Of a stretch of DNA of 64,000 nt, positions 1 to 64,000 are shown in pieces. How positions within the stretch are numbered: position 1 is the stretch's first letter; each line of letters begins with the position of its first letter. The stretch is from assembly GCA_947627715.1 (NCBI GenBank), contig CANQXK010000001.1:62001-126000 (forward strand). The letters run 5' to 3'. Under the pieces are notes generated by a model. That model was not told the DNA's origin. It worked only from the letters and a program-made list of their open reading frames with translations, and made no database searches. The stretch comes from an uncultured Oscillospiraceae bacterium (lineage in GTDB: Bacteria; Bacillota; Clostridia; Oscillospirales; Oscillospiraceae). The position numbers were made by a program, and so were the translations under genes.

Positions 1-242
1 ATCAAAGCATCAGCATCTCCGTCTACCTATCCTCCACCCTCGGCGTCCGGCCCCGGAACATCCTGGAGGCCATCACCGACATGGTAGAGAGCGGCACAGC
101 GGAATATTTCATCGTGGGCAACCGCCCGGTCGGAGCCAACCGCTTCAAGATTGCCAGCGCGAGCGAAGCCTGGAACAAGATATATAACCGGGGCGAGCTT
201 GCCAAGGCGACCGTCAGCCTGACCCTGGAGGAATACACATGA
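1..242 (+). CDS. Phage tail protein, gpU-like (3' end only)
   Basis: Only the last 79 codons are in the window; the gene starts before base 1. The readable frame ends at the TGA at 240-242. The fragment contains a conserved-looking LGVRPRNILEAITD segment, a VGNRPVGANRFKIAS segment, and finishes ATVSLTLEEYT. That pattern resembles the C-terminal half of P2 gpU-type tail proteins, which act at the tail terminus of contractile phages. The stop overlaps the start of the next gene (ATGA), so it belongs to the same late operon. The gpU assignment rests on pattern memory from a partial protein and is moderately sure; a generic tail protein is the alternative. Confidence 0.6.
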   Translation, partial: QSISISVYLSSTLGVRPRNILEAITDMVESGTAEYFIVGNRPVGANRFKIASASEAWNKIYNRGELAKATVSLTLEEYT

Positions 243-541
243 ACACATCCCCCTACAACTTCGAGCTGGACTTCACCCTCATCGACCGCCCCGTGGACGA
301 GCTGCGCCGCAAGCTCTCCTTTTTGCTCACCACGCAGCAAGGGACGCTCCCCTTTGACCGGGAGTTCGGCCTCGACCTATCCTTCTTAGACCGCCCCGCA
401 GAGGCGGCCCGCAGCCTATTCACAGCGGAAGTCGCCGCAAAGGTAGCCCAATTCGTGCCGGAGGTGCGCGTCAAGGCCGTCGAATGGCTCAGCGTAGACG
501 GCGGCTCCGTATTTCCAAAGGTGGTGATTACAAATGCCTGA
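239..541 (+). CDS. Baseplate protein, gp25/gpW-like
   Basis: A 100-residue protein of the gp25/P2 gpW/XkdS family, a structural part of the baseplate wedge in contractile tails and related injection systems. Typical family features are the N-terminal extended region, the QGTLPFDREFGLD segment (residues about 33-46, compare the family's GTRPGEREFGSDL-like stretch), and a C-terminal region around EVRVKAVEW. Length is normal for the family. The start overlaps the previous stop by ATGA and the end overlaps the next gene by 8 nt, so W and J are translationally coupled, matching the W-J-I order of P2-like phages. Confidence 0.85.
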   Translation: MNTSPYNFELDFTLIDRPVDELRRKLSFLLTTQQGTLPFDREFGLDLSFLDRPAEAARSLFTAEVAAKVAQFVPEVRVKAVEWLSVDGGSVFPKVVITNA

Positions 542-1688
542 CATCGACCCCATCAAGAACGCCCCCGACATCAGCTTCATCGACAACAAGACCCCCGCCG
601 AGATAGAGGCCGAGATGATCGCCGATTACGAGCGCTACATGACCGAGGCCAGCGGCAAGGAGATCAAGCTGGAGCGGGCAAGCCCCCACCGGGGCGTCCT
701 CATCAGCGCCGCCGCGCAGATCTTCCAGGCCCTCAACTATGTTGACCGGGCCGGGAAGCAGAACCTCCTCAAATACAGCTACGGCGGCTTCCTGGAGAAC
801 CTCGGCCTTTTGAAAGGCGTAACCCGCAACCCGGCGACGGCAGCCGTGGCGACCATCCGCTTCACCATCAGCGCCCCGCGTACCTCTGCTACCGGCATCC
901 CGGCAGGGACGCGCGTGGCGACCGCCGACAGCATCTACTTCGCCACCGACGCTTACGCCGAAATCCCGGCAGGCGGCTCCACCGTAGAAGTGACCGCCAC
1001 CTGTACCGAGACCGGCGCGACCGGCAACGGCATCGCGGTCGGGGAGATCAACACCATCGTTGACCCCGCGCCATACATCGCCAGCGCCACCAACATCAGC
1101 GCCACCAACGGCGGCGCAGACCAAGAGAGCGACGCCGACCTCGCCGAGCGCATCTTCAACGCGCCCAGCGGCTACTCCACGGCAGGCCCCAAAGACGCCT
1201 ACGAGTACCTGGCCAAGCAGTACAACGCCGCCATCGGCGATGTCATCGCTACCAGTGACGCCGAGGCGGGCCGCGTAGACATCGTGTTCATAATGGCAGA
1301 CGGCAGCACCCCGGACGGCACCACCATCGCAGGGCTCAAAGGCTACCTCTCCAGCGACGAGCTGCGGCCCATGACCGACACCCTCACCGTGGCGGCCCCG
1401 ACCGAGGTGACCTACACCATCGAGCTGACCTACTACATCAACCGCTCGGACAGCGCCCAGGCCGTCGCCATCCAGAACGCCGTCAAGCAGGCCGTGGCCG
1501 ACTACATCAAGTGGCAGCGCACCATCGGCAGAGACATCAACCCCTCGGAGCTGACCGCCGCCATCATGCGGGCCGGAGCCAAGCGCGTGGACATCACCGC
1601 GCCGACCTACGCCGCCGTCAACGGCACCTCCGTCGCCGCGCTCTCCGGGGAAGCCTCGCTGACCTACGGAGGGCTCGAAGATGACTAA
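534..1688 (+). CDS. Baseplate assembly protein J-like
   Basis: A 384-residue protein of the baseplate J family (P2 gpJ, Mu gp47, XkdT). It forms part of the baseplate wedge on which the tail fibres sit. The N-terminus carries the typical acidic/aromatic region, then ASPHRGVLISAAAQIFQALNYVD (residues about 44-66) and FLENLGLLKGVTRNPATAA (about 79-97). The middle has the SDADLAERI-type segment that is a strong family marker. Length matches the family. It overlaps gpW at the start and gpI at the end by 8 nt each, in the expected W-J-I order. Confidence 0.9.
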   Translation: MPDIDPIKNAPDISFIDNKTPAEIEAEMIADYERYMTEASGKEIKLERASPHRGVLISAAAQIFQALNYVDRAGKQNLLKYSYGGFLENLGLLKGVTRNPATAAVATIRFTISAPRTSATGIPAGTRVATADSIYFATDAYAEIPAGGSTVEVTATCTETGATGNGIAVGEINTIVDPAPYIASATNISATNGGADQESDADLAERIFNAPSGYSTAGPKDAYEYLAKQYNAAIGDVIATSDAEAGRVDIVFIMADGSTPDGTTIAGLKGYLSSDELRPMTDTLTVAAPTEVTYTIELTYYINRSDSAQAVAIQNAVKQAVADYIKWQRTIGRDINPSELTAAIMRAGAKRVDITAPTYAAVNGTSVAALSGEASLTYGGLEDD

Positions 1689-2259
1689 ACTCCAAGACAG
1701 CCGCTTCACCGAGATCGCGCCCTACAACCTGGCCTCCCAGACCGAGGTGCAGGCCATCGCCTACGCCATCGGCAGACAGATCGCCAAGGTCTGCGCCTAC
1801 GCAGACCGGGCGCGGGTGTACGCCGCCATCGACCAACTGGACGAACAGGCCCTCGACCTCCTGGCCGTAGAGCTACGCGCCCCGGCCTACGACGAGAATT
1901 ACAGCCTCCCCGTCAAGCGGGCGCTGGTACAGGGAGCGCTCACCTTCTACATGAAGATGGGGACGCCCTACGCCGTCAACAGGATCATCGAGGCCATCTT
2001 CCAGACCGGGCGCATCAGCGAGTGGTTCGAGTACGGCGGCAAACCGTTCCACTTCAAAGCCTACACCACCAACCCCGCCATCACCCCGGAGGATGTGGAC
2101 GAGTTCACCCGCGTCCTTTCGACCGTAAAGCGCCTCTCGGCGTGGCTCGACGAAATCATCCTCGACCTCAGCACCGACCCCATGACCCTCTACATCGGAC
2201 ACTGGCTCCACACCGGCGACTTCATCCGGCTCGGCGTGGCAGACCCGGCCCGCTCATAA
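1681..2259 (+). CDS. Phage tail protein I-like
   Basis: A 192-residue protein matching the P2 gpI tail-protein family, which links baseplate and tail fibre. Supporting segments are the LDLLAVELRAPAYDENYSLPVKRALV stretch near residues 59-84, the AVNRIIEAIF helix, and EWFEYGGKPFHFKAYT (residues about 112-127), a characteristic W-F-YGG-P-F pattern of the family. It follows gpJ with an 8-nt overlap and precedes the tail-fibre gene by 19 nt. Position and sequence agree. Confidence 0.88.
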   Translation: MTKLQDSRFTEIAPYNLASQTEVQAIAYAIGRQIAKVCAYADRARVYAAIDQLDEQALDLLAVELRAPAYDENYSLPVKRALVQGALTFYMKMGTPYAVNRIIEAIFQTGRISEWFEYGGKPFHFKAYTTNPAITPEDVDEFTRVLSTVKRLSAWLDEIILDLSTDPMTLYIGHWLHTGDFIRLGVADPARS

Positions 2260-2278
2260 CCAAAGGAGGAGAAAAGCC

Positions 2279-4858
2279 ATGTTTCAACCCCCGCGCCTGA
2301 CCAACGCAGGCAAGGCCCTCTACAATCGCACCCTCGCGGGCGAGGGCATCCAGTTCACCAAGATCAAGCTCGGCAAGGGCACCCTCACCGGCCCCATCGC
2401 CACCATGACCGCCCTCGTTGACCTCGTGACCGAGATCGACGCCTCCGTTTCCCAGACCGGCGACAACAGCTATGTGGACATCTCCGGCTCGTTCAGCAAC
2501 GCCGGGATGCAGGACGGCTTCTACTGGCGCGAGATCGGCCTGTTCGCCGCCGACCCGGAGGCCCCGGAGGAGCGCGAGCGCGACATCCTCTACTGCTACC
2601 AAAACGCCTATGACACCGCCGACTTCATTCCCGCCGCCAGCGTGGAGACCGTAGAGAAACACATCACCATCCCCGTCATCATCTCCGACGCCGAAAGCGT
2701 CTCCTGCCTCCTCGACCCCTCCCTCATCTACGCCACCAAGAAGGACATCGAGAACCACAACCTCGACCCGGAGGCACACCCGACCCTGCGGCATGACCTC
2801 CAAGAGCTGGACGAAACCCTCAGCGGCTACATGGAGACCACAGACTCCGCCCTGGAGGCCCAGGGACAGGCCATCACCAAGCAGGGACAGACACTCACCC
2901 AACACACCAGCGACGCAAACAGCCATGTTTCAGCCGCTGAAAAAGCGGCCTGGAACGGCAAGGCCGAACCCGGCGACATCACCACCGCCATCGCGGGCCA
3001 CAACGCCGACAAAGAGGCCCACCCGGACATCCGCGAGGAGCTGGGCAAGGTAAAGCAGACCGCCGACGACGCCCTCAAAGCCATCCAGGACTTCGCCTAT
3101 GTCATCAACGGCCTGCCGACGCAGAGCGGGGCGCTCATCTACAACGGGGAGGCGCAGGAACCCTCCTGGAACGGCTACAACACCGACGCCCTGGAGATCG
3201 GCGGCAAAATCAGCGCTACCGACGCCGGAGAGTACGAGGCGACCTTCACCCCGAAAGGGAAGTACCACTGGGAGGGCGGCACCACCGAGGCCCGGACAGT
3301 GACCTGGAGCATCAGCCGCCAGCCAATCACCACCACGCCCACGCAGAACGGCACCCAGGTCTACACCGGCGCACTCATCACCGCCGCCTGGACGAACTAC
3401 GACCCCATCAAGCTCACCATCGGCGGCGACTATACCGGCACCACCGCCAAGAGCTACAACGCCACCTTCACCCCGAAAGACAACTACTGCTGGAGCGGAG
3501 GGAACATCACCGCCAAGACCGTCGCCTGGAAGATCACCAAGGCCCCCGGCACCCTCAGCATCAACCCGACCACCGTGGCCCTCACCGCCAGCGCAACTCA
3601 GGTCGTCATCAAAGTGACCCGCGCCGGGGACGGCACCATCAGCGTGGAGAACGCCGCCACCGCCATCGCCACCGCAACCGTGGATCAGGCCGCCGCCACC
3701 GTCACCGTCAAGAGCGTCGGGCAGGCCAACGGCAGCGGCAAGATCACCATCAAGGTCGCCGAGGGTACCAACCACTTCGCCCCCACCGCCGTCACCGCAA
3801 ATGTGACCGCCGACTTCCCCAAGACCTACGGCGTCAAATGGAACGGCGGCCCGGAGACCACCTGGAGCCGCACCGACGCCGCCAGCGGCTTCACCAACCC
3901 CGTGCCCTATTACAGCGGTGCGAGCGCGTACAGCTCCCCCTTCGACAACCTCCAGCCCTGGGCCGGGATGAAGCGCACCACCGACAGCGCCCTCGGCGAG
4001 CTGGTCAGCATCCCGAAATACTGGTACAAGTGGACAAAGAGCGGCGCGACCATGACCCTCCAGATCTCCGACAAGGCGCAGGCGGGCTTCTCCGTTTCCC
4101 CCGCCCATGCAGACCGTGGCGACGGCAAGGGCGAGCGCAACACCGTCTATGTGGGCCGCTACCACTGCGCCAGCGGCTACAAGAGTACCACCGGCGCGGC
4201 GCAACAGGTAAGCATCACCCGCGCAAATGCCCGCTCGGGCATCCACAACCTCGGCGCGACGGCCTACCAGTACGACTTCGCCATGTACTGGACGATCATG
4301 ATGCTGTATTTAGTAGAGTTCGCCGACTGGAACGGGCAGAAGGTCATCGGCTACGGCTGCTCCGACAGCGGCAGCAAGAAGAACAACGGGCAGACCGACA
4401 CGATGCCCTATCACACCGGCACCACCGCAACATCCCGCACCTCCTACGGCTTCACCCAATACCGCTACATCGAGGGCCTGTGGGACAATGTGTTCGACTG
4501 GGTAGACGGCATCTATTTCAGCGGCGCGAACATCTACTGCATCAAGAACCCCGCCAGCTTCAGCGACACCACGGGAGGGACGCTGACCGGCACCCGGCCC
4601 ACCTCCAGCAACTGGATCAGCGCCTGGGGCATCCCGACCGCCTCCGGCTTCGGCTGGGCGCTCTATCCCTCGGAGGTAAGCGGCAGTGAGACGACCTATG
4701 TAGCGGATTACTGCGGCTACAACTCCTCCGGGGTGGTGTTGCGCGCTGGTGGCTACTACAGCCAGAGCCAGTACCACGGCCCCTTCTACCTCAACGGCAA
4801 CGACTCGGCCTCGAACTCGGGCAGCAACATCGGCTGCCGTCTCCAAAAACTCCCTTAA
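2279..4858 (+). CDS. Tail fibre protein (gpH-like) with DGR-diversified C-type lectin-like tip
   Basis: An 859-residue tail fibre and the target protein of the retroelement downstream. Residues 1 to about 165 match the tail-collar/DUF3751 attachment domain found at the start of P2 gpH-like fibres. About 165-275 is helical linker. About 277-420 holds two repeats like the gut-Firmicutes Ig-like surface modules (TPKGKYHWEGG and TPKDNYCWSGG mark them). About 421-515 looks like a BIG2 Ig-like domain. About 520-859 resembles the C-type lectin/formylglycine-enzyme fold used by DGR variable proteins, with GLWDNVFDWVDG inside it. Variable residues 813, 822, 826, 828, 830, 832, 842, 848 and possibly 855 lie in the last 50 residues. 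A strong ribosome site (AAAGGAGGAG) precedes the ATG. The product should bind the host surface with a changeable tip. Confidence 0.93.
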   Translation: MFQPPRLTNAGKALYNRTLAGEGIQFTKIKLGKGTLTGPIATMTALVDLVTEIDASVSQTGDNSYVDISGSFSNAGMQDGFYWREIGLFAADPEAPEERERDILYCYQNAYDTADFIPAASVETVEKHITIPVIISDAESVSCLLDPSLIYATKKDIENHNLDPEAHPTLRHDLQELDETLSGYMETTDSALEAQGQAITKQGQTLTQHTSDANSHVSAAEKAAWNGKAEPGDITTAIAGHNADKEAHPDIREELGKVKQTADDALKAIQDFAYVINGLPTQSGALIYNGEAQEPSWNGYNTDALEIGGKISATDAGEYEATFTPKGKYHWEGGTTEARTVTWSISRQPITTTPTQNGTQVYTGALITAAWTNYDPIKLTIGGDYTGTTAKSYNATFTPKDNYCWSGGNITAKTVAWKITKAPGTLSINPTTVALTASATQVVIKVTRAGDGTISVENAATAIATATVDQAAATVTVKSVGQANGSGKITIKVAEGTNHFAPTAVTANVTADFPKTYGVKWNGGPETTWSRTDAASGFTNPVPYYSGASAYSSPFDNLQPWAGMKRTTDSALGELVSIPKYWYKWTKSGATMTLQISDKAQAGFSVSPAHADRGDGKGERNTVYVGRYHCASGYKSTTGAAQQVSITRANARSGIHNLGATAYQYDFAMYWTIMMLYLVEFADWNGQKVIGYGCSDSGSKKNNGQTDTMPYHTGTTATSRTSYGFTQYRYIEGLWDNVFDWVDGIYFSGANIYCIKNPASFSDTTGGTLTGTRPTSSNWISAWGIPTASGFGWALYPSEVSGSETTYVADYCGYNSSGVVLRAGGYYSQSQYHGPFYLNGNDSASNSGSNIGCRLQKLP
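4702..4844 (+). repeat. DGR variable repeat (VR)
   Basis: A 143-bp segment at the 3' end of the tail-fibre gene that aligns without gaps to 5018-5160 (constant offset 316). Differences are at 4715, 4716, 4743, 4754, 4761, 4767, 4772, 4802, 4820, 4821 and 4842. At each of these the other copy has A. Eight are A-to-G and three A-to-T. Seven of the twelve AAC codons of the template are changed. The change at 4842 is 2 nt from the end of homology, so it could belong to an IMH/IMH* difference rather than to mutagenesis. The in-frame change set alters surface-type residues of the lectin-like tip. Confidence 0.96.
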
Positions 4859-4869
4859 AAGGGGGTTCG

Positions 4870-4893
4870 CCAAGGGGGATTTCTCCCCCTTGG
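4870..4893. other. Hairpin/cruciform downstream of VR
   Basis: A perfect 10-bp inverted repeat (CCAAGGGGGA/TCCCCCTTGG) closes a 4-nt loop, TTTC on the + strand and GAAA on the - strand. It lies 25 nt after the end of VR homology and 11 nt after the tail-fibre stop codon. No U-run follows, so it is a poor terminator. In the Bordetella phage DGR a hairpin just after the VR is needed for efficient retrohoming; this element has the right form and place. That role is inferred here. Confidence 0.7.
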
Positions 4894-5017
4894 CATCCAA
4901 ACCATCAGAACAAAACCCGCGCCCGCAATTCGCCACGGGCGCAGGGTACAAACTGGGGCTACTGCACCAGTAGTCCGGTGTTTCTTTCCGGTTTCGGTCT
5001 CTCCTTCTGGGCTTACG
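4894..5017 (+). other. Spacer between VR hairpin and TR; probable 5' part of template RNA
   Basis: No convincing gene is present. It contains short inverted repeats: CTACTG-CAC-CAGTAG at 4959-4973, and a GCCCG/CGGGC pair around 4921-4940. These could fold in the template RNA leader. In many DGRs an avd gene sits between VR and TR; the 124 nt here is too short to encode one. I see no clear -35/-10 promoter, so the template RNA may come from the late phage transcript. Confidence 0.4.
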
Positions 5018-5160
5018 AGCGGATTACTGCAACTACAACTCCTCCGGGGTGGTGTTGCACGCTGGTGGCAACTACAACCAGAACCAGAACCACGGCCCCT
5101 TCTACCTCAACGGCAACAACTCGGCCTCGAACTCGAACAGCAACATCGGCTGCCGTCACC
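5018..5160 (+). repeat. DGR template repeat (TR)
   Basis: The invariant copy of the 143-bp repeat. Read in the same frame as the VR it has 12 AAC codons and 2 CAC codons at or near sites that vary. Random replacement of the first two bases of AAC cannot create a stop codon, a recurring design of DGR templates. It is transcribed to RNA and copied by the reverse transcriptase with errors at adenines. Homology to the VR ends at 5160, with GTCNCC shared and divergent sequence after it. The short open frame across the TR is not a gene. Confidence 0.96.
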
Positions 5161-5342
5161 TTGCAGGCAAGCAAAGCCACCACACTTCTCAGGTCATCCG
5201 CGCCCCGGCGCTGTTGACATATAGATGGGTGCAGTAGTCGCACACCCCTCGGTGAAGATTTTGCGTAAGGGCACGACTTAGTACTCCCTCCATCCCGGAG
5301 GGCGCAGGAAACGCCGTGAAGCATCAAGGAGAAGTAAAGCCC
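5161..5342 (+). other. TR-RT spacer (template RNA 3' region)
   Basis: A 182-nt stretch between the template repeat and the chosen start of the reverse transcriptase. No gene is visible. In characterised DGRs the RNA downstream of the TR folds and primes cDNA synthesis together with the RT and Avd; this stretch is the natural candidate here, by analogy only. It includes GC-rich paired segments such as CGCGCCCCGGCGC near 5199-5211 and CTCCCTCCATCCCGGAGGG near 5284-5302. Confidence 0.4.
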
Positions 5343-6512
5343 GTGAAAAGAGCGAAAGACCTATATACAAAACTGCTTTCAGACGAAAACCTCGCGCTGG
5401 CGCTGGACGAGGTAAACCGCACCCACCGCTGGCGGCCCCATCACCGCCCGAACACCGTGGTCGCCTGGGTAGAGGCAAACAAGGAACAGCGCATCAAAGA
5501 CCTTCGGAGCATCCTGATTCAAGGCTTCTGCCCCGCCATCCCGACCATGAAGCGCCGCTGGGACAAGAGCGCCGGAAAGTGGCGCGACATCTACGAGCCG
5601 AAGCTCTGGCCCGACCAATACATCCACCACGCCGTCATCCAGGTATTACAGCCCGTGATGATGCGCGGCATGGATCGCTGGTGCTGCGGCAGTATCCGAG
5701 GCCGGGGCATCCACTACGGACAGGCCGCCATCAGGCGCTGGATGCGCGACGACCCCAAAGGGACGAAATACTGCGTCGAGCTGGACATCCATCACTTCTA
5801 TGAGAGCCTCCGGCCCGACCTGGTAATGGCCCGCCTAAAGACCCTCGTAAAAGACCGCCGCTTCCTCGGCGTCGTCTGGGCCGTCATCAAGGACGGCATC
5901 CTCATCGGCGCATATTTCAGCCAATGGCTCGCCAACACCTTCCTCCAGCCCCTCGACCACCTCATCCGGCAGGGCGGCTTCGGCGTGGCGCATTTCATCC
6001 GCTACATGGACAACTTCACCATCTTCGGCCCCAACAAGCGGATGCTCCACCGCCTCATCACCGCCATCGGAAACTGGCTCGGCGAACACGGTCTCAGGAT
6101 AAAGGACAACTGGCAGCTATTCCGCACCTCCTTCACCGCCAAGGTGGAGCGGGCGCACCAACACCTGGAGGAGCGCAAACAGCGCCACCGCAAGCCGAGA
6201 CTGCCGACCGCCCTCGGCTACCGCTACGGCGAGGGCTACACCCTACTCCGAAAGCGCAATCTATTCCGGCTCAAACGGCAGCTCTCCAGCTACTACAAGC
6301 GCGTGACGCGCGGCCTCACCATCGCCATCACGATGGCCCAGGGCCTCCTCTCCCGCCTCGGGCAGCTAAAACACTGCAACGCCCAGCACATCTTCGCCCG
6401 CTTCGTCAAGCCTAAGACCCAGCGCAATCTGAAAGCAATAGTCAGGGCCTACGCCCGGAAGGAGAGAGCAAAATGGACTACATCTTCGGCACCGTCGCCC
6501 GCAACGGCGTGA
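5343..6512 (+). CDS. DGR reverse transcriptase
   Basis: A 389-residue reverse transcriptase of the diversity-generating retroelement type. Motif A is VELDIHHFYESL with Asp148. The motif usually written QGxxxSP in other RTs is IGAYFSQ (residues 188-194), the DGR hallmark form. Motif C is YMDN at 221-224, so the second Asp of YxDD is Asn224. The C-terminal thumb region is basic. I chose GTG at 5343 because the protein then begins MKRAKDLYTKLLSDENL, like other DGR RTs, with AAGGAG 11 nt upstream; GTG at 5316 would add 9 residues. The 3' end overlaps the next gene by 40 nt in another frame. It copies the TR RNA into cDNA that replaces the VR. Confidence 0.93.
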   Translation: MKRAKDLYTKLLSDENLALALDEVNRTHRWRPHHRPNTVVAWVEANKEQRIKDLRSILIQGFCPAIPTMKRRWDKSAGKWRDIYEPKLWPDQYIHHAVIQVLQPVMMRGMDRWCCGSIRGRGIHYGQAAIRRWMRDDPKGTKYCVELDIHHFYESLRPDLVMARLKTLVKDRRFLGVVWAVIKDGILIGAYFSQWLANTFLQPLDHLIRQGGFGVAHFIRYMDNFTIFGPNKRMLHRLITAIGNWLGEHGLRIKDNWQLFRTSFTAKVERAHQHLEERKQRHRKPRLPTALGYRYGEGYTLLRKRNLFRLKRQLSSYYKRVTRGLTIAITMAQGLLSRLGQLKHCNAQHIFARFVKPKTQRNLKAIVRAYARKERAKWTTSSAPSPATA

Positions 6513-7129
6513 CGGTCGAGAACCTAAAGACCGTGGGCGAGGCCCACACCGACCTCGACGGCTTCCAGCAGGTCGTGAGGAAGTACCCCGACAGCATCGC
6601 CATCGACAACTTCCGCATCGTCGAGAAGTACCACACCGACACCGACGCCGAGGGCACCTGTTACGACTGGTACATCATCGACAGCCACAACAGCTATGTG
6701 GACAAGTACACCCCCGCCGCCGCCACCGTCCAGCAGGCGCAAGAGGCCGCCGCCATCACCTTCGTCACCCTCGCTGAGACCGGCAGCGTGGACGCCGTGA
6801 CCGCCGCCGAACACGCCGACCTGTTCAGTCCCTGGGCCTATCCCGTCGCATATACCGAGGGACAGCTCCGGCAATACAACGGCAGGCTCTACCGCTGCAT
6901 CCAGCCCCACACCTCCCAGGCCGACTGGACGCCCGACGCCGCCGTCAGCCTCTGGGCACCCGCCTCCGACCCCGCCGAGGAATGGCCCGAATGGTCGCAG
7001 CCGGTCGGAGCCTTTGACGCCTACCCCCAGGGCGCAAAGGTAACGCACAAGGGCCACCGCTACACCTCGGACATCGAGAACAATGTCTGGGAGCCGGGTG
7101 TCTACGGCTGGACGGAGGCCGAGGGATGA
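6473..7129 (+). CDS. Tail-associated protein with two chitin-binding-like (CBM5/12) modules
   Basis: A 218-residue protein. Residues 1 to about 110 have no match I recognise, but include an Ala/Gln-rich helix near 80-100. Residues about 130-165 (GQLRQYNGRLYRCIQPHTSQ... then SLWAPAS) and about 180-218 (AFDAYPQGAKVTHKGHRYTS... then WEPGVYGW) look like two CBM5/12-type carbohydrate-binding modules, with conserved Tyr/Trp spacing. It probably decorates the tail or helps adsorption. Its start overlaps the RT gene by 40 nt; GGAAGGAGAGAG just upstream supports this ATG. Translation therefore seems coupled to the RT. The function is inferred from the modules and position. Confidence 0.7.
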   Translation: MDYIFGTVARNGVTVENLKTVGEAHTDLDGFQQVVRKYPDSIAIDNFRIVEKYHTDTDAEGTCYDWYIIDSHNSYVDKYTPAAATVQQAQEAAAITFVTLAETGSVDAVTAAEHADLFSPWAYPVAYTEGQLRQYNGRLYRCIQPHTSQADWTPDAAVSLWAPASDPAEEWPEWSQPVGAFDAYPQGAKVTHKGHRYTSDIENNVWEPGVYGWTEAEG

Positions 7130-7338
7130 GTAATCTGCGGATGATCGAAGCCCTCTGCCTGCTATGCGAGGAGCAAGCCCGCCTTTTGCGGGCGATGGCC
7201 CTCCGGCTCGGCGAGCTGGGCGACACAGCCCTCACCGACGAGATCGCCGCCGCCAACGCCCGCTATGTGGAGATCATCGGCAGCAACGAAATGCCCGACA
7301 GCGCTTACCAGGGGGGAGGTGAAACCGATGTATATTGA
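7126..7338 (+). CDS. Small phage protein of unknown function
   Basis: A 70-residue, mostly helical protein starting at an ATGA overlap with the previous gene and ending 11 nt inside the next. It has an N-terminal LLCEEQARLLRAMALRL helix that could form a coiled coil, then an acidic segment. Its position between the tail-tip protein and the lysis genes matches small accessory proteins in many siphophage and myophage late operons. I do not recognise a family. The codon use matches its neighbours and the coupled start supports it being real. Confidence 0.65.
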   Translation: MSNLRMIEALCLLCEEQARLLRAMALRLGELGDTALTDEIAAANARYVEIIGSNEMPDSAYQGGGETDVY

Positions 7339-7606
7339 CGCGGACACCATCATCAAGGCCGCGAGCCTCCTGGCCGCCCTCGGAGCGCTCGTCGGGGCGG
7401 TCATAGCCGTCTACAAGGTGCTGGAGAGCAACAAAAAGCAGAGCGAGGTCATCAAGGCCATCCAGGACGAGCAGACCATCATCTGCTACGGCCTGCGGGG
7501 AGCCTTGCAGGGCCTCATCGAGCAAGGCTGCGACGGCCCCTGCAAGGACGCCCTCACCATGCTGGACAAGCACCTCAACAAAGGCGCACACAAAACAGAC
7601 CTCTAA
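7328..7606 (+). CDS. Small membrane protein next to lysis genes (holin-accessory-like)
   Basis: A 92-residue protein starting at ATG 7328, with GGGGGAGGTG just upstream. Residues about 8-30 (IIKAASLLAALGALVGAVIAVYKVL) form one membrane helix, followed by a polar, charged C-terminal half with two cysteines in CDGPC. The layout, one N-terminal membrane segment plus a soluble tail directly before the endolysin, resembles accessory lysis or holin-like proteins in Firmicutes phages. An upstream in-frame ATG at 7265 would extend it but lacks a ribosome site and lies inside the previous gene. The function is inferred. Confidence 0.65.
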   Translation: MYIDADTIIKAASLLAALGALVGAVIAVYKVLESNKKQSEVIKAIQDEQTIICYGLRGALQGLIEQGCDGPCKDALTMLDKHLNKGAHKTDL

Positions 7607-7623
7607 AGGAGGAGGAACCGCAA

Positions 7624-8556
7624 ATGAGCAACAGCCCTCTGGCGAGCATCACCATGATCTCGCCCAATAAGAACAGCCCGCGCACCCACGCCATCGACCG
7701 CATCACCATCCACTGCTTCGTGGGCCAGGTGACCGCCAAGCGCGGCCTGGAAGTATTCCAGCCGACCTCGAAGCAGGCGTCCTGCAACTATGTCGTGGGC
7801 AAGGACGGCGACATCGGCCTCTGCGTAGAGGAGAAAGACCGGAGCTGGTGCAGCTCCAACGCCGCCAACGACCACCGGGCCATCACCATCGAGACGGCCT
7901 GCGACACCACGCACCCCTACACCGTCACCGCCAAAGCCTACGCCGCCCTCGTGGATCTGTGCGAGGACATCTGCCGGAGGAACGGCAAGACCAAGCTCAT
8001 CTGGCTCGGAGACAAGGCCAAGACCCTGGCCTATACCCCCGCGCCTGGGGAGATGGTGATGACCGTCCACTGCTGGTTCGCCAACAAAGCCTGCCCCGGC
8101 AAGTACCTCCTCGACCGGCACCCGGAGATCGCCGCCGAGGTCACCCGCCGCCTGGGGAGCGCCCCGGCCCCGGCTCCGACGCCCGACCCCGGCACCTCCC
8201 ACCTCTACCGGGTGCGGAAAGCCTGGACGGATAGCAAGTCCCAGATCGGAGCCTTCAAGGTGCTGGACAACGCCAAGGCCCTGGCAGACAAAAACCCCGG
8301 CTTCGCCGTTTTCGACGAGACCGGGAAACAGGTCTACCCGGAGGCGGCCCCCGCCACCCCGTACAGGGTACAGGTCACCATCAGCGACCTCTACATCAGA
8401 AGCGAACCCCGCATGGGGAGCGCCGCCAAGGGCTTCATCGCCCCCGGCATCTACACCATCATCGAGGAGCGCCCCGGAGACGGCAGCGCCTCCGGCTGGG
8501 GCAAACTCAAGAGCGGAGCCGGGTGGATCGCCCTCGACTACGCCCGCAAGCTCTAA
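7624..8556 (+). CDS. Endolysin: N-acetylmuramoyl-L-alanine amidase (Amidase_2) with SH3b domain
   Basis: A 310-residue lysin. Residues about 15-180 match the Amidase_2 fold: zinc ligands are His in ITIHCF, His in MTVHCWF, and Cys in NKACPGKYL. These cut the bond between N-acetylmuramate and L-Ala in peptidoglycan. A Pro-rich linker (PAPAPTPDPG, about 180-192) leads to a SPOR-like segment (YRVRKAWTDSKSQIGAFKV, about 196-215) and then an SH3-type wall-binding domain (about 250-310). There is no signal peptide, so it needs the nearby holin. AAAGGAGGAGG precedes the ATG. Confidence 0.9.
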   Translation: MSNSPLASITMISPNKNSPRTHAIDRITIHCFVGQVTAKRGLEVFQPTSKQASCNYVVGKDGDIGLCVEEKDRSWCSSNAANDHRAITIETACDTTHPYTVTAKAYAALVDLCEDICRRNGKTKLIWLGDKAKTLAYTPAPGEMVMTVHCWFANKACPGKYLLDRHPEIAAEVTRRLGSAPAPAPTPDPGTSHLYRVRKAWTDSKSQIGAFKVLDNAKALADKNPGFAVFDETGKQVYPEAAPATPYRVQVTISDLYIRSEPRMGSAAKGFIAPGIYTIIEERPGDGSASGWGKLKSGAGWIALDYARKL

Positions 8557-8575
8557 AGGAAAGGAGGGGAACACA

Positions 8576-8776
8576 ATGGTCAGAGATTGGAAGAAGTGGC
8601 TCAAAGCCGCAGGCATCCGCGCCCTCAAAACCGTAGCACAGACCGCCGTGGCCACCATCGGCACATCCGTCGTGATGTCCGAGGTCAACTGGGCGATGGT
8701 CGCATCTGCCAGCGTCCTGGCGGGCATCCTTAGCCTGCTCACCAGCCTCGCCGGTCTGCCGGAGTTGGAGGAGTAA
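8576..8776 (+). CDS. Phage holin (r1t/small class)
   Basis: A 66-residue protein with a basic, amphipathic N-terminus (VRDWKKWLKAAGIRALKT) and two hydrophobic segments, about 21-37 and 40-60, ending in an acidic tail. This matches short holins of the r1t-like class that open the membrane to let the endolysin out. It lies 20 nt after the endolysin with a strong GGAAAGGAGGGG ribosome site, and a terminator follows at once, so it closes the late operon. The order endolysin then holin is the reverse of the common one. Confidence 0.82.
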   Translation: MVRDWKKWLKAAGIRALKTVAQTAVATIGTSVVMSEVNWAMVASASVLAGILSLLTSLAGLPELEE

Positions 8777-8788
8777 GGAAGCAAAGCG

Positions 8789-8820
8789 AAAGGCCGGAGG
8801 CATCAGCCCCCGGCCTTTTC
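8789..8820 (+). terminator. Rho-independent terminator of the phage late operon
   Basis: A GC-rich hairpin, AAAGGCCGG pairing with CCGGCCTTTT, with a short loop, directly follows the holin stop codon and ends in a T-run. It marks the end of the late transcript. Confidence 0.85.
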
Positions 8821-8898
8821 ACTATTTGCGAAAGTGACCGCCGCCATCAGCAACCCCTCAAAGAAGTACACCGAGCAACGGTTCAAATTCGCGCCATT
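8821..8898. other. Prophage/chromosome junction region (probable att side)
   Basis: This is a short non-coding stretch between the phage terminator and the 3' end of tRNA-Leu. Phages with tyrosine integrases commonly insert into the 3' end of tRNA genes, and the tRNA's 3' end points toward the phage here. The att core would then overlap about 8899-8935. The other att copy and the integrase are outside the window, so the exact core cannot be defined. Confidence 0.45.
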
Positions 8899-8986
8899 TG
8901 GTGCGCGAGGCGGGACTTGAACCCGCACGTGCGTAATGCACACTAGAACCTGAATCTAGCGAGTCTGCCAATTCCACCACTCGCGC
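8899..8986 (-). tRNA. tRNA-Leu (anticodon CAG)
   Basis: Read on the - strand the gene starts GCGCGAG (8986) and ends CTCGCGC plus ACCA (8899), giving a full 7-bp acceptor stem and an encoded CCA end. The D-arm has the TGGTGGAATTGGCAGAC pattern of tRNA-Leu. The anticodon stem CTAGA/TCTAG encloses TTCAGGT, giving anticodon CAG, which reads CUG. A variable arm follows (GTGTGCATTACGCAC), as expected for a class II tRNA. The T-loop GGGTTCAAGTCCC is standard. The gene is intact even though it borders the prophage. Confidence 0.95.
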
Positions 8987-8996
8987 GTGCTTGAGT

Positions 8997-9025
8997 ATCA
9001 TAGCACAGTTTTTTTGACCTGTCAA
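8997..9025 (-). promoter_or_regulatory. Promoter of tRNA-Leu
   Basis: On the - strand, TTGACA (9025-9020) and TATGAT (9002-8997) are separated by 17 bp, close to the sigma-A consensus. The -10 ends 10 nt before the tRNA 5' end. It is on the chromosomal side of the tRNA. Confidence 0.85.
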
Positions 9026-9104
9026 GGTGTTTTTTTGATTTTTTCCCAGAGGGCGCGCAGGGGAGGGGGATCATGATTTTTTCGCTGTATTTGCAGGCGC
9101 GGTA

Positions 9105-9133
9105 TTGTAGTTGCAGGCATTCTGTGATATGAT
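9105..9133 (+). promoter_or_regulatory. Possible promoter of the lipoprotein gene
   Basis: TTGTAG (9105-9110) and TATGAT (9128-9133) with 17-bp spacing lie 30 nt before the lipoprotein ATG. The -35 is imperfect, so this is a moderate match. Confidence 0.5.
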
Positions 9134-9163
9134 ATGACCATATTTGATAAGGGGGAACACGAG

Positions 9164-9898
9164 ATGAAAAAACTCGCGGCCGTACTGTTGACTGTTGCGA
9201 TGACGCTGTCTCTGGCCGCCTGCGGCGGCTCCGATGGAAGGAATGGGACCGGCTATTCCGACACCGCCCGCGGCAGTTATTCTTCCTCAGGCGGCTATTC
9301 CGCGGTAGACGAAGAAGAGAAGGGGAGTGGCGGCGCGGCTCCGCGCGAGGAATCCGACGACAGGGCGTGGCTGCCCGACCCCTGTACGGCCCTCAATGTC
9401 AGCGGCGAATACGTAGAGACCGATATTGGCGACTCAGGCGAATCCTACGATATGTACACGTATGATTTCTCCGCCGACTATGAAACGGTAGCCCATTTTA
9501 TTGTCACCTACACGGAGGCTTTGAAAGCGATGGGCTACACATCCAAAAAACTCAAACAGACCGGGAACTCGGTGTGGTATCAGCAGTATACATACGGCAG
9601 TAATACCGGCGCGGAGCTGGGGGTCTTCGTATCCAGCGGCGCGGAAGAGATCACAGGCGGCGGGGTCGGAGAGTGGAGGGTCGTATATGCCGTCCCGGAG
9701 TGCTACTGCTTTATTCCCGGAAACGGCGCGCCGGGCGTCTCAGGCGGCAATACCATCTGCGTGGGCTGCCACGGGAGCGGAAGGTGTGCCGGCTGTGGAG
9801 GTTTGGGCAGCGCCAACTACGGCGACGGATATGAGACGTGCGTGATATGCGACGGAAACGGGATCTGCAACATATGCGACGGCGAAGGCTCGTATTGA
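9164..9898 (+). CDS. Lipoprotein with C-terminal DnaJ-like CxxC zinc motif repeats
   Basis: A 244-residue protein. It starts at ATG 9164 (AAGGGGG upstream), giving MKKLAAVLLTVAMTLSLAAC, a clear lipoprotein signal with lipobox LAAC. A longer start at 9134 would bury the signal. Residues about 20-60 are Ser/Gly/Glu-rich linker. The centre has no family I know. The last 45 residues contain CVGCHGSG, CAGCGGLG, CVICDGNG and CNICDGEG, four CxxCxGxG-type repeats like the zinc-binding domain of DnaJ. The protein should be anchored outside the membrane, where such a domain is unusual. It is alone in its transcript. Function unknown. Confidence 0.85.
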   Translation: MKKLAAVLLTVAMTLSLAACGGSDGRNGTGYSDTARGSYSSSGGYSAVDEEEKGSGGAAPREESDDRAWLPDPCTALNVSGEYVETDIGDSGESYDMYTYDFSADYETVAHFIVTYTEALKAMGYTSKKLKQTGNSVWYQQYTYGSNTGAELGVFVSSGAEEITGGGVGEWRVVYAVPECYCFIPGNGAPGVSGGNTICVGCHGSGRCAGCGGLGSANYGDGYETCVICDGNGICNICDGEGSY

Positions 9899-9972
9899 GG
9901 GGGCCTGGGAAGGCTGTCGCCTTACACCTGCCGAGATAAAGTTTCAATTTCAGGAGACAGGGGGCGTGAGGT

Positions 9973-10620
9973 TTGATACGGGCGTTTCTTTTTGATTTTG
10001 ACTACACCCTGGGGGACACCACCCAGGGGATCCTGACGTGCATCGGCTACGCCCTGGAGAAGCTGGGATTCCCGCCAGCGGACCGGGAGGCGGCGCGGCG
10101 GACCATCGGGCTTTCGCTCCCCGCCGCCCTTGAACGGCTCACGGGCTGCGCCCAGGAGGCCGCGGGCAGGGAGTTTTCGCGGCTCTTTATGGAGAAGGCC
10201 GACGAGGTGATGGTGGCCTCCGCCGCGCTCTACCCTGAGACGCTGCCGCTGCTCACGGCGCTGAAGGCCGGGGGGAGCGCCACGGCCATTGTGACCACGA
10301 AGGCCAGATTCCGCATCGAGGGGATCCTGGATAAGTACGGGGCGGGGGAGCTGGTGGACGTTATCGTGGGGTCCGACACGGTGAGCCGGGAGAAGCCGGA
10401 CCCGGAGGCGCTGAATACGGCGCTGGCGCTGATGCATATTCCCGCCGCCGAGGCCATATACATAGGGGACAATACGGTGGACGCCGCCTGCGCCCGGAGC
10501 GCCGGGGTGGCCTTTGCGGGCGTTCTCACCGGCACCACCGCAAGGCGGGAGCTTGAGGAATATCCGCATCTTTTCATTGCCCGCGATCTGGGGCAGCTGA
10601 GGCGGATGCTGGCGGTATAG
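9973..10620 (+). CDS. HAD-superfamily hydrolase (phosphoglycolate phosphatase-like)
   Basis: A 215-residue HAD phosphatase. Motif I is FDFDYTLGDT, with nucleophile Asp8 and general acid Asp10. A helical cap follows (about 20-85). Motif II is the Thr in AIVTTKA, motif III is Lys in SREKPDPEA, and motif IV is YIGDNTVD. Size and cap type fit phosphoglycolate phosphatase/pyrophosphatase-like enzymes; the substrate cannot be told. The start is TTG at 9973, the codon that gives the canonical N-terminus, with GTGAGG upstream. The CDF transporter gene starts 15 nt after the stop, so they share a transcript. Confidence 0.85.
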   Translation: MIRAFLFDFDYTLGDTTQGILTCIGYALEKLGFPPADREAARRTIGLSLPAALERLTGCAQEAAGREFSRLFMEKADEVMVASAALYPETLPLLTALKAGGSATAIVTTKARFRIEGILDKYGAGELVDVIVGSDTVSREKPDPEALNTALALMHIPAAEAIYIGDNTVDAACARSAGVAFAGVLTGTTARRELEEYPHLFIARDLGQLRRMLAV

Positions 10621-10635
10621 GAGGGGGAGCGCGGT

Positions 10636-11739
10636 ATGGAGCGCGGGAAGGCCATTGTACGGGTCTCCGTCATTGGCATTGCGGTAAATCTCATATTGGT
10701 GGGCTTTAAAGCGGCGGTGGGCTTTGTGTCCGGGTCGGTGGCCATCATCATGGACGCCCTCAACAACCTGACGGACGCGCTGTCGTCGGTGATCACCATT
10801 GCCGGGACGCGGATCGCTAATAAGGGGCCGGACAAAAAGCACCCCTACGGGCACGGGCAGGTGGAATACGTGACCAGCGTTACCATCGCCGTGATCATCC
10901 TCATCGCGGGGCTGACCGCCTTTTTTGAGTCCGTAAAGAAGATCATAACGCCTCAGGCCGCCACTTACACCGCGGCGTCCCTGGTGATCATCGCCGTGTC
11001 CGTGGCGGGGAAGCTGGCGCTGGGGCGGTATGTGAAGGGGCAGGGAAAGAGGCTCAACTCCGAAGCCCTCCTGGGGTCCGGGACGGACGCCATGATGGAC
11101 GCGCTGGTCTCCCTGTCCACGCTTTTGGCGGCGCTGGCGTCCATGATCTGGCACGTGAACCCGGAGGGGTGGCTGGGCGCGGCCATCGCGGTGATCATGC
11201 TCAAGTCGGGGGTGGAGCTTCTGATGACGAGCCTGGGGGAGATCATCGGCGCGCGCATCGACAGCGAGACCTCCGGGAAGCTGAAGGCGTTCATCTGCCG
11301 CTATCCCGGCGTGCTGGGGGCCTATGACCTGACGCTCCATCGGTACGGGCCTGAGAAGATCATCGGCTCTGTCCATGTGGAGGTCCCGGACGACATGACG
11401 GCCAGGGAGATCCACAACCTCACCCGGCACATCTCCGAGGACGTGTTCAACAGCTTCGGCATCCTGCTGACCATCGGCATCTACGCCTCCAACACGTCGA
11501 ACAGCGAATTTTCCGCCATGAAGGACGAGCTGCGGGGGCTTATCGTGCGATACCCGGACGTTTTGCAGATGCACGGGTTTTATGTGGACACGGAGAGAGG
11601 GCTTGTGACCTTCGACCTCATCATTGATTTCAAGTGCGCCCGGAAGGAGACGATCCGGGACGAGCTTATCGCGGAGATGAAAAAGCGGCACCCGGAGTAC
11701 AGCTTCGCCGTGGTGCTGGACAGCGACATCAGCGATTGA
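10636..11739 (+). CDS. Cation diffusion facilitator transporter, possibly Mn-type
   Basis: A 367-residue CDF exporter with six membrane segments in the first 200 residues and a cytoplasmic C-terminal domain. The signature around KKHPYGHGQVEYV (about 67-79) is typical of the family. The metal-site positions read N43xxxD47 in TM2 and D151xxxD155 in TM5, not the His/Asp pairs of zinc transporters; Asn/Asp and Asp/Asp pairs are seen in manganese-type CDFs. It would export Mn2+ or a similar metal using the proton gradient. It follows the HAD gene and precedes the thioesterase gene by 40 nt. Confidence 0.9.
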   Translation: MERGKAIVRVSVIGIAVNLILVGFKAAVGFVSGSVAIIMDALNNLTDALSSVITIAGTRIANKGPDKKHPYGHGQVEYVTSVTIAVIILIAGLTAFFESVKKIITPQAATYTAASLVIIAVSVAGKLALGRYVKGQGKRLNSEALLGSGTDAMMDALVSLSTLLAALASMIWHVNPEGWLGAAIAVIMLKSGVELLMTSLGEIIGARIDSETSGKLKAFICRYPGVLGAYDLTLHRYGPEKIIGSVHVEVPDDMTAREIHNLTRHISEDVFNSFGILLTIGIYASNTSNSEFSAMKDELRGLIVRYPDVLQMHGFYVDTERGLVTFDLIIDFKCARKETIRDELIAEMKKRHPEYSFAVVLDSDISD

Positions 11740-11779
11740 GCGCGCAGACGAGCAGAAGAATAAAGAGCGGAGGCGCGGT

Positions 11780-12199
11780 ATGAGGACATATCTGCGGACG
11801 GTAAATTACTACGAGACGGACAAGATGGGGGTGGTGCACCACTCCAACTATATCCGCTATTTTGAGGAGGCCCGGACGGCATTCATGGAGCAGGCGGGCT
11901 ACCCTTATGAGCGGCTGGAGCGGGAGGGGATCATGAGTCCCGTCATCGCGGTGAGCTGCGACTACAAAAAGCCGGTGCGCTACCGGGAGACGGTGGCCAT
12001 CGACGTCCACCTTGTGAAGATGACCAAGTTTCGCTGCGCGTTCCGCTACGAGGTGAGGGACGCCGGGAGCGGGGAGCTTCGCGCCACGGGGACGAGCCAG
12101 CACTGCTACCTGGACGGACAGGGCGGGATCGTGAATATGGAGAAGACCAACCCCGCGTTTTTGGAGACCTTCAGAGCCGAGTGCGAGGAGGAACCATAA
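11780..12199 (+). CDS. Acyl-CoA thioesterase, hotdog fold (YbgC/4HBT-like)
   Basis: A 139-residue single hotdog-domain protein. YYETDKMGVVHHSNYIRYFEEAR (residues about 9-31) is the signature of the 4-hydroxybenzoyl-CoA thioesterase/YbgC family, with the catalytic Asp in ETDKMG. It hydrolyses acyl-CoA thioesters; the acyl group is not predictable. It is the last gene before a strong terminator at 12224 and follows the CDF gene closely. Confidence 0.87.
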   Translation: MRTYLRTVNYYETDKMGVVHHSNYIRYFEEARTAFMEQAGYPYERLEREGIMSPVIAVSCDYKKPVRYRETVAIDVHLVKMTKFRCAFRYEVRDAGSGELRATGTSQHCYLDGQGGIVNMEKTNPAFLETFRAECEEEP

Positions 12200-12219
12200 G
12201 GCGACGCGGTTCCATTAAA

Positions 12220-12264
12220 AAAGCCCTTCACGAAAGGCGGCCGCCTCTCGTGAAGGGTCTTTTA
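12220..12264. terminator. Bidirectional terminator
   Basis: AAAAAGCCCTTCACGA pairs with TCGTGAAGGGTCTTTT across a small GC loop. A-run before and T-run after suit it to stop both the + strand thioesterase transcript and the converging - strand lipoprotein transcript. Confidence 0.9.
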
Positions 12265-12271
12265 TTTTGTG

Positions 12272-12688
12272 TTACCGTCCGGCGGAGGCGCTGCTGCCGC
12301 CCGCCTCGCCGTTTGCGCTGGAGGAGCCGGCGCCCGTCCCGCCGTTGGAGCCGGTGGTCCGTCCGCCCATGCCGGCGGAGCCTGTGGCGCCGCCGGTCGT
12401 CCCGGTCCCGTTGGTCCCGGCGCCGTTGGAGCCGGTTCCATTCATCCCGGCGCCATTCGTCCCGGTTCCGCTGCCGTTGGTCCCGCCGCCGGTGATGTCG
12501 TTGACGCCGTCCCGGATGCCGTCGCCCACGTCGTCCATCATGTCTCCGATGCCGTCGCCGATGCCGTCCAGGCCGTCGCCGATGACGCCGTCTTTGGTGT
12601 TGTCGCTCCTGTCGGCGTCGGAATTGCCGCAGGAAACCAGGGTGAGGGCAAACACAAGCGCCAACGCGATATATACGATTTTTTTCAT
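12272..12688 (-). CDS. Small Gly/Asn/Thr-rich lipoprotein
   Basis: A 138-residue protein with a lipoprotein signal (MKKIVYIALALVFALTLVSC, lipobox LVSC). Residues about 21-65 contain Asp/Gly repeats of the type DGIGDG. Residues about 67-120 are a low-complexity GTNG/GAG/GSNG stretch. No enzymatic domain is visible. GAGGAG-type ribosome site precedes the ATG. Many spore-forming Clostridia carry such small Asp/Gly-rich lipoproteins, with unknown roles. It converges with the thioesterase operon. Confidence 0.75.
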   Translation of the reverse strand: MKKIVYIALALVFALTLVSCGNSDADRSDNTKDGVIGDGLDGIGDGIGDMMDDVGDGIRDGVNDITGGGTNGSGTGTNGAGMNGTGSNGAGTNGTGTTGGATGSAGMGGRTTGSNGGTGAGSSSANGEAGGSSASAGR

Positions 12689-12997
12689 AGTTCCTCCTTC
12701 TCAGGTCTCAGACCGTGAATTCGATTGCGAGCCTATTATTTGCTATGCCGCGCCGTTTGATACCGCCGGGAGGGGCATCCCAGGATTTACATACTCTTGA
12801 GAACGGACCCTCTTTTGGAAAAATGCGGCTGGCGCGGCTCCGGCGGGGCGGTGTTTTGGTGTTAATCTGCACAAAATATGAAAGACGACGCGCACATAAA
12901 ATTCATATTCATATGAAAATAGCTTTGCACACTTGCCAAAATGCAGGATTGAGCATATAATGACTGTAAAATCAATGAAGAGATTGGAGAATCCGTC
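12689..12997. other. Divergent intergenic region
   Basis: A 309-bp region between two divergently transcribed genes. It has an AT-rich core at about 12880-12965, a 10-bp palindrome TTCATATGAA at 12908-12917 just upstream of the + promoter, and a promoter at 12933-12961. I see no gene or structured RNA in it. Confidence 0.5.
12933..12961 (+). promoter_or_regulatory. Promoter of the aminotransferase gene
   Basis: TTGCCA (12933-12938), 17-bp spacer, TATAAT (12956-12961). The start codon is 36 nt further on with AGATTGGAGAA as ribosome site. Confidence 0.8.
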
Positions 12998-14197
12998 ATG
13001 AAAAGCCTTTCCGCCGCCGCCTCCGCCATCAAACCCTCCGCCACCCTCGCCATCAATGCGCTCAGCCAGGAGTTGAAGGCGCAGGGGGTGGACGTGGTGA
13101 GCTTCGGAGCCGGCGAGACCGATTTTTTCACCCCGGACCACATCAAGGCCGCCGGCATCGCCGCCATCGAGGGGAACAAGTCCTACTACACCGCCTCCTC
13201 CGGCATCGCGCCTCTCAAGAAGGCCATCTGCGGCTATCTTGAGAAGAATTTCGGCGTACACTACGAAAACAAAAACATCTGCGTCACCTCCGGGGCCAAG
13301 CACGTGCTGTACATCGCCATGCGCGTGATGCTCAACCCCGGCGACGAGGTCATTCTCCCCGCGCCCTACTGGGTCACGTATGAGGAGGCCATCCGTATGT
13401 GCGGCGCGGTGCCTGTGATCTTAAAGACCGACGAGTCCACGCGTTTTAAGATAAGCCCTGAGCAGCTGGCTTCCGCCGTGACGGACAGGACCAAGTGCGT
13501 CATTCTCACAAATCCCTCCAACCCCACGGGGATGCTCTACTCGGAGGAGGAGATGAGGGCGCTTGCCAGGGTCATTGTGGAAAACGACCTCTACCTCATC
13601 GACGACGAGATCTACGCCACCCTGGTGTACGAGGGGAAGTTCGTCTCCGCCGCCGCTATCGACCCGGAGCTTTATAAGCGCACCGTGGTGGTGAACGGGG
13701 TCTCCAAGACCTTCGCCATGACCGGCTGGCGGATCGGCTTTGCGGCGGGACCTGCCGAGATCATCAAGCTCATGGACACCTATCTCAGCCACTCCACCGG
13801 CAACGCCAGCAACATCGCCCAGTACGCCTCGGTGGCCGCCTACGACGGGGATCAGACCTGCGTGGAGGCGATGCGGGCGGAGTTTGCCAAACGCCGGGAG
13901 TACTTTGTAAAGCGGGTGGAGGCCATGGACAAGGTGAGCTGCCTTCCCCCCGACGGGGCGTTTTACATCTTCATGAACGTGTCCGGGACCTTCGGCACCA
14001 CGCTGTGCGGGGAGGAGATCCACGACTCCTCGGACTTCGCCCAGGCGCTTTTGAAGCACGGCCTTGTGGCCACCGTCCCCGGCGTGGCCTTCGGCTCCAC
14101 CGACCACATCCGCTGGAGCTACGCCACAAGCCTTGAGAACATCAAAAAGGGCCTTGACCGCCTGGAGAAATTCCTGAATAACGAGCCTGTCGCCTGA
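12998..14197 (+). CDS. Class I pyridoxal-phosphate aminotransferase (aspartate aminotransferase-like)
   Basis: A 399-residue fold-type I aminotransferase. The cofactor Lys is K237 in VSKTFAMTGWRIGF. Other markers are the PAPYWVTYEE segment, LTNPSNPTGMLYS (Asn binding the cofactor) and the C-terminal RWSYA with substrate-binding Arg. The I-gamma aspartate aminotransferase/AspC type of Gram-positives fits best; it transfers the amino group between aspartate and 2-oxoglutarate. It is a single-gene transcript with its own promoter and terminator. Confidence 0.9.
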   Translation: MKSLSAAASAIKPSATLAINALSQELKAQGVDVVSFGAGETDFFTPDHIKAAGIAAIEGNKSYYTASSGIAPLKKAICGYLEKNFGVHYENKNICVTSGAKHVLYIAMRVMLNPGDEVILPAPYWVTYEEAIRMCGAVPVILKTDESTRFKISPEQLASAVTDRTKCVILTNPSNPTGMLYSEEEMRALARVIVENDLYLIDDEIYATLVYEGKFVSAAAIDPELYKRTVVVNGVSKTFAMTGWRIGFAAGPAEIIKLMDTYLSHSTGNASNIAQYASVAAYDGDQTCVEAMRAEFAKRREYFVKRVEAMDKVSCLPPDGAFYIFMNVSGTFGTTLCGEEIHDSSDFAQALLKHGLVATVPGVAFGSTDHIRWSYATSLENIKKGLDRLEKFLNNEPVA

Positions 14198-14223
14198 GCG
14201 TGTTGGGACGCTTTTCGCGATCC

Positions 14224-14270
14224 GGGACCGGGGAGACGCCTTATGGAGGCCCCCCGGTCCTTTACTTTTC
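14224..14270 (+). terminator. Terminator after the aminotransferase gene
   Basis: GGACCGGGG pairs with CCCCCGGTCC around a 16-nt loop and is followed by TTTACTTTT. Confidence 0.8.
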
Positions 14271-14311
14271 CGGCGGCCGTCATCCCTTACATTTTTTTCG
14301 CATTTTACTAC

Positions 14312-14339
14312 TTGAATTGACGGAATGATATGGTATAAT
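14312..14339 (+). promoter_or_regulatory. Promoter of fba
   Basis: TTGAAT (14312-14317), 16-bp spacer and TATAAT (14334-14339), with a TGG extension directly before the -10. It lies 44 nt before the aldolase ATG. Confidence 0.8.
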
Positions 14340-14382
14340 GATTTTGACGTACCCCAAAATTCTTACACAGGAGTGACATGAT

Positions 14383-15351
14383 ATGCCGTTAGTAACCACC
14401 ACCGAAATGTTCAAAAAAGCCTATGACGGCGGATATGCCGTGGGCGCATTCAACGTCAACAACATGGAGATCGTCCAGGGCATCACCGAGGCCGCCAGGG
14501 AACAGCGCGCGCCGCTGATCCTCCAGGTCTCCAAGGGCGCCCGCGCCTACGCCAACCATACTTACCTTGTCAAGCTGGTGGAGGCCGCCGTTATCGAGTG
14601 CCCGGAGATCCCCATCGCCCTGCACCTGGACCACGGCCCCGATTTTGAGACCTGCAAGTCCTGCATCGACGGCGGCTTCACCTCCGTCATGATCGACGCC
14701 AGCTCCAAGCCCTTTAAGGAGAACATCGAGATCACCCGCAAGGTGGTGGAGTACGCCCACGACCACGGCGTGGTGGTGGAGGCGGAGCTGGGGTCTCTGG
14801 CCGGCGTGGAGGACGAGGTCAACGTCTCCGCCGAGGATTCCAGCTACACCCGCCCGGAGGAGGTGGAGGAGTTCGTCTCCAAGACCGGGTGCGACTCCCT
14901 GGCCATCGCCATCGGCACCAGCCACGGCGCGTATAAGTTCACCGCCGCCCAGTGCACCCGCAACGAGCAGGGCGTTCTTGTGCCGCCTCCGCTGAGGTTC
15001 GACATTCTGGAGGAGGTCTCCCGCCGTCTTCCCGGCTTCCCCATTGTGCTCCACGGCTCCTCCAGCGTCCCCCAGGAGTTTGTGAAGATGATCAACGAAA
15101 ACGGCGGCAAAATGCCCGACGCCGTGGGCATCCCGGAGGAACAGCTCAGGAAGGCCGCCACCCTCTCGGTGTGCAAGATCAACATCGACTCCGACCTCAG
15201 GCTTGCCATGACCGGCTCCATCCGTCAGTATTTCGCGGAGCACCCGGACCATTTCGACCCGCGCCAGTATTTGACCCCCGCCAGGGCCAACATCAAGGCC
15301 ATCGTGACCCACAAGCTCATCGACGTTCTGGGCTGTGCCGGAAAGGCCTGA
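14383..15351 (+). CDS. fba: Fructose-bisphosphate aldolase, class II
   Basis: A 322-residue zinc-dependent aldolase that splits fructose 1,6-bisphosphate into two triose phosphates in glycolysis. Family markers: VGAFNVNNMEIVQGI near the N-terminus, LHLDHGPDFETC (metal His and catalytic Asp, about 85-96), VEAELGSLAGVED (metal Glu), AIGTSHGAYKF (metal His) and VLHGSSSVP (metal/phosphate site). Length is as expected. It has its own promoter and an AGGAGTGA ribosome site, and a terminator-like hairpin follows. Confidence 0.95.
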   Translation: MPLVTTTEMFKKAYDGGYAVGAFNVNNMEIVQGITEAAREQRAPLILQVSKGARAYANHTYLVKLVEAAVIECPEIPIALHLDHGPDFETCKSCIDGGFTSVMIDASSKPFKENIEITRKVVEYAHDHGVVVEAELGSLAGVEDEVNVSAEDSSYTRPEEVEEFVSKTGCDSLAIAIGTSHGAYKFTAAQCTRNEQGVLVPPPLRFDILEEVSRRLPGFPIVLHGSSSVPQEFVKMINENGGKMPDAVGIPEEQLRKAATLSVCKINIDSDLRLAMTGSIRQYFAEHPDHFDPRQYLTPARANIKAIVTHKLIDVLGCAGKA

Positions 15352-15362
15352 AGTGAGACCGC

Positions 15363-15393
15363 GCCGGGGGCGGGGGACCGCCCGCCGGCTTTT
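15363..15393 (+). terminator. Terminator after fba
   Basis: A GC-rich hairpin (GCCGGGGGCGGG pairing with CCGCCCGCCGGC) followed by TTTT. It separates fba from the next gene, though some read-through is possible as no clear promoter is seen before 15441. Confidence 0.65.
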
Positions 15394-15440
15394 GAGAGAG
15401 AACCCCGCTGAGGCGGGAGTGTGCCACAGGTGGTGATACG

Positions 15441-17438
15441 ATGAAAGAGACAGAATTTCGTTTTGATCCCGATGCGCTGGACGCCTCGGGCATCACCGTT
15501 GACGACATTATTTCGGAGGTCCACGCCGAGAACGGCGACGCGCCCAGGACCGCGCCCCGGCCCGACCTTTCGGAGCTTTTGGAGAAATTCGGCGTAGCGC
15601 CCGAAGGTCCCGCGGTTCCCCCTGCGGCTGAACCGGCGGAGCCGGAGACGGAGATCCCGCCTGTTTTCGCTCTGCCCGTGGAGGACGCCGGCGCGCAGGC
15701 CCAGGACAGCGCCGAGAGCTTTGACATCAGGGACTTTGAGCCGAACCTGGACGAGGACGACTACCCGGACCCGGAGGAGGACGGGGAGGGAGAGCCTTCG
15801 GACGAAGAGTGGGAGGACGGCGGCGCTGCGTATTCCCACAGCGGCGGGCTTTTCTCGCGGGAGACGTTCCTGCTCCTTTTCTCCTCCCTTGCCGCGATGC
15901 TGCTCATCGGCATCGCCGTGCTGCCGGACCTGCCCGACCCCTTCTGGAGCATCCTGGTCATCGCCGGTATCGTCATTGAATGCGTGCCCCCGGTGATCTG
16001 GACCTTCCTCTATTTCCGGGACAAGGGGCGCTCCCCGGCGCCGGCCATGATGCTGGTGGCGGCGGCGTTCAGCGCAATTTCCGCAGAGCTTGTGGAGATC
16101 GGCGTGGCGCTGGCTGTTTTCAACACCTTCTTTATTTTCCTGGACAAGTTCTCCCGCGGGAGGATCGAGTCCGCGTCCCGGCGGCTGGGCCGGATGCGGG
16201 ACGGGATGGACCCCGCGCGGGATATGCGCCTGGAGACCTGCATCAAGGAGCTGGAGAACGGCCGCGTAAGGCCGGTGGTGACGATCCATCGGTTTGAGCT
16301 GCTGGTGACGGCGGCCATGTTTGCGTTGTCTGTCCTCTTCACGGTGGTCCCGGCGCTCATCGACAACATGGACTTCATGAAGTGGGCCGCCCGCGCCTCG
16401 GTGATCATGGCGGTGTGCATCTACAGCGGCGAGCTTGGCGCGCTGATGAGCACCCTCAACGCCGTGGCCGCCAGCTTTGAAAACGGCCTGTGGATCGGGA
16501 ATACCGGCATCGTTGACGCCGCGGCGGACGTGACCAGCGTGCTTTTCAACAAGTCCGGCACGCTGACCGACGGGGTCTACCGGGTGACGAACATCGACCC
16601 GGTGAGGCTCAGCGAGGACCAGGTGCTCTATCTGGCCGTCTACGCCGGGGCGTACTCCGAGCATCCGCTGAACAGGGCGCTCCGGGAGTATTCCGGCATC
16701 GCGCCGGACAAGTCCCGCATCCGCCGCCATCGGATCGAGGCGGGGCTGGGAAGCCTCGTCCAGCTTGAGGACGACATGATCGTGGGGATCGGCAACATCG
16801 ACTTTATGGAGAAGTTAGGCGTGGACGGACAGCTCTACCTGCCCGGAGAGACCTGCGTTTTTGTGAGCGTGGGAAGGGTCTGCGTGGGGCGCATCGACTT
16901 TGCCGACACCATCCGGCCCGACGCGGTGACGGTGGTCCACGACCTCCGGCGCGTAGGCGTCGCTAACGTGGCTATCATGACCGGCGACAGCGCCCTCTCC
17001 GCCACCAATACGGGCCGGAGAGTGGGGATCAGCGAGGTGTACTCCGACTGCCGGCCCGCCGACAAGCTGGAGCGGCTCCAGTACATCCTGGACACCCAGG
17101 AGAAGGGGGATCGGACCTGCTTCGTCACAAGCGCCGGCTCCGAGAGGGAGCTTCTGGAGATCGCCAATCTCAGCGTCACGCTGGGGGTAGGGGACGACGC
17201 CACCGCGGCGTTCCCGGACGTGATCATCAGCACGGAGGAGCTGTCGAAGCTGCCGCGCCTCATCCGCCTCTCCAGGGAGACCAGGCGCAACATGACCGTC
17301 TCCTTCCTGCTCTCCTCGGCGGTGAGGGCGCTGACCGTCATCCTCGGCATGACGGGGGTGCTGACCCTTTGGTCCGCCACGCTCCTCATGTGCCTTCTCA
17401 TGACGGTGGGGTTCTTAAACTCCAACGTCAGCCCCTGA
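15441..17438 (+). CDS. P-type-ATPase-derived membrane protein lacking catalytic motifs (probable pseudo-ATPase)
   Basis: A 665-residue protein. Residues 1 to about 135 are an acidic, Pro-rich, probably disordered cytoplasmic tail. Four membrane segments follow (about 138-240), then two (about 292-345) and a final pair (about 618-660), as in heavy-metal P-type ATPases. The actuator domain between TM4 and TM5 is missing: RGRIESASRRL leads within about 50 residues to TM5. The CPC position in TM6 reads YSGELG. The DKTGT motif reads NKSGT, with Asn370 replacing the phosphorylated Asp. TGDS is kept at 514-517, but the GDGxND hinge reads VTSAGSE (562-568). It therefore should not form the phospho-intermediate or pump ions. 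The frame is intact, so this is not simple decay. Role unknown; a regulatory or nucleotide-sensing job is possible. Confidence 0.85.
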   Translation: MKETEFRFDPDALDASGITVDDIISEVHAENGDAPRTAPRPDLSELLEKFGVAPEGPAVPPAAEPAEPETEIPPVFALPVEDAGAQAQDSAESFDIRDFEPNLDEDDYPDPEEDGEGEPSDEEWEDGGAAYSHSGGLFSRETFLLLFSSLAAMLLIGIAVLPDLPDPFWSILVIAGIVIECVPPVIWTFLYFRDKGRSPAPAMMLVAAAFSAISAELVEIGVALAVFNTFFIFLDKFSRGRIESASRRLGRMRDGMDPARDMRLETCIKELENGRVRPVVTIHRFELLVTAAMFALSVLFTVVPALIDNMDFMKWAARASVIMAVCIYSGELGALMSTLNAVAASFENGLWIGNTGIVDAAADVTSVLFNKSGTLTDGVYRVTNIDPVRLSEDQVLYLAVYAGAYSEHPLNRALREYSGIAPDKSRIRRHRIEAGLGSLVQLEDDMIVGIGNIDFMEKLGVDGQLYLPGETCVFVSVGRVCVGRIDFADTIRPDAVTVVHDLRRVGVANVAIMTGDSALSATNTGRRVGISEVYSDCRPADKLERLQYILDTQEKGDRTCFVTSAGSERELLEIANLSVTLGVGDDATAAFPDVIISTEELSKLPRLIRLSRETRRNMTVSFLLSSAVRALTVILGMTGVLTLWSATLLMCLLMTVGFLNSNVSP

Positions 17439-17489
17439 CGGATCGCCGATTCGACGCGATTTTAAATCGAATACCATAACGTAAATTGA

Positions 17490-17522
17490 GGGCGGTCCGC
17501 CAAACGGCGGACCGCCCTTTTA
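17490..17522. terminator. Bidirectional terminator
   Basis: GGGCGGTCCGCC pairs with GGCGGACCGCCC, followed by TTTTAAT on the + strand. It lies between the pseudo-ATPase gene and a converging - strand gene. Confidence 0.88.
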
Positions 17523-17529
17523 ATATGTA

Positions 17530-17814
17530 TCAGGAATTTAAAATTTCGCTTTCGTAGAGAAGGTCGCCGGCCACGTCCTTCAGCGTCACCGGGGTGACAA
17601 GCCCGTGGGCGAGGCGCGCAATGAGCCGCGCGGTGCGGGACCTGTCCCCAAAGATGTCCAGGACCTGGGCGCGCTCCCCATCGGATTTTTCCACCATCGC
17701 GCCGAAGCGGATGGAGCTGCCCTCCTCTGTCTCGACGCGGCTTTCGGTGAGGAAGTAGGTGAGCTCACCGTTTTCAAAAGGCTTCGTATACAGCTTCTCG
17801 TATTTGACCTTCAT
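17530..17814 (-). CDS. Small conserved protein, DUF6514-like
   Basis: A 94-residue soluble protein beginning MKVKYEKLYTKPFENGELTY. It alternates beta-type segments (LTYFLTES, SIRFGAMVEK, AQVLDIFGD) with a helix (SRTARLIARLAHGLVTPVTL). The pattern recalls the DUF6514 family of Clostridia, whose function is unknown. GAGGAACTCC-type complement upstream gives an AGGAGGAAC ribosome site on the - strand. It stands alone on the - strand between the terminator and a 154-bp gap. Confidence 0.7.
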   Translation of the reverse strand: MKVKYEKLYTKPFENGELTYFLTESRVETEEGSSIRFGAMVEKSDGERAQVLDIFGDRSRTARLIARLAHGLVTPVTLKDVAGDLLYESEILNS

Positions 17815-17894
17815 TGGAGTTCCTCCTCGAAAATTGTTGGAATGGGGTTATCCACAGTATCCCATATTCTGAGACAAAATTCCAGAAGAACCGT

Positions 17895-17940
17895 CCGACA
17901 ATTTTCGACAGAGGCGCTTTGCGGGAAATTGTCGGTTTTT
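17895..17940. other. Inverted repeat in intergenic region
   Basis: A perfect 10-bp inverted repeat (CCGACAATTT/AAATTGTCGG) with a 21-nt spacer, followed on the + strand by TTTTT. It lies between two - strand genes, so it could be a weak terminator-like structure or an operator for the DUF6514-like gene. Its role is not clear. Confidence 0.4.
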
Positions 17941-17968
17941 ATGAAGGCCGGAAAAGCGCGGAGGCCCG

Positions 17969-18583
17969 TCAGCTCTCGTAGGGGCGGACTCTCAGCTTCG
18001 CGCCGAGACCTTCGGCGATGCGGCGGCTCTTTTCCTGTTCCTCTTTGGAGGTGACCACGTCAACCACGGTCATGACCACGTTGGGCACGTAGGGGACGCA
18101 GGAGCGTGTAAAGGCCAGCATCGCGTCATAGGACCCAGGGCCGAATTTGGGGCGGCAGAGGGACTCGTAATCCTCCGCGTTGGTGGCGTTGAGGCTGATG
18201 GACACGGTGTCGATAAGGTCCTCAAGCTCCGGCGCGGTGGGGCGGCCGTTGATGAGGTCGGAGAGGCCGTTGGTGTTGATGCGGATGGGGATGGGGGAGC
18301 GCGCCTTGACGAATTTGGCGACCTTCAGAAGGTCGTCCAGCCTCTCGGTGGGTTCCCCGTAGCCGCAGAACACCAGCTCCTCATATTGCGAGAGGTCCCA
18401 GGCGGCGATGCTCCGGCACACCTCCTCCACCGTGGGTTCCCGCTGGAGCCACAGGGAGTTGGAGCCGTAAACTCCGTCCGCGTTCTGCCGGAGGCAGAAC
18501 GCGCAGGCGCAGGGACAGCGGTTGGTCATGTTCACATAGATGCCGTTTTTGACCTGGTAAGTCACGGTCATGTCCTTTTTCAT
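17969..18583 (-). CDS. Radical SAM protein (TatD-linked-type)
   Basis: A 204-residue radical SAM protein. The start MKKDMTVTYQVKNGIYVN at 18583 is preceded by AGGAGAACA on the - strand; a longer frame to 18730 overlaps the upstream gene and lacks a ribosome site. The cluster motif is CPCACAFC (CxxxCxxC), in NRCPCACAFCLRQ, the form seen in the radical SAM family annotated as TatD-associated. VFCGYGEPTER supplies the Gly-rich SAM motif, and RINTNGLSDLI is also typical. It is short, with no extra cluster domain, and no tatD gene is near. It follows the nitroreductase-like gene on the same strand. Confidence 0.82.
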   Translation of the reverse strand: MKKDMTVTYQVKNGIYVNMTNRCPCACAFCLRQNADGVYGSNSLWLQREPTVEEVCRSIAAWDLSQYEELVFCGYGEPTERLDDLLKVAKFVKARSPIPIRINTNGLSDLINGRPTAPELEDLIDTVSISLNATNAEDYESLCRPKFGPGSYDAMLAFTRSCVPYVPNVVMTVVDVVTSKEEQEKSRRIAEGLGAKLRVRPYES

Positions 18584-18632
18584 GGGGTGTTCTCCTTTTC
18601 CTGTCTTTTGCTCTGATCTGAAAATGCGCGGC

Positions 18633-19388
18633 TCACTCCGGGATAAACTCCCCGTCCTGGCCGAAATTCCAGAAGCCCCGGACCCCGGCGGCCTCCGCGC
18701 CCACCTGGAACTGATATTTTGCGATGCCAAGGTCGTTGAACATCATCTCGTTTCGCTTCTCCTTCCAAAGGCGCATGGTCAAAAGGCCGCCCTTGTAGAC
18801 GATGTTCACCGGCTGCTGGTTCACCGCAGAGGGGCCGGCCTTCACCGCCTCCGCCCCGGCGCGGATCCAGGCGGGAAGGGAGGCGAAGGGGTAGTCGGAC
18901 TCCACAAACTCCTCGATCCGCCTGTCCTTGGCCCGGATGCGGGAGCGGATCGTCCGCTGTAAGAGCGGCGTTTTCTCCGAGGCATAGCCCAGGGGGACCA
19001 CGCCCCAGAGCTTTTCGCCCTCCTTTAAAGCGGGGGAGACGGACTTGCGGTCGAATGTCCCGGCCACCCAGCAGGTCCCAAGGCCCAGCGCCACGGCGCG
19101 CAGCAGGAGCTTTTCGCTGTAGTAGCCCACCAGCTCCCCGCCAAGCTCGCCCTCAGGTCCCACCAGCAGGACGCAGAGAGTGACCTCGCCGGAAAACATG
19201 GCGGGCGTCAGGCGGACGGCGGGCTTTTTTGAGCCGGACGTGTCCACCAGCTGAAAGTGGAGGGCCGCCGCAGCGTTGATCTCCTCCACGGTCTCCAGGA
19301 TAAGGCCGGTGACGCCGGCGTCCACGGGCCTCTTATCAAAGGAGCGGACGGAGACGCGCTTTTGAAGCGCCTCGATTTCGCTCAGCAT
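18633..19388 (-). CDS. Nitroreductase-family protein
   Basis: A 251-residue FMN-type nitroreductase-like protein. RVSVRSFDKRPVD (about 10-22) is the N-terminal FMN-binding signature; GTCWVAGTFDRKSVS near the middle and AGPSAVNQQPVNI (about 190-202) are further markers. It appears as a tandem of two half domains, like TM1586-type nitroreductases. Substrate unknown. The start at 19388 follows AAGGGGG on the - strand; an upstream ATG at 19415 sits within the leader. It is the first gene of a two-gene - strand unit with the radical SAM gene. Confidence 0.82.
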   Translation of the reverse strand: MLSEIEALQKRVSVRSFDKRPVDAGVTGLILETVEEINAAAALHFQLVDTSGSKKPAVRLTPAMFSGEVTLCVLLVGPEGELGGELVGYYSEKLLLRAVALGLGTCWVAGTFDRKSVSPALKEGEKLWGVVPLGYASEKTPLLQRTIRSRIRAKDRRIEEFVESDYPFASLPAWIRAGAEAVKAGPSAVNQQPVNIVYKGGLLTMRLWKEKRNEMMFNDLGIAKYQFQVGAEAAGVRGFWNFGQDGEFIPE

Positions 19389-19425
19389 GGATAATACCCC
19401 CTTATACGTTTTCAAAACTCAAAAC

Positions 19426-19454
19426 AGTATAGCACAGCGCATCGGGAACTTCAA
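19426..19454 (-). promoter_or_regulatory. Promoter of the nitroreductase/radical SAM unit
   Basis: On the - strand TTGAAG (19454-19449), 17-bp spacer and TATACT (19431-19426), 37 nt before the start codon. Confidence 0.7.
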
Positions 19455-19546
19455 GACGGAGAACGCCGCCAGAGGGAAAATTTGCGTGTTCTAAGGGCTG
19501 TCCGTTTTCAATATATTGGGGGTATACGGACAAGGGGGGTGCGGAG

Positions 19547-20476
19547 ATGGTTTACGAGGGGAGACGCGGCGCGGGTACGGCGGCAAGACGGCGCGCAAGG
19601 GCGGTCAAAGGGAAGAGGACCCGCAGGCCGGGGAGGTTCTTTTCCGTGTGCGCGTGGACGCTGTTCGTCCTGCTGGCGGCCTCGCTGGCCTGGCCGGACG
19701 CGGCGGCAAAGGTGCGGGAAAAGACGTCACAGCTGGTGGGCGGGCCGGATATTCGCGGCGCGGCCCAGGTGTTTGGGGAGAGCCTGGGGGCGGGAAGCGG
19801 CTTTACGCAGGCCGTCCGGGAGGCGTGGACGTATGCGTTTTCCACGGACAAGGGCGGTGAGGTCCCGGCCTACGCCGGGAAGGAGACCCAGGGGGACGTA
19901 AGCGGCGGCGGTGAAGAAAACCCGGAAGACCGGGCCGGGAAGGAGACCGCCACAGCCGGGACGGCGGAGGCCGGGCAGGCGAGTGTGGACGCGCCGGAGG
20001 ACCCTGTCGCCGCCTTTAAGGAGAGCCAGAAGGAGTACGCGGACCTTGGCCTTCCCAAAAACGTGACATACGATATGCCGGAGGCGGGGATCGACCTGGA
20101 GCCGCCGGTGGAGGGGCCGGTGACCTCCGGCTTTGGCTACCGGGTCCACCCGGCGGACGGGGAGGTGCGGTTCCACTACGGCGTGGACATCGCCTCCGCC
20201 CAGGGAACGCAGGTCCGCACGGCGGCGGCGGGAGAGGTCACCGCAGTGGGGGACAGCACCAGCTACGGCCAGTACGTCATCATCCGCCACACGGACGGCG
20301 CGGAATCCCTCTACGCCCACATGGAATCGGTGACCGTCACAGGGGGGAGCGCCATCGGCAGCGGCGAGACCATCGGGACCGTGGGCGCTACGGGAAACGC
20401 CACAAGCCCGTGCCTTCACATGGAGCTGGTCATCAACGGAGATTATGTTAACCCTGAGTACTACCTGAATCTATGA
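19547..20476 (+). CDS. spoIVFA: Stage IV sporulation protein FA-like (degenerate M23 domain)
   Basis: A 309-residue membrane protein. Residues 1-25 are very basic, about 28-46 form one membrane helix, about 80-170 is a linker, and about 180-309 is an M23/LytM domain. Zinc ligands H210 and D214 (HYGVD) and H291 are kept, and H258 (YAHM) too. The first His of the HxH motif is Cys289 (CLH), so hydrolysis is doubtful. It overlaps a gene for an M50 protease by 4 nt; this pair is the SpoIVFA/SpoIVFB unit. SpoIVFA holds and regulates SpoIVFB in the outer forespore membrane during pro-sigma-K processing. A plain M23 wall hydrolase is the alternative. Confidence 0.82.
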   Translation: MVYEGRRGAGTAARRRARAVKGKRTRRPGRFFSVCAWTLFVLLAASLAWPDAAAKVREKTSQLVGGPDIRGAAQVFGESLGAGSGFTQAVREAWTYAFSTDKGGEVPAYAGKETQGDVSGGGEENPEDRAGKETATAGTAEAGQASVDAPEDPVAAFKESQKEYADLGLPKNVTYDMPEAGIDLEPPVEGPVTSGFGYRVHPADGEVRFHYGVDIASAQGTQVRTAAAGEVTAVGDSTSYGQYVIIRHTDGAESLYAHMESVTVTGGSAIGSGETIGTVGATGNATSPCLHMELVINGDYVNPEYYLNL

Positions 20477-21117
20477 CAGGTTACCATAATTCAGATAGGC
20501 AAGGAGTTAACATAACATATACATCGCCCCATAAGGTTACCATAACATCCGGCTTTCTCCTTGTGATGGCGGCGCTGACGGTGCTGTGCGGCGGGGCGTT
20601 TACGCTGATGGCGCTGTTGGCGGCGGCGGTCCACGAGCTGGGGCATCTGGGCTGTATCGCGCTGTGTGGAGGGCAGGTCCGGGGGTTTCGCCTGTGCTCG
20701 GCGGGGGCGGAGCTTGAGATCGGGGGGCGGTTTTCGTATTGGCAGGACGCGCTCATCGCGCTCTCCGGGCCGTTTGCCGGGGCGCTGTTGGCGGGGGCGG
20801 CGCTGTGCGCGGGGGAGCTTACCGGGGCGGGGTGGGCTTATGCGCTTTTTTCGGTGAGCCTCTTTTATTCCCTCCTGAATCTTCTCCCCGCCGGGGAGCT
20901 TGACGGCGGGAGGACGTTGTACGCCGTGTGCTGCCAGCTTTTTGGCCCGGCCGCGGCCGGGAGGGTCCGGCGGATTTTTGATCTTCTGATTTCCGCGCTG
21001 CTTCTGGGCGCGGGGATTTATGTATTTTTTGCCTCAAAGTGCAATATTTCCGCCCTGATTTGTGCATTCTTTGTGATAAAAGGCTGTTGCAAAAGCGTCT
21101 TGCGCGGTGTAGAATAA
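20473..21117 (+). CDS. spoIVFB: Stage IV sporulation protein FB-like site-2 protease (M50)
   Basis: A 214-residue polytopic membrane metalloprotease. HELGH at 54-58 gives the zinc-binding His pair and the catalytic Glu; the second motif LLPAGELDGGRTLY (about 137-150) supplies the Asp ligand. Six or so membrane helices fit the SpoIVFB subgroup. It cleaves pro-sigma-K inside the membrane to start late mother-cell gene expression. The start overlaps spoIVFA (ATGA), so the two are coupled. The N-terminal 20 residues are polar and unusual, but no better start is seen. Confidence 0.87.
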   Translation: MTGYHNSDRQGVNITYTSPHKVTITSGFLLVMAALTVLCGGAFTLMALLAAAVHELGHLGCIALCGGQVRGFRLCSAGAELEIGGRFSYWQDALIALSGPFAGALLAGAALCAGELTGAGWAYALFSVSLFYSLLNLLPAGELDGGRTLYAVCCQLFGPAAAGRVRRIFDLLISALLLGAGIYVFFASKCNISALICAFFVIKGCCKSVLRGVE

Positions 21118-21169
21118 AAATACTTGTTTTTCATGAGATGACAGAAAATACGGTTCAGGCGGTATTGAT

Positions 21170-23005
21170 ATGGACGCAAGACTTGAGCGGATTTTACCCC
21201 AGGTGCAGAAACCTGCCCGGTACACGGGCGGGGAGTACCGTGAGGTCATCAAGGACAGGGCGGAGGTGGACATCCGCATGGCCTTCTGTTTCCCCGATAC
21301 GTATGAGATCGGTATGTCCAATCTGGGCCTGCAGATCCTCTATGGGGCCATCAACGCCCAGGAGGGGATGTGGTGCGAGCGGTGCTTCGCGCCTTGGGGC
21401 GATATGGAGGAGCAGATGCGAAGGGAAAAGCTCCCCCTCTACGCCCTGGAGAGCGGCGACCCGCTTACGGAGTTTGATGCGCTGGGCTTCTCTTTGGGGT
21501 ACGAGATGGCGTACACCAGCGTCCTCAATATGCTGGACCTGGCGGGCATCCCCGTGCGCAGCGCCGACAGGAGGTCCCTGACGCCCCTTGTGTTCGCCGG
21601 GGGGACCTCCTGCATCAATCCCGAACCCATGGCGGATTTTCTGGACCTGTGCGCCATCGGCGAGGGGGAGGAGCTGGACGTTGAGATTTTGAAGCTCCTC
21701 CGGCGCGCCAAAAAAGAGGGGTGGGACAAGCCGCGCTTTCTGCAAAACGCCGCAAAGATCCCCGGGGTCTATGTCCCCAGCCTCTATACGCCCGTCTACA
21801 ACGGGGACGGCACCCTGGCGCGTGTGGACGCTGCCCAGGGCGCGCCGGAGAAGGTCACCAAGCGCATCATCGAGGATCTGGACAGAGCCTTCTATCCCAC
21901 CCACGCCATCGTCCCCTCCACGGAGATCGTCCACGACCGGGTGGTGCTGGAGCTTTTCCGTGGCTGTGTCCGAGGCTGCCGCTTCTGTCAGGCGGGGTTT
22001 GCCTACCGGCCCGTGAGGCGTCACAGCACGCAGTTCCTTTTGGAGAAGGCCAGGGCTGCCCTGGAGGACTCAGGCTACGAGGAGATCACCCTCTCCTCCC
22101 TGTCCACCAGCGACTTCAAGGGCCTGCCGGAGCTTGCCGACGGGCTTTTGGAGTGGTGCGAGCCCAGAAAGATCAGCCTCAGCCTGCCCAGCCTGCGGGC
22201 GGACAATTTCTCCATGGGGCTTATGGAGCGCGTCCAGAAGGTGCGCAAATCCGGCCTCACCTTCGCCCCGGAGGCGGGGAGCCAGCGGCTGCGGGACGTG
22301 ATCAACAAGAACGTCACCGAGGAGGCGCTTCTCAACTCCTGCCGCATCGCCTTCGAGGGCGGGTGGAACAATCTGAAGCTCTATTTCATGCTGGGCCTGC
22401 CCACGGAGACGGACGAGGACGTGACGGCCATCGCAAGGCTGGCGGAGAAGGTCCTGCACACCTGGCGGGAGTACGCCGTCAATAAGGCGCGGGGGGTCAG
22501 GATCACCGTCAGCACCTCCATGTTCGTGCCCAAGCCCCACACCCCCTTTGAGTGGGAGGCCCAGGTGAGCATCGACGAATACCTCCGGCGGGTGAAGCTC
22601 CTGCGGGAGAGCATCACGTCGAAGTCCATCACCTATAACTGGCACGAGCCGCACGTGAGCCTCATCGAGGCGGCCCTCTCCCGCGGCGACAGGCGCGTGG
22701 GCGCCGTGATCGAGCGGGTCTGGCGCAGCGGCGGAAAGTTAGACTCCTGGACGGACTATTTCAGCATGGAGCGGTGGCTGGAGGCGTTTTCTGCCTGCGG
22801 CCTGGACCCCGGCTTTTACGCCCTGCGCACGCGGGGGGAGGACGAGCTGTTCCCGTGGGACGTTATCGACGTGGGCGTGGAGAAGAGGTATCTTGCCCGT
22901 GAGCGCGGGGAGGCGTACGCCGGGCGCGTCACCCCCGACTGCCGCGCGCGGTGCATGGGCTGCGGGGCAAACCGCCTCCTGGAGAGGAGGGGCTGCGATG
23001 AATAG
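21170..23005 (+). CDS. Radical SAM protein, TIGR03960-type
   Basis: A 611-residue protein. Residues 1 to about 230 form a B12-binding-like N-terminal region (GMSNLGLQILYG, FSLGYEMAYTSVLNML). The radical SAM core follows with FRGCVRGCRFCQAGF (CxxxCxxC, about 263-277) and SLSTSDFKGLPEL. The C-terminal end carries further cysteines (CRARCMGCGANRLL). This matches the uncharacterised TIGR03960 family. It overlaps the next gene, its usual TIGR03936 partner, by 8 nt. In many Firmicutes the pair precedes ribonuclease G and rplU, which are not here. Its reaction is not known. Confidence 0.9.
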   Translation: MDARLERILPQVQKPARYTGGEYREVIKDRAEVDIRMAFCFPDTYEIGMSNLGLQILYGAINAQEGMWCERCFAPWGDMEEQMRREKLPLYALESGDPLTEFDALGFSLGYEMAYTSVLNMLDLAGIPVRSADRRSLTPLVFAGGTSCINPEPMADFLDLCAIGEGEELDVEILKLLRRAKKEGWDKPRFLQNAAKIPGVYVPSLYTPVYNGDGTLARVDAAQGAPEKVTKRIIEDLDRAFYPTHAIVPSTEIVHDRVVLELFRGCVRGCRFCQAGFAYRPVRRHSTQFLLEKARAALEDSGYEEITLSSLSTSDFKGLPELADGLLEWCEPRKISLSLPSLRADNFSMGLMERVQKVRKSGLTFAPEAGSQRLRDVINKNVTEEALLNSCRIAFEGGWNNLKLYFMLGLPTETDEDVTAIARLAEKVLHTWREYAVNKARGVRITVSTSMFVPKPHTPFEWEAQVSIDEYLRRVKLLRESITSKSITYNWHEPHVSLIEAALSRGDRRVGAVIERVWRSGGKLDSWTDYFSMERWLEAFSACGLDPGFYALRTRGEDELFPWDVIDVGVEKRYLARERGEAYAGRVTPDCRARCMGCGANRLLERRGCDE

Positions 23006-23648
23006 GATCCTCTTTGCCAAGGAGGGGAGAGCCGTCTACATCTCGCACCTGGACCTGATGCGGACCATGCAGAGGGCGTTCATCCGCGCCGGGGTGAAGA
23101 TCCGGCACACGGAGGGCTTCAACCCCCACCCCTATATGAACTTCGCCCTGCCGCTGGGCCTTGGGATGGAGAGCCGGTGCGAGCTTATGGAGTTTTCTCT
23201 TATAGAGCCGGACGGGCCGGAGGAGCTTCCGGCGCGGCTCAACGCGGTCCTGCCGGAGGGGATCCGGGTCCTGCGCGCCTATGAGTCTGATTTGAAATTT
23301 AAATATATCAAATGGCTTGACATGGAGGCGCATTTGTTTTACTATAATGAAGCACATCCGGCCGCCGCTATCGAGACATTTTTCTCCGCCCCGGCCCTTG
23401 TGATCGAAAAAAAGACGAAGCGCCAGACGGCAAATGTGGACATAAAGCCGCTGATCGCCTCCCTGAAGGCCGCAGACGCGGCTAAGGGGGAGGTGCTGGT
23501 GTCCGCCCGCATCGCGGCCCAGGACCCCGGCCTGTCCCCGCCGCAGCTTATTTCGGCGCTTGAACAGCTCGACAGCGCCCTAAAGCCTGATTTTGTCCGC
23601 TTCAAACGCCTGGAGGTCTTTGATAAGGACATGGCCGTGTTCCGCTGA
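22998..23648 (+). CDS. TIGR03936/DUF2344 protein (radical SAM-associated)
   Basis: A 216-residue protein starting MNRILFAKEGRAVYISHLDL. The FNPHPYMNFALPLGLGMES segment (about 45-63) is the family hallmark. It always pairs with the TIGR03960 radical SAM protein and is sometimes fused to it. The ATG at 22998 lies within the previous gene's end (8-nt overlap); GGAGAGGAGGGG upstream is a good ribosome site. The function is unknown, and the pairing suggests one complex or pathway, perhaps in tRNA or ribosome modification. Confidence 0.88.
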   Translation: MNRILFAKEGRAVYISHLDLMRTMQRAFIRAGVKIRHTEGFNPHPYMNFALPLGLGMESRCELMEFSLIEPDGPEELPARLNAVLPEGIRVLRAYESDLKFKYIKWLDMEAHLFYYNEAHPAAAIETFFSAPALVIEKKTKRQTANVDIKPLIASLKAADAAKGEVLVSARIAAQDPGLSPPQLISALEQLDSALKPDFVRFKRLEVFDKDMAVFR

Positions 23649-23685
23649 ACATGTTTTCGCACAGAGAGAAAATGGAGGAATGATC

Positions 23686-24675
23686 ATGGCAGAAGCACAA
23701 GCAAAGGTCAAGAGGATCGGCGTCCTCACCTCCGGCGGCGACGCGCCGGGAATGAACTCCGCCATACGCGCCGTGGCGCGGACCGCCCACAGCCTGGGCA
23801 TCGAGTGCATCGGCGTCCGGCGCGGCTACCACGGCCTCATCACAGGCGACATGGAGCCGCTTTCCCCCCTGGATGTTTCCGGCATCACGAGCCTCGGCGG
23901 GACCATGCTGTATACCGCCCGCAGCGCCGAGTTCCGCACCCCGGAGGGCGTGCAGAGAGCCGCCGATATTTGCCGCTTCCGCGGGATCGACGGCCTTGTG
24001 TGCGTGGGCGGAGACGGGACGTTCCGGGGCGCGCTGGAGCTTTCCAAATACGGCATCAGCGTGTGCGGCATCCCCGCCACCATCGACAACGACATCGCCT
24101 GCACCAGCTACACCATCGGCTTCGACACCGCCTGCAACACCGCCATCGAGTGCATCGACAAGCTCAACGACACCATGAAATCCCACGAGCGGTGCTCCGT
24201 TGTGGAGGTCATGGGCAACCGGGCGGGGTTCCTGGCCCTCTACGTGGGCCTTGCCGTGGGCGCGTCCGCCGTTTTGGTGCCGGAGAAGCCCATCGACTAT
24301 AAGCGCGACGTGATCATGCCCATCCGCGAAGGGCAGCTCCACGGCCGCACGAATTACGCCGTCATCGTGGCGGAGGGCGCGGCCCATGCCACGGAGGTGG
24401 CCAAGATCGTGGTCGACGAGACGGGCATGGACACCAGGGCGACCATCATCGGACACGTCCAGCGCGGCGGCCGTCCCACCGTCCGGGACCGTGTGCTGGC
24501 GGCGGATTTCGGCTACAACGCCGTCAAGGTGCTGGCGGAGGGGATGACCAACAAGGTCATCTGCTACGACGGGCAGAAGATGTTCCCCATGGACATCGTG
24601 GAGGCGTTGAAGATGAAAAAGGACCTGGGAGAGCACAACTATCGGATGATGGAGACGCTCCGCTCAGGGATGTAA
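23686..24675 (+). CDS. pfkA: ATP-dependent 6-phosphofructokinase
   Basis: A 329-residue phosphofructokinase, which makes fructose 1,6-bisphosphate in glycolysis. TSGGDAPGMNSAIRA binds ATP; CVGGDGTFRGA has Gly after Asp, the ATP-type form rather than the pyrophosphate-type GGDDT; PATIDNDI holds the catalytic Asp; SHERCSVVEVMGNRAG binds the sugar phosphate; GHVQRGGRPTVRDR completes the site. The start at 23686 follows ATGGAGGAATGATC; longer in-frame starts run into the previous gene. It acts with fba encoded upstream in the window. Confidence 0.95.
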   Translation: MAEAQAKVKRIGVLTSGGDAPGMNSAIRAVARTAHSLGIECIGVRRGYHGLITGDMEPLSPLDVSGITSLGGTMLYTARSAEFRTPEGVQRAADICRFRGIDGLVCVGGDGTFRGALELSKYGISVCGIPATIDNDIACTSYTIGFDTACNTAIECIDKLNDTMKSHERCSVVEVMGNRAGFLALYVGLAVGASAVLVPEKPIDYKRDVIMPIREGQLHGRTNYAVIVAEGAAHATEVAKIVVDETGMDTRATIIGHVQRGGRPTVRDRVLAADFGYNAVKVLAEGMTNKVICYDGQKMFPMDIVEALKMKKDLGEHNYRMMETLRSGM

Positions 24676-24749
24676 TGGGAAAAGCTTTGCCTCTTTGAGG
24701 GCGCCGCCGGGCGTTTTCAAGAAAATTTTGATTTTATTGAAAAATCTTC

Positions 24750-24778
24750 TTGCTTTTTTTGAAATGATGTGGTATTAT
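24750..24778 (+). promoter_or_regulatory. Promoter of rplS
   Basis: TTGCTT (24750-24755), 17-bp spacer, TATTAT (24773-24778) with a TGG before the -10. It lies 112 nt before the L19 start, leaving a long leader. Confidence 0.8.
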
Positions 24779-24784
24779 ATCAAA

Positions 24785-24889
24785 GCCTTTGCGGGCATTG
24801 GCGCATTGGACGCCGGGTCCCGCGCATCGGGGCGGTCCTATGCCGTGTAACGCGGTACGAACGCCTATCAAGAGGGGAGGAACAATACA
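24785..24889 (+). ncRNA. Possible L19 autoregulatory leader
   Basis: About 105 nt of GC-rich leader between the promoter and rplS, with several self-complementary GC stretches (GCGGGCATTGGCGC, CGCCGGGTCCCGCGC). Firmicutes often carry an L19-binding leader in this position. I cannot fold it here, so this is a positional suggestion only. Confidence 0.35.
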
Positions 24890-25231
24890 ATGAATTTGGT
24901 TGAGACTTTGAATCAGCAGTACATGAAGCCTGAGCTTCCCGCCATGAACGTGGGAGATACCGTCCGCGTCACCGTCCGTGTCAAGGAGGGCAACCGCGAG
25001 CGCACCCAGGCTTTTGAAGGTACGATCATCGCCAAGAAGCACGGCGGCATCAACGAGACCATCACCGTCCGCCGTATCTCCTACAACGTGGGCTGCGAGA
25101 AGGTTTTCCCGGTACATTCTCCCAGCATCGTCTCCGTGGAGACTGTCCGGCGCGGCAAGGTCCGCAGGGCGAAGCTCTACTACTTGAGAGACCGCATCGG
25201 CAAGAACGCCAAGGTCAAGGAGAGAATCTGA
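24890..25231 (+). CDS. rplS: 50S ribosomal protein L19
   Basis: A 113-residue ribosomal protein at the subunit interface. The core [20 protein letters not shown] (about 31-50), then [21 protein letters not shown] (about 60-80) and [20 protein letters not shown] at the C-terminus are diagnostic. It has a strong promoter, an AAGAGGGGAGGAAC ribosome site and its own terminator, so it is transcribed alone. Confidence 0.97.
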
Positions 25232-25265
25232 CTTCAAAAAAGGGGGATTGAATCCCCCTTTTTTT
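25231..25265 (+). terminator. Terminator after rplS
   Basis: AAAAAAGGGGGATT pairs with AATCCCCCTTTTTT and ends in a T-run. Confidence 0.95.
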
Positions 25266-25318
25266 GATAAACGGCGTGGGCGCGCAAGGCGCTGCCGCAC
25301 AGGAAAGGCGGGGGTGAA

Positions 25319-25963
25319 ATGGCGGAAAAGGACCGCGAGGAAAGCGTGAAGGAGCCGGAGAGGGACGAGGCCGGGAACGAGGCCGGGCTTACAAAAAAAG
25401 ACGACGGCCGCATGGAGATATTCGACTGGTTCCAGTGCATCATTGGGGCCCTTGTGGCGGGCATACTCATTTTTATGTTCGGGATCCGCGTGGTCAATGT
25501 GAAGGGCCGCTCCATGTTCCCCACGCTCCATGACGCGGATATGATCCTGACCACGAATCTCTTTTATACCCCGAAGGCCGGAGACGTCGTGGTGCTTCAG
25601 ACCGACACCTACGGGCCGGACCCCCTGGTCAAGAGGGTCATCGCCACCGGGGGACAGACCGTGGATATTGACTTTGAGCGCGGGATCGTCTATGTGGACG
25701 GCGTCGCCCTGGACGAGCCGTACATCGCCGAGCGTACCACCGTCAGAGAGGACTTTACAGGACCCGTGGAGGTGCCGGAGGGGTGCATTTTCCTCATGGG
25801 GGACAACCGCAACCACTCCACCGACAGCCGCCAGGCCAACATCGGCATGGTGGACAAGCGGTGCGTCATCGGGAAGGTCCTGCTCATCGTGTTCCCCTCC
25901 AATTTGGACGAGTACGGCAACAAGACCTCCAGAGATTTGTCAAGGATCGGGAGTATTTACTGA
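25319..25963 (+). CDS. lepB: Signal peptidase I
   Basis: A 214-residue type I signal peptidase that removes export signals on the outer face of the membrane. An acidic/basic N-terminal tail (1-35) is followed by one membrane helix (about 39-57). The nucleophile is Ser65 in GRSMFPTL and the general base is Lys105 in PLVKRV; the FLMGDNRNHSTDSR motif (about 158-171) closes the domain. It overlaps the next gene by the TGATG junction. lepB-rbgA-rnhB-yraN is a common Firmicutes order. Confidence 0.95.
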   Translation: MAEKDREESVKEPERDEAGNEAGLTKKDDGRMEIFDWFQCIIGALVAGILIFMFGIRVVNVKGRSMFPTLHDADMILTTNLFYTPKAGDVVVLQTDTYGPDPLVKRVIATGGQTVDIDFERGIVYVDGVALDEPYIAERTTVREDFTGPVEVPEGCIFLMGDNRNHSTDSRQANIGMVDKRCVIGKVLLIVFPSNLDEYGNKTSRDLSRIGSIY

Positions 25964-26829
25964 TGGGAGAGGAAATGACCGTCCAGTGGTTCCCCGGCCA
26001 TATGGCCAGGGCCAGACGGATGGTTTCGGAGAATGTGAAGCTGGTGGACGCCGTCTGCGAGGTGGTGGACGCCCGCGTCCCCCGGTCGTCAAGAAACCCG
26101 GAGGTGGAGGAGCTGACGGCGGGGAAGCCCCGGCTCATCATCCTCAACCGGGTGGACCAGGCGGACCCCGCCATGACAAAGCGGTGGAGCCGGGCCTTTC
26201 GGGAGAGCGGCGCGGAGGTGCTGGAGACGGACTGCAGGTCCGGCAAGGGCGTGGGCGCTTTTTCCGGGGCGATCCGTAAACTGCTCCAGGAGAAGCTGGC
26301 GGCCAACGCCGCCCGCGGGCAGGCGGGAAAACCCCTGCGGGTCATGGTGCTGGGCATCCCCAACGTGGGGAAGAGCTCGTTTATCAACCGGGTGGCCGGG
26401 CGGCGGGCGGCGGAGGCCTCCGACAGGCCGGGGGTCACCCGCGGCAAGCAGTGGATCAGCGCCGGAGGCGGCGTGGAGCTGCTGGACACGCCGGGGCTTC
26501 TCTGGCCGCGCTTCGAGGACAAGTCGGTGGGGGAGAATCTGGCCTTTACGGGCGCTGTGCGCGACGAGATCCTGGACGCAGAGACCCTGGGCGCGCGCCT
26601 TTGCGAGAGGCTTCGGGATCTCTACCCCCAGGCCCTTACAGGCCGGTATGGGATCGAGGTAACGCCGGACAGGCCGGGGTTTGAGCTATTGGAGCAGTGC
26701 GCTCGGAGGCGCGGCTTTCTCGTCTCCGGCGGGGAGCCGGATCTGGAGCGGATGGCCAAGGTCATGCTGGACGAGCTGCGGGGCGGCAAGCTGGGGCGCG
26801 TCACGCTGGACGGCGCGCCGGAGGTGTGA
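25963..26829 (+). CDS. rbgA: Ribosome biogenesis GTPase A (YlqF)
   Basis: A 288-residue circularly permuted GTPase that helps late assembly of the 50S subunit. [11 protein letters not shown] near the N-terminus is the family marker. The G motifs occur in the permuted order: G4 (NRVD), then G1 (GIPNVGKSS, about 127-135), G2 (GVTRG) and G3 (DTPGLLWP). A C-terminal ANTAR-like helical region follows. The ATG at 25963 overlaps the lepB stop. Confidence 0.95.
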
Positions 26830-26830
26830 G

Positions 26831-27427
26831 ATGGACCTGTGGGAACATGAACGGGCGCTGGCCGGGAAGGGATATAAGACCGTGGCCGGCGTTGACGAGG
26901 CGGGCAGGGGACCCCTGGCGGGGCCTGTGTACGCCGCCGCCGTGATCCTGCCGCCGGAGCTTTGCATCCGGGGGCTTGACGACTCCAAGAAGCTGACGGA
27001 GAAAAAGCGCGAGGCGCTTTTTGACGTGATCGTGGAGAAGGCCGTCGCTTACTCCGTCGCCTTCGCCACGGAGCAGGAGATCGACGAGCTGAATATCCAG
27101 AACGCCACGTATCTTGCCATGAACCGCGCCCTGGAGGGGCTTGCCGTCACCCCGGACATCAGCATCATCGACGGCAACCGCTCGGCGGGGATCCGCTTTC
27201 CCAACGTCACCCTGGTGGGCGCGGACGGGAAGAGCGCCAACGTGGCCGCGGCCTCCATTCTTGCCAAGGTCACCAGGGACAGATTCATGCTGGAGATGGC
27301 GGAACGCTATCCCGGCTACGGCTTTGAACGGCATAAGGGCTATCCGACAAAGGCCCACTACGAGGCGCTGGCCCGGCTGGGTCCGTGCCCCATCCACCGG
27401 GCGACCTTCCTGAGGAAACGCCATTGA
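26831..27427 (+). CDS. rnhB: Ribonuclease HII
   Basis: A 198-residue enzyme that cuts the RNA strand in RNA-DNA hybrids, including single ribonucleotides in [22 protein letters not shown] (about 21-39) carries the first two acidic ligands (DE), [13 protein letters not shown] follows, DGNR supplies the third Asp, and [12 protein letters not shown] plus [17 protein letters not shown] complete the signature. It begins 1 nt after the rbgA stop and its stop overlaps yraN. Confidence 0.95.
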
Positions 27428-27804
27428 ATACCGCCGGAACGAAGCTCCTGGGGCGCTGGGGAGAGGCCGCTGCCGCAGAGTATCTGCGGAAAAAGGGCTA
27501 CAGGATCGTGGCGGCGGGCTACAGGACGAGGCTGGGCGAGATCGACCTGATCGCCGAAAACCGCCGGGTACTGGCCTTTGTGGAGGTCAAGACCCGGAAG
27601 AACGCCGACTTTGCCCAGGCCCGCGACGCGGTGGACCGGCGCAAGCAGGGGAAGATCATCCAGACAGCCAAGCTCTATCTTGCCGGGCACGAGACAAAAA
27701 AAGAGGTCCGCCTTGACGTTATCGAGGTGTACGCCCCCCAGGGGATCGAGACGGCGGACCCGCAGATCATACACATTGAAAACGCTTTTACCGAGGACAG
27801 GTGA
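27424..27804 (+). CDS. YraN family (UPF0102) nuclease-like protein
   Basis: A 126-residue protein of the UPF0102/YraN family, with a restriction-endonuclease-like fold. [19 protein letters not shown] (about 10-28), [21 protein letters not shown] (about 41-61, with E, D and EVK as predicted catalytic set) and the C-terminal RLDVIEVYA are diagnostic. The start is TTG at 27424, overlapping the rnhB TGA as TTGA, so translation is coupled. Its cellular role is not firmly known. Confidence 0.9.
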
Positions 27805-27812
27805 GAAATCAG

Positions 27813-29300
27813 ATGCGCTACATCAGCACACGCGACAACAACAGGACGGCGTCCTCCGCCGAGGCCATCGCTCAGGGACTCAGCGAGGACGGAGGGCTTT
27901 TTGTACCTGAGACGTTCCCCAGGCTCCCGGAGGGGGCTGTTCACGAGCTTTGCGCCATGAACTACCGCCAGAGGGCGGTCTATGTGATGAAGCTCTTTTT
28001 AGAGGACTATTCGGTGGCGGAGCTTACCGATTTCGTCACCAGGGCCTACAGCCCGAAGGGCTTTGATACTCCGGGGATCGCGCCGGTGAGGAAGCTTGAC
28101 GAAAATACGCATTTTCTTGAGCTTTGGCACGGCCCCACCTGCGCCTTTAAGGATATGGCGCTGCAGATCCTCCCGCACCTGCTCACCGCCGCCCTGCGCA
28201 AAAACGGCGAGGACAGGAGCGTATGCATCCTGGTGGCCACCTCCGGCGACACGGGCAAGGCCGCGCTGGAGGGCTTTGCCGATGTGGACAGGACGAAGAT
28301 CTGCGTCTTTTACCCCAGGGACGGGGTCTCCGACATCCAGAAGCTCCAGATGACGAGCCAGGCCGGCTCCAATGTGTTGGTGTGCGCCGTCAACGGGAAT
28401 TTTGACGACGCGCAGACGACGGTGAAGGAGATCTTCTCCGACCCGGATATGCGCTGGGAGCTTGCCGGAAGGGGCTGGATGCTCTCCTCCGCCAACTCCA
28501 TCAACTGGGGGCGGCTCCTGCCGCAGATCGTCTACTACATCTCCGCCTACTGCGACCTTTTGAACGCCCAGGAGATAAGGCCCGGACAGGAGGTCAACTT
28601 CTGCGTGCCCACCGGCAACTTCGGGGACATTTTGGCCGGGTTCTACGCCAGGAAAATGGGCCTTCCCGTAAAGAAGCTCATCTGCGCGTCCAACAGCAAC
28701 AACGTCCTCACGGACTTCATAAGGACCGGCACGTATGACCGCCTCCGCCCCTTCTACACCACCGTCTCCCCGTCCATGGACATTCTCGTGTCCAGCAATT
28801 TGGAGCGGCTTCTATACGACCTCTCCGGCGGGAACGACGCCGAGACGGCGGAGTATATGGCGCGGCTGGCCGGGGAGGGGCGCTATACCGTCTCCGAGGC
28901 CATCAAGGCGGCCATGGACGGCCTCTTTGCCGCGGACTTCTGCGACGACACCGAGACCCGGGACGTCATCGCCAAGACCTTCCGGGAGCACGGTTACCTG
29001 ATGGACACCCACACCGCGGTGGCCTGCGGCGTTTTGGAGAAATACAGGCGCGAGACGGGGGACGGTGCCTGCGCCGTGGTCGTCTCCACCGCCAGCCCCT
29101 ATAAGTTCTGCCCCGCCGTGCTGGAGGCCCTGGGCGACGCCGCAGAAGGGTCGGCCCCTGCGCTTATGGAGCGGCTTGAGGCGGTCAGCGGCGTTCCCGC
29201 CCCCGCGCCGTTGAAGGCGCTCTCCGGGAAAACGCCCCGGTTCACCGACAGCTTTGACAAGGCCCAGCTCCCCGATGTGGTGCGCCGGTTTTTGAAATAA
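27813..29300 (+). CDS. thrC: Threonine synthase
   Basis: A 495-residue pyridoxal-phosphate enzyme that makes threonine from O-phosphohomoserine. MRYISTRDNN at the start and GLSEDGGLFVPETFP (about 20-34) are typical of the long ThrC class. Lys113 in TCAFKDMALQ binds the cofactor; ATSGDTGKAALEGF follows; PTGNFGDILAGFYA and CASNSNNVLTDFI are conserved. I chose ATG 27813 because AGGTGAG is spaced well before it; GTG 27801 has its ribosome site too close. A terminator follows at 29316. Confidence 0.95.
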   Translation: MRYISTRDNNRTASSAEAIAQGLSEDGGLFVPETFPRLPEGAVHELCAMNYRQRAVYVMKLFLEDYSVAELTDFVTRAYSPKGFDTPGIAPVRKLDENTHFLELWHGPTCAFKDMALQILPHLLTAALRKNGEDRSVCILVATSGDTGKAALEGFADVDRTKICVFYPRDGVSDIQKLQMTSQAGSNVLVCAVNGNFDDAQTTVKEIFSDPDMRWELAGRGWMLSSANSINWGRLLPQIVYYISAYCDLLNAQEIRPGQEVNFCVPTGNFGDILAGFYARKMGLPVKKLICASNSNNVLTDFIRTGTYDRLRPFYTTVSPSMDILVSSNLERLLYDLSGGNDAETAEYMARLAGEGRYTVSEAIKAAMDGLFAADFCDDTETRDVIAKTFREHGYLMDTHTAVACGVLEKYRRETGDGACAVVVSTASPYKFCPAVLEALGDAAEGSAPALMERLEAVSGVPAPAPLKALSGKTPRFTDSFDKAQLPDVVRRFLK

Positions 29301-29315
29301 GCTATGTAACGGGGC

Positions 29316-29380
29316 AAAAAGGCGGCGGGGGAGCGTCCGCACAGGCCCTGAGCCTGCGAAAACTCCCCGCGCCTTTCTTT
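29316..29380. terminator. Terminator between thrC and DUF1540 gene
   Basis: AAAAAGGCGGCGGGGGAG and CTCCCCGCGCCTTTCTTT pair around a longer loop. With A-run and T-run at the ends it can serve both converging genes. Confidence 0.7.
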
Positions 29381-29397
29381 GCCGGCGGCGCCGCGCC

Positions 29398-29580
29398 TTA
29401 CACGGAAGCCTTGGTCTCGAAGGTCCCGCAGAAGGTCTCCGCCTTGCGGATGGCGGAGTGGGACTCCACCACGATGGAGCCGGCGTGGCAGTGGCCGTCG
29501 GTGCCGTGGTACTTGCAGCTCACCACGTCGCAGCCGACGCCGGGAAGCTTGTTTGTGCCCGCGTTTATGTTTTCGCTCAT
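29398..29580 (-). CDS. DUF1540 domain protein
   Basis: A 60-residue Cys-rich protein. The motif VGCDVVSCKYHGTDGHCHAGSI (four Cys with one His nearby) matches DUF1540, a small metal-binding-looking domain common in spore-forming Clostridia. A CGTF stretch with a fifth Cys follows. GGGGAAAAG precedes the ATG on the - strand. Role unknown; a link with spores is often suggested from its distribution. Confidence 0.87.
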   Translation of the reverse strand: MSENINAGTNKLPGVGCDVVSCKYHGTDGHCHAGSIVVESHSAIRKAETFCGTFETKASV

Positions 29581-29654
29581 GATCTTTTCCCCTTTCGGAT
29601 TTAGTCCCTTTTAGTATCAGCGCACTGAGACGCGATTATTCATGGGAGGTCAAA

Positions 29655-30341
29655 ATGCTCTGGACCATCGGCGATCTTCACCTGTCCTTTGAGTCGGATA
29701 AGCCCATGGACGTCTTTGGGCCTGAGTGGTCCGGCCACACCCAAAAGCTCCTGGAGGGCTTTGAGGCCGTGGGCCGGGAGGACGTGACGGTGATCTGCGG
29801 GGACCTCACCTGGGGGATGGATATGAAAAGCTGCCTTCTGGATTTTCGCTTCATCGACGCGCTGCCGGGGCGGAAGATCATCCTGAAGGGGAACCACGAC
29901 TACTGGTGGACCACCGCCACGAAGGCGCAGTCGTTTTTCGCGGAAAACGGCATCAACACCATCGACATCCTGAACAACAACTGCTTTTTTTACGGGGATA
30001 CCGCGATCTGCGGCACCCGTGGGTGGATGTGTCCCAACGAAAACCCGGCCCCCCACGACAAAAAGATCATGCTCCGGGAAGTCTCTCGCCTTGAGGCCAG
30101 CCTGAAGGCGGCGGGGGAGTGCCCGCGCAAGCTGGTGTTCCTCCACTACCCGCCCATCTTCGGAAAATTTTACGCCGGGGGCCTCATCGAGGTGATGGAG
30201 CGGTACGGCGTCCGGGAGTGCTTCTACGGCCACGTCCACGGCGCGGGACGCGCCCTTGCGTTTGAGGGGGAGGACCGGGGGATCCGCTACCGGCTGGTTT
30301 CCGCGGACCACCTGCGGTTCAGACCAATAAAAATACGGTGA
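29655..30341 (+). CDS. Metallophosphoesterase (calcineurin-like)
   Basis: A 228-residue phosphoesterase with all the metal-site motifs in order: GDLHLSF (D and H, about 6-12), ICGDLTWG, LKGNHDYWW (about 76-84), FLHYPP (His) and YGHVHG (two His). It starts MLWTIGDLHL, with GGGAGGTC upstream. Close relatives are uncharacterised phosphohydrolases in Clostridia; the substrate is unknown. It lies just before tig but tig has its own promoter. Confidence 0.88.
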   Translation: MLWTIGDLHLSFESDKPMDVFGPEWSGHTQKLLEGFEAVGREDVTVICGDLTWGMDMKSCLLDFRFIDALPGRKIILKGNHDYWWTTATKAQSFFAENGINTIDILNNNCFFYGDTAICGTRGWMCPNENPAPHDKKIMLREVSRLEASLKAAGECPRKLVFLHYPPIFGKFYAGGLIEVMERYGVRECFYGHVHGAGRALAFEGEDRGIRYRLVSADHLRFRPIKIR

Positions 30342-30356
30342 ATTTGAGAAAAATGT

Positions 30357-30384
30357 TTGCAAATCCGCCAATCTCTGATATAAT
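30357..30384 (+). promoter_or_regulatory. Promoter of tig
   Basis: TTGCAA (30357-30362), 16-bp spacer, TATAAT (30379-30384), 47 nt before the trigger-factor start. Confidence 0.8.
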
Positions 30385-30431
30385 GTGAAAGATGCCCGTT
30401 TAAGCGGCAAGAAGACAGGAGGACAAACCCC

Positions 30432-31820
30432 ATGAACGTTAAGGAATTTGAGAAGAAAGAGAAGAACACCGCTGAGATCACCGTGTATGTGACGCCGGAG
30501 GAATTTGAGGCCGCCGTGCAGAAGGCGTACGTCAAGGGCCGCGGCAGGATCCAGATCCCCGGCTTCCGCAAGGGAAAGGCTCCCCGGAAGATGATCGAGG
30601 CCATGTACGGCCAGGGCGCCTTTTATGAGGACGCCGTGGAGGCGCTGGCCCCTGAGGCGCTGGATGCCGGGCTGCGGGAACAGGCCGTGGAGACCGTGGG
30701 CCGCCCGTCCATTCTGGATTTCAACATCGGCGAGGACAAGTCCCTCTCCATCAAATTCCGCGTCTCCCTGTACCCGGAGGTGAAGCTTGAGGGCTACCAG
30801 GGGATCGCCGCTCCCAAGCCCGCCGTTCGCGTGACAAAGAAGGATGTGGAGCGCGAGATCGAGCGTGTGCGCACCCAGAACGCCCGCATCGAGGCCGTGG
30901 AGCGCGAGGCGAAGAACGGGGATATCGTCAACATCGACTTTGAGGGCTTCATCGACGGTAAGCCCTTTGAGGGCGGCAAGGGCGAGAAGTACGACTTAGA
31001 GCTGGGGTCCGGCCAGTTCATCCCCGGCTTTGAGGACCAGCTTGTGGGCAAAAAGCCCGGCGACGACTGCGACGTGAACGTCACCTTCCCCGACGCCTAC
31101 GCCCCTGAGCTTGCCGGCAAAAACGCCACCTTCAAGGTGCATATACATGAGGTCAAGGCCAAGGAGCTTCCCGCTCTCGACGACGAGTTTGCCAAGGACG
31201 TCTCCGAGTTCGATACCCTTGAGCAGTACACGGCCAGCGTCCGCGAGGAGCTGAGCGAGCAGCGCCGGGGCGAGGCCCAGTCCGCCTTTGAGGAGGTTGT
31301 CCTGAGCCGCCTTGCCGAGAAGGTGGAGTGCGAGATCCCCGACGCCATGGTGGACGAGCAGGTGGATCAGATGATGTCCAACTTCCGCTATAACCTGGCG
31401 TCCCAGGGGCTGGAGATGGAGCAGTACTTCAACATGATGGGCATGAGCGTGGAGGAGTTCCGCAAGAGCACCCGTCCCACGGCGGAGAAGCAGATAAGGC
31501 TCGACCTGGCCTTCGAGCACATCGCCAAGACGGAGGATTTCCCCGTCTCCGACGAGGACGTGGAGAAGGAGTATCAGCGCATCGCCGATCAGTACAAGAT
31601 GGGCGTTGACGAGGTCAAGCGCGCCGTCACCGCCGATTCCGTAAAGACCGGGCTGAAGCTGGAGCGGGCAAAGCAGCTCGTTCTGGACACGGCTGTGGCC
31701 GAGAAGAAGAGCGCGGAGGCCGAGGGCGACGACAAGGCCGAGGAGAAGAAGCCCGAAAAGAAGACCGCCCGCAAGTCCTCCAAAAAGACGGAGGAGAAGG
31801 CCGGAGAAAAGGCTGAATAA
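30432..31820 (+). CDS. tig: Trigger factor (ribosome-bound chaperone)
   Basis: A 462-residue chaperone with prolyl isomerase activity that meets new chains at the ribosome exit. The ribosome-binding loop IPGFRKGKAPRKMIE (about 39-53) matches the GFRxGKxP signature. The FKBP domain spans about 155-240 (NGDIVNIDFEGFIDGKPFEGG, GSGQFIPGFEDQLVG). The C-terminal arm domain ends in a Lys/Glu-rich tail (about 425-462). It opens the tig-clpP-clpX-lon-ysxC cluster, the usual Firmicutes order. Confidence 0.96.
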   Translation: MNVKEFEKKEKNTAEITVYVTPEEFEAAVQKAYVKGRGRIQIPGFRKGKAPRKMIEAMYGQGAFYEDAVEALAPEALDAGLREQAVETVGRPSILDFNIGEDKSLSIKFRVSLYPEVKLEGYQGIAAPKPAVRVTKKDVEREIERVRTQNARIEAVEREAKNGDIVNIDFEGFIDGKPFEGGKGEKYDLELGSGQFIPGFEDQLVGKKPGDDCDVNVTFPDAYAPELAGKNATFKVHIHEVKAKELPALDDEFAKDVSEFDTLEQYTASVREELSEQRRGEAQSAFEEVVLSRLAEKVECEIPDAMVDEQVDQMMSNFRYNLASQGLEMEQYFNMMGMSVEEFRKSTRPTAEKQIRLDLAFEHIAKTEDFPVSDEDVEKEYQRIADQYKMGVDEVKRAVTADSVKTGLKLERAKQLVLDTAVAEKKSAEAEGDDKAEEKKPEKKTARKSSKKTEEKAGEKAE

Positions 31821-31925
31821 GACGGGCCTCTCCTGGCTATCATTTGTTGGTAATATTTTTGCGCCCCCGCGGGCTGACGCGGGAGCGGCATGGGTTTGAT
31901 CCGGCGTGATCAGGAGGTTAATACT

Positions 31926-32507
31926 ATGAGTTTGGTACCTTATGTAGTGGAGCAGACAAGCCGCGGAGAGAGAAGCTACGACATTTTCTCGCGCCTTCTC
32001 AACGACCGCATCGTTTTCCTTGGGGAGGAAGTCAACGACACCACGGCGAGCCTCGTTGTGGCGCAGTTCCTCTTCCTGGAGGCGCAGGACCCGGACAAGG
32101 ACATCCAGTTTTATATCAATTCCCCCGGCGGTTCCATCACCTCCGGCATGGCCATTTATGACACGATGAAGTACATCAAGTGCGATGTCTCCACCATCTG
32201 CATCGGGATGGCCGCCAGCATGGCCGCCTTCCTTCTCAGCTCCGGGGCCAAGGGCAAGCGCCTGGCGCTGCCCAACTCCGAGATCATGATCCACCAGCCC
32301 TCCGCCGGGACCCAGGGCCAGGTCACGGATATGGCCATCCATCTGCGCCGCATCGAGCGCATCAAGGACAAGATCAACGCCATCATGGCCGAGAACACCG
32401 GCAAGAGCGTTGAGGTCATCCGGGACGCCTGCGAGCGGGATAACTTCATGGGCCCGGAGGAGGCCCTGGAGTTCGGCCTCATCGACAAGGTCATCACCAA
32501 ACGGTAA
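31926..32507 (+). CDS. clpP: ATP-dependent Clp protease proteolytic subunit
   Basis: A 193-residue serine protease that forms the tetradecameric chamber. The catalytic triad is Ser98 (GMAASMAAF), His123 (MIHQPS) and Asp172 (ERDNFM). The N-terminus [20 protein letters not shown] is near-universal in the family; it is usually trimmed. ATG 31926 is preceded by CAGGAGGTTAATACT; a longer in-frame start at 31890 is not needed. It partners ClpX, encoded next. Confidence 0.97.
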
Positions 32508-32537
32508 ATTCAGCAACCTACCGAAAGGACAGCAGGA

Positions 32538-33830
32538 ATGCCTAATATTGAAGAATATTCCCCGCGCTGTGACTTTTGCGGAAAGCCCCAGAGCCAGGTG
32601 CGGCGCCTCTTCACCGGCCAGTACGCCAACATCTGCGATGAGTGCGTGGAGCTTTGCCACGACATCATCCGGGACGGCTGGGAGGACGAGGAGGACTATC
32701 AGCAGAACGGCGAGGAGCTGAGCGGTCCTGAGATGGCCAGGCGGCTTCCGAAGCCCGCCAGGATCAAAGAGTATCTGGACCAGTATATCATAGGCCAGGA
32801 CAGAGCCAAAAAGGCCCTGTCCGTGGCTGTTTACAACCACTATAAGCGTATATTCTGCCAGACGGGCAACGACACCGAGATCCAGAAGAGCAACATCCTC
32901 ATCGTGGGTCCCACCGGGTCCGGGAAGACCATGTTCGCCCAGACGCTGGCCAGGATGCTGGAGGTGCCCTTCGCCATCGCCGACGCCACCACCCTCACCG
33001 AGGCAGGCTACGTGGGCGACGACGTGGAGAACATCCTTCTCCGGCTCCTTCAGGCCGCGGATTTCAACGTCCCGCTGGCGGAGCGCGGGATCATCTACAT
33101 CGACGAGATCGACAAGATCGCCCGCAAGAGTGAAAACACCTCCATCACCCGCGACGTGTCCGGCGAGGGCGTCCAGCAGGCGCTTTTGAAGCTCCTGGAG
33201 GGGACGGTTGCCAACGTGCCACCCCAGGGCGGACGCAAGCACCCCCACCAGGAATTTATCGCCATGGACACCACCAACATCCTCTTTATCTGCGGCGGGG
33301 CCTTTGACGGCATCGACAAGATCATCGAGCACCGGCTGGACAAAAAGTCCATGGGCTTCGGCGCGGAGATCAAGACCAAGAGCGAGAAGGACATCGGCGA
33401 CATTTTGGAGCAGGTCCAGTCCCACGACCTTTTGAAATTCGGCATCATCCCGGAGCTTATAGGCCGTATGCCCGTGCTGGTGCCCATGCGCCAGCTCACG
33501 CGCGAGGACCTTGTGCGCATCCTCAAGGAGCCGAAGAACGCCCTGACGCGCCAGTACAAGGCGCTGATGAGCTATGACCGGGTGAACCTTGAGTTTGAGG
33601 ATGCGGCCCTGGAGGCCATTGCCGACAAGGCCATCGCCATGGACATCGGGGCCAGGGGACTGCGCTCTGTGGTGGAGGGGATTTTGACGGACATCATGTT
33701 CGAGATCCCCTCTGAGGAGCGGGTGGACCGGGTCACCGTCACCCGCGAGTGCGTCACCGAGGGCGCAAAGCCCCGCGTACATCTGCGGCCCCGCCCGCAG
33801 ATCGACCCTGACGCCGCGCCCGCGATATAG
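32538..33830 (+). CDS. clpX: ATP-dependent Clp protease ATP-binding subunit ClpX
   Basis: A 430-residue AAA+ unfoldase that feeds substrates to ClpP. The N-terminal zinc domain has CDFCGK and CDECVEL (residues about 12-40). Walker A is GPTGSGKT (about 121-128) and Walker [12 protein letters not shown] (about 184-194). [11 protein letters not shown] is the pore loop region, [10 protein letters not shown] the IGF-like loop zone. It ends a short distance before lon. Confidence 0.97.
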
Positions 33831-33893
33831 ATCCAGACGACGGGGAGCGAACCGCATCTCTCCATGCGCTTTCGCCTCCTGCCGCCCCTTAAC

Positions 33894-33920
33894 AAGAGCT
33901 GCACCTTCTGTGCGGCTCTT
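33894..33920. other. Hairpin between clpX and lon
   Basis: AAGAGC-T-GCAC and GTGC-G-GCTCTT pair around CTTCT, but no U-run follows, so it is an incomplete terminator. It may attenuate or protect the 3' end of the clpX message. Confidence 0.4.
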
Positions 33921-33970
33921 GCGTGTCATTCACCACCGATTGATTATGTATACCCCCAGTGAGGTTTCTT

Positions 33971-36505
33971 ATGATTGATTTAATTGACGATCTTCCCATC
34001 GAGGAGCTGCCCGTTGTCTACGCCCGGACCGTGAGCGTCTTTCCCGGTATGTCCTTCAAGCTTGTGGAGGATGACCCCCGGAACATCGCCTCTCTTCTGC
34101 GGTGCTTTCGCGGAGAGAGCCGCGCCTTCGTCCTGACCCAGGGGGAGCCTTCCGGCGGCACGGACGAGGAGTCCCTGCCGGACGATGCCCCGGAGGGGAA
34201 GAAGGGGGACGGCTTCGTCCCCGATGAGCAGTTGGAGAAGCTCTTTTCCGATATTGAAAAGCTCTCCGCCGGGGAGGACAGGGACGGCGCGCCCGACCGG
34301 GTCACCCTGGGCACGGTGTGTACCGCCGACCACTACTTCCAGCTTCCGGGCGGCGGCGTTGTCGCCATGGTCACCTGCGTGGGGCGCGTCACCGTTTTAG
34401 ACGTCACTGACGCGGGGGACCACACCGACGCCTCCGTTATGATGCTGAACGACGAGACCGTCCGGGTGACTCCCAAGGTCCGCGCTCTTCTCAGCGCCGC
34501 GGTGGAGCTGTACCGCCAGCACTGCGAGCTTCTGGGGAACCCGGCCGCCGGCACCGAGAGGCTTGAGCAGTCGGGCCTCTCCGGCGACATCGGCGGCGTG
34601 GCGGACGCCATCGCCCAGTCCATCGCCCTCAGAGCTGACCAAAAGCAGCTCATCTTAGAGCTTTTGGACCCGGTGAAGCGGCTGAGGACCGTGACGGATA
34701 TTCTCCGCCAGTCCGTGGAGATCCTTGAGGTGGAGCACGATATTGGCCGGAAGGTCGATGAGCAGATGGCCCGCGGCCACCGGGAGCAGATCATGCGGGA
34801 GCATATCCGCGTGCTCCAGGCGGAGCTGGGGGAGGACGACTACTCGGAGATCGAGGAGTACCGGCAGAGGATCCTGTCGCTGCGCCTCTCCGAGGAGATC
34901 ACCGAAAAGCTCCTCAAGGAGAACGACCGCCTCTCCAAGCAGCCCATGATCTCCGCCGAGGCCTCCGTGATCCGCTCGTACCTGGACGCGGTGCTGGAGC
35001 TGCCGTGGCATTTCTCTACAAAGGACCGCTTGAACATCGCGGAGGCGCGAAAGATCCTTGACCGGGACCATTTCGGCCTGGAGAAGGTCAAGGAGAGGAT
35101 CCTGGAGACCCTCGCCGTGCGGTATGTCTCCCCGGAGGTAAAGGGGGGCATCCTGTGCCTGGTGGGGCCTCCCGGCGTGGGGAAGACCTCCGTTGCCCTG
35201 TCCATCGCCGGGGCCATGAACCGCAAGTGCGTGCGCATGAGCCTGGGCGGCGTACATGACGAGGCCGACATTCGCGGCCACAGAAAGACCTACATCGGCT
35301 CCATGCCGGGCCGGATCATGACGGCGATGACCCAGGCCGGGACCAACAACCCGGTCATGATCCTTGATGAAATAGACAAGCTTGGCAGCGACTATAAAGG
35401 AGACCCCGCCAACGCCCTCTTGGAGGCGCTGGACCCGGAGCAGAACGTCTCCTTCCGAGACCATTTCCTGGAGGTCCCCTTTGACCTCTCCAGCGTCCTC
35501 TTCATCGCCACGGCCAACACCGTGGACACAATCCCCAGGCCCCTCCTTGACCGCATGGAGGTCATCGAGATCACAAGCTACACCGATGAGGAGAAGCTTC
35601 AGATCGCCAAGAAGCACCTCATCCCCAAGCAGAGGAAAAAGCACGGCCTCAACGCCAGGACCTTGAGGATCGCCGACAACGCCGTCCGGGAGCTGATCTC
35701 CGGCTACACCCGCGAGTCCGGCGTCCGGCAGCTTGAGCGGGAGATCGCGCACCTGTGCCGCAAGGCGGATATGCTCATCGCCGAGGGCAGGGGGGACGCC
35801 CTGTCGGTCTCCGCCGCCAATCTGGAAAAGCTCCTGGGACCGAGAAAGTATAAGCCAGAACGCCTGGCCCTGCGCGAGCGCGTCGGCGTGGTCAACGGCC
35901 TTGCCTGGACCCAGGTGGGGGGCGAGATCCTGGAGGTGGAGTGCGCCTGCCTTGAAGGGACGGGCAAGCTTGAGCTCACCGGGAACCTGGGCGACGTGAT
36001 GCGCGAGTCCGCCCGCGCCGCCGTCAGCTGTATTCGCGCGCGGTGCGATAAGCTGGGGATCGACAGGGAGTTCTACAAGAAATACGACATCCACCTCCAT
36101 TTCCCGGAGGGCGCGGTGCCCAAGGACGGCCCCAGCGCGGGCGTCACCATCGCCGTGGCCCTCATATCTGCCCTCACGGGCGCGCCGGTGAGGCGCGACG
36201 TGGCCATGACCGGGGAGATCACCATCACAGGTCGGGTCCTGCCCATCGGGGGGCTTCGGGAAAAGACCATGGCCGCGCTGCGGCGCGGGGTCAGGACCGT
36301 GATCATCCCGGAGGACAATCTGCCGGACCTGGAGGAGATCGACCAAACGGTGAGACGCTCGCTGAACTTCGTGGCGGCGGAGCGGATCGACGACGTGATA
36401 GACGCATCCCTCCTCCTGCCCGAACACAGTCCCGCGCCCGCGCAGACGGGCAAACGCGCCTCCCGGCGCGGCGGGAATTCCGCCGGAGCGGACCTGAGAC
36501 GGTAA
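33971..36505 (+). CDS. lon: ATP-dependent protease La (Lon)
   Basis: An 844-residue AAA+ serine protease. The N-terminal substrate domain is about 1-250 and contains an unusual acidic insert of about 45-50 residues (about 50-100, rich in Glu, Asp and Gly) between FVLTQ and LGTVCTADHY. The ATPase domain has GPPGVGKTS (about 398-406) and VMILDEIDKLG. The protease dyad is Ser722 (DGPSAG) and Lys765 (REKTMAAL). GTGAGGT directly before ATG 33971 fits a ribosome site, so the upstream GTG at 33959 is not the start. The C-terminus ends in a basic tail. Confidence 0.95.
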   Translation: MIDLIDDLPIEELPVVYARTVSVFPGMSFKLVEDDPRNIASLLRCFRGESRAFVLTQGEPSGGTDEESLPDDAPEGKKGDGFVPDEQLEKLFSDIEKLSAGEDRDGAPDRVTLGTVCTADHYFQLPGGGVVAMVTCVGRVTVLDVTDAGDHTDASVMMLNDETVRVTPKVRALLSAAVELYRQHCELLGNPAAGTERLEQSGLSGDIGGVADAIAQSIALRADQKQLILELLDPVKRLRTVTDILRQSVEILEVEHDIGRKVDEQMARGHREQIMREHIRVLQAELGEDDYSEIEEYRQRILSLRLSEEITEKLLKENDRLSKQPMISAEASVIRSYLDAVLELPWHFSTKDRLNIAEARKILDRDHFGLEKVKERILETLAVRYVSPEVKGGILCLVGPPGVGKTSVALSIAGAMNRKCVRMSLGGVHDEADIRGHRKTYIGSMPGRIMTAMTQAGTNNPVMILDEIDKLGSDYKGDPANALLEALDPEQNVSFRDHFLEVPFDLSSVLFIATANTVDTIPRPLLDRMEVIEITSYTDEEKLQIAKKHLIPKQRKKHGLNARTLRIADNAVRELISGYTRESGVRQLEREIAHLCRKADMLIAEGRGDALSVSAANLEKLLGPRKYKPERLALRERVGVVNGLAWTQVGGEILEVECACLEGTGKLELTGNLGDVMRESARAAVSCIRARCDKLGIDREFYKKYDIHLHFPEGAVPKDGPSAGVTIAVALISALTGAPVRRDVAMTGEITITGRVLPIGGLREKTMAALRRGVRTVIIPEDNLPDLEEIDQTVRRSLNFVAAERIDDVIDASLLLPEHSPAPAQTGKRASRRGGNSAGADLRR

Positions 36506-36516
36506 AGGAACTTCAC

Positions 36517-37104
36517 ATGGATTTCAGAAAAGCAGAATTTATCAAATCCGCCGCCGATCCCGGAGGCTTTATCCGGGACGGGCTGCCCCAGGCGGCCTTC
36601 GCGGGCAGGTCCAACGTGGGCAAGTCCTCGGTGATCAACTCCATCGTCGGGAGGAAGAATTTTGCCCGGGTGGGGTCATCTCCCGGAAAGACCGCCCAGA
36701 TCAACTATTTCCTGATCGACGGGAAATTCTACATCGTCGATCTCCCCGGCTACGGCTATGCCGCCGTATCCAAGGAGGAGCGCGACAGGTGGGGCCGGCT
36801 CATGGAGGCGTATTTTGCCTCCGGCCTCATCACCCTGGGGGTGCAGATCGTGGACGCCCGCCACAAGCCCACGGCGGACGATCTGACCATGATGAGGTGG
36901 TTCAGGCAGTCCGGGGTGGACGCCATCGTGGTGGCAAACAAGATGGATAAGTGCAAAAAGTCCGAGCTTCCGGCCAACGTGGCCCTGATCCGGGAGACGC
37001 TGGACCTCTCCCAGGACGACCCGCTTCTCTACTACTCCGCCCGCACCCACTCGGAGAGGGAGGCCCTGCTCATCGCCCTGGACGGGGCGCTCAATTTGGA
37101 ATAA
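36517..37104 (+). CDS. ysxC: Ribosome biogenesis GTP-binding protein YsxC/EngB
   Basis: A 195-residue TRAFAC GTPase needed for 50S assembly. G1 is AGRSNVGKSS (about 29-38), G2 SSPGKTAQINYF, G3 VDLPGYGYA and G4 NKMDK. It follows lon by 11 nt, as in Bacillus, and its size is typical. Confidence 0.95.
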   Translation: MDFRKAEFIKSAADPGGFIRDGLPQAAFAGRSNVGKSSVINSIVGRKNFARVGSSPGKTAQINYFLIDGKFYIVDLPGYGYAAVSKEERDRWGRLMEAYFASGLITLGVQIVDARHKPTADDLTMMRWFRQSGVDAIVVANKMDKCKKSELPANVALIRETLDLSQDDPLLYYSARTHSEREALLIALDGALNLE

Positions 37105-37109
37105 ACGGT

Positions 37110-37790
37110 ATGAGGAACATATGGAATCATCTGGACTGGTCGGTACTGACGGACGCGCTCCTGTCCGTCATCCCCGTGCTGATCTGCATCACGCTTCACG
37201 AGTGCGCCCACGGTTATACGGCGCTGAGGTTGGGGGACCCCACGGCGAAAAACGCGGGCAGGCTGTCGCTGAACCCCCTCAAGCACTTTGACATCATGGG
37301 CTTTGTGATGATGGCTTTCGTGGGCTTCGGCTGGGCAAAGCCCGTGCCCATCGACCCCAGATATTTTAAAGATCCCAAGCGCGGGATGGCCGTCACCGCA
37401 GCCGCGGGGCCTGTCTGCAACGTGCTGATAACACTTGTATTTCTTTTCCTGTTTGGCCTTATGACACCAGTGCTGTCGGGTAACGGAAAGGTACTGTTAT
37501 ACTTCTACCGAATGCTTTACAAGACTGCGTACCTGAGTCTTGCCTTTGCCATCTTCAACATTTTTCCCATACCGCCGTTGGATGGGTCGAAAGTCCTGTA
37601 TTCATTCATTCCAGAGCGGGCATACTGGAAGCTCATGCGCTATGAACGCTACGGCATGATACTGCTTGTTATCCTCGTGGTGACCGGCATCCTGTCCGGG
37701 CCGCTGAACAGTGCTGTTTACTTTGTCTTTGACAAGCTCTTTGTCGTTGCAAATTGGGGCTTCCGTCTGGCAAATTTAATTATAAGGTGA
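37110..37790 (+). CDS. Site-2 protease family protein (M50, YwhC-like)
   Basis: A 226-residue membrane metalloprotease. ITLHECAHGYTALRLGDPTA (about 30-49) contains HECAH (HExxH), and FNIFPIPPLDGSKVL (about 149-163) has the third ligand Asp. Six predicted membrane helices. The ATG is at 37110, just after the ysxC stop. From about 37420 to the end the codon use shifts to more AT-ending codons (CTT, GTA, ACA) than in its first half or in its neighbours, so this part may have a different origin. Substrate unknown. Confidence 0.88.
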   Translation: MRNIWNHLDWSVLTDALLSVIPVLICITLHECAHGYTALRLGDPTAKNAGRLSLNPLKHFDIMGFVMMAFVGFGWAKPVPIDPRYFKDPKRGMAVTAAAGPVCNVLITLVFLFLFGLMTPVLSGNGKVLLYFYRMLYKTAYLSLAFAIFNIFPIPPLDGSKVLYSFIPERAYWKLMRYERYGMILLVILVVTGILSGPLNSAVYFVFDKLFVVANWGFRLANLIIR

Positions 37791-37793
37791 CAT

Positions 37794-38549
37794 ATGGACA
37801 ATCCCACCTTCCGGCTGGAGGGCGTCGTCAGAACACGCGACGAGCTTGAGGACTTTGAAGGCCCCCTGGCGCTGATCCTCCAGCTTCTGCAAAAAAACAA
37901 AATAGAGATCCAGGACATTCGCATCGCCGACCTCCTTGACCAGTATCTGGCGTGGCTGGACGAGATGAAGGCCATGGACCTGGAGGTGGCCTCGGAGTTT
38001 GTTCAGATGGCCTCCTACCTTGTGTACATCAAGGCCAGGATGCTGATAAGCGCCGGGGAGGAGACGGACGAGCTTACGGAGCTTATCGAGTCTTTGGAGC
38101 GGCTGCGCAACAAGGACGCCTTTGAACGGCTCAGGCAGGTCTTGCCGGAGCTGGGCGGGATGTACTCCCGTGGGGCCGGCACCATGGTCAAGCCCCCGGA
38201 GTATCTCCCCCTGGACAGGGAGTATCGGTACTATCACGAGAAGGACGACCTTGCCGAGGCGATGGCGCGGGTGCTCTCCCGCGAGGACGCGGCCAGCGCC
38301 TTCAAAAATCCCACCGGCTTTCGTTTCCCGGAGCGCATCGTTTTTTCCGTGGCCGAGAAGTCAAAGCAGATCGTGGACCTGCTCACCGCCTACGGCCCCT
38401 CCACCCTCACGGACCTTTTCGGCAGGAGCGGGAGCCGCACGGAGCTTGTGGCCACATTCATCGCCGTCCTGGAGCTTTGCCACGACGGCAGCATTCTGCT
38501 TGACGGGGAGGGCGAGGAAACCACCGTCAGGCTGAGTAAAAGCGATTGA
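37794..38549 (+). CDS. scpA: Segregation and condensation protein A
   Basis: A 251-residue kleisin that binds Smc and ScpB and helps condense and separate chromosomes. The N-terminal FEGPLALILQLLQKNKIEIQDI segment (about 20-41), then ASEFVQMASYLVYIKARMLI (about 64-83), are typical. The C-terminal winged-helix ends in a small domain. It starts 4 nt after the previous stop and precedes scpB. Confidence 0.95.
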   Translation: MDNPTFRLEGVVRTRDELEDFEGPLALILQLLQKNKIEIQDIRIADLLDQYLAWLDEMKAMDLEVASEFVQMASYLVYIKARMLISAGEETDELTELIESLERLRNKDAFERLRQVLPELGGMYSRGAGTMVKPPEYLPLDREYRYYHEKDDLAEAMARVLSREDAASAFKNPTGFRFPERIVFSVAEKSKQIVDLLTAYGPSTLTDLFGRSGSRTELVATFIAVLELCHDGSILLDGEGEETTVRLSKSD

Positions 38550-38560
38550 AAGGGCATACT

Positions 38561-39169
38561 ATGGATACAAACGAGCTTGAATCCGCCATAGAGGGCATTC
38601 TTTTTGCAGCGGGGGAGGCCGTGGGCGTGAAGCGCATCGCCGCCGTCCTCGCGGTATCGGAGGGTGAGGTGGCCGAGGCCGCCAAAAAAATCGCGGACAG
38701 GTTGATTTTTGAGCGCCGGGGCATCCGCCTTGTGCGGCTTGAGGACCAGCTTCAGCTCTGTTCCGCGCCGGAGCTTTCCGACGTCATCCGTCAGGCGCTG
38801 GAGACGCGCAAGCCCCCGAAGCTCACTCAGACGGCGCTGGAGGTGCTGGCCATCACCGCCTATTTCCAGCCGGTCACCAGGGCGTACATCGACGATATGC
38901 GGGGGACGGACTCCAGCTACACCGTGGGCGTGCTTCAGGAGCGCGGCCTCATCGAGCCGTGCGGTACGCTGGACGCGCCCGGCCGCCCGACGCTCTTTCG
39001 CACCACCGGGACCTTCCTGCGCACCTTTGGCCTTTCGAGCCTGGACGAGCTCCCGGAGCTTCCGGGCAGCAAGAGCGAGGACGACCCGGAGCAGCTTCGC
39101 ATCGAGGACGCCATCGAGAGTCTTCAGGCCGCCGGGGGCGGGAGCGCGGAGAGCGGGGGAGAAGGTTGA
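38561..39169 (+). CDS. scpB: Segregation and condensation protein B
   Basis: A 202-residue protein with two winged-helix domains, partner of ScpA in the Smc complex. ESAIEGILFAAGEAVGVKRIA (about 6-26) and LTQTALEVLAITAYFQPVTRAYID (about 88-111) with GRPTLFRTTGTFLRTFGL (about 142-160) are diagnostic. The start at 38561 follows GAAAGGGC; the end has a Gly/Ser/Glu tail. scpA and scpB lie 11 nt apart. Confidence 0.95.
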   Translation: MDTNELESAIEGILFAAGEAVGVKRIAAVLAVSEGEVAEAAKKIADRLIFERRGIRLVRLEDQLQLCSAPELSDVIRQALETRKPPKLTQTALEVLAITAYFQPVTRAYIDDMRGTDSSYTVGVLQERGLIEPCGTLDAPGRPTLFRTTGTFLRTFGLSSLDELPELPGSKSEDDPEQLRIEDAIESLQAAGGGSAESGGEG

Positions 39170-39309
39170 CAGCCGTTTTTCCGTGTGGTACAATGTAAAA
39201 AGCGATATGATTGCTTTTCAGCCGCGTTCTCCGGCCTCCGGCATGGGGCGGGCAGCGGGGCTTTACGACGATTTTCACGGCGATGCTTGTTTCAGGGAGG
39301 TGATACCCC

Positions 39310-40017
39310 TTGCTGACGCTCCTATATTTTCTCGTCTTTGTCATTCTTCTGTGCGTCGGGAAATGCAAGGCCGCGCTCATCATTCTTGGGGTCACCCTTG
39401 CCCTGGACCTTCTGCTCCTCCTGCTGCGCGTGGGTGCGCGGGCGACCCTGGACAGCGGCGGCTTCTCCCTGCGGATCATCGCGGGTCCCCTGCGGCTGAA
39501 GATCCTCCCGCCGGGGGAGGAAAAGGCCAAAAAGCCCAAGAAATCCAAAAAGCCCAAGGCCGAAAAGACCGGGGAGGAGAAGCCGGAAGGGGAAAAGGAG
39601 AAGGCCAAGCCGAAAATCAAGGTCACCCTTGAGCTTGTCACCTCCGTCTTAAAGGCGGTGGGGGAGCTTCTGGGGAGGCTCAGGCGCAAGATCTCCATTG
39701 ATAAGCTGACCATCCACTACACCGCCGCCGGAGAGGACCCCGGCGCCGCGGCGATGAGCTTCGGGTACGCCAACGCCGGCATCTACGCGCTGATGCCGGT
39801 CATCGAGAACATCTTCAAGGTCAAGGAGCGCGACGTGGGCGCGGCGGTCACCTTCGATTCGGAGGAGAGCGAGCTTTTCATTGACGCGCAGCTCACACTG
39901 GCGATCTGGGAAATACTGTACATTGTTCTGGCCGTATGGCCGCCTGTCAAGGTGGTCGTGGGTCAAATCATGAAAAACGGAAAGGTGGATAAAAATGGAC
40001 AAGCATCCGATCAATGA
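39310..40017 (+). CDS. DUF2953 domain protein (YtfI-like)
   Basis: A 235-residue protein. One or two hydrophobic segments at about 2-40 anchor it, followed by a Lys/Glu/Pro-rich linker (about 68-100) and a soluble domain. The YTAAGEDPGAAAMSFGYANAGI region (about 139-160) matches DUF2953. It starts with TTG at 39310, with AGGGAGGTGAT placed correctly. It overlaps the GerW gene by 23 nt, as ytfI and ytfJ adjoin in Bacillus. A role in sporulation is likely, by association. Confidence 0.82.
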   Translation: MLTLLYFLVFVILLCVGKCKAALIILGVTLALDLLLLLLRVGARATLDSGGFSLRIIAGPLRLKILPPGEEKAKKPKKSKKPKAEKTGEEKPEGEKEKAKPKIKVTLELVTSVLKAVGELLGRLRRKISIDKLTIHYTAAGEDPGAAAMSFGYANAGIYALMPVIENIFKVKERDVGAAVTFDSEESELFIDAQLTLAIWEILYIVLAVWPPVKVVVGQIMKNGKVDKNGQASDQ

Positions 40018-40432
40018 CCTTATGGGGACCGTGATGGAGAAGCTCCGCGACATCGCCGACGTCAGCACCGTCATCGGGGAGAGCATCGTCACGCCGGACG
40101 GGATCACCATTATTCCCGTGTCCCGCGTCAGCATTGGCTTCGCCTCCGGCGGCTCGGACTTCACGGGCAAGCATCAAAAGGACGGACAGGCCAGTCCCTT
40201 CGGCGGCGGCAGCGGCGGAGGGGTGAAGGTCGATCCCATCGCGTTTGTGGTCATCAAGGCCGGCCAGGTGAGAGTGGTGACCATCGAGCCTCCCGCGTCT
40301 ACCACCATCGACCGCATCATCGACGGCGCGCCGGAGATCATCGACAAGATCTCCGCCATGATCGACAAGAAGAAGGCGGAGAAGGCCGAAAAGGAGGCCG
40401 CGGAGGCCGTCACGGAGGCCGCCGCCGAATAA
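39995..40432 (+). CDS. GerW/YtfJ family sporulation protein
   Basis: A 145-residue protein. MDKHPINDLMGTVMEKLRDI, then TVIGESIVTPDGITIIPVSRVSIGFASGGS (about 24-53), a Gly-rich GGGSGGG (about 69-75) and PIAFVVIKAGQVRVVTIE match GerW/YtfJ, a spore protein needed for normal germination in Bacillus. The C-terminal 25 residues are Lys/Glu/Ala-rich. Overlaps the DUF2953 gene. Confidence 0.92.
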   Translation: MDKHPINDLMGTVMEKLRDIADVSTVIGESIVTPDGITIIPVSRVSIGFASGGSDFTGKHQKDGQASPFGGGSGGGVKVDPIAFVVIKAGQVRVVTIEPPASTTIDRIIDGAPEIIDKISAMIDKKKAEKAEKEAAEAVTEAAAE

Positions 40433-40480
40433 CCGCCGCCCCATTGGGGCATAATGACACCCTGTAAAGGTGGTGTCGCT

Positions 40481-41599
40481 ATGCTCAAAAAAATCATATC
40501 GGCAACCGCCGCCATCGCGTGTTTGGCGGCGTTTACCGTTTTCGGAGCCGGCGCTGAGTCGCCGGTGGAGATCTCCGCCAGCTCCGCCATCCTGATGGAG
40601 GCCGCGACCGGGACGGTGCTGTACGAGAAGGACGCGGACGCCCGCCGTCTCATCGCCAGCACCACCAAGCTCATGACCGCGCTGGTGGCGTTGGAAAACG
40701 CCAATTTGGGGGAGGAGGTCACGGTCCCCGCCGTATGCGAGGGCGTGGAGGGTTCGTCCATGTATCTCCGGGCCGGGCAGAAGCTCACCATGCGAGAGCT
40801 TCTGTACGGGCTGATGCTGGAGTCCGGCAACGACGCCGCCGTGGCGGTGGCGTGCCACGTGGCCGGTTCCGTGGAGAGCTTTGCCGGGCTTATGAACGAG
40901 CGGGCGGCGTCTCTGGGACTTGAGAACACCCACTACGTGAACCCCCACGGCCTCAACGCCGACGGGCATTACTCCTCGGCCAGGGATCTGGCGCTTCTGA
41001 TGCGGGAATGTATGAACAACCCCCTGTTCGCCCAGATCGCCTCCACCAGGACCATCACCTTCGGCGGGCGCACCTTCACCAACCACAATAAGCTCATGTG
41101 GAGCTACGACGGGATGCTCAGCGGAAAGACCGGCTACACCAAAAAAGCCGGGCGAACGCTGGTCACCTGCGCGGAGCGTGACGGGATGCGGCTCATCTGC
41201 GTCACCCTCAACGACGGGCAGGACTGGGCCGACCACGAGGCCCTTCTGGATATGGGCTTTTCCCAGTGGGAGCTGCGCACCCCCGTAAAGGCGGGGGAGA
41301 CCCTGGGCGCGGTGCCGGTGGTCTCCGGCCTTTCCGGGTCCGCCAGGGTCTGCGCCGCCGGGAGCGTAACGCTGCTGGTGAAAAAGGGGCAGGAGCCTTA
41401 TGTCAGCGTGTCTCTCCCGGAGTTTGTCTACGCTGCCGTCTACAGGGGGGCGCAGGCGGGATCGGCGGAGGTTTACGTGGACGGGGAGCGCGCCGGGGCG
41501 GTGGAGCTTCTCTACGCCGAGAGCGTGGAGCGCGACAGCGCGCAGAGGCTGCGGCCCCTTGAGAGGCTGGGGGACAGGATCAAAGGAGCGATCAGCTGA
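40481..41599 (+). CDS. D-alanyl-D-alanine carboxypeptidase (DacF/PBP5-like)
   Basis: A 372-residue penicillin-binding protein of the S11 family with a signal peptide (MLKKIISATAAIACLAAFTV..., cleavage near residue 25). Active-site Ser and Lys are in STTKL (about 60), SGN is in LESGNDAA (about 110) and KTG in SGKTGYTKK (about 215). It trims the last D-Ala from peptidoglycan peptides. The start at 40481 follows AAAGGTGGTG. In Bacillus the sporulation-specific DacF is a relative, but the subtype is not certain. The stop overlaps rluB. Confidence 0.92.
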   Translation: MLKKIISATAAIACLAAFTVFGAGAESPVEISASSAILMEAATGTVLYEKDADARRLIASTTKLMTALVALENANLGEEVTVPAVCEGVEGSSMYLRAGQKLTMRELLYGLMLESGNDAAVAVACHVAGSVESFAGLMNERAASLGLENTHYVNPHGLNADGHYSSARDLALLMRECMNNPLFAQIASTRTITFGGRTFTNHNKLMWSYDGMLSGKTGYTKKAGRTLVTCAERDGMRLICVTLNDGQDWADHEALLDMGFSQWELRTPVKAGETLGAVPVVSGLSGSARVCAAGSVTLLVKKGQEPYVSVSLPEFVYAAVYRGAQAGSAEVYVDGERAGAVELLYAESVERDSAQRLRPLERLGDRIKGAIS

Positions 41600-42303
41600 T
41601 GGAGGAACGCCTTCAGAAAATACTGGCGGCCGGCGCGGGGATGTCCCGCCGGGCCGCCGAAAAACTCATAGAGAACGGGGAGGTCACCGTCAACGGGGCC
41701 GTCGCCCGCCTGGGGGACAGGGCGGACCCCGCTTTAGACCGCATCCTTCTTCGGGGAGCGCCCCTGTCGCGCCCGGAGGAAAAGGTTTACATAATGCTCA
41801 ATAAGCCCGTGGGGGTGGTGACCACCATGAGCGACGAGAAGGGCCGGCGGACCGTGGCGGAGCTGGTGGCGGACGTGCCTGCCAGGGTCTACCCGGTGGG
41901 GAGGCTGGATATAAACTCCGAGGGGCTTCTGCTCATGACAAACGACGGGGAGTTTGCAAACCGGGTGATGCACCCCTCCTTTGAAAAGGAAAAGACCTAC
42001 CGTGTGCTTGTGACCGGGGACGCGGAGCGGGGCGTGAAGCGCCTTTTGGAGCCGATGGAGCTGGACGGGGTCCCCCTGAGACGGCCCCGCGTGCGGGTTT
42101 GCGGGGCGGACGGGCCTGTGACCACCCTGGACATCACCATCCACGAGGGGCGCAACCGCCAGGTCCGCCGTATGTGCGACGCGGCCGGCCTCTCCGTCAA
42201 GCGCCTGACGCGCATCTCCATTGGGCCTGTGCGGCTGGGACGGCTTCAAAAGGGCGCGTGGAGACACTTGACGCCGGAGGAAATAGAGGCGTTGCGCGGC
42301 TGA
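41599..42303 (+). CDS. rluB: 23S rRNA pseudouridine synthase (RluB/RsuA family)
   Basis: A 234-residue pseudouridine synthase. An S4 RNA-binding domain (about 1-60: ERLQKILAAGAGMSRRAAEKLI) is followed by the catalytic domain with VYPVGRLDINSEGLLLMTNDG, where Asp in GRLD is the nucleophile. HEGRNRQVRRMCDAAG (about 186-201) completes the motif. It probably modifies 23S rRNA (RluB type); the closely related RsuA type cannot be excluded. It overlaps the carboxypeptidase gene (TGATG). Confidence 0.9.
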   Translation: MEERLQKILAAGAGMSRRAAEKLIENGEVTVNGAVARLGDRADPALDRILLRGAPLSRPEEKVYIMLNKPVGVVTTMSDEKGRRTVAELVADVPARVYPVGRLDINSEGLLLMTNDGEFANRVMHPSFEKEKTYRVLVTGDAERGVKRLLEPMELDGVPLRRPRVRVCGADGPVTTLDITIHEGRNRQVRRMCDAAGLSVKRLTRISIGPVRLGRLQKGAWRHLTPEEIEALRG

Positions 42304-42350
42304 AATTGCAAGTAAATGGCGCAAATATTTCATTTTCGGCATTTTTGCTC

Positions 42351-42379
42351 TTGCTTTTTTGCAGGAATGTCCATATAAT
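42351..42379 (+). promoter_or_regulatory. Promoter of the RpiR-family regulator
   Basis: TTGCTT (42351-42356), 17-bp spacer, TATAAT (42374-42379). The start codon is at 42464, leaving an 84-nt leader. Confidence 0.75.
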
Positions 42380-42463
42380 ATGCGTGACGGGTGCGCACGG
42401 CCTCTCGTCACGATCTTTTTTCAATGCGTAGATCATTCTGAGTAAGGAGAGAGGGTCATTGAA

Positions 42464-43327
42464 ATGAGCAAGGATGTTTTGTCCACCATCAGGGCGAATG
42501 CGCCCACCTTTTCCAAGGGACAGCGCAGGATCTCCGATTTCATAATGCAAAACTACGAGAAGGCCGCCTTTATGACCGCAGGGAAGCTGGGCGTCGCCGC
42601 CGGGGTCAGCGAATCGACGGTGGTGCGCTTTGCCGCGGACCTGGGCTATGAGGGCTACCCGGAGATGCGCCGGGCCATGCAGGAGCTTGTGAAAAACAGG
42701 CTCACCACCGTGCAGCGCATCGAGGTGGCCAGGGATCTGATCACGGGGGCGGACGTGCCGGAGACGGTCCTCAACTCCGATATGGTCAAGATCCGCCACA
42801 CCCTTGAGGAGCTTGACAGGGACGAGTTTGCAAGGGCGGTGAACGCCATCGGCCAGGCCAGGACCATCTACATCGTGGGGGTGCGCTCCTCGGCGGTCCT
42901 GTCCAATTTCATGGGCTTCTACCTCAACCAGCTCTTTCCCGACGTCCGGGTGATCTCCCAGAGCGCCTTTTCCGAAATTTACGAGCAGATCCTCCACATC
43001 GGCGAGGGGGACGCGCTGGTGGCCATCTCCTTCCCGCGCTACTCCCGCCGTACCATCATGGCCATGCGCTATGCGCGGGACAAGGGGGCGCGGATCGTCG
43101 GGATCACGGATTCCGATTCCAGCCTTGTGGCCCAGCTTGCCGACGTCAGGCTCTACGCCAGGAGCGATATGGTCTCCTTCCTCGACTCCCTTGTGGCCCC
43201 CCTGAGCCTTATCAACGCCCTGGTGGTGGCCGTGGCGGAAAATTCCGAGAAGGATCTTGAGACCACCTTTGAACGGCTTGAAAACATCTGGACGGAGTTT
43301 GACGTCTATGAGAAATACGAGCAGTGA
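42464..43327 (+). CDS. MurR/RpiR-family transcriptional regulator
   Basis: A 287-residue regulator. The N-terminal helix-turn-helix (about 1-80) has SKGQRRISDFIMQNYEKAAFMTAGKLGVAAGVSESTVVRF in register with the family. A C-terminal SIS sugar-phosphate-sensing domain follows (about 120-250; YIVGVRSSAVLSNFMGFYLNQL and ISFPRYSRRTIMAMRYARDKGA). Such proteins respond to phosphosugars; no sugar-metabolism genes adjoin it. Its end overlaps the flavoprotein gene by 20 nt, so that gene is the likely cotranscribed partner. Confidence 0.9.
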   Translation: MSKDVLSTIRANAPTFSKGQRRISDFIMQNYEKAAFMTAGKLGVAAGVSESTVVRFAADLGYEGYPEMRRAMQELVKNRLTTVQRIEVARDLITGADVPETVLNSDMVKIRHTLEELDRDEFARAVNAIGQARTIYIVGVRSSAVLSNFMGFYLNQLFPDVRVISQSAFSEIYEQILHIGEGDALVAISFPRYSRRTIMAMRYARDKGARIVGITDSDSSLVAQLADVRLYARSDMVSFLDSLVAPLSLINALVVAVAENSEKDLETTFERLENIWTEFDVYEKYEQ

Positions 43328-44558
43328 TCTCGTGGTCATCGGCGGCGGAGCCGCCGGGATGATGGCGGCGGGCCTTGCGGCGCAAAGCGGGCGCTCGGTC
43401 ACGGTCGTCGAAAAGACGAGATACACCTGCCGGAAGCTGGGCATCACCGGCAAGGGCCGGTGCAACCTCACCAACAACACCTCGGTGCGGGAGGTGATCG
43501 CCAACATCCCCCGCAACGGGAAGTTCATGTACAGCGCCGTCACCGCCTTCCCGCCCCAAAAGGTCATGGCGTTTTTTGAATCCCTGGGCGTCCCGCTGAA
43601 AACCGAACGGGGAAACAGGGTCTTCCCCGTGTCCGACAGGGCGGGGGACATTGTGGACGCCCTCCGCGCCTTCTGCCGGGATAACGGCGTCCGGGTGGTC
43701 CATCAGAGGGCGGAGCACATCCTGACGTCGGACGGCCGCGCCGCAGGGGTCGCCTGTGTGGACGGCGGCGGGAAGCCCTGCCGCCTCACCTCCGGGAGCG
43801 TCCTCCTTGCCACAGGGGGCCTGAGTTACCCCGTCACGGGGTCGGACGGCGACGGCTATACCATGGCGCGGGAGCTGGGCCACACGGTGGTCCCCGCCAG
43901 GCCCTCCCTGGTGCCGCTGGAGGCGGAGGGGGACGTCTGCGCCAGGATGCAGGGCTTTTCCCTGAAAAACGCCGGTCTGAAGGTCCTTGACGGCGCTGGG
44001 AAAAAGGTGTATGAGGACTTTGGAGAGATGCTCTTTACGCATTTCGGCGTCTCCGGCCCCATGATCCTGTCCGCCTCCGCCCATATGAGGGACTTTGAGA
44101 AAAACCGCTATACCCTCTACATCGACTTAAAGCCCGCCCTTAACGAGGAGACGCTGGACAAGCGCCTTTTGAGGGACTTTGAGAAATACAAAAACCGGGA
44201 CTTCCAGAACGCCCTGTCGGACCTGGCCGCCAGCAGCATGATCCCCGTCCTTGTGGACCTGTCCGGCATCCCGCCGGAGACGAAGGTGAACTCCGTCACC
44301 CGCCAGCAGCGCCGGCGGCTCCTGACGCTTCTCAAGGCGTTCCCGGTGACGGTCTCCGGCGCGCGCCCCATCGAGGAGGCCGTGATCACCTCCGGGGGGA
44401 TCGACACGGGGGAGATCGACCCGCGCACCATGGAGTCAAAGTTAGTGCCCGGCCTCTTTTTCGCGGGCGAGGTCATCGACGTGGACGCCTACACCGGCGG
44501 CTTTAACCTCCAGATCGCCTGGTCCACCGCCCATGCGGCGGCCAGGAGCGTGGGATGA
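43308..44558 (+). CDS. NAD(P)/FAD-dependent oxidoreductase (HI0933/BaiN-like)
   Basis: A 416-residue flavoprotein. The FAD motif is LVVIGGGAAGMMAAGLAAQSG (residues about 8-28). RKLGITGKGRCNLTNN (about 43-58) is the diagnostic HI0933-family segment, and SGGIDTGEIDPRTMESKLVPGLFFAGEVIDVD is its C-terminal counterpart. BaiN, of the same family, acts in bile-acid 7-dehydroxylation in some gut Clostridia, but most members have no assigned substrate. The ATG 43308 start overlaps the regulator's end. Confidence 0.9.
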   Translation: MRNTSSDLVVIGGGAAGMMAAGLAAQSGRSVTVVEKTRYTCRKLGITGKGRCNLTNNTSVREVIANIPRNGKFMYSAVTAFPPQKVMAFFESLGVPLKTERGNRVFPVSDRAGDIVDALRAFCRDNGVRVVHQRAEHILTSDGRAAGVACVDGGGKPCRLTSGSVLLATGGLSYPVTGSDGDGYTMARELGHTVVPARPSLVPLEAEGDVCARMQGFSLKNAGLKVLDGAGKKVYEDFGEMLFTHFGVSGPMILSASAHMRDFEKNRYTLYIDLKPALNEETLDKRLLRDFEKYKNRDFQNALSDLAASSMIPVLVDLSGIPPETKVNSVTRQQRRRLLTLLKAFPVTVSGARPIEEAVITSGGIDTGEIDPRTMESKLVPGLFFAGEVIDVDAYTGGFNLQIAWSTAHAAARSVG

Positions 44559-44573
44559 GAAAGGACTTGCAGT

Positions 44574-45257
44574 ATGAAACCAGTTTCCATTGCCATTGAC
44601 GGCCCCTCCGGGGCCGGGAAATCCACGCTGGCGCGGATGACCGCGAAAAAGCTGGGTTATATCTATGTGGACACGGGCGCCCTTTATCGGACCGTGGGGC
44701 TTTTTGTCCTGCGCCGGGGCGTGGGCACAAAGGACAGGGAGGGCGTCGCCGCGCTCCTGCCGGAGATCCGCATCGAGATGGCCTACGACGGCGCGGGGGT
44801 CCAGCGTATGCTGCTCAACGGCGAGGACGTGACCGACCTCATCCGCACGCCGGAGGTCTCCATGGCCGCGTCCGACGTGTCCGCCATCCCCGCCGTCCGG
44901 GCGTTTCTCCTGGACACCCAGAGAGATATGGCGAAAAAGCACAGCGTCATCATGGACGGCAGGGACATCGGGACCGTGGTCCTGCCCCAGGCCCAGGTCA
45001 AGATCTTCCTCACCGCCTCCGCCGCCGAACGGGCGCGCCGCCGGTGGAGGGAGCTGCGGGAGAAGGGGATCGACACGGACTACGAGTCCGTCCTGCGGGA
45101 CATCGAGCTGCGCGACCGCAACGACTCCAGCCGGGACATCGCGCCGCTGCGGCCCGCGCCGGACGCCGTCATGTGCGACACCACCGAACACGATCTCGAA
45201 GCCAGCTTCGGGATGATCTGCGACATTATCAGGGAGCGGACGGGCGATGGACTTTAA
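44574..45257 (+). CDS. cmk: Cytidylate kinase
   Basis: A 227-residue CMP/dCMP kinase. AIDGPSGAGKSTLARM (about 7-22) is the P-loop, YVDTGALYRTVGL follows, and VIMDGRDIGTVVLP (about 126-139) is the CMP site. The end overlaps plsC by 11 nt; cmk-plsC-ispH/rpsA is a widespread Clostridia order. Confidence 0.95.
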   Translation: MKPVSIAIDGPSGAGKSTLARMTAKKLGYIYVDTGALYRTVGLFVLRRGVGTKDREGVAALLPEIRIEMAYDGAGVQRMLLNGEDVTDLIRTPEVSMAASDVSAIPAVRAFLLDTQRDMAKKHSVIMDGRDIGTVVLPQAQVKIFLTASAAERARRRWRELREKGIDTDYESVLRDIELRDRNDSSRDIAPLRPAPDAVMCDTTEHDLEASFGMICDIIRERTGDGL

Positions 45258-45864
45258 AAAGCTTCTTTATACCGTACTGCGGTTTCTGGTCAGGATCACC
45301 TACGGCCTTCTGTGGCCCTTCAAGGTGTACGGGCGGGAAAATGTGCCGGAGGGCGCGGCGGTGGTTTGCGCGAACCACACCCACTTCTCCGACCCCTTCT
45401 ATATGGCCTTCGCCGTCCCGGCAAGGTATCACGTGTGCTTCATGGCCAAGCAGGAGCTGTTTCACTCCAGGCCCGTGGCGGGCCTGCTCCGGGCCATCGG
45501 CACGTTCCCGGTCAACAGGGGCGAGGCGGACATGAACGCCATGAAAACCGCTTTGAACGTGTTGAAGTCCGGGAAAAAGCTGGGGATCTTTCCAGAGGGG
45601 ACCCGGACCCACGTTGACGGCGAGGTGAGTCCCAAGGCCGGGGCGGTGAGGCTCGCCCAAAAGGCCGGCGCGCCCCTTGTGCCCATGTTCATCCCGCGTG
45701 AAAAGAAGCTTTTCAAGCGCATGAAGATCGTCATCGGCAAGCCCTTCTCCCTTGAGGGCCTTGGGCGGCTGACACGGGAGGACCTTGAGCGAATTTCCGA
45801 CGAGCTGATGGATAAAATCGCGGCGCTGGGACATACTGAAAGAAAGCGCGGGAGGGCGGCCTGA
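45247..45864 (+). CDS. plsC: 1-acyl-sn-glycerol-3-phosphate acyltransferase
   Basis: A 205-residue membrane-associated acyltransferase making phosphatidic acid. The catalytic HX4D motif is NHTHFSDP (about 41-48), GTFPVNRGEAD is motif II, and FPEGTRTHVDGEV is motif III (substrate binding). It starts inside the cmk end, and its last base overlaps the ispH/rpsA ATG. Confidence 0.93.
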   Translation: MDFKKLLYTVLRFLVRITYGLLWPFKVYGRENVPEGAAVVCANHTHFSDPFYMAFAVPARYHVCFMAKQELFHSRPVAGLLRAIGTFPVNRGEADMNAMKTALNVLKSGKKLGIFPEGTRTHVDGEVSPKAGAVRLAQKAGAPLVPMFIPREKKLFKRMKIVIGKPFSLEGLGRLTREDLERISDELMDKIAALGHTERKRGRAA

Positions 45865-47999
45865 TGGAGATGCGTTTCGCCCGTTCCGCCGGCTTTTGCT
45901 TCGGCGTCAGAAGAGCCGTCCGGCTGGCGGAGGAGGCGGCCTCACAATACGGGCGCTGCGCCTGCCTGGGACCCCTCATTCACAACGACGACGTGGTGCG
46001 CAGGCTCGAAAGCCTGGGCGTGCGGACGGTCCGCTCCCTGGACGAGCTGAGTCCGGGCGAGCCTGTGATCATTCGCAGTCACGGCATCGGGAGGGGGGAG
46101 TACGGGAAGCTCCGCGCCCTGGGCTGTCCCATCATCGACGCCACCTGCCCGGACGTGGCCCGCATCCACCGCCTGGTGGAGATCGAATCCGCCGCCGGGC
46201 GAGAGATCGTGATCATCGGCGAGCGAACCCACCCGGAGGTGGTGGCGCTGTCAGGCTGGTGCGGCGGCTGTGAGGTCCTGGAATCGCCCCAGGAGGTCCA
46301 GGCGTGGCTGGAGAATACCCCAAATCATGGAAATTTACCCCTCTCAGTGGTCTCTCAGACCACCGGCGAGAGAAAAAATTTTGAAAATAGTGTTAAACTT
46401 CTGAAAAAACAGTGTACAAATGCGCAAATCTTTGATACAATATGCAGTACGACGTCAAATCGACAGAACGAGGCCCGCGCTTTGGCCTCCGAAGTGGACG
46501 CGATGATCGTCATAGGCGGACGGCACAGCGCCAATACGGCGAAGCTCGCCCAGGTCTGCAGGGAGTGCTGCGATAAGGTGATCCTCATTGAGAACGCCTC
46601 GGAGCTGGACCTCGCGGAGCTTGAGGGGGCGGAGCGCGTGGGCATCACGGCCGGCGCCTCCACACCAGAGTGGATAATTAAGGAGGTCAACAGGATGATG
46701 AGTGACGAGATCAAGGCTGTGGAGACAGTCGAAGAAGAAACCAAGGCGGCGGCCGCCGCCGAAACCACCGGGGAGGCCGTAGAGGCTCCCGTGGAAGCGG
46801 AAGTGAAAGAAGCACCTGAAGCACCCGAGGCGGAGGCCTCTTTCGAGGAGCTGCTGGAGCGTTCCATCAAAACCTTACATACGGGGGAGAAGGTCCGCGG
46901 CGTGATCACATCGATCACCCCGTCCGAGATCTCCGTAGATTTGGGAACGAAGCAGTCCGGATATATTCCCATCTCGGAGTTCACCGACGAGGCGGGCGTC
47001 AATGTCAACGATCTTATTCACGTCGGCGATGAGATCGAGGCCTTTGTCATGCGCGTCAACGATGTGGACGGCGTTGTCATGCTCTCCAAAAAGCGCCTTG
47101 ACAGCGTGAAGAATTGGGACAGCATCGTGGAAGCCCGCGCCAACCGCGCCGTGGTGGAGGGCGTTGTCGTGGAGGAGAACAAGGGCGGCATTGTGGTCAA
47201 CTGCAAGGGCGTGCGCGTGTTCGTGCCCGCCTCTCAGTCCGGCCTTCCCAAGGAGGCCCCCATGTCCGAGCTTCTCAAGAAGCACGTCAAGCTGCGCATC
47301 ACCGAGGTCAACCAGCCCCGCAAGCGCGTGGTGGGTTCCATCCGCGCGGTCGCCTATGAGGAGCGCCGCGCCAAGGCTGAGGCCACCTGGAACGAGATCG
47401 AGGTGGGCAAGCGGTATCACGGCGTGGTCAAGTCCCTCACCTCCTTCGGCGCTTTCGTGGACATCGGCGGCGTGGACGGCATGGTCCATGTGTCCGAGCT
47501 TAGCTGGAAGCGCATCCACCAGCCCTCCGAGGTGCTGAAGGTGGGCGACGAGATCGACGTCTACGTCATCTCCTTCGACAAGGAGAACCGCAAGATCTCC
47601 CTGGGCTACAAGGATCCCAACGAGAACCCCTGGGTCAAGTTCACCAGCGCGTATTCCGAGGGTTCCGTGGCGGAGGTTCGGATCGTCAAGCTCATGACCT
47701 TCGGCGCTTTCGCCGAGATCATCCCCGGCGTGGACGGCCTCATCCACATCTCCCAGATCGCCGACCGCCGTATCGGCAAGCCGGATGACGTCCTCTCCGA
47801 GGGGGACGTGGTCAAGGCCAAGATCATCAAGATCGACAACGAGAACAAGAAGGTCTCCCTCTCCATCCGCGCCCTCACCGAGGCCGCCGCCCCTGTGGCC
47901 GCGCCTGTGGCGGAGGAGCCGGCGGATGACAGCGACGAGCCGGCCGTTGTCTACGACACCGAAAACCCGCCCGCTCCAGAGGACCTTCCCCAGGAGTAA
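45864..47999 (+). CDS. ispH: IspH-ribosomal protein S1 fusion
   Basis: A 711-residue fusion. Residues 1 to about 275 are IspH (4-hydroxy-3-methylbut-2-enyl diphosphate reductase), with iron-sulfur Cys12 (GFCFGVRRAV), Cys95 (DATCPD) and Cys194 (ICSTTSNRQ). A Glu/Ala-rich linker spans about 283-330. Residues about 330-690 hold four S1 RNA-binding domains, e.g. GVVKSLTSFGAFVDIGG and IVKLMTFGAFAEIIPG. This bifunctional arrangement is well known in Clostridia. It makes isoprenoid precursors and helps the ribosome bind mRNA. AT-rich codons at about 46320-46445 may include an internal promoter for the S1 part. Confidence 0.95.
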   Translation: MEMRFARSAGFCFGVRRAVRLAEEAASQYGRCACLGPLIHNDDVVRRLESLGVRTVRSLDELSPGEPVIIRSHGIGRGEYGKLRALGCPIIDATCPDVARIHRLVEIESAAGREIVIIGERTHPEVVALSGWCGGCEVLESPQEVQAWLENTPNHGNLPLSVVSQTTGERKNFENSVKLLKKQCTNAQIFDTICSTTSNRQNEARALASEVDAMIVIGGRHSANTAKLAQVCRECCDKVILIENASELDLAELEGAERVGITAGASTPEWIIKEVNRMMSDEIKAVETVEEETKAAAAAETTGEAVEAPVEAEVKEAPEAPEAEASFEELLERSIKTLHTGEKVRGVITSITPSEISVDLGTKQSGYIPISEFTDEAGVNVNDLIHVGDEIEAFVMRVNDVDGVVMLSKKRLDSVKNWDSIVEARANRAVVEGVVVEENKGGIVVNCKGVRVFVPASQSGLPKEAPMSELLKKHVKLRITEVNQPRKRVVGSIRAVAYEERRAKAEATWNEIEVGKRYHGVVKSLTSFGAFVDIGGVDGMVHVSELSWKRIHQPSEVLKVGDEIDVYVISFDKENRKISLGYKDPNENPWVKFTSAYSEGSVAEVRIVKLMTFGAFAEIIPGVDGLIHISQIADRRIGKPDDVLSEGDVVKAKIIKIDNENKKVSLSIRALTEAAAPVAAPVAEEPADDSDEPAVVYDTENPPAPEDLPQE
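46413..46441 (+). promoter_or_regulatory. Possible internal promoter in ispH part
   Basis: TGTACA (46413-46418), 17-bp spacer, TACAAT (46436-46441), inside an AT-rich island of the otherwise GC-rich gene. It lies about 240 nt before the linker, so it could give a separate S1 transcript. Inferred only. Confidence 0.4.
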
Positions 48000-48017
48000 G
48001 CATTTTCTGAATTTTCC

Positions 48018-48047
48018 CATAAGCGGCAACTTCTGTTGCCGCTTATG
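48018..48047. other. Perfect hairpin after ispH/rpsA
   Basis: CATAAGCGGCAAC and GTTGCCGCTTATG form a perfect 13-bp stem around TTCT. No U-run follows, so it is either an incomplete terminator or a message-stabilising or read-through structure between rpsA and ispD. Confidence 0.55.
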
Positions 48048-48091
48048 AATTATCCGGCGTTTCACATCATATTCTCCAGTGAGGTGCGTTT

Positions 48092-48838
48092 ATGGGCGTT
48101 AAGAGGATCATGGCAAAGGTATTCAAAAGGGCTGTCACGTGGGACGTGCTTCCCTTCGGGACGGTGATCATCGCCGCCGCCGGCGCGTCCGAGCGCATGG
48201 GGGGAGAGGACAAGATCTTTGCCGAACTTGGGGGCCTCCCCGTCCTCGGCTGGTCGCTGAGAGCGTTTCAGGAAAGCCCCTACGTACAGGAGATCGTCGT
48301 GGTGACACGCGGCGAGTCCATCGTGGAGGCCGCGGACCTGTGCGTCGAGCTGGAGATCGCCAAGGCCACCAAGGTCCTGTGCGGAGGGGAGACCAGGCTT
48401 GAATCGGTGCTGATCGGGGTCAACGAGGCCAGCGCCAAGGCCGAGTACATCGCGGTACACGACGGGGCGCGCCCCCTTGTCAGCCGGGAGGTCATCGACG
48501 GCGCGTTCCGCAAGGCCGCCCAGTTTACCGCCGCCGCCCCGGCGGTGCCGGTCAACGACACCGTGAAAATGGGCGAAAACGGCTTCGTCACCAGGACCCC
48601 GGAGAGGGACAGCCTGTTCGCCGTCCAGACCCCCCAGGTGTTCCGGGCGGACATTTTGAAGGCCGCTTTGCACAACGCAAAGATCAAGGGCCTTGCCGTC
48701 ACCGACGACTGCGGCGCGGTGGAGGCCATCGGCGTCCATCCGGCGCTGAGCCAGGGTTCCTTTGAGAACATCAAGATCACACGGCCTCTGGACCTGAAAG
48801 TCGCCGAGGCCATCCTTGAGATGAGGGCGGAAAAATGA
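48092..48838 (+). CDS. ispD: 2-C-methyl-D-erythritol 4-phosphate cytidylyltransferase
   Basis: A 248-residue enzyme of the MEP isoprenoid pathway. AAAGASERMGGEDKIFAELGGLP (about 28-50) is the nucleotide-binding loop, AVHDGARPLVSREVI the catalytic-core signature, and LFAVQTPQVFRADIL the substrate part. The first 20 residues (VKRIMAKVFKRAVTW) are an extra basic segment; GTGAGG before ATG 48092 supports it. It overlaps ispF by 4 nt (ATGA). Confidence 0.95.
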   Translation: MGVKRIMAKVFKRAVTWDVLPFGTVIIAAAGASERMGGEDKIFAELGGLPVLGWSLRAFQESPYVQEIVVVTRGESIVEAADLCVELEIAKATKVLCGGETRLESVLIGVNEASAKAEYIAVHDGARPLVSREVIDGAFRKAAQFTAAAPAVPVNDTVKMGENGFVTRTPERDSLFAVQTPQVFRADILKAALHNAKIKGLAVTDDCGAVEAIGVHPALSQGSFENIKITRPLDLKVAEAILEMRAEK

Positions 48839-49326
48839 GGATCGGTCACGGCTATGACGTACATAGGCTGGCGCCCGGCAGACGGCTGGTGCTGGGCGGG
48901 GTTGAGATCCCCTGCGAGCTGGGGCTGGAGGGCCACTCCGACGCCGACGCGGCCACCCACGCACTGATGGACGCCCTTTTGGGCGCGGCGGGCCTGGGGG
49001 ACATCGGCAAGCTCTTCCCGGACACCGACAGCCGCACCCTCAACATCGACAGCCTGAAGCTCCTGGACCAGGTGACGGAGCTTGTCCGCTCAAAGGGCTT
49101 TCGCGTGGGCAACGCCGACGTCACCATCGTGGCGCAGGCCCCGAAGCTCTCGCCGTATACGGAGAAGATGGCCGCCGTGCTGGCCGCGCACCTTCACGTG
49201 GAGGCCGGCCGGGTCAACGTCAAGGCCACCACCGAGGAGCATCTGGGAGAAGTCAGCACAAAGGGCATCGCCGCCCACGCGGTGGTCCTGCTTGAGGAGG
49301 TCCGCCCCCGGACAAGGGCGCTCTGA
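48835..49326 (+). CDS. ispF: 2-C-methyl-D-erythritol 2,4-cyclodiphosphate synthase
   Basis: A 163-residue MEP-pathway enzyme. GYDVHRLAPGR contains the zinc ligands Asp and His, and LEGHSDADAATHALMDALLGA (about 31-51) has the third His and the active-site motif; DIGKLFPDTD follows. It is directly coupled to ispD, so ispH, ispD and ispF lie within 3.5 kb. Confidence 0.96.
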   Translation: MRIGHGYDVHRLAPGRRLVLGGVEIPCELGLEGHSDADAATHALMDALLGAAGLGDIGKLFPDTDSRTLNIDSLKLLDQVTELVRSKGFRVGNADVTIVAQAPKLSPYTEKMAAVLAAHLHVEAGRVNVKATTEEHLGEVSTKGIAAHAVVLLEEVRPRTRAL

Positions 49327-49418
49327 ACGCAAAAAGGTTAAACATTCCCATCCTTCCGGCATAGTATGTTGTGACCGCCGTTTTCGGTCACCATACCTCC
49401 GGGAGGATGTTTTTATCT

Positions 49419-49673
49419 ATGGAAAGCTACTATCTGACCTGCCGCTCGCTGACCTACGCCCAAAAGGTTTCCAGGGCGCTGACGGCGGCACGTATTAAGA
49501 ATATGATCGTGAGGACCACGCAGAGTATGTCGCGGGAGGGGTGCGGGTACGCCGTGCGGGTGTCGCCGGAGGGGCTGACCTCGGCTCTGGCGGCGCTGGC
49601 CGCCGCGTCGATCCCGCCCAAGCGCGTCTTTCTCCTGCACCGGGGCGGCATGGCCGAGGAGGTGTCGTTTTGA
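49419..49673 (+). CDS. DUF3343 protein (putative Se/S carrier-like)
   Basis: An 84-residue protein starting MESYYLTCRSLTYAQKVSRA. It matches DUF3343, small proteins often found beside cysteine-desulfurase-like or selenium genes and sometimes called Se/S carrier-like. Cys8 and a Cys in REGCGYAVRV are candidates for binding. GGGAGG lies 12 nt before the ATG; an ATG at 49407 directly abuts that site and is less likely. Its stop overlaps the next gene's TTG. Confidence 0.8.
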   Translation: MESYYLTCRSLTYAQKVSRALTAARIKNMIVRTTQSMSREGCGYAVRVSPEGLTSALAALAAASIPPKRVFLLHRGGMAEEVSF

Positions 49674-50794
49674 TCTATCTTGACGCGGCCGCCACCAGCT
49701 TCCAGAAGCCCGCCGCCGTTGAACGCGCCATGTCGGAGGCCCTTCGCACCATGTCAAGCCCCGGACGGGGAGGCCACGCCCTGGCTTCCCGCGCCGAGGG
49801 AAAGCTCTATGAGTGCCGCGAGAGGGCGGCGGCGCTCTTCAACGTCCCCGACGTGGAGCGCGTCGCCGTGACCTTCAACGCCACCCACGGGCTGAATATC
49901 GCCATCCGCAGCCTTGTCCGCCCCGGCGACCGGGTGGTCATCTCCGGGTACGAGCACAACTCGGTGCTGCGCCCTCTGAACGCCGCCGGGGCGCAGATCA
50001 GCGTCGCCTCCGGCCCCGTATTCGACTACGAGGCGGCCCTTCTCGCCTTCGACAGGCTCATGGACCGGGAGACGAAATGCGTGGTCATTAACCACGTCTC
50101 CAACGTCTTTGGCTTTGAGCTGCCGGTCTATGAGGTCGCAGAGCTTTGCCGCGCCAGGGGAGTGCCGTTGATCGTGGACGCCTCCCAGTCGGCGGGGGTC
50201 CTGAAGGTGGACGCGGGGGCGCTGGGGGCGGACTTCATCGCCATGCCGGGGCATAAGGGCCTTTACGGCCCCCAGGGCACGGGTCTGCTCATCGCCTCGG
50301 AAAACGCTTTGCCCCTCCTGTACGGCGGGAGCGGAAGCGACTCTCTAAATCCCGGAATGCCGGATTTTCTGCCGGATAAGCTGGAGGCCGGCACCCACAA
50401 TATGCCGGGGATCGCGGGGCTGTGCGCCGGAATGGCCTTCGTCCAGAGCCAGACCCCGGAGAAGATCGCCGCCCACGAGCGGGCGCTGATACGCCATTTG
50501 GCAGGGGAGCTTGCGAAGATTTGGGGGGTCCATGTCTTCTCCGATGCGAAAGGGATGCATCAAACGGGGGTCCTCTCCTTTGAATTTGACAGTCTCTCCA
50601 GCGAGGAGGCGGGGGAGAGGCTTTCAAACCTGGGCTTCGCCGTCCGGGCCGGGCTTCATTGCTCGCCCCTTGCCCACAGGACCGTGGGCACCGTAAAACG
50701 CGGGACGGTGCGAGCCAGCGTATCGGCCTTCAACACAAAAAGGGAGATGGACGCCTTTGCCGAGACGGTGGAACGGATGGCGCGGGACGGTTGA
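49670..50794 (+). CDS. Class V aminotransferase, cysteine desulfurase-like (TIGR01977-type)
   Basis: A 374-residue PLP protein. MIYLDAAATSFQKPAAVERA at the start and the cofactor Lys in AMPGHKGLYGPQGTG (about 185-199) identify the family, with the usual EHNSVLRPL and DASQSAG motifs. It has Cys in AGLHCSPLAHRT (about 326) where sulfur would be taken from cysteine. The start is TTG at 49670 with AGGAGGTG 5 nt before it. The DUF3343 pair suggests selenium or sulfur transfer. Confidence 0.85.
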   Translation: MIYLDAAATSFQKPAAVERAMSEALRTMSSPGRGGHALASRAEGKLYECRERAAALFNVPDVERVAVTFNATHGLNIAIRSLVRPGDRVVISGYEHNSVLRPLNAAGAQISVASGPVFDYEAALLAFDRLMDRETKCVVINHVSNVFGFELPVYEVAELCRARGVPLIVDASQSAGVLKVDAGALGADFIAMPGHKGLYGPQGTGLLIASENALPLLYGGSGSDSLNPGMPDFLPDKLEAGTHNMPGIAGLCAGMAFVQSQTPEKIAAHERALIRHLAGELAKIWGVHVFSDAKGMHQTGVLSFEFDSLSSEEAGERLSNLGFAVRAGLHCSPLAHRTVGTVKRGTVRASVSAFNTKREMDAFAETVERMARDG

Positions 50795-50971
50795 CGCCCC
50801 GCGCTTTTTGATGGCGGTCTTAGGAAAACCTTTATCATTTCTTTTCAAAATGATAATAAATTCGCTGTTGCCAAACGCGCCGGTTTGTATTATAATGATA
50901 ATTTAGATAAATGTGTAAATGCGCACATTTTTGTTCATACGTGGATCGCACAGAGGGAAAGAGGGGCGGCT
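50795..50971 (+). other. Leader with inverted repeat and promoter region
   Basis: 177 bp without a gene. It holds a 9-bp inverted repeat TTATCATTT/AAATGATAA (50832-50856, 7-nt spacer) and the cdaA promoter at 50868-50896. GATAAT-type hexamers recur around the -10. Confidence 0.5.
50868..50896 (+). promoter_or_regulatory. Promoter of cdaA-cdaR
   Basis: TTGCCA (50868-50873), 17-bp spacer, TATAAT (50891-50896), 75 nt before the cdaA start. Confidence 0.82.
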
Positions 50972-51844
50972 ATGGAAAAAATTCAGGAGCTTTTGCGTAC
51001 GCTTCGCAATGTCATCTCCATCATCACGGTTTGGGACATACTGGATATGGCCATCGTCGCTTTCTTAGTGTACAAGCTGATAACCTTTTTCTCCAAGACT
51101 AACTCCATGAACGTGGTCAAGGGGATCGCGCTTTTGCTTGTGGTCATGGGGATCAATGCGTGGCTTGACCTGCCTGTTGTCTCCTACCTGTTGGGGGGAG
51201 CCTTTGAAATGGGCGTCATCGTCATCATCGTCCTCTTCCAGCCGGAGATCCGCCGCATCTTGGAGCAGGTGGGCGGCAGTCTCAAGGACATCTTCGGCCA
51301 CCCCGTCAAGACGCAGACGCTGGAGAACGCCATCGATCAGACGGTGCTGGCCTTCGCGGATATGTCCAAGACCCGCACAGGCGCGCTTTTGGTGTTTGAG
51401 CGGAGCACGAACCTTGAGTCCTACATCAAAACCGGCACCATCGTGGACGCCTCTCCCGCCGCGGAGCTGCTGAAAAACCTCTTCTTTGACAAAGCGCCCC
51501 TTCACGACGGGGCCGTCATCATCCGCAACGGGCGCATCGCGGGAGCCGCGTGTATGCTGCCGCTGTCCGGCAACTCCAACATAAGCCGGGACCTGGGGAT
51601 GCGCCACCGCGCTGGGATCGGCATGAGCGAGAGGAGCGACGCGGTGGTGGCCATCGTCTCCGAGGAGACGGGGGACATATCCGTGGCCATCGAGGGGATC
51701 CTGAAGCGCGGCCTCTCCACCGATACCTTCGAGAGGATCCTGCGCATGGAGCTGATCCCCCAGGAACAGGAGAAGGAGAACATTTTCAAACGGCTCAAGG
51801 CCAGATTCAAGGGCAAAAAGAGCGAAAGCGAAAAGGGTGAATGA
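50972..51844 (+). CDS. cdaA: Diadenylate cyclase CdaA
   Basis: A 290-residue membrane enzyme that makes cyclic di-AMP from two ATP. Three N-terminal membrane helices (about 18-100) precede the DAC domain with LHDGAVIIRNGRI (DGA motif, about 174) and MRHRAGIGMSE (RHR motif, about 208). The C-terminal tail is Lys/Glu-rich. ATG 50972 follows AAAGAGGGGCGG; the longer frame to 50885 overlaps the promoter. The next gene, cdaR, overlaps it by 4 nt. Confidence 0.96.
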   Translation: MEKIQELLRTLRNVISIITVWDILDMAIVAFLVYKLITFFSKTNSMNVVKGIALLLVVMGINAWLDLPVVSYLLGGAFEMGVIVIIVLFQPEIRRILEQVGGSLKDIFGHPVKTQTLENAIDQTVLAFADMSKTRTGALLVFERSTNLESYIKTGTIVDASPAAELLKNLFFDKAPLHDGAVIIRNGRIAGAACMLPLSGNSNISRDLGMRHRAGIGMSERSDAVVAIVSEETGDISVAIEGILKRGLSTDTFERILRMELIPQEQEKENIFKRLKARFKGKKSESEKGE

Positions 51845-53112
51845 GCATGGACAGCAAGCACACTCGCGGGAGCATGAATCTGCTCTATCTGATCTTTTCC
51901 ATATGCGTGGCCGTGGCGCTCTGGGCGTATGTTGTCTACGTGGAAAACCCGACCTTTGAAAACCCGCGTCCCCGGTCCGGCATCCCCCTGGAGTTTGTGG
52001 GGGAGGACCTTCTGCGGGACTATAACCTCATTGTCTCCGGCGTCAGCACCAACCAGATAACCGTCTACTTCGACGGGCGGGCGCGGGACGCGGAGGTCCT
52101 GTCGGACATGGAGATCCGCGCCGTGGTGGACCTGAGCGATGTGCTGACCTCCTCCGTCACCACGGGGACCCACGCGCTGAGCTACGACCTCATCTACAAC
52201 GCCGGGTCCAGCAGCCTTGAGGAGGTGAGCCGGACGCCGTCCATGATCGAGGTGACCATTGACAGGCTGGTCACCGAGTCCATCCCTCTGCAAGCCGTGT
52301 ATGACGGCAGCATTGCCGACGACTATATGCCCGGCACGCTGAGCCTCAACATGGATTACGTCGCTGTCTCCGGCACCGAGGCGGCCATCAACCTCATCGA
52401 CCACGCCACCGTCACCCTCAAGCGCGACAACCTCTCCAAGACGGTCACCGAGGAGGCCCCCATCGTCCTGTGGGACGCGGAGGGGAACGCCATCGACATG
52501 GCCGAGGCAGGCCTCTCCTTCAACGAGTCCGACGGCATGGCCAAAATCACCCAGACGGTGCTTTTGGTAAAGACCGTGCCCCTGAAGGTGGACATCGTGG
52601 AGAGCGCCACCGCCACCGACGCCAACATCCGCGTCAATTACTCCGTGCCCAACGTCATTCTCTCCGGCGACCCGGAGATCGTCCAGGACATCAACGAGAT
52701 CAACATCGGCACCATCAACCTCAAGAGCATCATCCTCTCCTATGAGGAGGACTTCTTGATCCGCTATCCCAACAACACCGTGTCGGAGAGCGGCGAGACG
52801 AGCTGTACCGTCACCATCACCGTGGAGGACATGGAGACCCGGCGGCTTTCCGCCACCAACATTTCCTATAATAACGCCGCCGAAGGCGACATCGTGTCCG
52901 TCATCACCCAGAGCCTTGATATTACGCTCCGGGGCGACGGGGACGTTATCGACCAGGTCACCGCCGAAAACATCCGCATTGTGGCGAACCTCACGGAATA
53001 CGCCGGCAAGAAGGGGACCTATCAGGTCACGCCCAGGGTGTATGTGGACGGCTTTGGCAACGCGGTGGAGGCCGTGGGCGACCACTACACGGTGACGGTG
53101 ATCATCAGCTGA
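51841..53112 (+). CDS. cdaR: CdaR (YbbR-domain regulator of CdaA)
   Basis: A 423-residue protein with one N-terminal membrane helix (about 14-34) and then four extracellular YbbR repeats, each beginning near a G/P-x-P hydrophobic pattern (e.g. FVGEDLLRDYNLIVSG). It binds CdaA and adjusts c-di-AMP production in Firmicutes. It starts with the ATGA overlap. In many Firmicutes glmM follows; here a DUF5685 gene does. Confidence 0.92.
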   Translation: MSMDSKHTRGSMNLLYLIFSICVAVALWAYVVYVENPTFENPRPRSGIPLEFVGEDLLRDYNLIVSGVSTNQITVYFDGRARDAEVLSDMEIRAVVDLSDVLTSSVTTGTHALSYDLIYNAGSSSLEEVSRTPSMIEVTIDRLVTESIPLQAVYDGSIADDYMPGTLSLNMDYVAVSGTEAAINLIDHATVTLKRDNLSKTVTEEAPIVLWDAEGNAIDMAEAGLSFNESDGMAKITQTVLLVKTVPLKVDIVESATATDANIRVNYSVPNVILSGDPEIVQDINEINIGTINLKSIILSYEEDFLIRYPNNTVSESGETSCTVTITVEDMETRRLSATNISYNNAAEGDIVSVITQSLDITLRGDGDVIDQVTAENIRIVANLTEYAGKKGTYQVTPRVYVDGFGNAVEAVGDHYTVTVIIS

Positions 53113-53127
53113 CGGCGGGAGGAGAAG

Positions 53128-54030
53128 ATGTTCGGATACGTTCGTCCCGCGGCGGAGGAGCTGAAGGTCCGTGAGTTTGAACGCTTCAGGGCGTGCTACT
53201 GCGGCCTGTGTCACGAGCTGGGAAGGCTCTACGGCCTTCCCGGAAGGAGCATATTAAACTACGATTTTGTGTTCCTCGCCATGCTCCTGTGGGGCGGGGA
53301 GGGGGAATGCGGCTACTGTATGCGCCGGTGCGCCCCCGGACTGTTCCGTAAAAAATGCGTCTGCTCCACCGCACGGCCCCTGACGGTGGCCGCCGGGTAC
53401 AGCGTTATCCTGGCCTATTGGAAGGCGCGGGACGATCTGGCGGACAGCCGGGGACTCAAAAAGCTTCCCGCGATGGCCGCCGCTCTCTGGCTCCGGCGGG
53501 GGTATCGAAGGGCCGCCGCGGCCCATCCGGGCTTTGACGCGGACGTGCATGACCGCCTCGCCGCCCTCGCGGCGCTGGAGGCGGAAGGGACGGAGAGCCT
53601 TGACAGGCCCGCCGACCAGTTTGCCCGGCTTCTCGCCTCCGCCGCCTCGGAGGCGGACGAGCCCTCCCGGAGGGCGCTGGGCCAGCTTCTCTACCACGTG
53701 GGCCGGATCATCTACATCGCCGACGCCTGGAGCGATCTTGCCGATGATCTGAAAAGCGGGAGCTTCAACCCCCTCGCCAGGCGGTTCGGCCTCACCTCCG
53801 CCCAGGTCCCGGCGGAAGCGAAGGAGCGCGTCTGGCAGACCCTCAACTCATCGGTGAATCTTGCCTGCGCGGCCTTTGAGCTGCTGGACGACGGCTATTG
53901 GAGTTCGGTGACGAAGAACATCGTATATTTAGGCGTACCCCGTATGATAGACGAAGTGCTTGCCGGGACCTACAGAGCGCCCGGCAGGCGGATCCCCACC
54001 CGCCCGCAGCTTGGGCAGAACGGAGAATGA
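53128..54030 (+). CDS. DUF5685 family protein
   Basis: A 300-residue, mostly helical protein. MFGYVRPAAEELKVREFERFRACYCGLCHELG is the recognised start of DUF5685, with the YCGLCH motif, and more cysteines in CGYCMRRCAP and CVC. The C-terminal part DAWSDLADDLKSGSFNPL resembles a polyprenyl-type acid helix. Function unknown. It starts 15 nt after cdaR with GGGAGGAGAAG, so it may be transcribed with it, and precedes the J-domain gene by 3 nt. Confidence 0.82.
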   Translation: MFGYVRPAAEELKVREFERFRACYCGLCHELGRLYGLPGRSILNYDFVFLAMLLWGGEGECGYCMRRCAPGLFRKKCVCSTARPLTVAAGYSVILAYWKARDDLADSRGLKKLPAMAAALWLRRGYRRAAAAHPGFDADVHDRLAALAALEAEGTESLDRPADQFARLLASAASEADEPSRRALGQLLYHVGRIIYIADAWSDLADDLKSGSFNPLARRFGLTSAQVPAEAKERVWQTLNSSVNLACAAFELLDDGYWSSVTKNIVYLGVPRMIDEVLAGTYRAPGRRIPTRPQLGQNGE

Positions 54031-54033
54031 CAC

Positions 54034-54666
54034 ATGACAGATCCCTATAAGGTGCTTGGAATCAGCCAGAACGCCTCCGACGAGGAGGTCAAGCGGGCGT
54101 ATAGAGAGCTTGCGAAAAAATACCACCCCGACAATTACGTGGACAACCCGCTGGCGGACCTGGCCCAGGAGAAGATGAAGGAGATCAACGAGGCTTACGA
54201 CTCCATCACCCGCGCCCGGAAAAACGGGGGCTACGCGGGAGGCTCCGGGTACAACGCCGGGTATTCGGCGGGGGGCGGCTCCTCCGGCTACTCCGGGGGC
54301 GGCTCCTATCAGAGCGCCAACTCCACCTACGCCCAGGTCCGGCAGGCCATCAACGCGGGCAACCTCCAGTACGCCGAGCAGCTTCTTGACTCCAGCCCCA
54401 CGCGGGATGCCGAATGGAACTTCCTTATGGGCAGTCTCTATTATAGAAAGGGCTGGCTTGACGACGCCAGGAGCTTCTTCCAGCGGGCGGTCAATATGGA
54501 CCCCTCCAACGGGGAGTACCGCCAGGCGCTGAGCATGGTCAGCGGGAACAACTCCCCGTACCGCCAGACGGGCTACGGCCCGCCGGCCGCGCAGGGGGGC
54601 TGCGATATGTGCGATATGTGTACCGCCATGATGTGCGCCAATATGATGTGCGGCGGCTGCCGGTGA
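54034..54666 (+). CDS. J-domain protein with Cys/Met-rich C-terminus
   Basis: A 210-residue protein. Residues 2 to about 70 form a J domain: DPYKVLGISQNASDEEVKRAYRELAKKYHPDN with the HPD motif at about 33-35, so it can activate a DnaK. Residues about 70-90 are Gly/Ser-rich (GYAGGSGYNAGYSAGGG). A TPR-like region (about 100-165) follows. The tail is CDMCDMCTAMMCANMMCGGCR, rich in Cys and Met, likely to bind metal. It is not the housekeeping DnaJ. It sits 3 nt after the DUF5685 gene and may act with it. Confidence 0.87.
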   Translation: MTDPYKVLGISQNASDEEVKRAYRELAKKYHPDNYVDNPLADLAQEKMKEINEAYDSITRARKNGGYAGGSGYNAGYSAGGGSSGYSGGGSYQSANSTYAQVRQAINAGNLQYAEQLLDSSPTRDAEWNFLMGSLYYRKGWLDDARSFFQRAVNMDPSNGEYRQALSMVSGNNSPYRQTGYGPPAAQGGCDMCDMCTAMMCANMMCGGCR

Positions 54667-54670
54667 GCGT

Positions 54671-55186
54671 ATGAGAGATAAGCGTACCGTCCGCCGTGTG
54701 GCCTTCACAGCCGTTTTTACGGCGCTTTCCACGGCGTTTCTCTTCATCGCCTCCGTTTTTCCCACAGGCCAGCTGGGCTTTCTGGGCGTTGCCAGCCTTG
54801 TGGGGATCGCCGCCGTGGTGGAGTACGGCCCCGCCGGGGGGATCTTTGTGTGGCTGGGGACCTTGTTCCTGGGATTTTTGGTGATCCCCTCCAAGACGCT
54901 GGTGTGGCTTTACGCCCTGTTTTTCGGGCCTTATCCGGCGGTGAAGTATTTCACGGAACGCCTGGGCCGCGTCCCGGAGTGGGCCGTGAAGCTTGCGTTT
55001 TTCAACGCCGCCCTCACGGTGGCGCTCTTTGCCCTGAAGGTCACCATGCTGAGCTTTTCGTATATGAAGTTCGGAAATGTGATCCTGTATGTTCTGGGAA
55101 ACGCGGTGTTCGTCCTCTTTGACGTGGCCGTGACCAGGGCCATCCAGGTATATATGGCAAAAATCCACCCCAAAATACACAGATAA
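54671..55186 (+). CDS. Polytopic membrane protein, S-component-like, function unknown
   Basis: A 171-residue protein with about five membrane segments (e.g. VAFTAVFTALSTAFLFIASV, FLGVASLVGIAAVV, FLVIPSKTLVWLYALFFGP, LAFFNAALTVALFALKV, VLGNAVFVLFDVAVTRAI). Size and helices recall substrate-binding S components of ECF vitamin transporters, but I see no firm signature, so this is a guess. It begins 5 nt after the J-domain gene. Confidence 0.6.
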   Translation: MRDKRTVRRVAFTAVFTALSTAFLFIASVFPTGQLGFLGVASLVGIAAVVEYGPAGGIFVWLGTLFLGFLVIPSKTLVWLYALFFGPYPAVKYFTERLGRVPEWAVKLAFFNAALTVALFALKVTMLSFSYMKFGNVILYVLGNAVFVLFDVAVTRAIQVYMAKIHPKIHR

Positions 55187-55199
55187 CGAGGTCTTGGAA

Positions 55200-56078
55200 A
55201 TGATAAAAAGCATGACCGGCTACGGCTCCGCCAAAGGGTCCTCTGGGAAGCTTGAGATCACCGTGGAGCTTCGATCCGTCAACAACCGTTTTCTCGATTG
55301 CAGCGTGAAGCTCCCCAGGGTCTACACGTGCCTTGAGGACGCCGTCAAGGCGAGGGTACAGAAATCCATCTCCCGTGGAAAGGTGGACGTTTTTATCACC
55401 ATCGACGCCTCAAAGGCCGGCGACGTGGTGATCGAGGTCAACGAGCCTGTGGCGGACGCCTACATGAACGCCCTCCGGCAGCTCTCGGAGAGGTACAACC
55501 TCCCCAACGACGCCTCCGCCGTCAGCCTCTCCCATATGCAGGACGTGCTGTCCGTCAGAAAGAGCGAGACGGACCTGGACGCGCTGGCCAGGGACATCGA
55601 CGGCATTCTGGCCGCGGCCATCGAGGACTTCAACTCCATGCGCGTAAGGGAGGGGGAGCGGCTCTACGAGGACATCTCCGCCCGCGCCGCCGAGATCGAG
55701 CGTCTTGTGGGCCTTGCGGAGGAGCGTTCTCCCCAGACCGTCGCCGAGTACAGGCAGCGGCTTGAGGCCCGGCTGAGAGAGGTTTTGGAGAACAGCGCGG
55801 TGGACGAGACGCGCATCGTCACCGAGGCCGCCATCTTCGCCGACAAGACCGCCGTGGCGGAGGAGACGGTGAGGCTCAGAAGCCACCTCTCCCAGCTTCG
55901 TGCCCTCCTGAACAGCGACGAACCCGTGGGGCGCAAACTCGATTTCCTCGTGCAGGAGTTCAACCGGGAGGCCAACACCATCGGCTCCAAGGGGAACGAC
56001 GTTCAGATGGCCCGGATCGTGGTGGACCTGAAGGCCGAGATCGAGAAGATCCGGGAGCAGATCCAGAATGTGGAGTAA
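55200..56078 (+). CDS. YicC family endoribonuclease-like protein
   Basis: A 292-residue YicC-family protein. MIKSMTGYGSAKG at the start, then EITVELRSVNNRFLDCSVKLPR (about 20-41) and the C-terminal FLVQEFNREANTIGSKGND (about 248-266) are diagnostic. YicC acts as an endoribonuclease in E. coli. ATG 55200 has AACGAGG 8 nt upstream; TTG 55194 is a less likely start. It opens yicC-remA-gmk-rpoZ-priA. Confidence 0.93.
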   Translation: MIKSMTGYGSAKGSSGKLEITVELRSVNNRFLDCSVKLPRVYTCLEDAVKARVQKSISRGKVDVFITIDASKAGDVVIEVNEPVADAYMNALRQLSERYNLPNDASAVSLSHMQDVLSVRKSETDLDALARDIDGILAAAIEDFNSMRVREGERLYEDISARAAEIERLVGLAEERSPQTVAEYRQRLEARLREVLENSAVDETRIVTEAAIFADKTAVAEETVRLRSHLSQLRALLNSDEPVGRKLDFLVQEFNREANTIGSKGNDVQMARIVVDLKAEIEKIREQIQNVE

Positions 56079-56084
56079 GAAAAG

Positions 56085-56366
56085 ATGAGACTTGTCAACA
56101 TCGGATTCGGCAATATGGTGTCCGTCAACCGCATCATCGCCGTTGTCAGCCCGGACTCCGCGCCCATCAAGCGCATCATCTCGGACGCCCGCGACCGGGG
56201 GATGCTCATTGACGCCACCTACGGCCGCAGGACGCGGGCCGTGATTGTCTGCGACAGCGGGCACACGGTCCTCTCCGCCATCCAGCCGGAGACCGTTTCG
56301 GGACGGCTGGCCGGGAAGCCGGACAGGGAGGAGCTTGCGTTGGAGGAGGAGACGGAGGATGAATAA
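56085..56366 (+). CDS. remA: Extracellular matrix regulator RemA
   Basis: A 93-residue DUF370/RemA protein. [20 protein letters not shown] and [29 protein letters not shown] are diagnostic. In Bacillus RemA is a DNA-binding activator of biofilm-matrix and osmoprotection genes. It lies 6 nt after yicC and overlaps gmk by 8 nt. Confidence 0.95.
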
Positions 56367-56916
56367 AAATGGCAGGGCCTTCATCGTCTCAGGCCCCTCC
56401 GGCGTGGGGAAAAGCACCGTGCTGGGGGAGGTATTCCGGCACTACACAAATTATTACTTCTCCGTTTCCGCCACCACCCGTGCGCCGAGACCCGGGGAAC
56501 GGGACGGGGTGGAGTACTTCTTCATCACCCAGGAGCAGTTTGACGAGATGGTGGAAAAGGGCCAGTTTTTGGAGCACGCCCGGTACGCCAAGTGCTCCTA
56601 CGGGACCCCCAGAGCGCCTGTGGAGGCAAAACTCGCCCAGGGGGTAGACGTGTTCCTGGACATCGAGGTCCAGGGCGCCCGGCAGATCAAGGCCGCCATG
56701 CCGGAGGCGGTCTCCATCTTCATCGCGCCCCCCAGCGTGGAAGCCTTGGAGGCGCGGCTTCGGGGCCGCGCCACGGACAGCGAGGAGAAGATACGTTTGC
56801 GCCTGGAGACCGCGAAAAACGAGCTTTCCGAGGCGGTCCACTACGACCACGTGGTGGTCAACGACGACTATAAACGCGCCGCCTCCCAGCTTCTTGCCAT
56901 CATTCAAAACGCATAA
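56359..56916 (+). CDS. gmk: Guanylate kinase
   Basis: A 185-residue GMP kinase. [18 protein letters not shown] (about 8-25) is the P-loop, [21 protein letters not shown] (about 35-55) the GMP site, and [13 protein letters not shown] a later marker. It overlaps remA by 8 nt. Confidence 0.96.
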
Positions 56917-56954
56917 CGCAAACCGACATTTTCATTTGAAAGGAAGTTTTCTCT

Positions 56955-57149
56955 ATGATGCTCTATCCCACCATGCCCGAGCTTCTTTCCCATACGGGCA
57001 ACAGCCGCTATCTGCTTGTCAACCTGATCGCCCAGCGCGCCCGCTCCATCGCCGTGGACGCCGAGACCCAGGGGATCTCCCTTGACGATAAGCCGGTGTC
57101 CATGGCCATTAACGAGATTGCCGAGGGCAAGATCACGGCGACCATCTGA
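56955..57149 (+). CDS. rpoZ: RNA polymerase omega subunit
   Basis: A 64-residue small RNA polymerase subunit. NSRYLLVNLIAQRARSIAVDA (about 17-37) and KPVSMAINEIAEGKI (about 46-60) match the family. It follows gmk by 38 nt and precedes priA by 23 nt, the normal order. ATG 56958, one codon later, is an equal start choice. Confidence 0.9.
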   Translation: MMLYPTMPELLSHTGNSRYLLVNLIAQRARSIAVDAETQGISLDDKPVSMAINEIAEGKITATI

Positions 57150-57172
57150 CAAGACGCGAGGGGGGCCGGACG

Positions 57173-59419
57173 ATGGCAATGAACATAGCGAAAATAGCCG
57201 TCTCGGCCGCGATTTACGCCATTGACAGGCCGTATTCCTATATCGTGCCGGAGAAGCTCTCAGACTGCGTCCGGCCCGGTTGCCGGGTGACGGTCCCCTT
57301 CGGCAGGGGCAACCGCCTGTGCGAGGGGATCGTCCTGTCCATGGACGGGGAGTCTGAACGGGACAAGCTCAAGGAGATCGCCCGCGTCCTTGACCCGGAG
57401 CCTGTCTTTACGCCGGACCAGCTCAAGCTGGCCCTCTGGATGCGGGATCGGTTTTTCTGCACCTTTTACGAGGCCGCCCGCGCCATGCTCCCGGCGGGGA
57501 TGTGGTTTTCCTCCGGGGAGCGGCGGGTGGGGGACAAGGTCCAGAAATTTGCCGCGCTGGCCGTCTCCGCCGAAGAGGTGGCGGAGATCTCCGCCCACAA
57601 ACATCTGTCCGCCCCCAAACAGGAGGCGATCCTGGACCTCCTCGCCTCCGTGGGCGAGGCCGCTGTCAGCGACATTCTCGCCTTTACCGGCTCTTCCCTG
57701 ACCTCCCTCAACGCCCTGGAGAAGCAGGGCCTTGTGGAGGTCACGGTCCGCGAGGTCTACCGCCGGCCCGTAAGGCCGGTGGGGCCGGAGGCGTCTCCCA
57801 TTGCGCTCACCGGGGAGCAGACCGCGGCCTTTGAGGGCCTTTGCCGCCTGATGCGCGGCGGAAAGCCCGCCGCGGCGCTTCTATATGGCGTTACGGGGAG
57901 CGGAAAGACCAGCGTGTACATCCGGCTCGTTCAGGAGGCGCTGCGGGACGGACGGACCGCCCTCATCATGGTCCCGGAGATCGCCCTGACCCCGCAGCTT
58001 GTGGAGATCTTCTCCAGCCACTTCGGCGATGACATCGCCGTCCTCCACTCCTCCCTGACCATGGGGGAGCGGTACGACGAGTGGAAGAGGATCCGCAAGG
58101 GCGGCGTGCGGGTGGTGATCGGGACGCGCTCTGCGGTTTTCGCGCCGCTGGAGAACATCGGGCTTATCGTCATCGACGAGGAACAGGAACACACCTACAA
58201 GTCCGAGAACGCCCCCCGCTATCACGCCAGGGACGTGGCCAAATACAGGTGCGTCCACGAAAACGCGCTTCTTCTTCTGGGGTCCGCCACGCCGTCGGTG
58301 GAATCCATGTACGCCGCGCGTGAGGGGCGCTACAGCCTCTTCACCCTGGAGAACCGCTTTAACGCCCACCCGCTGCCGAAGGTCCTGATCGCGGATATGC
58401 GGGAGGAGCTTCGCCACGGCAACGGCGGGGCCGTCAGTACGCTTTTGCGGGACGAGCTTGCCAAAAACATTGAAAACGGAGAGCAGAGTATCCTCTTTCT
58501 GAACCGCCGGGGCGCGTCCAACCTTGTCATGTGCGGCGAGTGCGGATATACCTTTGAGTGCAAAAACTGCTCCGTCTCCATGACCTACCACTCCGTGGGG
58601 CAGTGCCTTCGCTGTCATTACTGCGGCTGGTCCGCTCCCGTGCCGGAGGAGTGTCCGAAGTGCGGCGGGAAGCTGAAATTCGTGGGCGTGGGCACGCAGA
58701 AGCTTGAGGAGGAGCTGGGCGAGCTTTTTCCGGGGGCGGGCGTTATCCGCATGGACACGGACACCGTGTCCCGCGCAGGGTCCCATCAGAAGCTCCTGAG
58801 CCGTTTTAAGGATCAGAGGGTGCCCATCCTCCTGGGGACGCAGATGGTCACCAAGGGGCTGGACTTTTCAAACGTCACCCTGGCGGCGGTCATCTCCGCC
58901 GACCAGTCGCTGTACGCCGGGGATTTTCGCGCCCATGAGCGCACCTTCTCCCTGATCACGCAGGTGGTTGGCCGGTCCGGCCGGGGGGAAAAGAGCGGCA
59001 GGGCTGTTTTGCAGACCTTCACGCCGGAGAACAGCGTCCTGAAGCTCGCCGCCGCCCAGGATTACACGGGCTTTTACGAGAATGAGATCAAAATTCGCCG
59101 GCTTATGAATGTCCCGCCCGCCGCCGACCAAATGACCGTGACCGTCACGGGACTTGACGAGGGGACGGTCCTGCGGGGGTGCGTCAGGCTCTCGGAGATG
59201 CTCCGGGGACAGGCGCCCGCCGGCGCGGACCTGACTGTCCTTGGCCCCGCCCCGGCGGGGATCACCAAGGTCAACAACCGCTTCCGCTATAAGCTGACGC
59301 TTCAGCTTTCCAATACGCGACAGATGCGGGATCTTGTGAGCCGGACGATCCGCGCCTTTTCCGCGGACGCGCAGTGGAGAAAGCTGGCGGTATTCGCGGA
59401 CGCGGATCCCATGGAATAA
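57173..59419 (+). CDS. priA: Primosomal protein N' (PriA helicase)
   Basis: A 748-residue superfamily 2 helicase that restarts stalled replication forks. Walker A is GVTGSGKTSV (about 239-248), motif II VIDEEQEH (about 336-343). The zinc region has paired cysteines from MCGECGYTFECKNCS to CPKCGG (about 451-495). The N-terminal domain begins MNIAKIAVSAAIYAIDRPYSYI. It sits in gmk-rpoZ-priA-def-fmt order. Confidence 0.96.
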   Translation: MAMNIAKIAVSAAIYAIDRPYSYIVPEKLSDCVRPGCRVTVPFGRGNRLCEGIVLSMDGESERDKLKEIARVLDPEPVFTPDQLKLALWMRDRFFCTFYEAARAMLPAGMWFSSGERRVGDKVQKFAALAVSAEEVAEISAHKHLSAPKQEAILDLLASVGEAAVSDILAFTGSSLTSLNALEKQGLVEVTVREVYRRPVRPVGPEASPIALTGEQTAAFEGLCRLMRGGKPAAALLYGVTGSGKTSVYIRLVQEALRDGRTALIMVPEIALTPQLVEIFSSHFGDDIAVLHSSLTMGERYDEWKRIRKGGVRVVIGTRSAVFAPLENIGLIVIDEEQEHTYKSENAPRYHARDVAKYRCVHENALLLLGSATPSVESMYAAREGRYSLFTLENRFNAHPLPKVLIADMREELRHGNGGAVSTLLRDELAKNIENGEQSILFLNRRGASNLVMCGECGYTFECKNCSVSMTYHSVGQCLRCHYCGWSAPVPEECPKCGGKLKFVGVGTQKLEEELGELFPGAGVIRMDTDTVSRAGSHQKLLSRFKDQRVPILLGTQMVTKGLDFSNVTLAAVISADQSLYAGDFRAHERTFSLITQVVGRSGRGEKSGRAVLQTFTPENSVLKLAAAQDYTGFYENEIKIRRLMNVPPAADQMTVTVTGLDEGTVLRGCVRLSEMLRGQAPAGADLTVLGPAPAGITKVNNRFRYKLTLQLSNTRQMRDLVSRTIRAFSADAQWRKLAVFADADPME

Positions 59420-59444
59420 TTGAAGGCGAAAAAGGAGAAACCTT

Positions 59445-59951
59445 ATGGCATTGAGAACTATCCGTGAGGAGGGGGACTCCATCCTCCTCAAAAAGAGCCG
59501 GCCTGTCACCGACTTCAACAAGAGGCTCCACACCCTCCTGGACGATATGCGCGAGACGCTTCTCCAGGCCGACGGCGTGGGCCTGGCCGCCCCGCAGGTG
59601 GGCGTTCTGCGCCGCGTGGTCATCGTCATGGACACGAACCGAGAGGAGTTGACCCCGGAGGAGCAGATCATCGAGCTTATCAATCCTGAGATCGTCAGCG
59701 CCGATGGGGAGCAGACGGGGCAGGAGGGGTGCCTCTCCGTGCCCGGCGTCTACGGCATCGTCACCCGGCCTGAACACGTGGTGGTGCGGGCGCAGGACCG
59801 CTTCGGCAACAGCTTTGAGGTAGAGGGGACGGGGCTTACGGCCCGGTGCTTCTGCCACGAGACGGATCATCTGGACGGGCATCTTTTCACGGAAAAGGCG
59901 GAGAGGATCCTGACGCCTGAGGAACTGGATGAACTCAATTCCCAGGAGTGA
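59445..59951 (+). CDS. def: Peptide deformylase
   Basis: A 168-residue metalloenzyme that removes the formyl group from new N-termini. GVGLAAPQVG (about 45-54), EGCLSVPG (Cys ligand, about 89-96) and CHETDHLDG (HExxH, about 131-139) are in order. It follows priA by 25 nt and precedes fmt, its functional counterpart. Confidence 0.96.
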   Translation: MALRTIREEGDSILLKKSRPVTDFNKRLHTLLDDMRETLLQADGVGLAAPQVGVLRRVVIVMDTNREELTPEEQIIELINPEIVSADGEQTGQEGCLSVPGVYGIVTRPEHVVVRAQDRFGNSFEVEGTGLTARCFCHETDHLDGHLFTEKAERILTPEELDELNSQE

Positions 59952-60006
59952 GCGGCCTTCAGACTGCCGGAATTCACTATGTTCACGCCGTAGGCGGGGA
60001 GGGTCA

Positions 60007-60921
60007 ATGAGAGTTTTATTCATGGGTACGCCGGATTTTGCCGCCTGTTCGCTGAAGGGCCTTCTGGACGCGGGCTGGGAGGTCGCCGGCGTGTTTACCC
60101 AGCCTGACAGGCCGGTGGGGCGAAAGCAGACCGTGGAACCCACGCCGGTGAAAAAGCTGGCGCTGGAGCACGGGCTTCCCGTCTACCAGCCCACCCGGCT
60201 GCGGGACGGGACGGCGGCGGAGCTGATTCGGGGCATCGCCCCGGACGTGATCGCCGTGGTGGCCTATGGCCGCCTGCTCCCGAAGGAGATTTTGGACATC
60301 CCTCCGCGCGGCTGCGTCAACATACACGGCTCGCTTCTCCCCAAATACCGGGGGGCCGCCCCCATCCAGTGGGCGGTGATCAACGGCGAGGCCAGGACCG
60401 GCGTCACCGCCCAGTACATGGCGGAGGCCATGGACGCCGGGGACATCATCGACACGCGGGAGACGGCGATTTTGCCGGGGGAGACAGCGGGGGAGCTTTT
60501 TGAACGCCTGGCGCCCATGGGGGCGGAGCTTTTGTGCGACGTACTCTCCCACATCGCGGACGGGACGGCGGGGCGGACCCCCCAGAACGACGCGGAGGCC
60601 ACCACGGCCCCGCCGCTCACCAGGGAGATGGCGGAACTGGATTTTTCCCTGCCGGGCAGGCTCGTGGTCAGCCGCATCGCCGGACTCGATCCCTGGCCTG
60701 TGGCCGCCGCCCAGATTGGCGGGACCAGGTTCAAGATCTATAAGGCGTATTACACCACAAAGGAGATTGACGCGCCGCCCGGCACGGTCCTCTCCGCCGG
60801 TAAGGCGGGCATCGAGATCGCGGCGGGGGACGGCTCGGTGACCGTCACCGAGCTTCAGGCCCCCGGCGGCAGGAGAATGCCGGCGGCGGACTATCTGAGG
60901 GGGCATCCCATATGTCCGTGA
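60007..60921 (+). CDS. fmt: Methionyl-tRNA formyltransferase
   Basis: A 304-residue enzyme that formylates initiator Met-tRNA. MRVLFMGTPDFAACSLKGLL starts the family; NIHGSLLPKYRGAAPIQWAVINGE (about 108-131) holds the catalytic Asn/His and the SLLPxYRG signature. ATG 60007 follows GGGGAGGGTCA; a longer in-frame start lies within def. It overlaps rsmB by 10 nt. Confidence 0.96.
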   Translation: MRVLFMGTPDFAACSLKGLLDAGWEVAGVFTQPDRPVGRKQTVEPTPVKKLALEHGLPVYQPTRLRDGTAAELIRGIAPDVIAVVAYGRLLPKEILDIPPRGCVNIHGSLLPKYRGAAPIQWAVINGEARTGVTAQYMAEAMDAGDIIDTRETAILPGETAGELFERLAPMGAELLCDVLSHIADGTAGRTPQNDAEATTAPPLTREMAELDFSLPGRLVVSRIAGLDPWPVAAAQIGGTRFKIYKAYYTTKEIDAPPGTVLSAGKAGIEIAAGDGSVTVTELQAPGGRRMPAADYLRGHPICP

Positions 60922-62219
60922 ACGCCCGCGAGGCGGCTCTGAACGCCCTGTGCGCCTTTCGTTCCCGCGGGGCAAGGCCGGAACTCCATATCGCTCACAA
61001 CGGCCCGGAGAACGCAAGGGAACGCGCTCTGGCGCTTCAGATCGCGTGCGGGGTGCTTCAAAACGAGGCGTACCTGGACCACTGCCTGACGCTGTGCGCG
61101 GAGAAGGTGAAAAAGACCGAGCCGGTGGTCCGGGACATTCTGCGGCTCTCCGCGTATCAGATGCTCTTTCTGGACCGCATCCCCCACAGGGCGGCCGTCA
61201 GCGAGGGCGTGGAGCTGGCCAAGCGCCGCGTTCCGCGCGCGGCAGGGCTTGTGAACGCCGTCCTCCGCCGGTTTTCCGAGCGCGGCGGGGATTTCCCCAT
61301 CGAGGCGGGGAGCCGGGAGGAGTACCTGGCCGTCCGCTGGAGCCACCCGGCGTGGCTCGTCCACGCGCTTATGGAGGCGTACGGGGAGGAGAACACCCAG
61401 CGGATATTGAGAGCCGATAACGCCCCTGCCCCCATGACGGTCCAGGTCAACACGTTGAAAACGGACGCCTCCGCGCTGACGGCGGCGCTGGAGGCCGCCG
61501 GGGTCGGGGTGCGGGCGTGCCCGTATCTTGACGATGCGCTGATCCTTGAAAACACGGGACCTCTTGAGGCGCTGGAGGCGTTTAAAAAGGGGTATTTCTA
61601 TGTGCAGGACGCCGCCGCCAGGTTTGCGGCGCTGGCCTCCGGCGTAAAGCCGGGAGACACGGTGGTGGACGTTTGCGCGGCCCCTGGGGGAAAGTCCTTC
61701 GCCGCCGCCATCGCCATGGAGGACCGGGGGAGCGTCCTGGCATTCGACATCCACGAGAAGAAAGCGGCGCTCATTGAAAAGGGCGCTCACCGCCTGGGGC
61801 TTGACTGCATCAAATCCGCCGTTGCGGACGCCAGGGTCCCGATCCCCGCGCTGGAGGGCAAGGCGGACGTGGTCCTTGCGGACGTGCCCTGCTCCGGCCT
61901 TGGCGTTATTCGGAAAAAGCCGGATATACGCTACCGGGATCCCGCAGAGCTGGAGCGCCTGCCGGGGATACAGCTGGATATTTTGAAAAACGCCGCGCGG
62001 TATACTGCGCCCGGCGGAAGGCTCGTATACTCCACGTGTACCATCCTCCGGCGGGAGAACGAGGACGTTGTGCGCGCGTTTTTGGATCAGGTCGCGGGCT
62101 TTGAGCCGGAGGCGTTTACGCTGCCGGAGCCGCTTGGCAGACAGGAGGGCTGGGGGGTCATCCTTCCCGCCGAAGGTGGTACGGACGGATTTTTTATATG
62201 TGTTCTGCGGAAAAAATGA
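60912..62219 (+). CDS. rsmB: 16S rRNA (cytosine-5) methyltransferase RsmB
   Basis: A 435-residue methyltransferase of 16S rRNA C967. A NusB-like helical domain (about 1-130: AREAALNALCAFRSRG) precedes the Rossmann domain with VCAAPGGKSFAAAIAMEDRG (SAM binding, about 254-273), ADVPCSGLGVIRKKPDIRY (catalytic Cys, about 320-338) and YSTCTILRRENE. It overlaps rlmN by 4 nt (ATGA) when rlmN starts at 62216. Confidence 0.94.
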   Translation: MSVNAREAALNALCAFRSRGARPELHIAHNGPENARERALALQIACGVLQNEAYLDHCLTLCAEKVKKTEPVVRDILRLSAYQMLFLDRIPHRAAVSEGVELAKRRVPRAAGLVNAVLRRFSERGGDFPIEAGSREEYLAVRWSHPAWLVHALMEAYGEENTQRILRADNAPAPMTVQVNTLKTDASALTAALEAAGVGVRACPYLDDALILENTGPLEALEAFKKGYFYVQDAAARFAALASGVKPGDTVVDVCAAPGGKSFAAAIAMEDRGSVLAFDIHEKKAALIEKGAHRLGLDCIKSAVADARVPIPALEGKADVVLADVPCSGLGVIRKKPDIRYRDPAELERLPGIQLDILKNAARYTAPGGRLVYSTCTILRRENEDVVRAFLDQVAGFEPEAFTLPEPLGRQEGWGVILPAEGGTDGFFICVLRKK

Positions 62220-63262
62220 CAGAAAAACTGAATAGGGAAGATATAAAATCATTGTTGCCGGAGGAGCTTGACGCGGCGCTGAGGGCGATGGGGGAGCCGG
62301 CCTTCCGGGCAAAGCAGGTCTTTCGCTGGCTCAACGTCCCGGCGGCGAGCTTCGACGAGATGACAAATCTTCCAAAGGCCCTCCGGGAGAAGCTTGCGGA
62401 GCGGTTCTATTTGACCGCCCCCGCCGTGGAGCGAAAGCAAGTCTCCGCCCTGGACGGAACGGTCAAGTATCTCTGGCGGTTAAACGACGGGAACCATGTG
62501 GAGAGCGTGGTCATGCGCTACGAGCACGGCAACACCGTCTGCGTGTCCAGCGAGGTGGGCTGCCCGATGGGGTGCGCCTTCTGCGCCTCCACCATCGGAG
62601 GGAAGGTGCGGAACCTCGCGGCCTCCGAGATCCTGGACCAGGTTCTGTGGGCGCAGAAGGATTCGGAGCTGAAAATTTCCAACATCGTCCTCATGGGGAT
62701 CGGGGAGCCGCTGGACAACTTTGACAACGTGGTGCGGTTTCTGAAGCTCGTTAACGACCCCGGCGGCATGAACATCGGGATGCGCCATATCTCCCTTTCC
62801 ACCTGCGGAATCGTTGAAAAGATTGACAAACTGGCCTCTCTTGCGTTACAATTAACGTTATCGGTATCTCTTCATGCGCCGGACAACGAGACGAGGTCGA
62901 AGATCATGCCGGTGAACCGCGCCTGGGATGTGGACACGCTCCTGGCCGCCTGCCGGCGGTATTTTGAGCGCACGGGCAGGCGGATCTCCTTTGAGTACGC
63001 CATGATCAGGGACGTGAACGACACGCCCTTCCACGCAAAGCTCCTTGCGGACAAGCTGGAGGGGACGGGGTCCCACGTGAATCTGATCCCCCTCAACGAC
63101 GTGCCGGAGAGCGGGCTTCGCCCCTCGACGCCGGAGACGATGAGGGCTTTCATCGGAACGCTGGAGAAGAGGAACATCAACGTCACCGTGCGGCGTAAGC
63201 TGGGTCCCGACATCGAGGCGAGCTGCGGACAGCTTCGGCGCGAGAGAGAAGAATTGAGGTGA
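62216..63262 (+). CDS. rlmN: Dual-specificity RNA methyltransferase RlmN
   Basis: A 348-residue radical SAM methyltransferase of 23S rRNA A2503 and tRNA A37. VGCPMGCAFCASTIGGKVRN holds CxxxCxxC. NIVLMGIGEPLDNFDNV and HISLSTCGIV carry further motifs, and a C-terminal Cys in EASCGQLRRE is the second methyl-transfer Cys. ATG 62216 overlaps the rsmB stop; 62198 is an upstream alternative. Confidence 0.96.
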   Translation: MTEKLNREDIKSLLPEELDAALRAMGEPAFRAKQVFRWLNVPAASFDEMTNLPKALREKLAERFYLTAPAVERKQVSALDGTVKYLWRLNDGNHVESVVMRYEHGNTVCVSSEVGCPMGCAFCASTIGGKVRNLAASEILDQVLWAQKDSELKISNIVLMGIGEPLDNFDNVVRFLKLVNDPGGMNIGMRHISLSTCGIVEKIDKLASLALQLTLSVSLHAPDNETRSKIMPVNRAWDVDTLLAACRRYFERTGRRISFEYAMIRDVNDTPFHAKLLADKLEGTGSHVNLIPLNDVPESGLRPSTPETMRAFIGTLEKRNINVTVRRKLGPDIEASCGQLRREREELR

Positions 63263-63267
63263 GACCT

Positions 63268-64000
63268 ATGGACTCCTGGGCCATTACGGACAAGGGCCGG
63301 GTGAGAAAGTCAAATCAGGACGCCTGCTTCCTCCACAGGGAGGACGATTCCGACTCGGCGGTGCTGCTGGTTTGCGACGGCATGGGCGGCCATAACGCGG
63401 GGAACGTGGCAAGCTCCCTGGCGGCCACCGTCTTTGCCGGGGAGGTCAAGGAGGGTCTTGCCAACGCCAGAGTCACCGGGGCCGTCTGCACGCTTATGAA
63501 AAGCGCCCTTCGCGTCGCCAATTCCTCCGTCTACAAGCTGGGCCTTGCCGACGCGGACTGCAACGGCATGGGGACCACCATGGTGTCGGCTGTGGTCATC
63601 GGGCCGGACGCCACGGTGATGAACGTGGGCGACAGCAGGGCGTATCATATGAGCGAGGGGCTTCTTCGCCAGATCACCCGCGACCACTCGGTGGTCGAGG
63701 ATATGATAGAGCGCGGGGAGATCACAAGGGAGCAGTCCCGTCTCCACCCGCGAAAGAATCTGATCACAAGGGCCGTGGGGACTTCAAAGGACGTGGAGGC
63801 GGACTTTTTCTCCTTGACGCTGAAAAAGGGCGACACGCTCCTGCTCTGCTCCGACGGGCTGACCAACGTGGTCACGGACGAGGAGCTTGCCAGAACGCTG
63901 ACCACGGCGGAGAACGCCGAGTCCGCCTGCCGGATCCTTTTGGAGATGGCGCTGACGATGGGCGCCCCGGACAATGTGACCGTGGTGGTGCTGAGGCGCT
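63268..64000 (+). CDS. PP2C-family Ser/Thr protein phosphatase (3' end cut)
   Basis: At least 244 residues; the gene runs past the window. TDKGRVRKSNQDACFL (about 7-22), LVCDGMGGHNAGNVAS (about 34-49), MNVGDSRAYHM (about 114-124) and the late SDGLTN and APDNVTVVV give the metal-binding motifs. In Firmicutes such a phosphatase (PrpC/Stp1) usually follows rlmN and precedes the PASTA kinase gene prkC/stk1, expected just after 64000. Starts 5 nt after rlmN. Confidence 0.93.
   Translation, partial: MDSWAITDKGRVRKSNQDACFLHREDDSDSAVLLVCDGMGGHNAGNVASSLAATVFAGEVKEGLANARVTGAVCTLMKSALRVANSSVYKLGLADADCNGMGTTMVSAVVIGPDATVMNVGDSRAYHMSEGLLRQITRDHSVVEDMIERGEITREQSRLHPRKNLITRAVGTSKDVEADFFSLTLKKGDTLLLCSDGLTNVVTDEELARTLTTAENAESACRILLEMALTMGAPDNVTVVVLRR

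What the first reader, a model, noticed from the sequence alone, without database searches (positions are those of the whole stretch)
4702..6512. Complete diversity-generating retroelement in a prophage tail-fibre locus
VR (4702-4844) and TR (5018-5160) align without gaps over 143 bp. All 11 mismatches fall on TR adenines: 8 A-to-G, 3 A-to-T, none at another base. The RT downstream has the DGR form of its fourth motif, IGxxxSQ. The TR consists largely of AAC codons, which give many substitutions without stops. The target is the receptor-binding tip of a gpH-like fibre, so the phage can vary its host range. This combination is seen directly; the mechanism follows from known DGRs such as Bordetella phage BPP-1.
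Basis: partly seen in the sequence, partly recalled or inferred. Interest (0 to 1): 0.93.

Follow-up and report, generated by a model that had tools for sequence, protein, structure and literature searches.

The report
Phage mutator enzyme with altered active site
A phage integrated in a bacterial genome carries a machine that rewrites the tip of its own tail fibre, and the copying enzyme that drives it has swapped an amino acid described as fixed in such enzymes' catalytic centre, yet relatives with the same swap still show fresh mutations.

Summary
In detail: VR 4702-4844 and TR 5018-5160 align over 143 bp without gaps, all 11 mismatches on TR adenines (8 A>G, 3 A>T). It is a diversity-generating retroelement (DGR) in a contractile-tail prophage. 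One mismatch (5158/4842) lies in a 3' tail that differs between nearly all clade TRs and VRs, so about 10 are mutations.

All 96 distinct RTs at least 45% identical (window included, box readable) read YxDN; the nearest YxDD RT is 39% identical. Two further YxDN clades exist; the tree needs at least two D/N changes. The Phe of the motif-E "FLG" is Ala, Ser or Cys in 112 of 112 RTs with Asn, but large in 125 of 126 with Asp. Relatives look active: two contig pairs with identical RT and TR each differ in VR at 14 TR adenines and 1 other site.

A covarying 12-bp RNA helix brackets the TR, followed by Rfam RT-18. Clade I almost lacks A>C (2.7% against 21.7%), but this does not track the Asn.

Verdict: a real DGR, a new active-site variant of a known kind. 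Not shown: biochemistry, structure, host-range effect, accessory protein.

The parts
2279..4858 (+). Target gene: 859-aa tail fibre; N-terminal tail-collar-fibre domain, C-terminal variable domain ending in the VR
   Evidence: ORF; PF12571 22.8 bits (cut-off 23); phrog_7037 and phrog_5302 tail families; hhalign of the C-terminal alignment A8 against the 'BPP-1-like major tropism determinant' of Faecalibacterium phage Epona, probability 73%, E 3e-5
4702..4844 (+). VR (variable repeat) at the 3' end of the target gene; last few bases probably outside the copied tract
4848..4867 (+). Hairpin 1 after VR: 8-bp stem (one T.G), 4-nt loop TAAA that holds the stop codon
   Evidence: DNA fold (both hairpins together z -4.05 against shuffles)
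4869..4894 (+). Hairpin 2 after VR: perfect 11-bp GC-rich stem, 4-nt loop TTTC (GAAA on the other strand)
   Evidence: 68 of 85 distinct clade-I loci have a hairpin after VR that beats 95% of shuffles
4957..4968 (+). 5' arm of a 12-bp RNA helix that brackets the TR
   Evidence: compensatory changes
5018..5160 (+). TR (template repeat), 37 adenines, 12 AAC of 47 codons
5228..5239 (+). 3' arm of the 12-bp RNA helix
5243..5331 (+). RT-18 RNA (Rfam RF03021): 3' part of the DGR RNA, directly upstream of RT
   Evidence: 62.2 bits against gathering score 41.3; also at 17 of 20 relatives searched
5343..6512 (+). RT gene, probable start GTG 5343 (ORF open from GTG 5316); 389 aa
   Evidence: PF00078 2e-12, phrog_1423 9.5e-69, both on the longer ORF; start by the AAGGAG site and the conserved MKR start
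6012..6014 (+). AAC codon: Asn in place of the second Asp of motif 5 (YMDN)
6210..6212 (+). GCC codon: Ala in place of the Phe of the motif-E FLG (reads PTALGYRYG); covaries with the Asn

Best explanation
This is a phage DGR. The RT copies the TR part of an RNA whose ends are closed by a conserved long-range helix and followed by the RT-18 structure. It misincorporates opposite template adenines, and the cDNA replaces the VR at the 3' end of the tail-fibre gene beside downstream hairpins, so that the fibre tip varies. The RT belongs to a large lineage in which the second catalytic Asp of motif C is Asn, together with a small residue (nearly always Ala) at the motif-E 'FLG' Phe. Shown: anatomy, adenine restriction, recent VR change in near-identical relatives, covariation of the two residues and of the RNA helix. 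Inferred: that this RT makes the cDNA, that the two residues touch in the fold, that catalysis goes on with a changed metal site, and that fibre variation alters receptor binding.
For: TR/VR adenine pattern in the window. 85 distinct clade-I TR/VR pairs: 1174 of 1207 mismatches at TR adenine (pairs were accepted only if at least 70% A, misses listed). Pairs with the same TR: L022/L105 and L139/L140 have 100% identical RT genes, each with 14 VR differences at TR-A and 1 elsewhere; L110/L108 RT 99.8%, 20 and 1; L153/L154 RT 99.0%, 16 and 0. Ten distinct YxDN contig pairs sum to 183 differences at TR-A and 22 elsewhere, 17 of the 22 in three pairs with L038, whose VR carries another TR haplotype (the eleventh printed pair repeats a contig). 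RT genes under purifying selection (dN/dS 0.03-0.16 where dS exceeds 0.05 and is finite). Each of the nine virus records searched holds only one RT. 96 of 96 distinct RTs at 45% identity or more are YxDN, 90 of 90 when only loci from box-free searches are counted. N goes with small 299 in 112 of 112, D with large 299 in 125 of 126. The RNA helix covaries in two alignments folded without constraint.
Against: No population data for the window's own phage. No Avd-family match. No structure could be predicted. A host RT acting in trans is not excluded for loci in bacterial genomes; the window genome has one other RT, of the UG17 defence type with a SLATT partner. Non-A differences exist: 33 of 1207 in clade I, 18 of them C>T. 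In 17 of 79 or so loci the simple helix search found no helix better than its shuffled controls at the usual place (one search lists each locus).
Confidence: 0.88

Rival explanations
1. The YMDN RT is a dead or decaying enzyme and the VR pattern is a fossil of an earlier YMDD enzyme.
For: A second-Asp change weakens many polymerases (PMC4634563, passages); a DGR survey reports both Asp as fixed (PMC3521204, passages).
Against: 96 of 96 close RTs have the Asn; dN/dS 0.03-0.16 where dS exceeds 0.05 and is finite; identical RT genes with diverged VRs; the coupled motif-E change at two or more origins.
Confidence: 0.05
2. Another RT, from the host or a co-resident phage, supplies the activity in trans and the YMDN protein only binds the RNA.
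For: The window genome has a second RT and other host genomes have several.
Against: The second RT of the window genome is a UG17 defence RT; the nine virus records hold a single RT each, though several are fragments; the motif A Asp and the first motif C Asp are invariant in alignment A5.
Confidence: 0.07
3. The low A>C share in clade I comes from the Asn itself changing misincorporation.
For: Clade I 32 of 1174 against 277 of 1279 in YxDD; Ser codons TCY:AGY 2:179 against 43:84, p 9e-17, so not amino-acid selection alone.
Against: YxDN clade III has 10 of 36 A>C and the sister YxDD group 7 of 64, so the trait does not follow the Asn.
Confidence: 0.12
4. Variation is driven by selection or ordinary mutation of the fibre tip rather than by a DGR.
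For: Fibre tips evolve fast (general knowledge).
Against: Adenine restriction, and identical TRs and RT genes beside divergent VRs.
Confidence: 0.01

Closest known systems
Bordetella phage BPP-1 DGR (bRT, Avd, Mtd)
   Same: TR/VR/RT with adenine-restricted VR, VR at the 3' end of a receptor-binding gene, GC-rich hairpin with 4-nt loop after VR (PMC3240598, passages; PMC6642488, passages); RT matches a chain in 8ub7, E 2e-9 (that 8ub7 is the BPP-1 RT is recalled)
   Different: YMDN and ALG instead of YMDD and FLG (8ub7 alignment); no Avd-family match; hairpin loops TAAA and TTTC instead of the GRNA reported on the sense strand
DGRs of Faecalibacterium phage FP_Epona and Butyrivibrio phage Arawn
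   Same: RT beside TR and an adenine-restricted VR in both. In Epona the same gene order: baseplate J, P2-I-like tail protein, fibre, target, RT, lysis genes
   Different: RTs are YMDD, 29-33% identical; Epona carries RT-4 RNA rather than RT-18
Prophage DGR of Butyricicoccus pullicaecorum DSM 23266 (L158)
   Same: YMDN RT and RT-18 RNA; adenine-restricted TR/VR in L040, a locus with the same RT
   Different: RT about 51% identical; other host
Rfam RF03021 RT-18 RNA
   Same: Window 5243-5331, 62.2 bits
   Different: The Rfam match covers neither the TR nor its closing helix. I could not read the paper that described it
Viral RNA polymerases with Asn in motif C (Birnaviridae, Mononegavirales)
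   Same: Asn in place of the second motif C Asp in working polymerases (PMC4634563, passages)
   Different: Not RTs; no relation claimed beyond analogy

Membership tests
Diversity-generating retroelement | TR/VR pair with mismatches confined to TR adenines | tested here: met
   11 of 11 (10 of 10 after setting aside the 3' site)
Diversity-generating retroelement | RT gene beside TR with (I/V/L)GxxxSQ in motif 4 | tested here: met
   LIGAYFSQ; PF00078 and phrog_1423
Diversity-generating retroelement | VR at the 3' end of a target gene, TR outside it | tested here: met
   VR ends 14 bp before the end of the stop codon at 4858; TR lies between the two genes
Diversity-generating retroelement | Hairpin after VR | tested here: met
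   8-bp and 11-bp stems with 4-nt loops; loop sequences differ from GRNA
Diversity-generating retroelement | RT falls in the DGR branch of an all-RT tree | tested here: inconclusive
   Trees held mainly DGR-type RTs; no full reference set of other RTs
Diversity-generating retroelement | Accessory protein (Avd or other) | tested here: inconclusive
   No PF05635 match in the own genome at E up to 1; other accessory types not searched
Diversity-generating retroelement | Target domain of C-type lectin or other DGR fold | tested here: inconclusive
   No PDB hit and no credible Pfam hit for alignment A8; moderate hhalign to an annotated Mtd-like protein; no structure
Diversity-generating retroelement | Ongoing VR diversification | tested here: met
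   Met in relatives; no data for the window's own phage
DGR RT with canonical YxDD | Both motif-5 Asp, reported as 100% conserved | tested here: not met
   YMDN; clade-wide; survey statement in PMC3521204 (passages)

The most novel reading that the evidence does not exclude
DGR reverse transcriptases have at least twice changed between YxDD and YxDN together with a switch between a large and a small residue at the motif-E primer-grip Phe, giving a rebuilt but working active site. It would copy RNA and still mutate adenines, possibly with a different metal or primer-end geometry, within an RNA clamped by a long-range helix plus RT-18. This would be a natural second solution to catalysis in an RT.
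Probability: 0.65. Interest if true: 0.75.

Novelty: new variant of a known kind. Interest (0 to 1): 0.62.

Why it matters
The two motif-5 aspartates are described as essential and fixed in DGR RTs (PMC3521204, passages). A later survey of a 62-member DGR clade reports SQ with Y(V/M)DD in 57; the other five varied in SQ (PMC4244168, passages). A natural lineage with Asn, tied to a second residue at two or more origins and with signs of present-day activity in relatives, makes it directly testable which parts of the RT active site are needed for synthesis and which set the adenine errors. Searches that demand YxDD would miss or discard these elements. The clade's narrow spectrum (little A>C) is a natural comparison for what fixes the error spectrum.

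Tried and rejected
Sequencing error or recent decay of the RT: rejected, because 96 of 96 distinct close RTs have the Asn. My first IMG/VR scan used the peptide YMDNFTIF as a pattern and so could not show conservation. I repeated it with A1, which ends before the box (best 80 of 241 kept; 34 loci). A1 itself was built from the window and loci plus L065. Counting only loci gives 90 of 90 distinct RTs. Clade II came from patterns without the box.

Low A>C caused by the Asn: tested and not supported, since clade III and the sister YxDD group break the link.

C>T in CAC codons as TR drift: left open. Clade I shows 15 of 181 CAC first bases against 3 of 2785 other C; YxDD 1 of 79 CAC.

Target fold by sequence: profile search of the PDB and Pfam scan of alignment A8 gave nothing useful. 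Avd: no match. Novelty in print: full-text searches for YMDN with DGR or RT gave 0 papers, YxDN spellings gave three unrelated papers, and a primer-grip / second-aspartate search showed no title on this (12 of 17 listed). Subscription journals and supplements were not searched.

The box residue was masked in the trees, residue 299 was not.
Full report
Observation. VR 4702-4844 and TR 5018-5160 align over 143 bp without gaps; all 11 mismatches fall on TR adenines, 8 A>G and 3 A>T. With 37 adenines in the TR the chance is about 1e-7. A search of the own genome found just these two copies. 12 of 47 TR codons are AAC, and no change at a TR adenine can make a stop.

Setting. The target is an 859-aa fibre (2279-4858) behind baseplate genes W/gp25, J and P2-I-like. 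Upstream in the same contig lie terminase, portal, head protease, neck, sheath and tape-measure genes; downstream a CBM5/12 protein, a holin and an amidase. This is a contractile-tail prophage. The fibre's last 320 aa are 43-69% identical to those of 24 relatives (A8). They match no PDB chain and no credible Pfam family, and align moderately to a protein annotated as BPP-1-like Mtd.

Copied tract. 75 of 85 distinct clade-I VRs carry CGYCTCC near the 3' end and only 3 of 85 TRs do. The window's last mismatch (TR 5158, VR 4842) falls there and is more likely a standing difference than a mutation. Two hairpins follow VR: an 8-bp stem with loop TAAA and an 11-bp stem with loop TTTC. 68 of 85 clade-I loci have a hairpin there that beats 95% of shuffles. 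Phage DGRs are described with 7-10 bp GC-rich stems and 4-nt GRNA loops, 4-34 bp after VR (PMC3240598, passages).

The RT. It has SQ in motif 4 and matches PF00078 and phrog_1423, but motif 5 reads RYMDNFTIFG. Relatives came from a scan biased by the box itself, scans whose patterns exclude the box, genome surveys and phage records. 96 of 96 distinct aligned RTs, the window's included, at 45% identity or more over at least 200 columns read YxDN: YMDN 89, YIDN 2, YLDN 2, NMDN 1, QMDN 1, YVDN 1. Three more had the box cut off. The closest YxDD RT is 39.4% identical. Counting only loci from the box-free searches gives 90 of 90. The DiGReF survey says both aspartates are 100% conserved in DGR RTs (PMC3521204, passages); a later one reports SQ with Y(V/M)DD in 57 of a 62-member clade (PMC4244168, passages).

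Other YxDN clades. Clade II is L044, its second record L061 and L263-L277 (motif 4 ICQW). Clade III is L048, L235, L237, L245 and L262; motif 4 reads SPW in L048 and L262 and SQW in the other three. In a careful tree of 76 RTs, with the box residue masked, the three clades have 100/100, 100/100 and 100/99 support and the D/N labels need at least two changes; none of 200 bootstrap trees needed only one. I ran no AU test.

A second coupled residue. Among columns conserved in clade I and rare in YxDD RTs, only residues 233 and 299 (numbering from 5316) are shared by all three clades. Of 245 distinct RTs, N233 goes with Ala 110, Ser 1, Cys 1; D233 with Phe 107, Tyr 11, Met 3, Ile 2, Trp 1, Leu 1, Ser 1, gap 2; five rows have gaps at 233. 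Residue 299 is the Phe of the 'FLG' that I take, from memory, as motif E. Motif E is the primer grip that positions the primer 3' end (PMC4634563, passages). The same review says Birnaviridae and Mononegavirales have Asn for the second motif C Asp and that changes there weaken polymerases or alter metal use. It also reports that in Mononegavirales mutating that Asn abolishes activity.

Signs of activity. In 85 distinct clade-I TR/VR pairs 1174 of 1207 mismatches sit on TR adenines; clade II 88 of 95; clade III 36 of 42; sister YxDD 64 of 65; other YxDD 1279 of 1317 (last 20 nt trimmed). Pairs were accepted only with at least 70% A, so these fractions are partly selected. The first run of the finder accepted 117 of 148 YxDN and 81 of 106 YxDD loci. 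More telling are records with the same TR. L022 and L105 share identical RT genes yet differ in VR at 14 TR adenines and 1 other site; L139 and L140 likewise, 14 and 1; L110/L108 (RT 99.8%) 20 and 1; L153/L154 (RT 99.0%) 16 and 0. One search printed 11 YxDN pairs (202 and 27); one repeats a contig, since L101 is L022's contig. The ten distinct contig pairs sum to 183 and 22. Three pairs with L038 hold 17 of the 22, because its VR carries the TR haplotype of L018. Several pairs share a member, so they are not independent. Six YxDD pairs give 77 and 3. RT dN/dS is 0.03-0.16 where dS exceeds 0.05 and is finite. Each of nine virus records held one RT only; some are fragments. The window's genome has one other RT, of UG17 type with a SLATT partner.

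Mutation spectrum. A>C is 32 of 1174 in clade I, 5 of 88 in II, 10 of 36 in III, 7 of 64 in the sister YxDD group and 277 of 1279 in other YxDD. The codon control TCY against AGY, both Ser, gives 2:179 in clade I against 43:84 in YxDD, p 9e-17, so amino-acid selection alone does not explain it. Clade III and the sister group show that the Asn is not the cause. BPP-1 RT in E. coli puts G opposite adenines of NAC in 26.8%, which reads as A>C (PMC12875486, passages); in clade I the second A of AAC became C in 4 of 828.

RNA. Unconstrained RNAalifold on two alignments (10 and 19 sequences, chosen because one search had shown a helix in them) gives the same long-range helix around the TR, window 4957-4968 with 5228-5239, with changes on both sides kept in pairs. 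Not every clade-I locus showed it in the simple search. The region 5243-5331 matches Rfam RT-18 at 62.2 bits. Of 20 loci searched, some of them copies of one element, 17 carry it: clade I, II, one clade III locus (L235, marginal) and the YxDD loci L043 and L176; L048, L066 and L068 do not. So the RT-18 structure appears to be the 3' part of a DGR RNA.

Verdict. A real DGR, probably working, in an active-site variant that I found in no paper searched. Structure, chemistry, accessory protein and effect on host range remain untested.

Noticed in passing
TR CAC codons, e.g. window 5058-5060; L006, L014, L018, L022, L041: In clade I C>T recurs at the first base of CAC codons: 15 of 181, against 1 of 557 CA-other and 2 of 2228 other C; YxDD 1 of 79 CAC. 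L022 and L024 share an identical TR, yet only L022's VR has the T.
   Followed up: partly
L038 VR (5277-5419) with TR 5619-5761: VR carries the TR haplotype of a relative (L018), as if written by another TR or moved by recombination.
   Followed up: no
G000:C72, locus L312 1006-2877 (-): Defence-type UG17 RT next to an RT-associated SLATT protein in the same genome.
   Followed up: partly
window 5243-5331: Rfam RT-18 RNA sits between TR and RT here and was found in 17 of 20 related loci searched (some are copies of one element); the YxDD phage Epona has RT-4 in the like place.
   Followed up: partly
L314 3912-4658, about 16 kb upstream of the window start: Mom-like DNA modification gene upstream in the same contig, apparently in the same prophage.
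   Followed up: no
L173, L176, L177 (genome contigs): Sister YxDD group with TSGW instead of SQ in motif 4, still with adenine-restricted TR/VR pairs.
   Followed up: partly
window 6473-7129: CBM5/12 carbohydrate-binding protein gene overlaps the 3' end of the RT gene.
   Followed up: no
L007, L011, L013, L015, L019, L028: Several viral contigs begin within about 50-540 bp upstream of the RT match, around the TR, perhaps because assembly fails at the hypervariable repeat.
   Followed up: no
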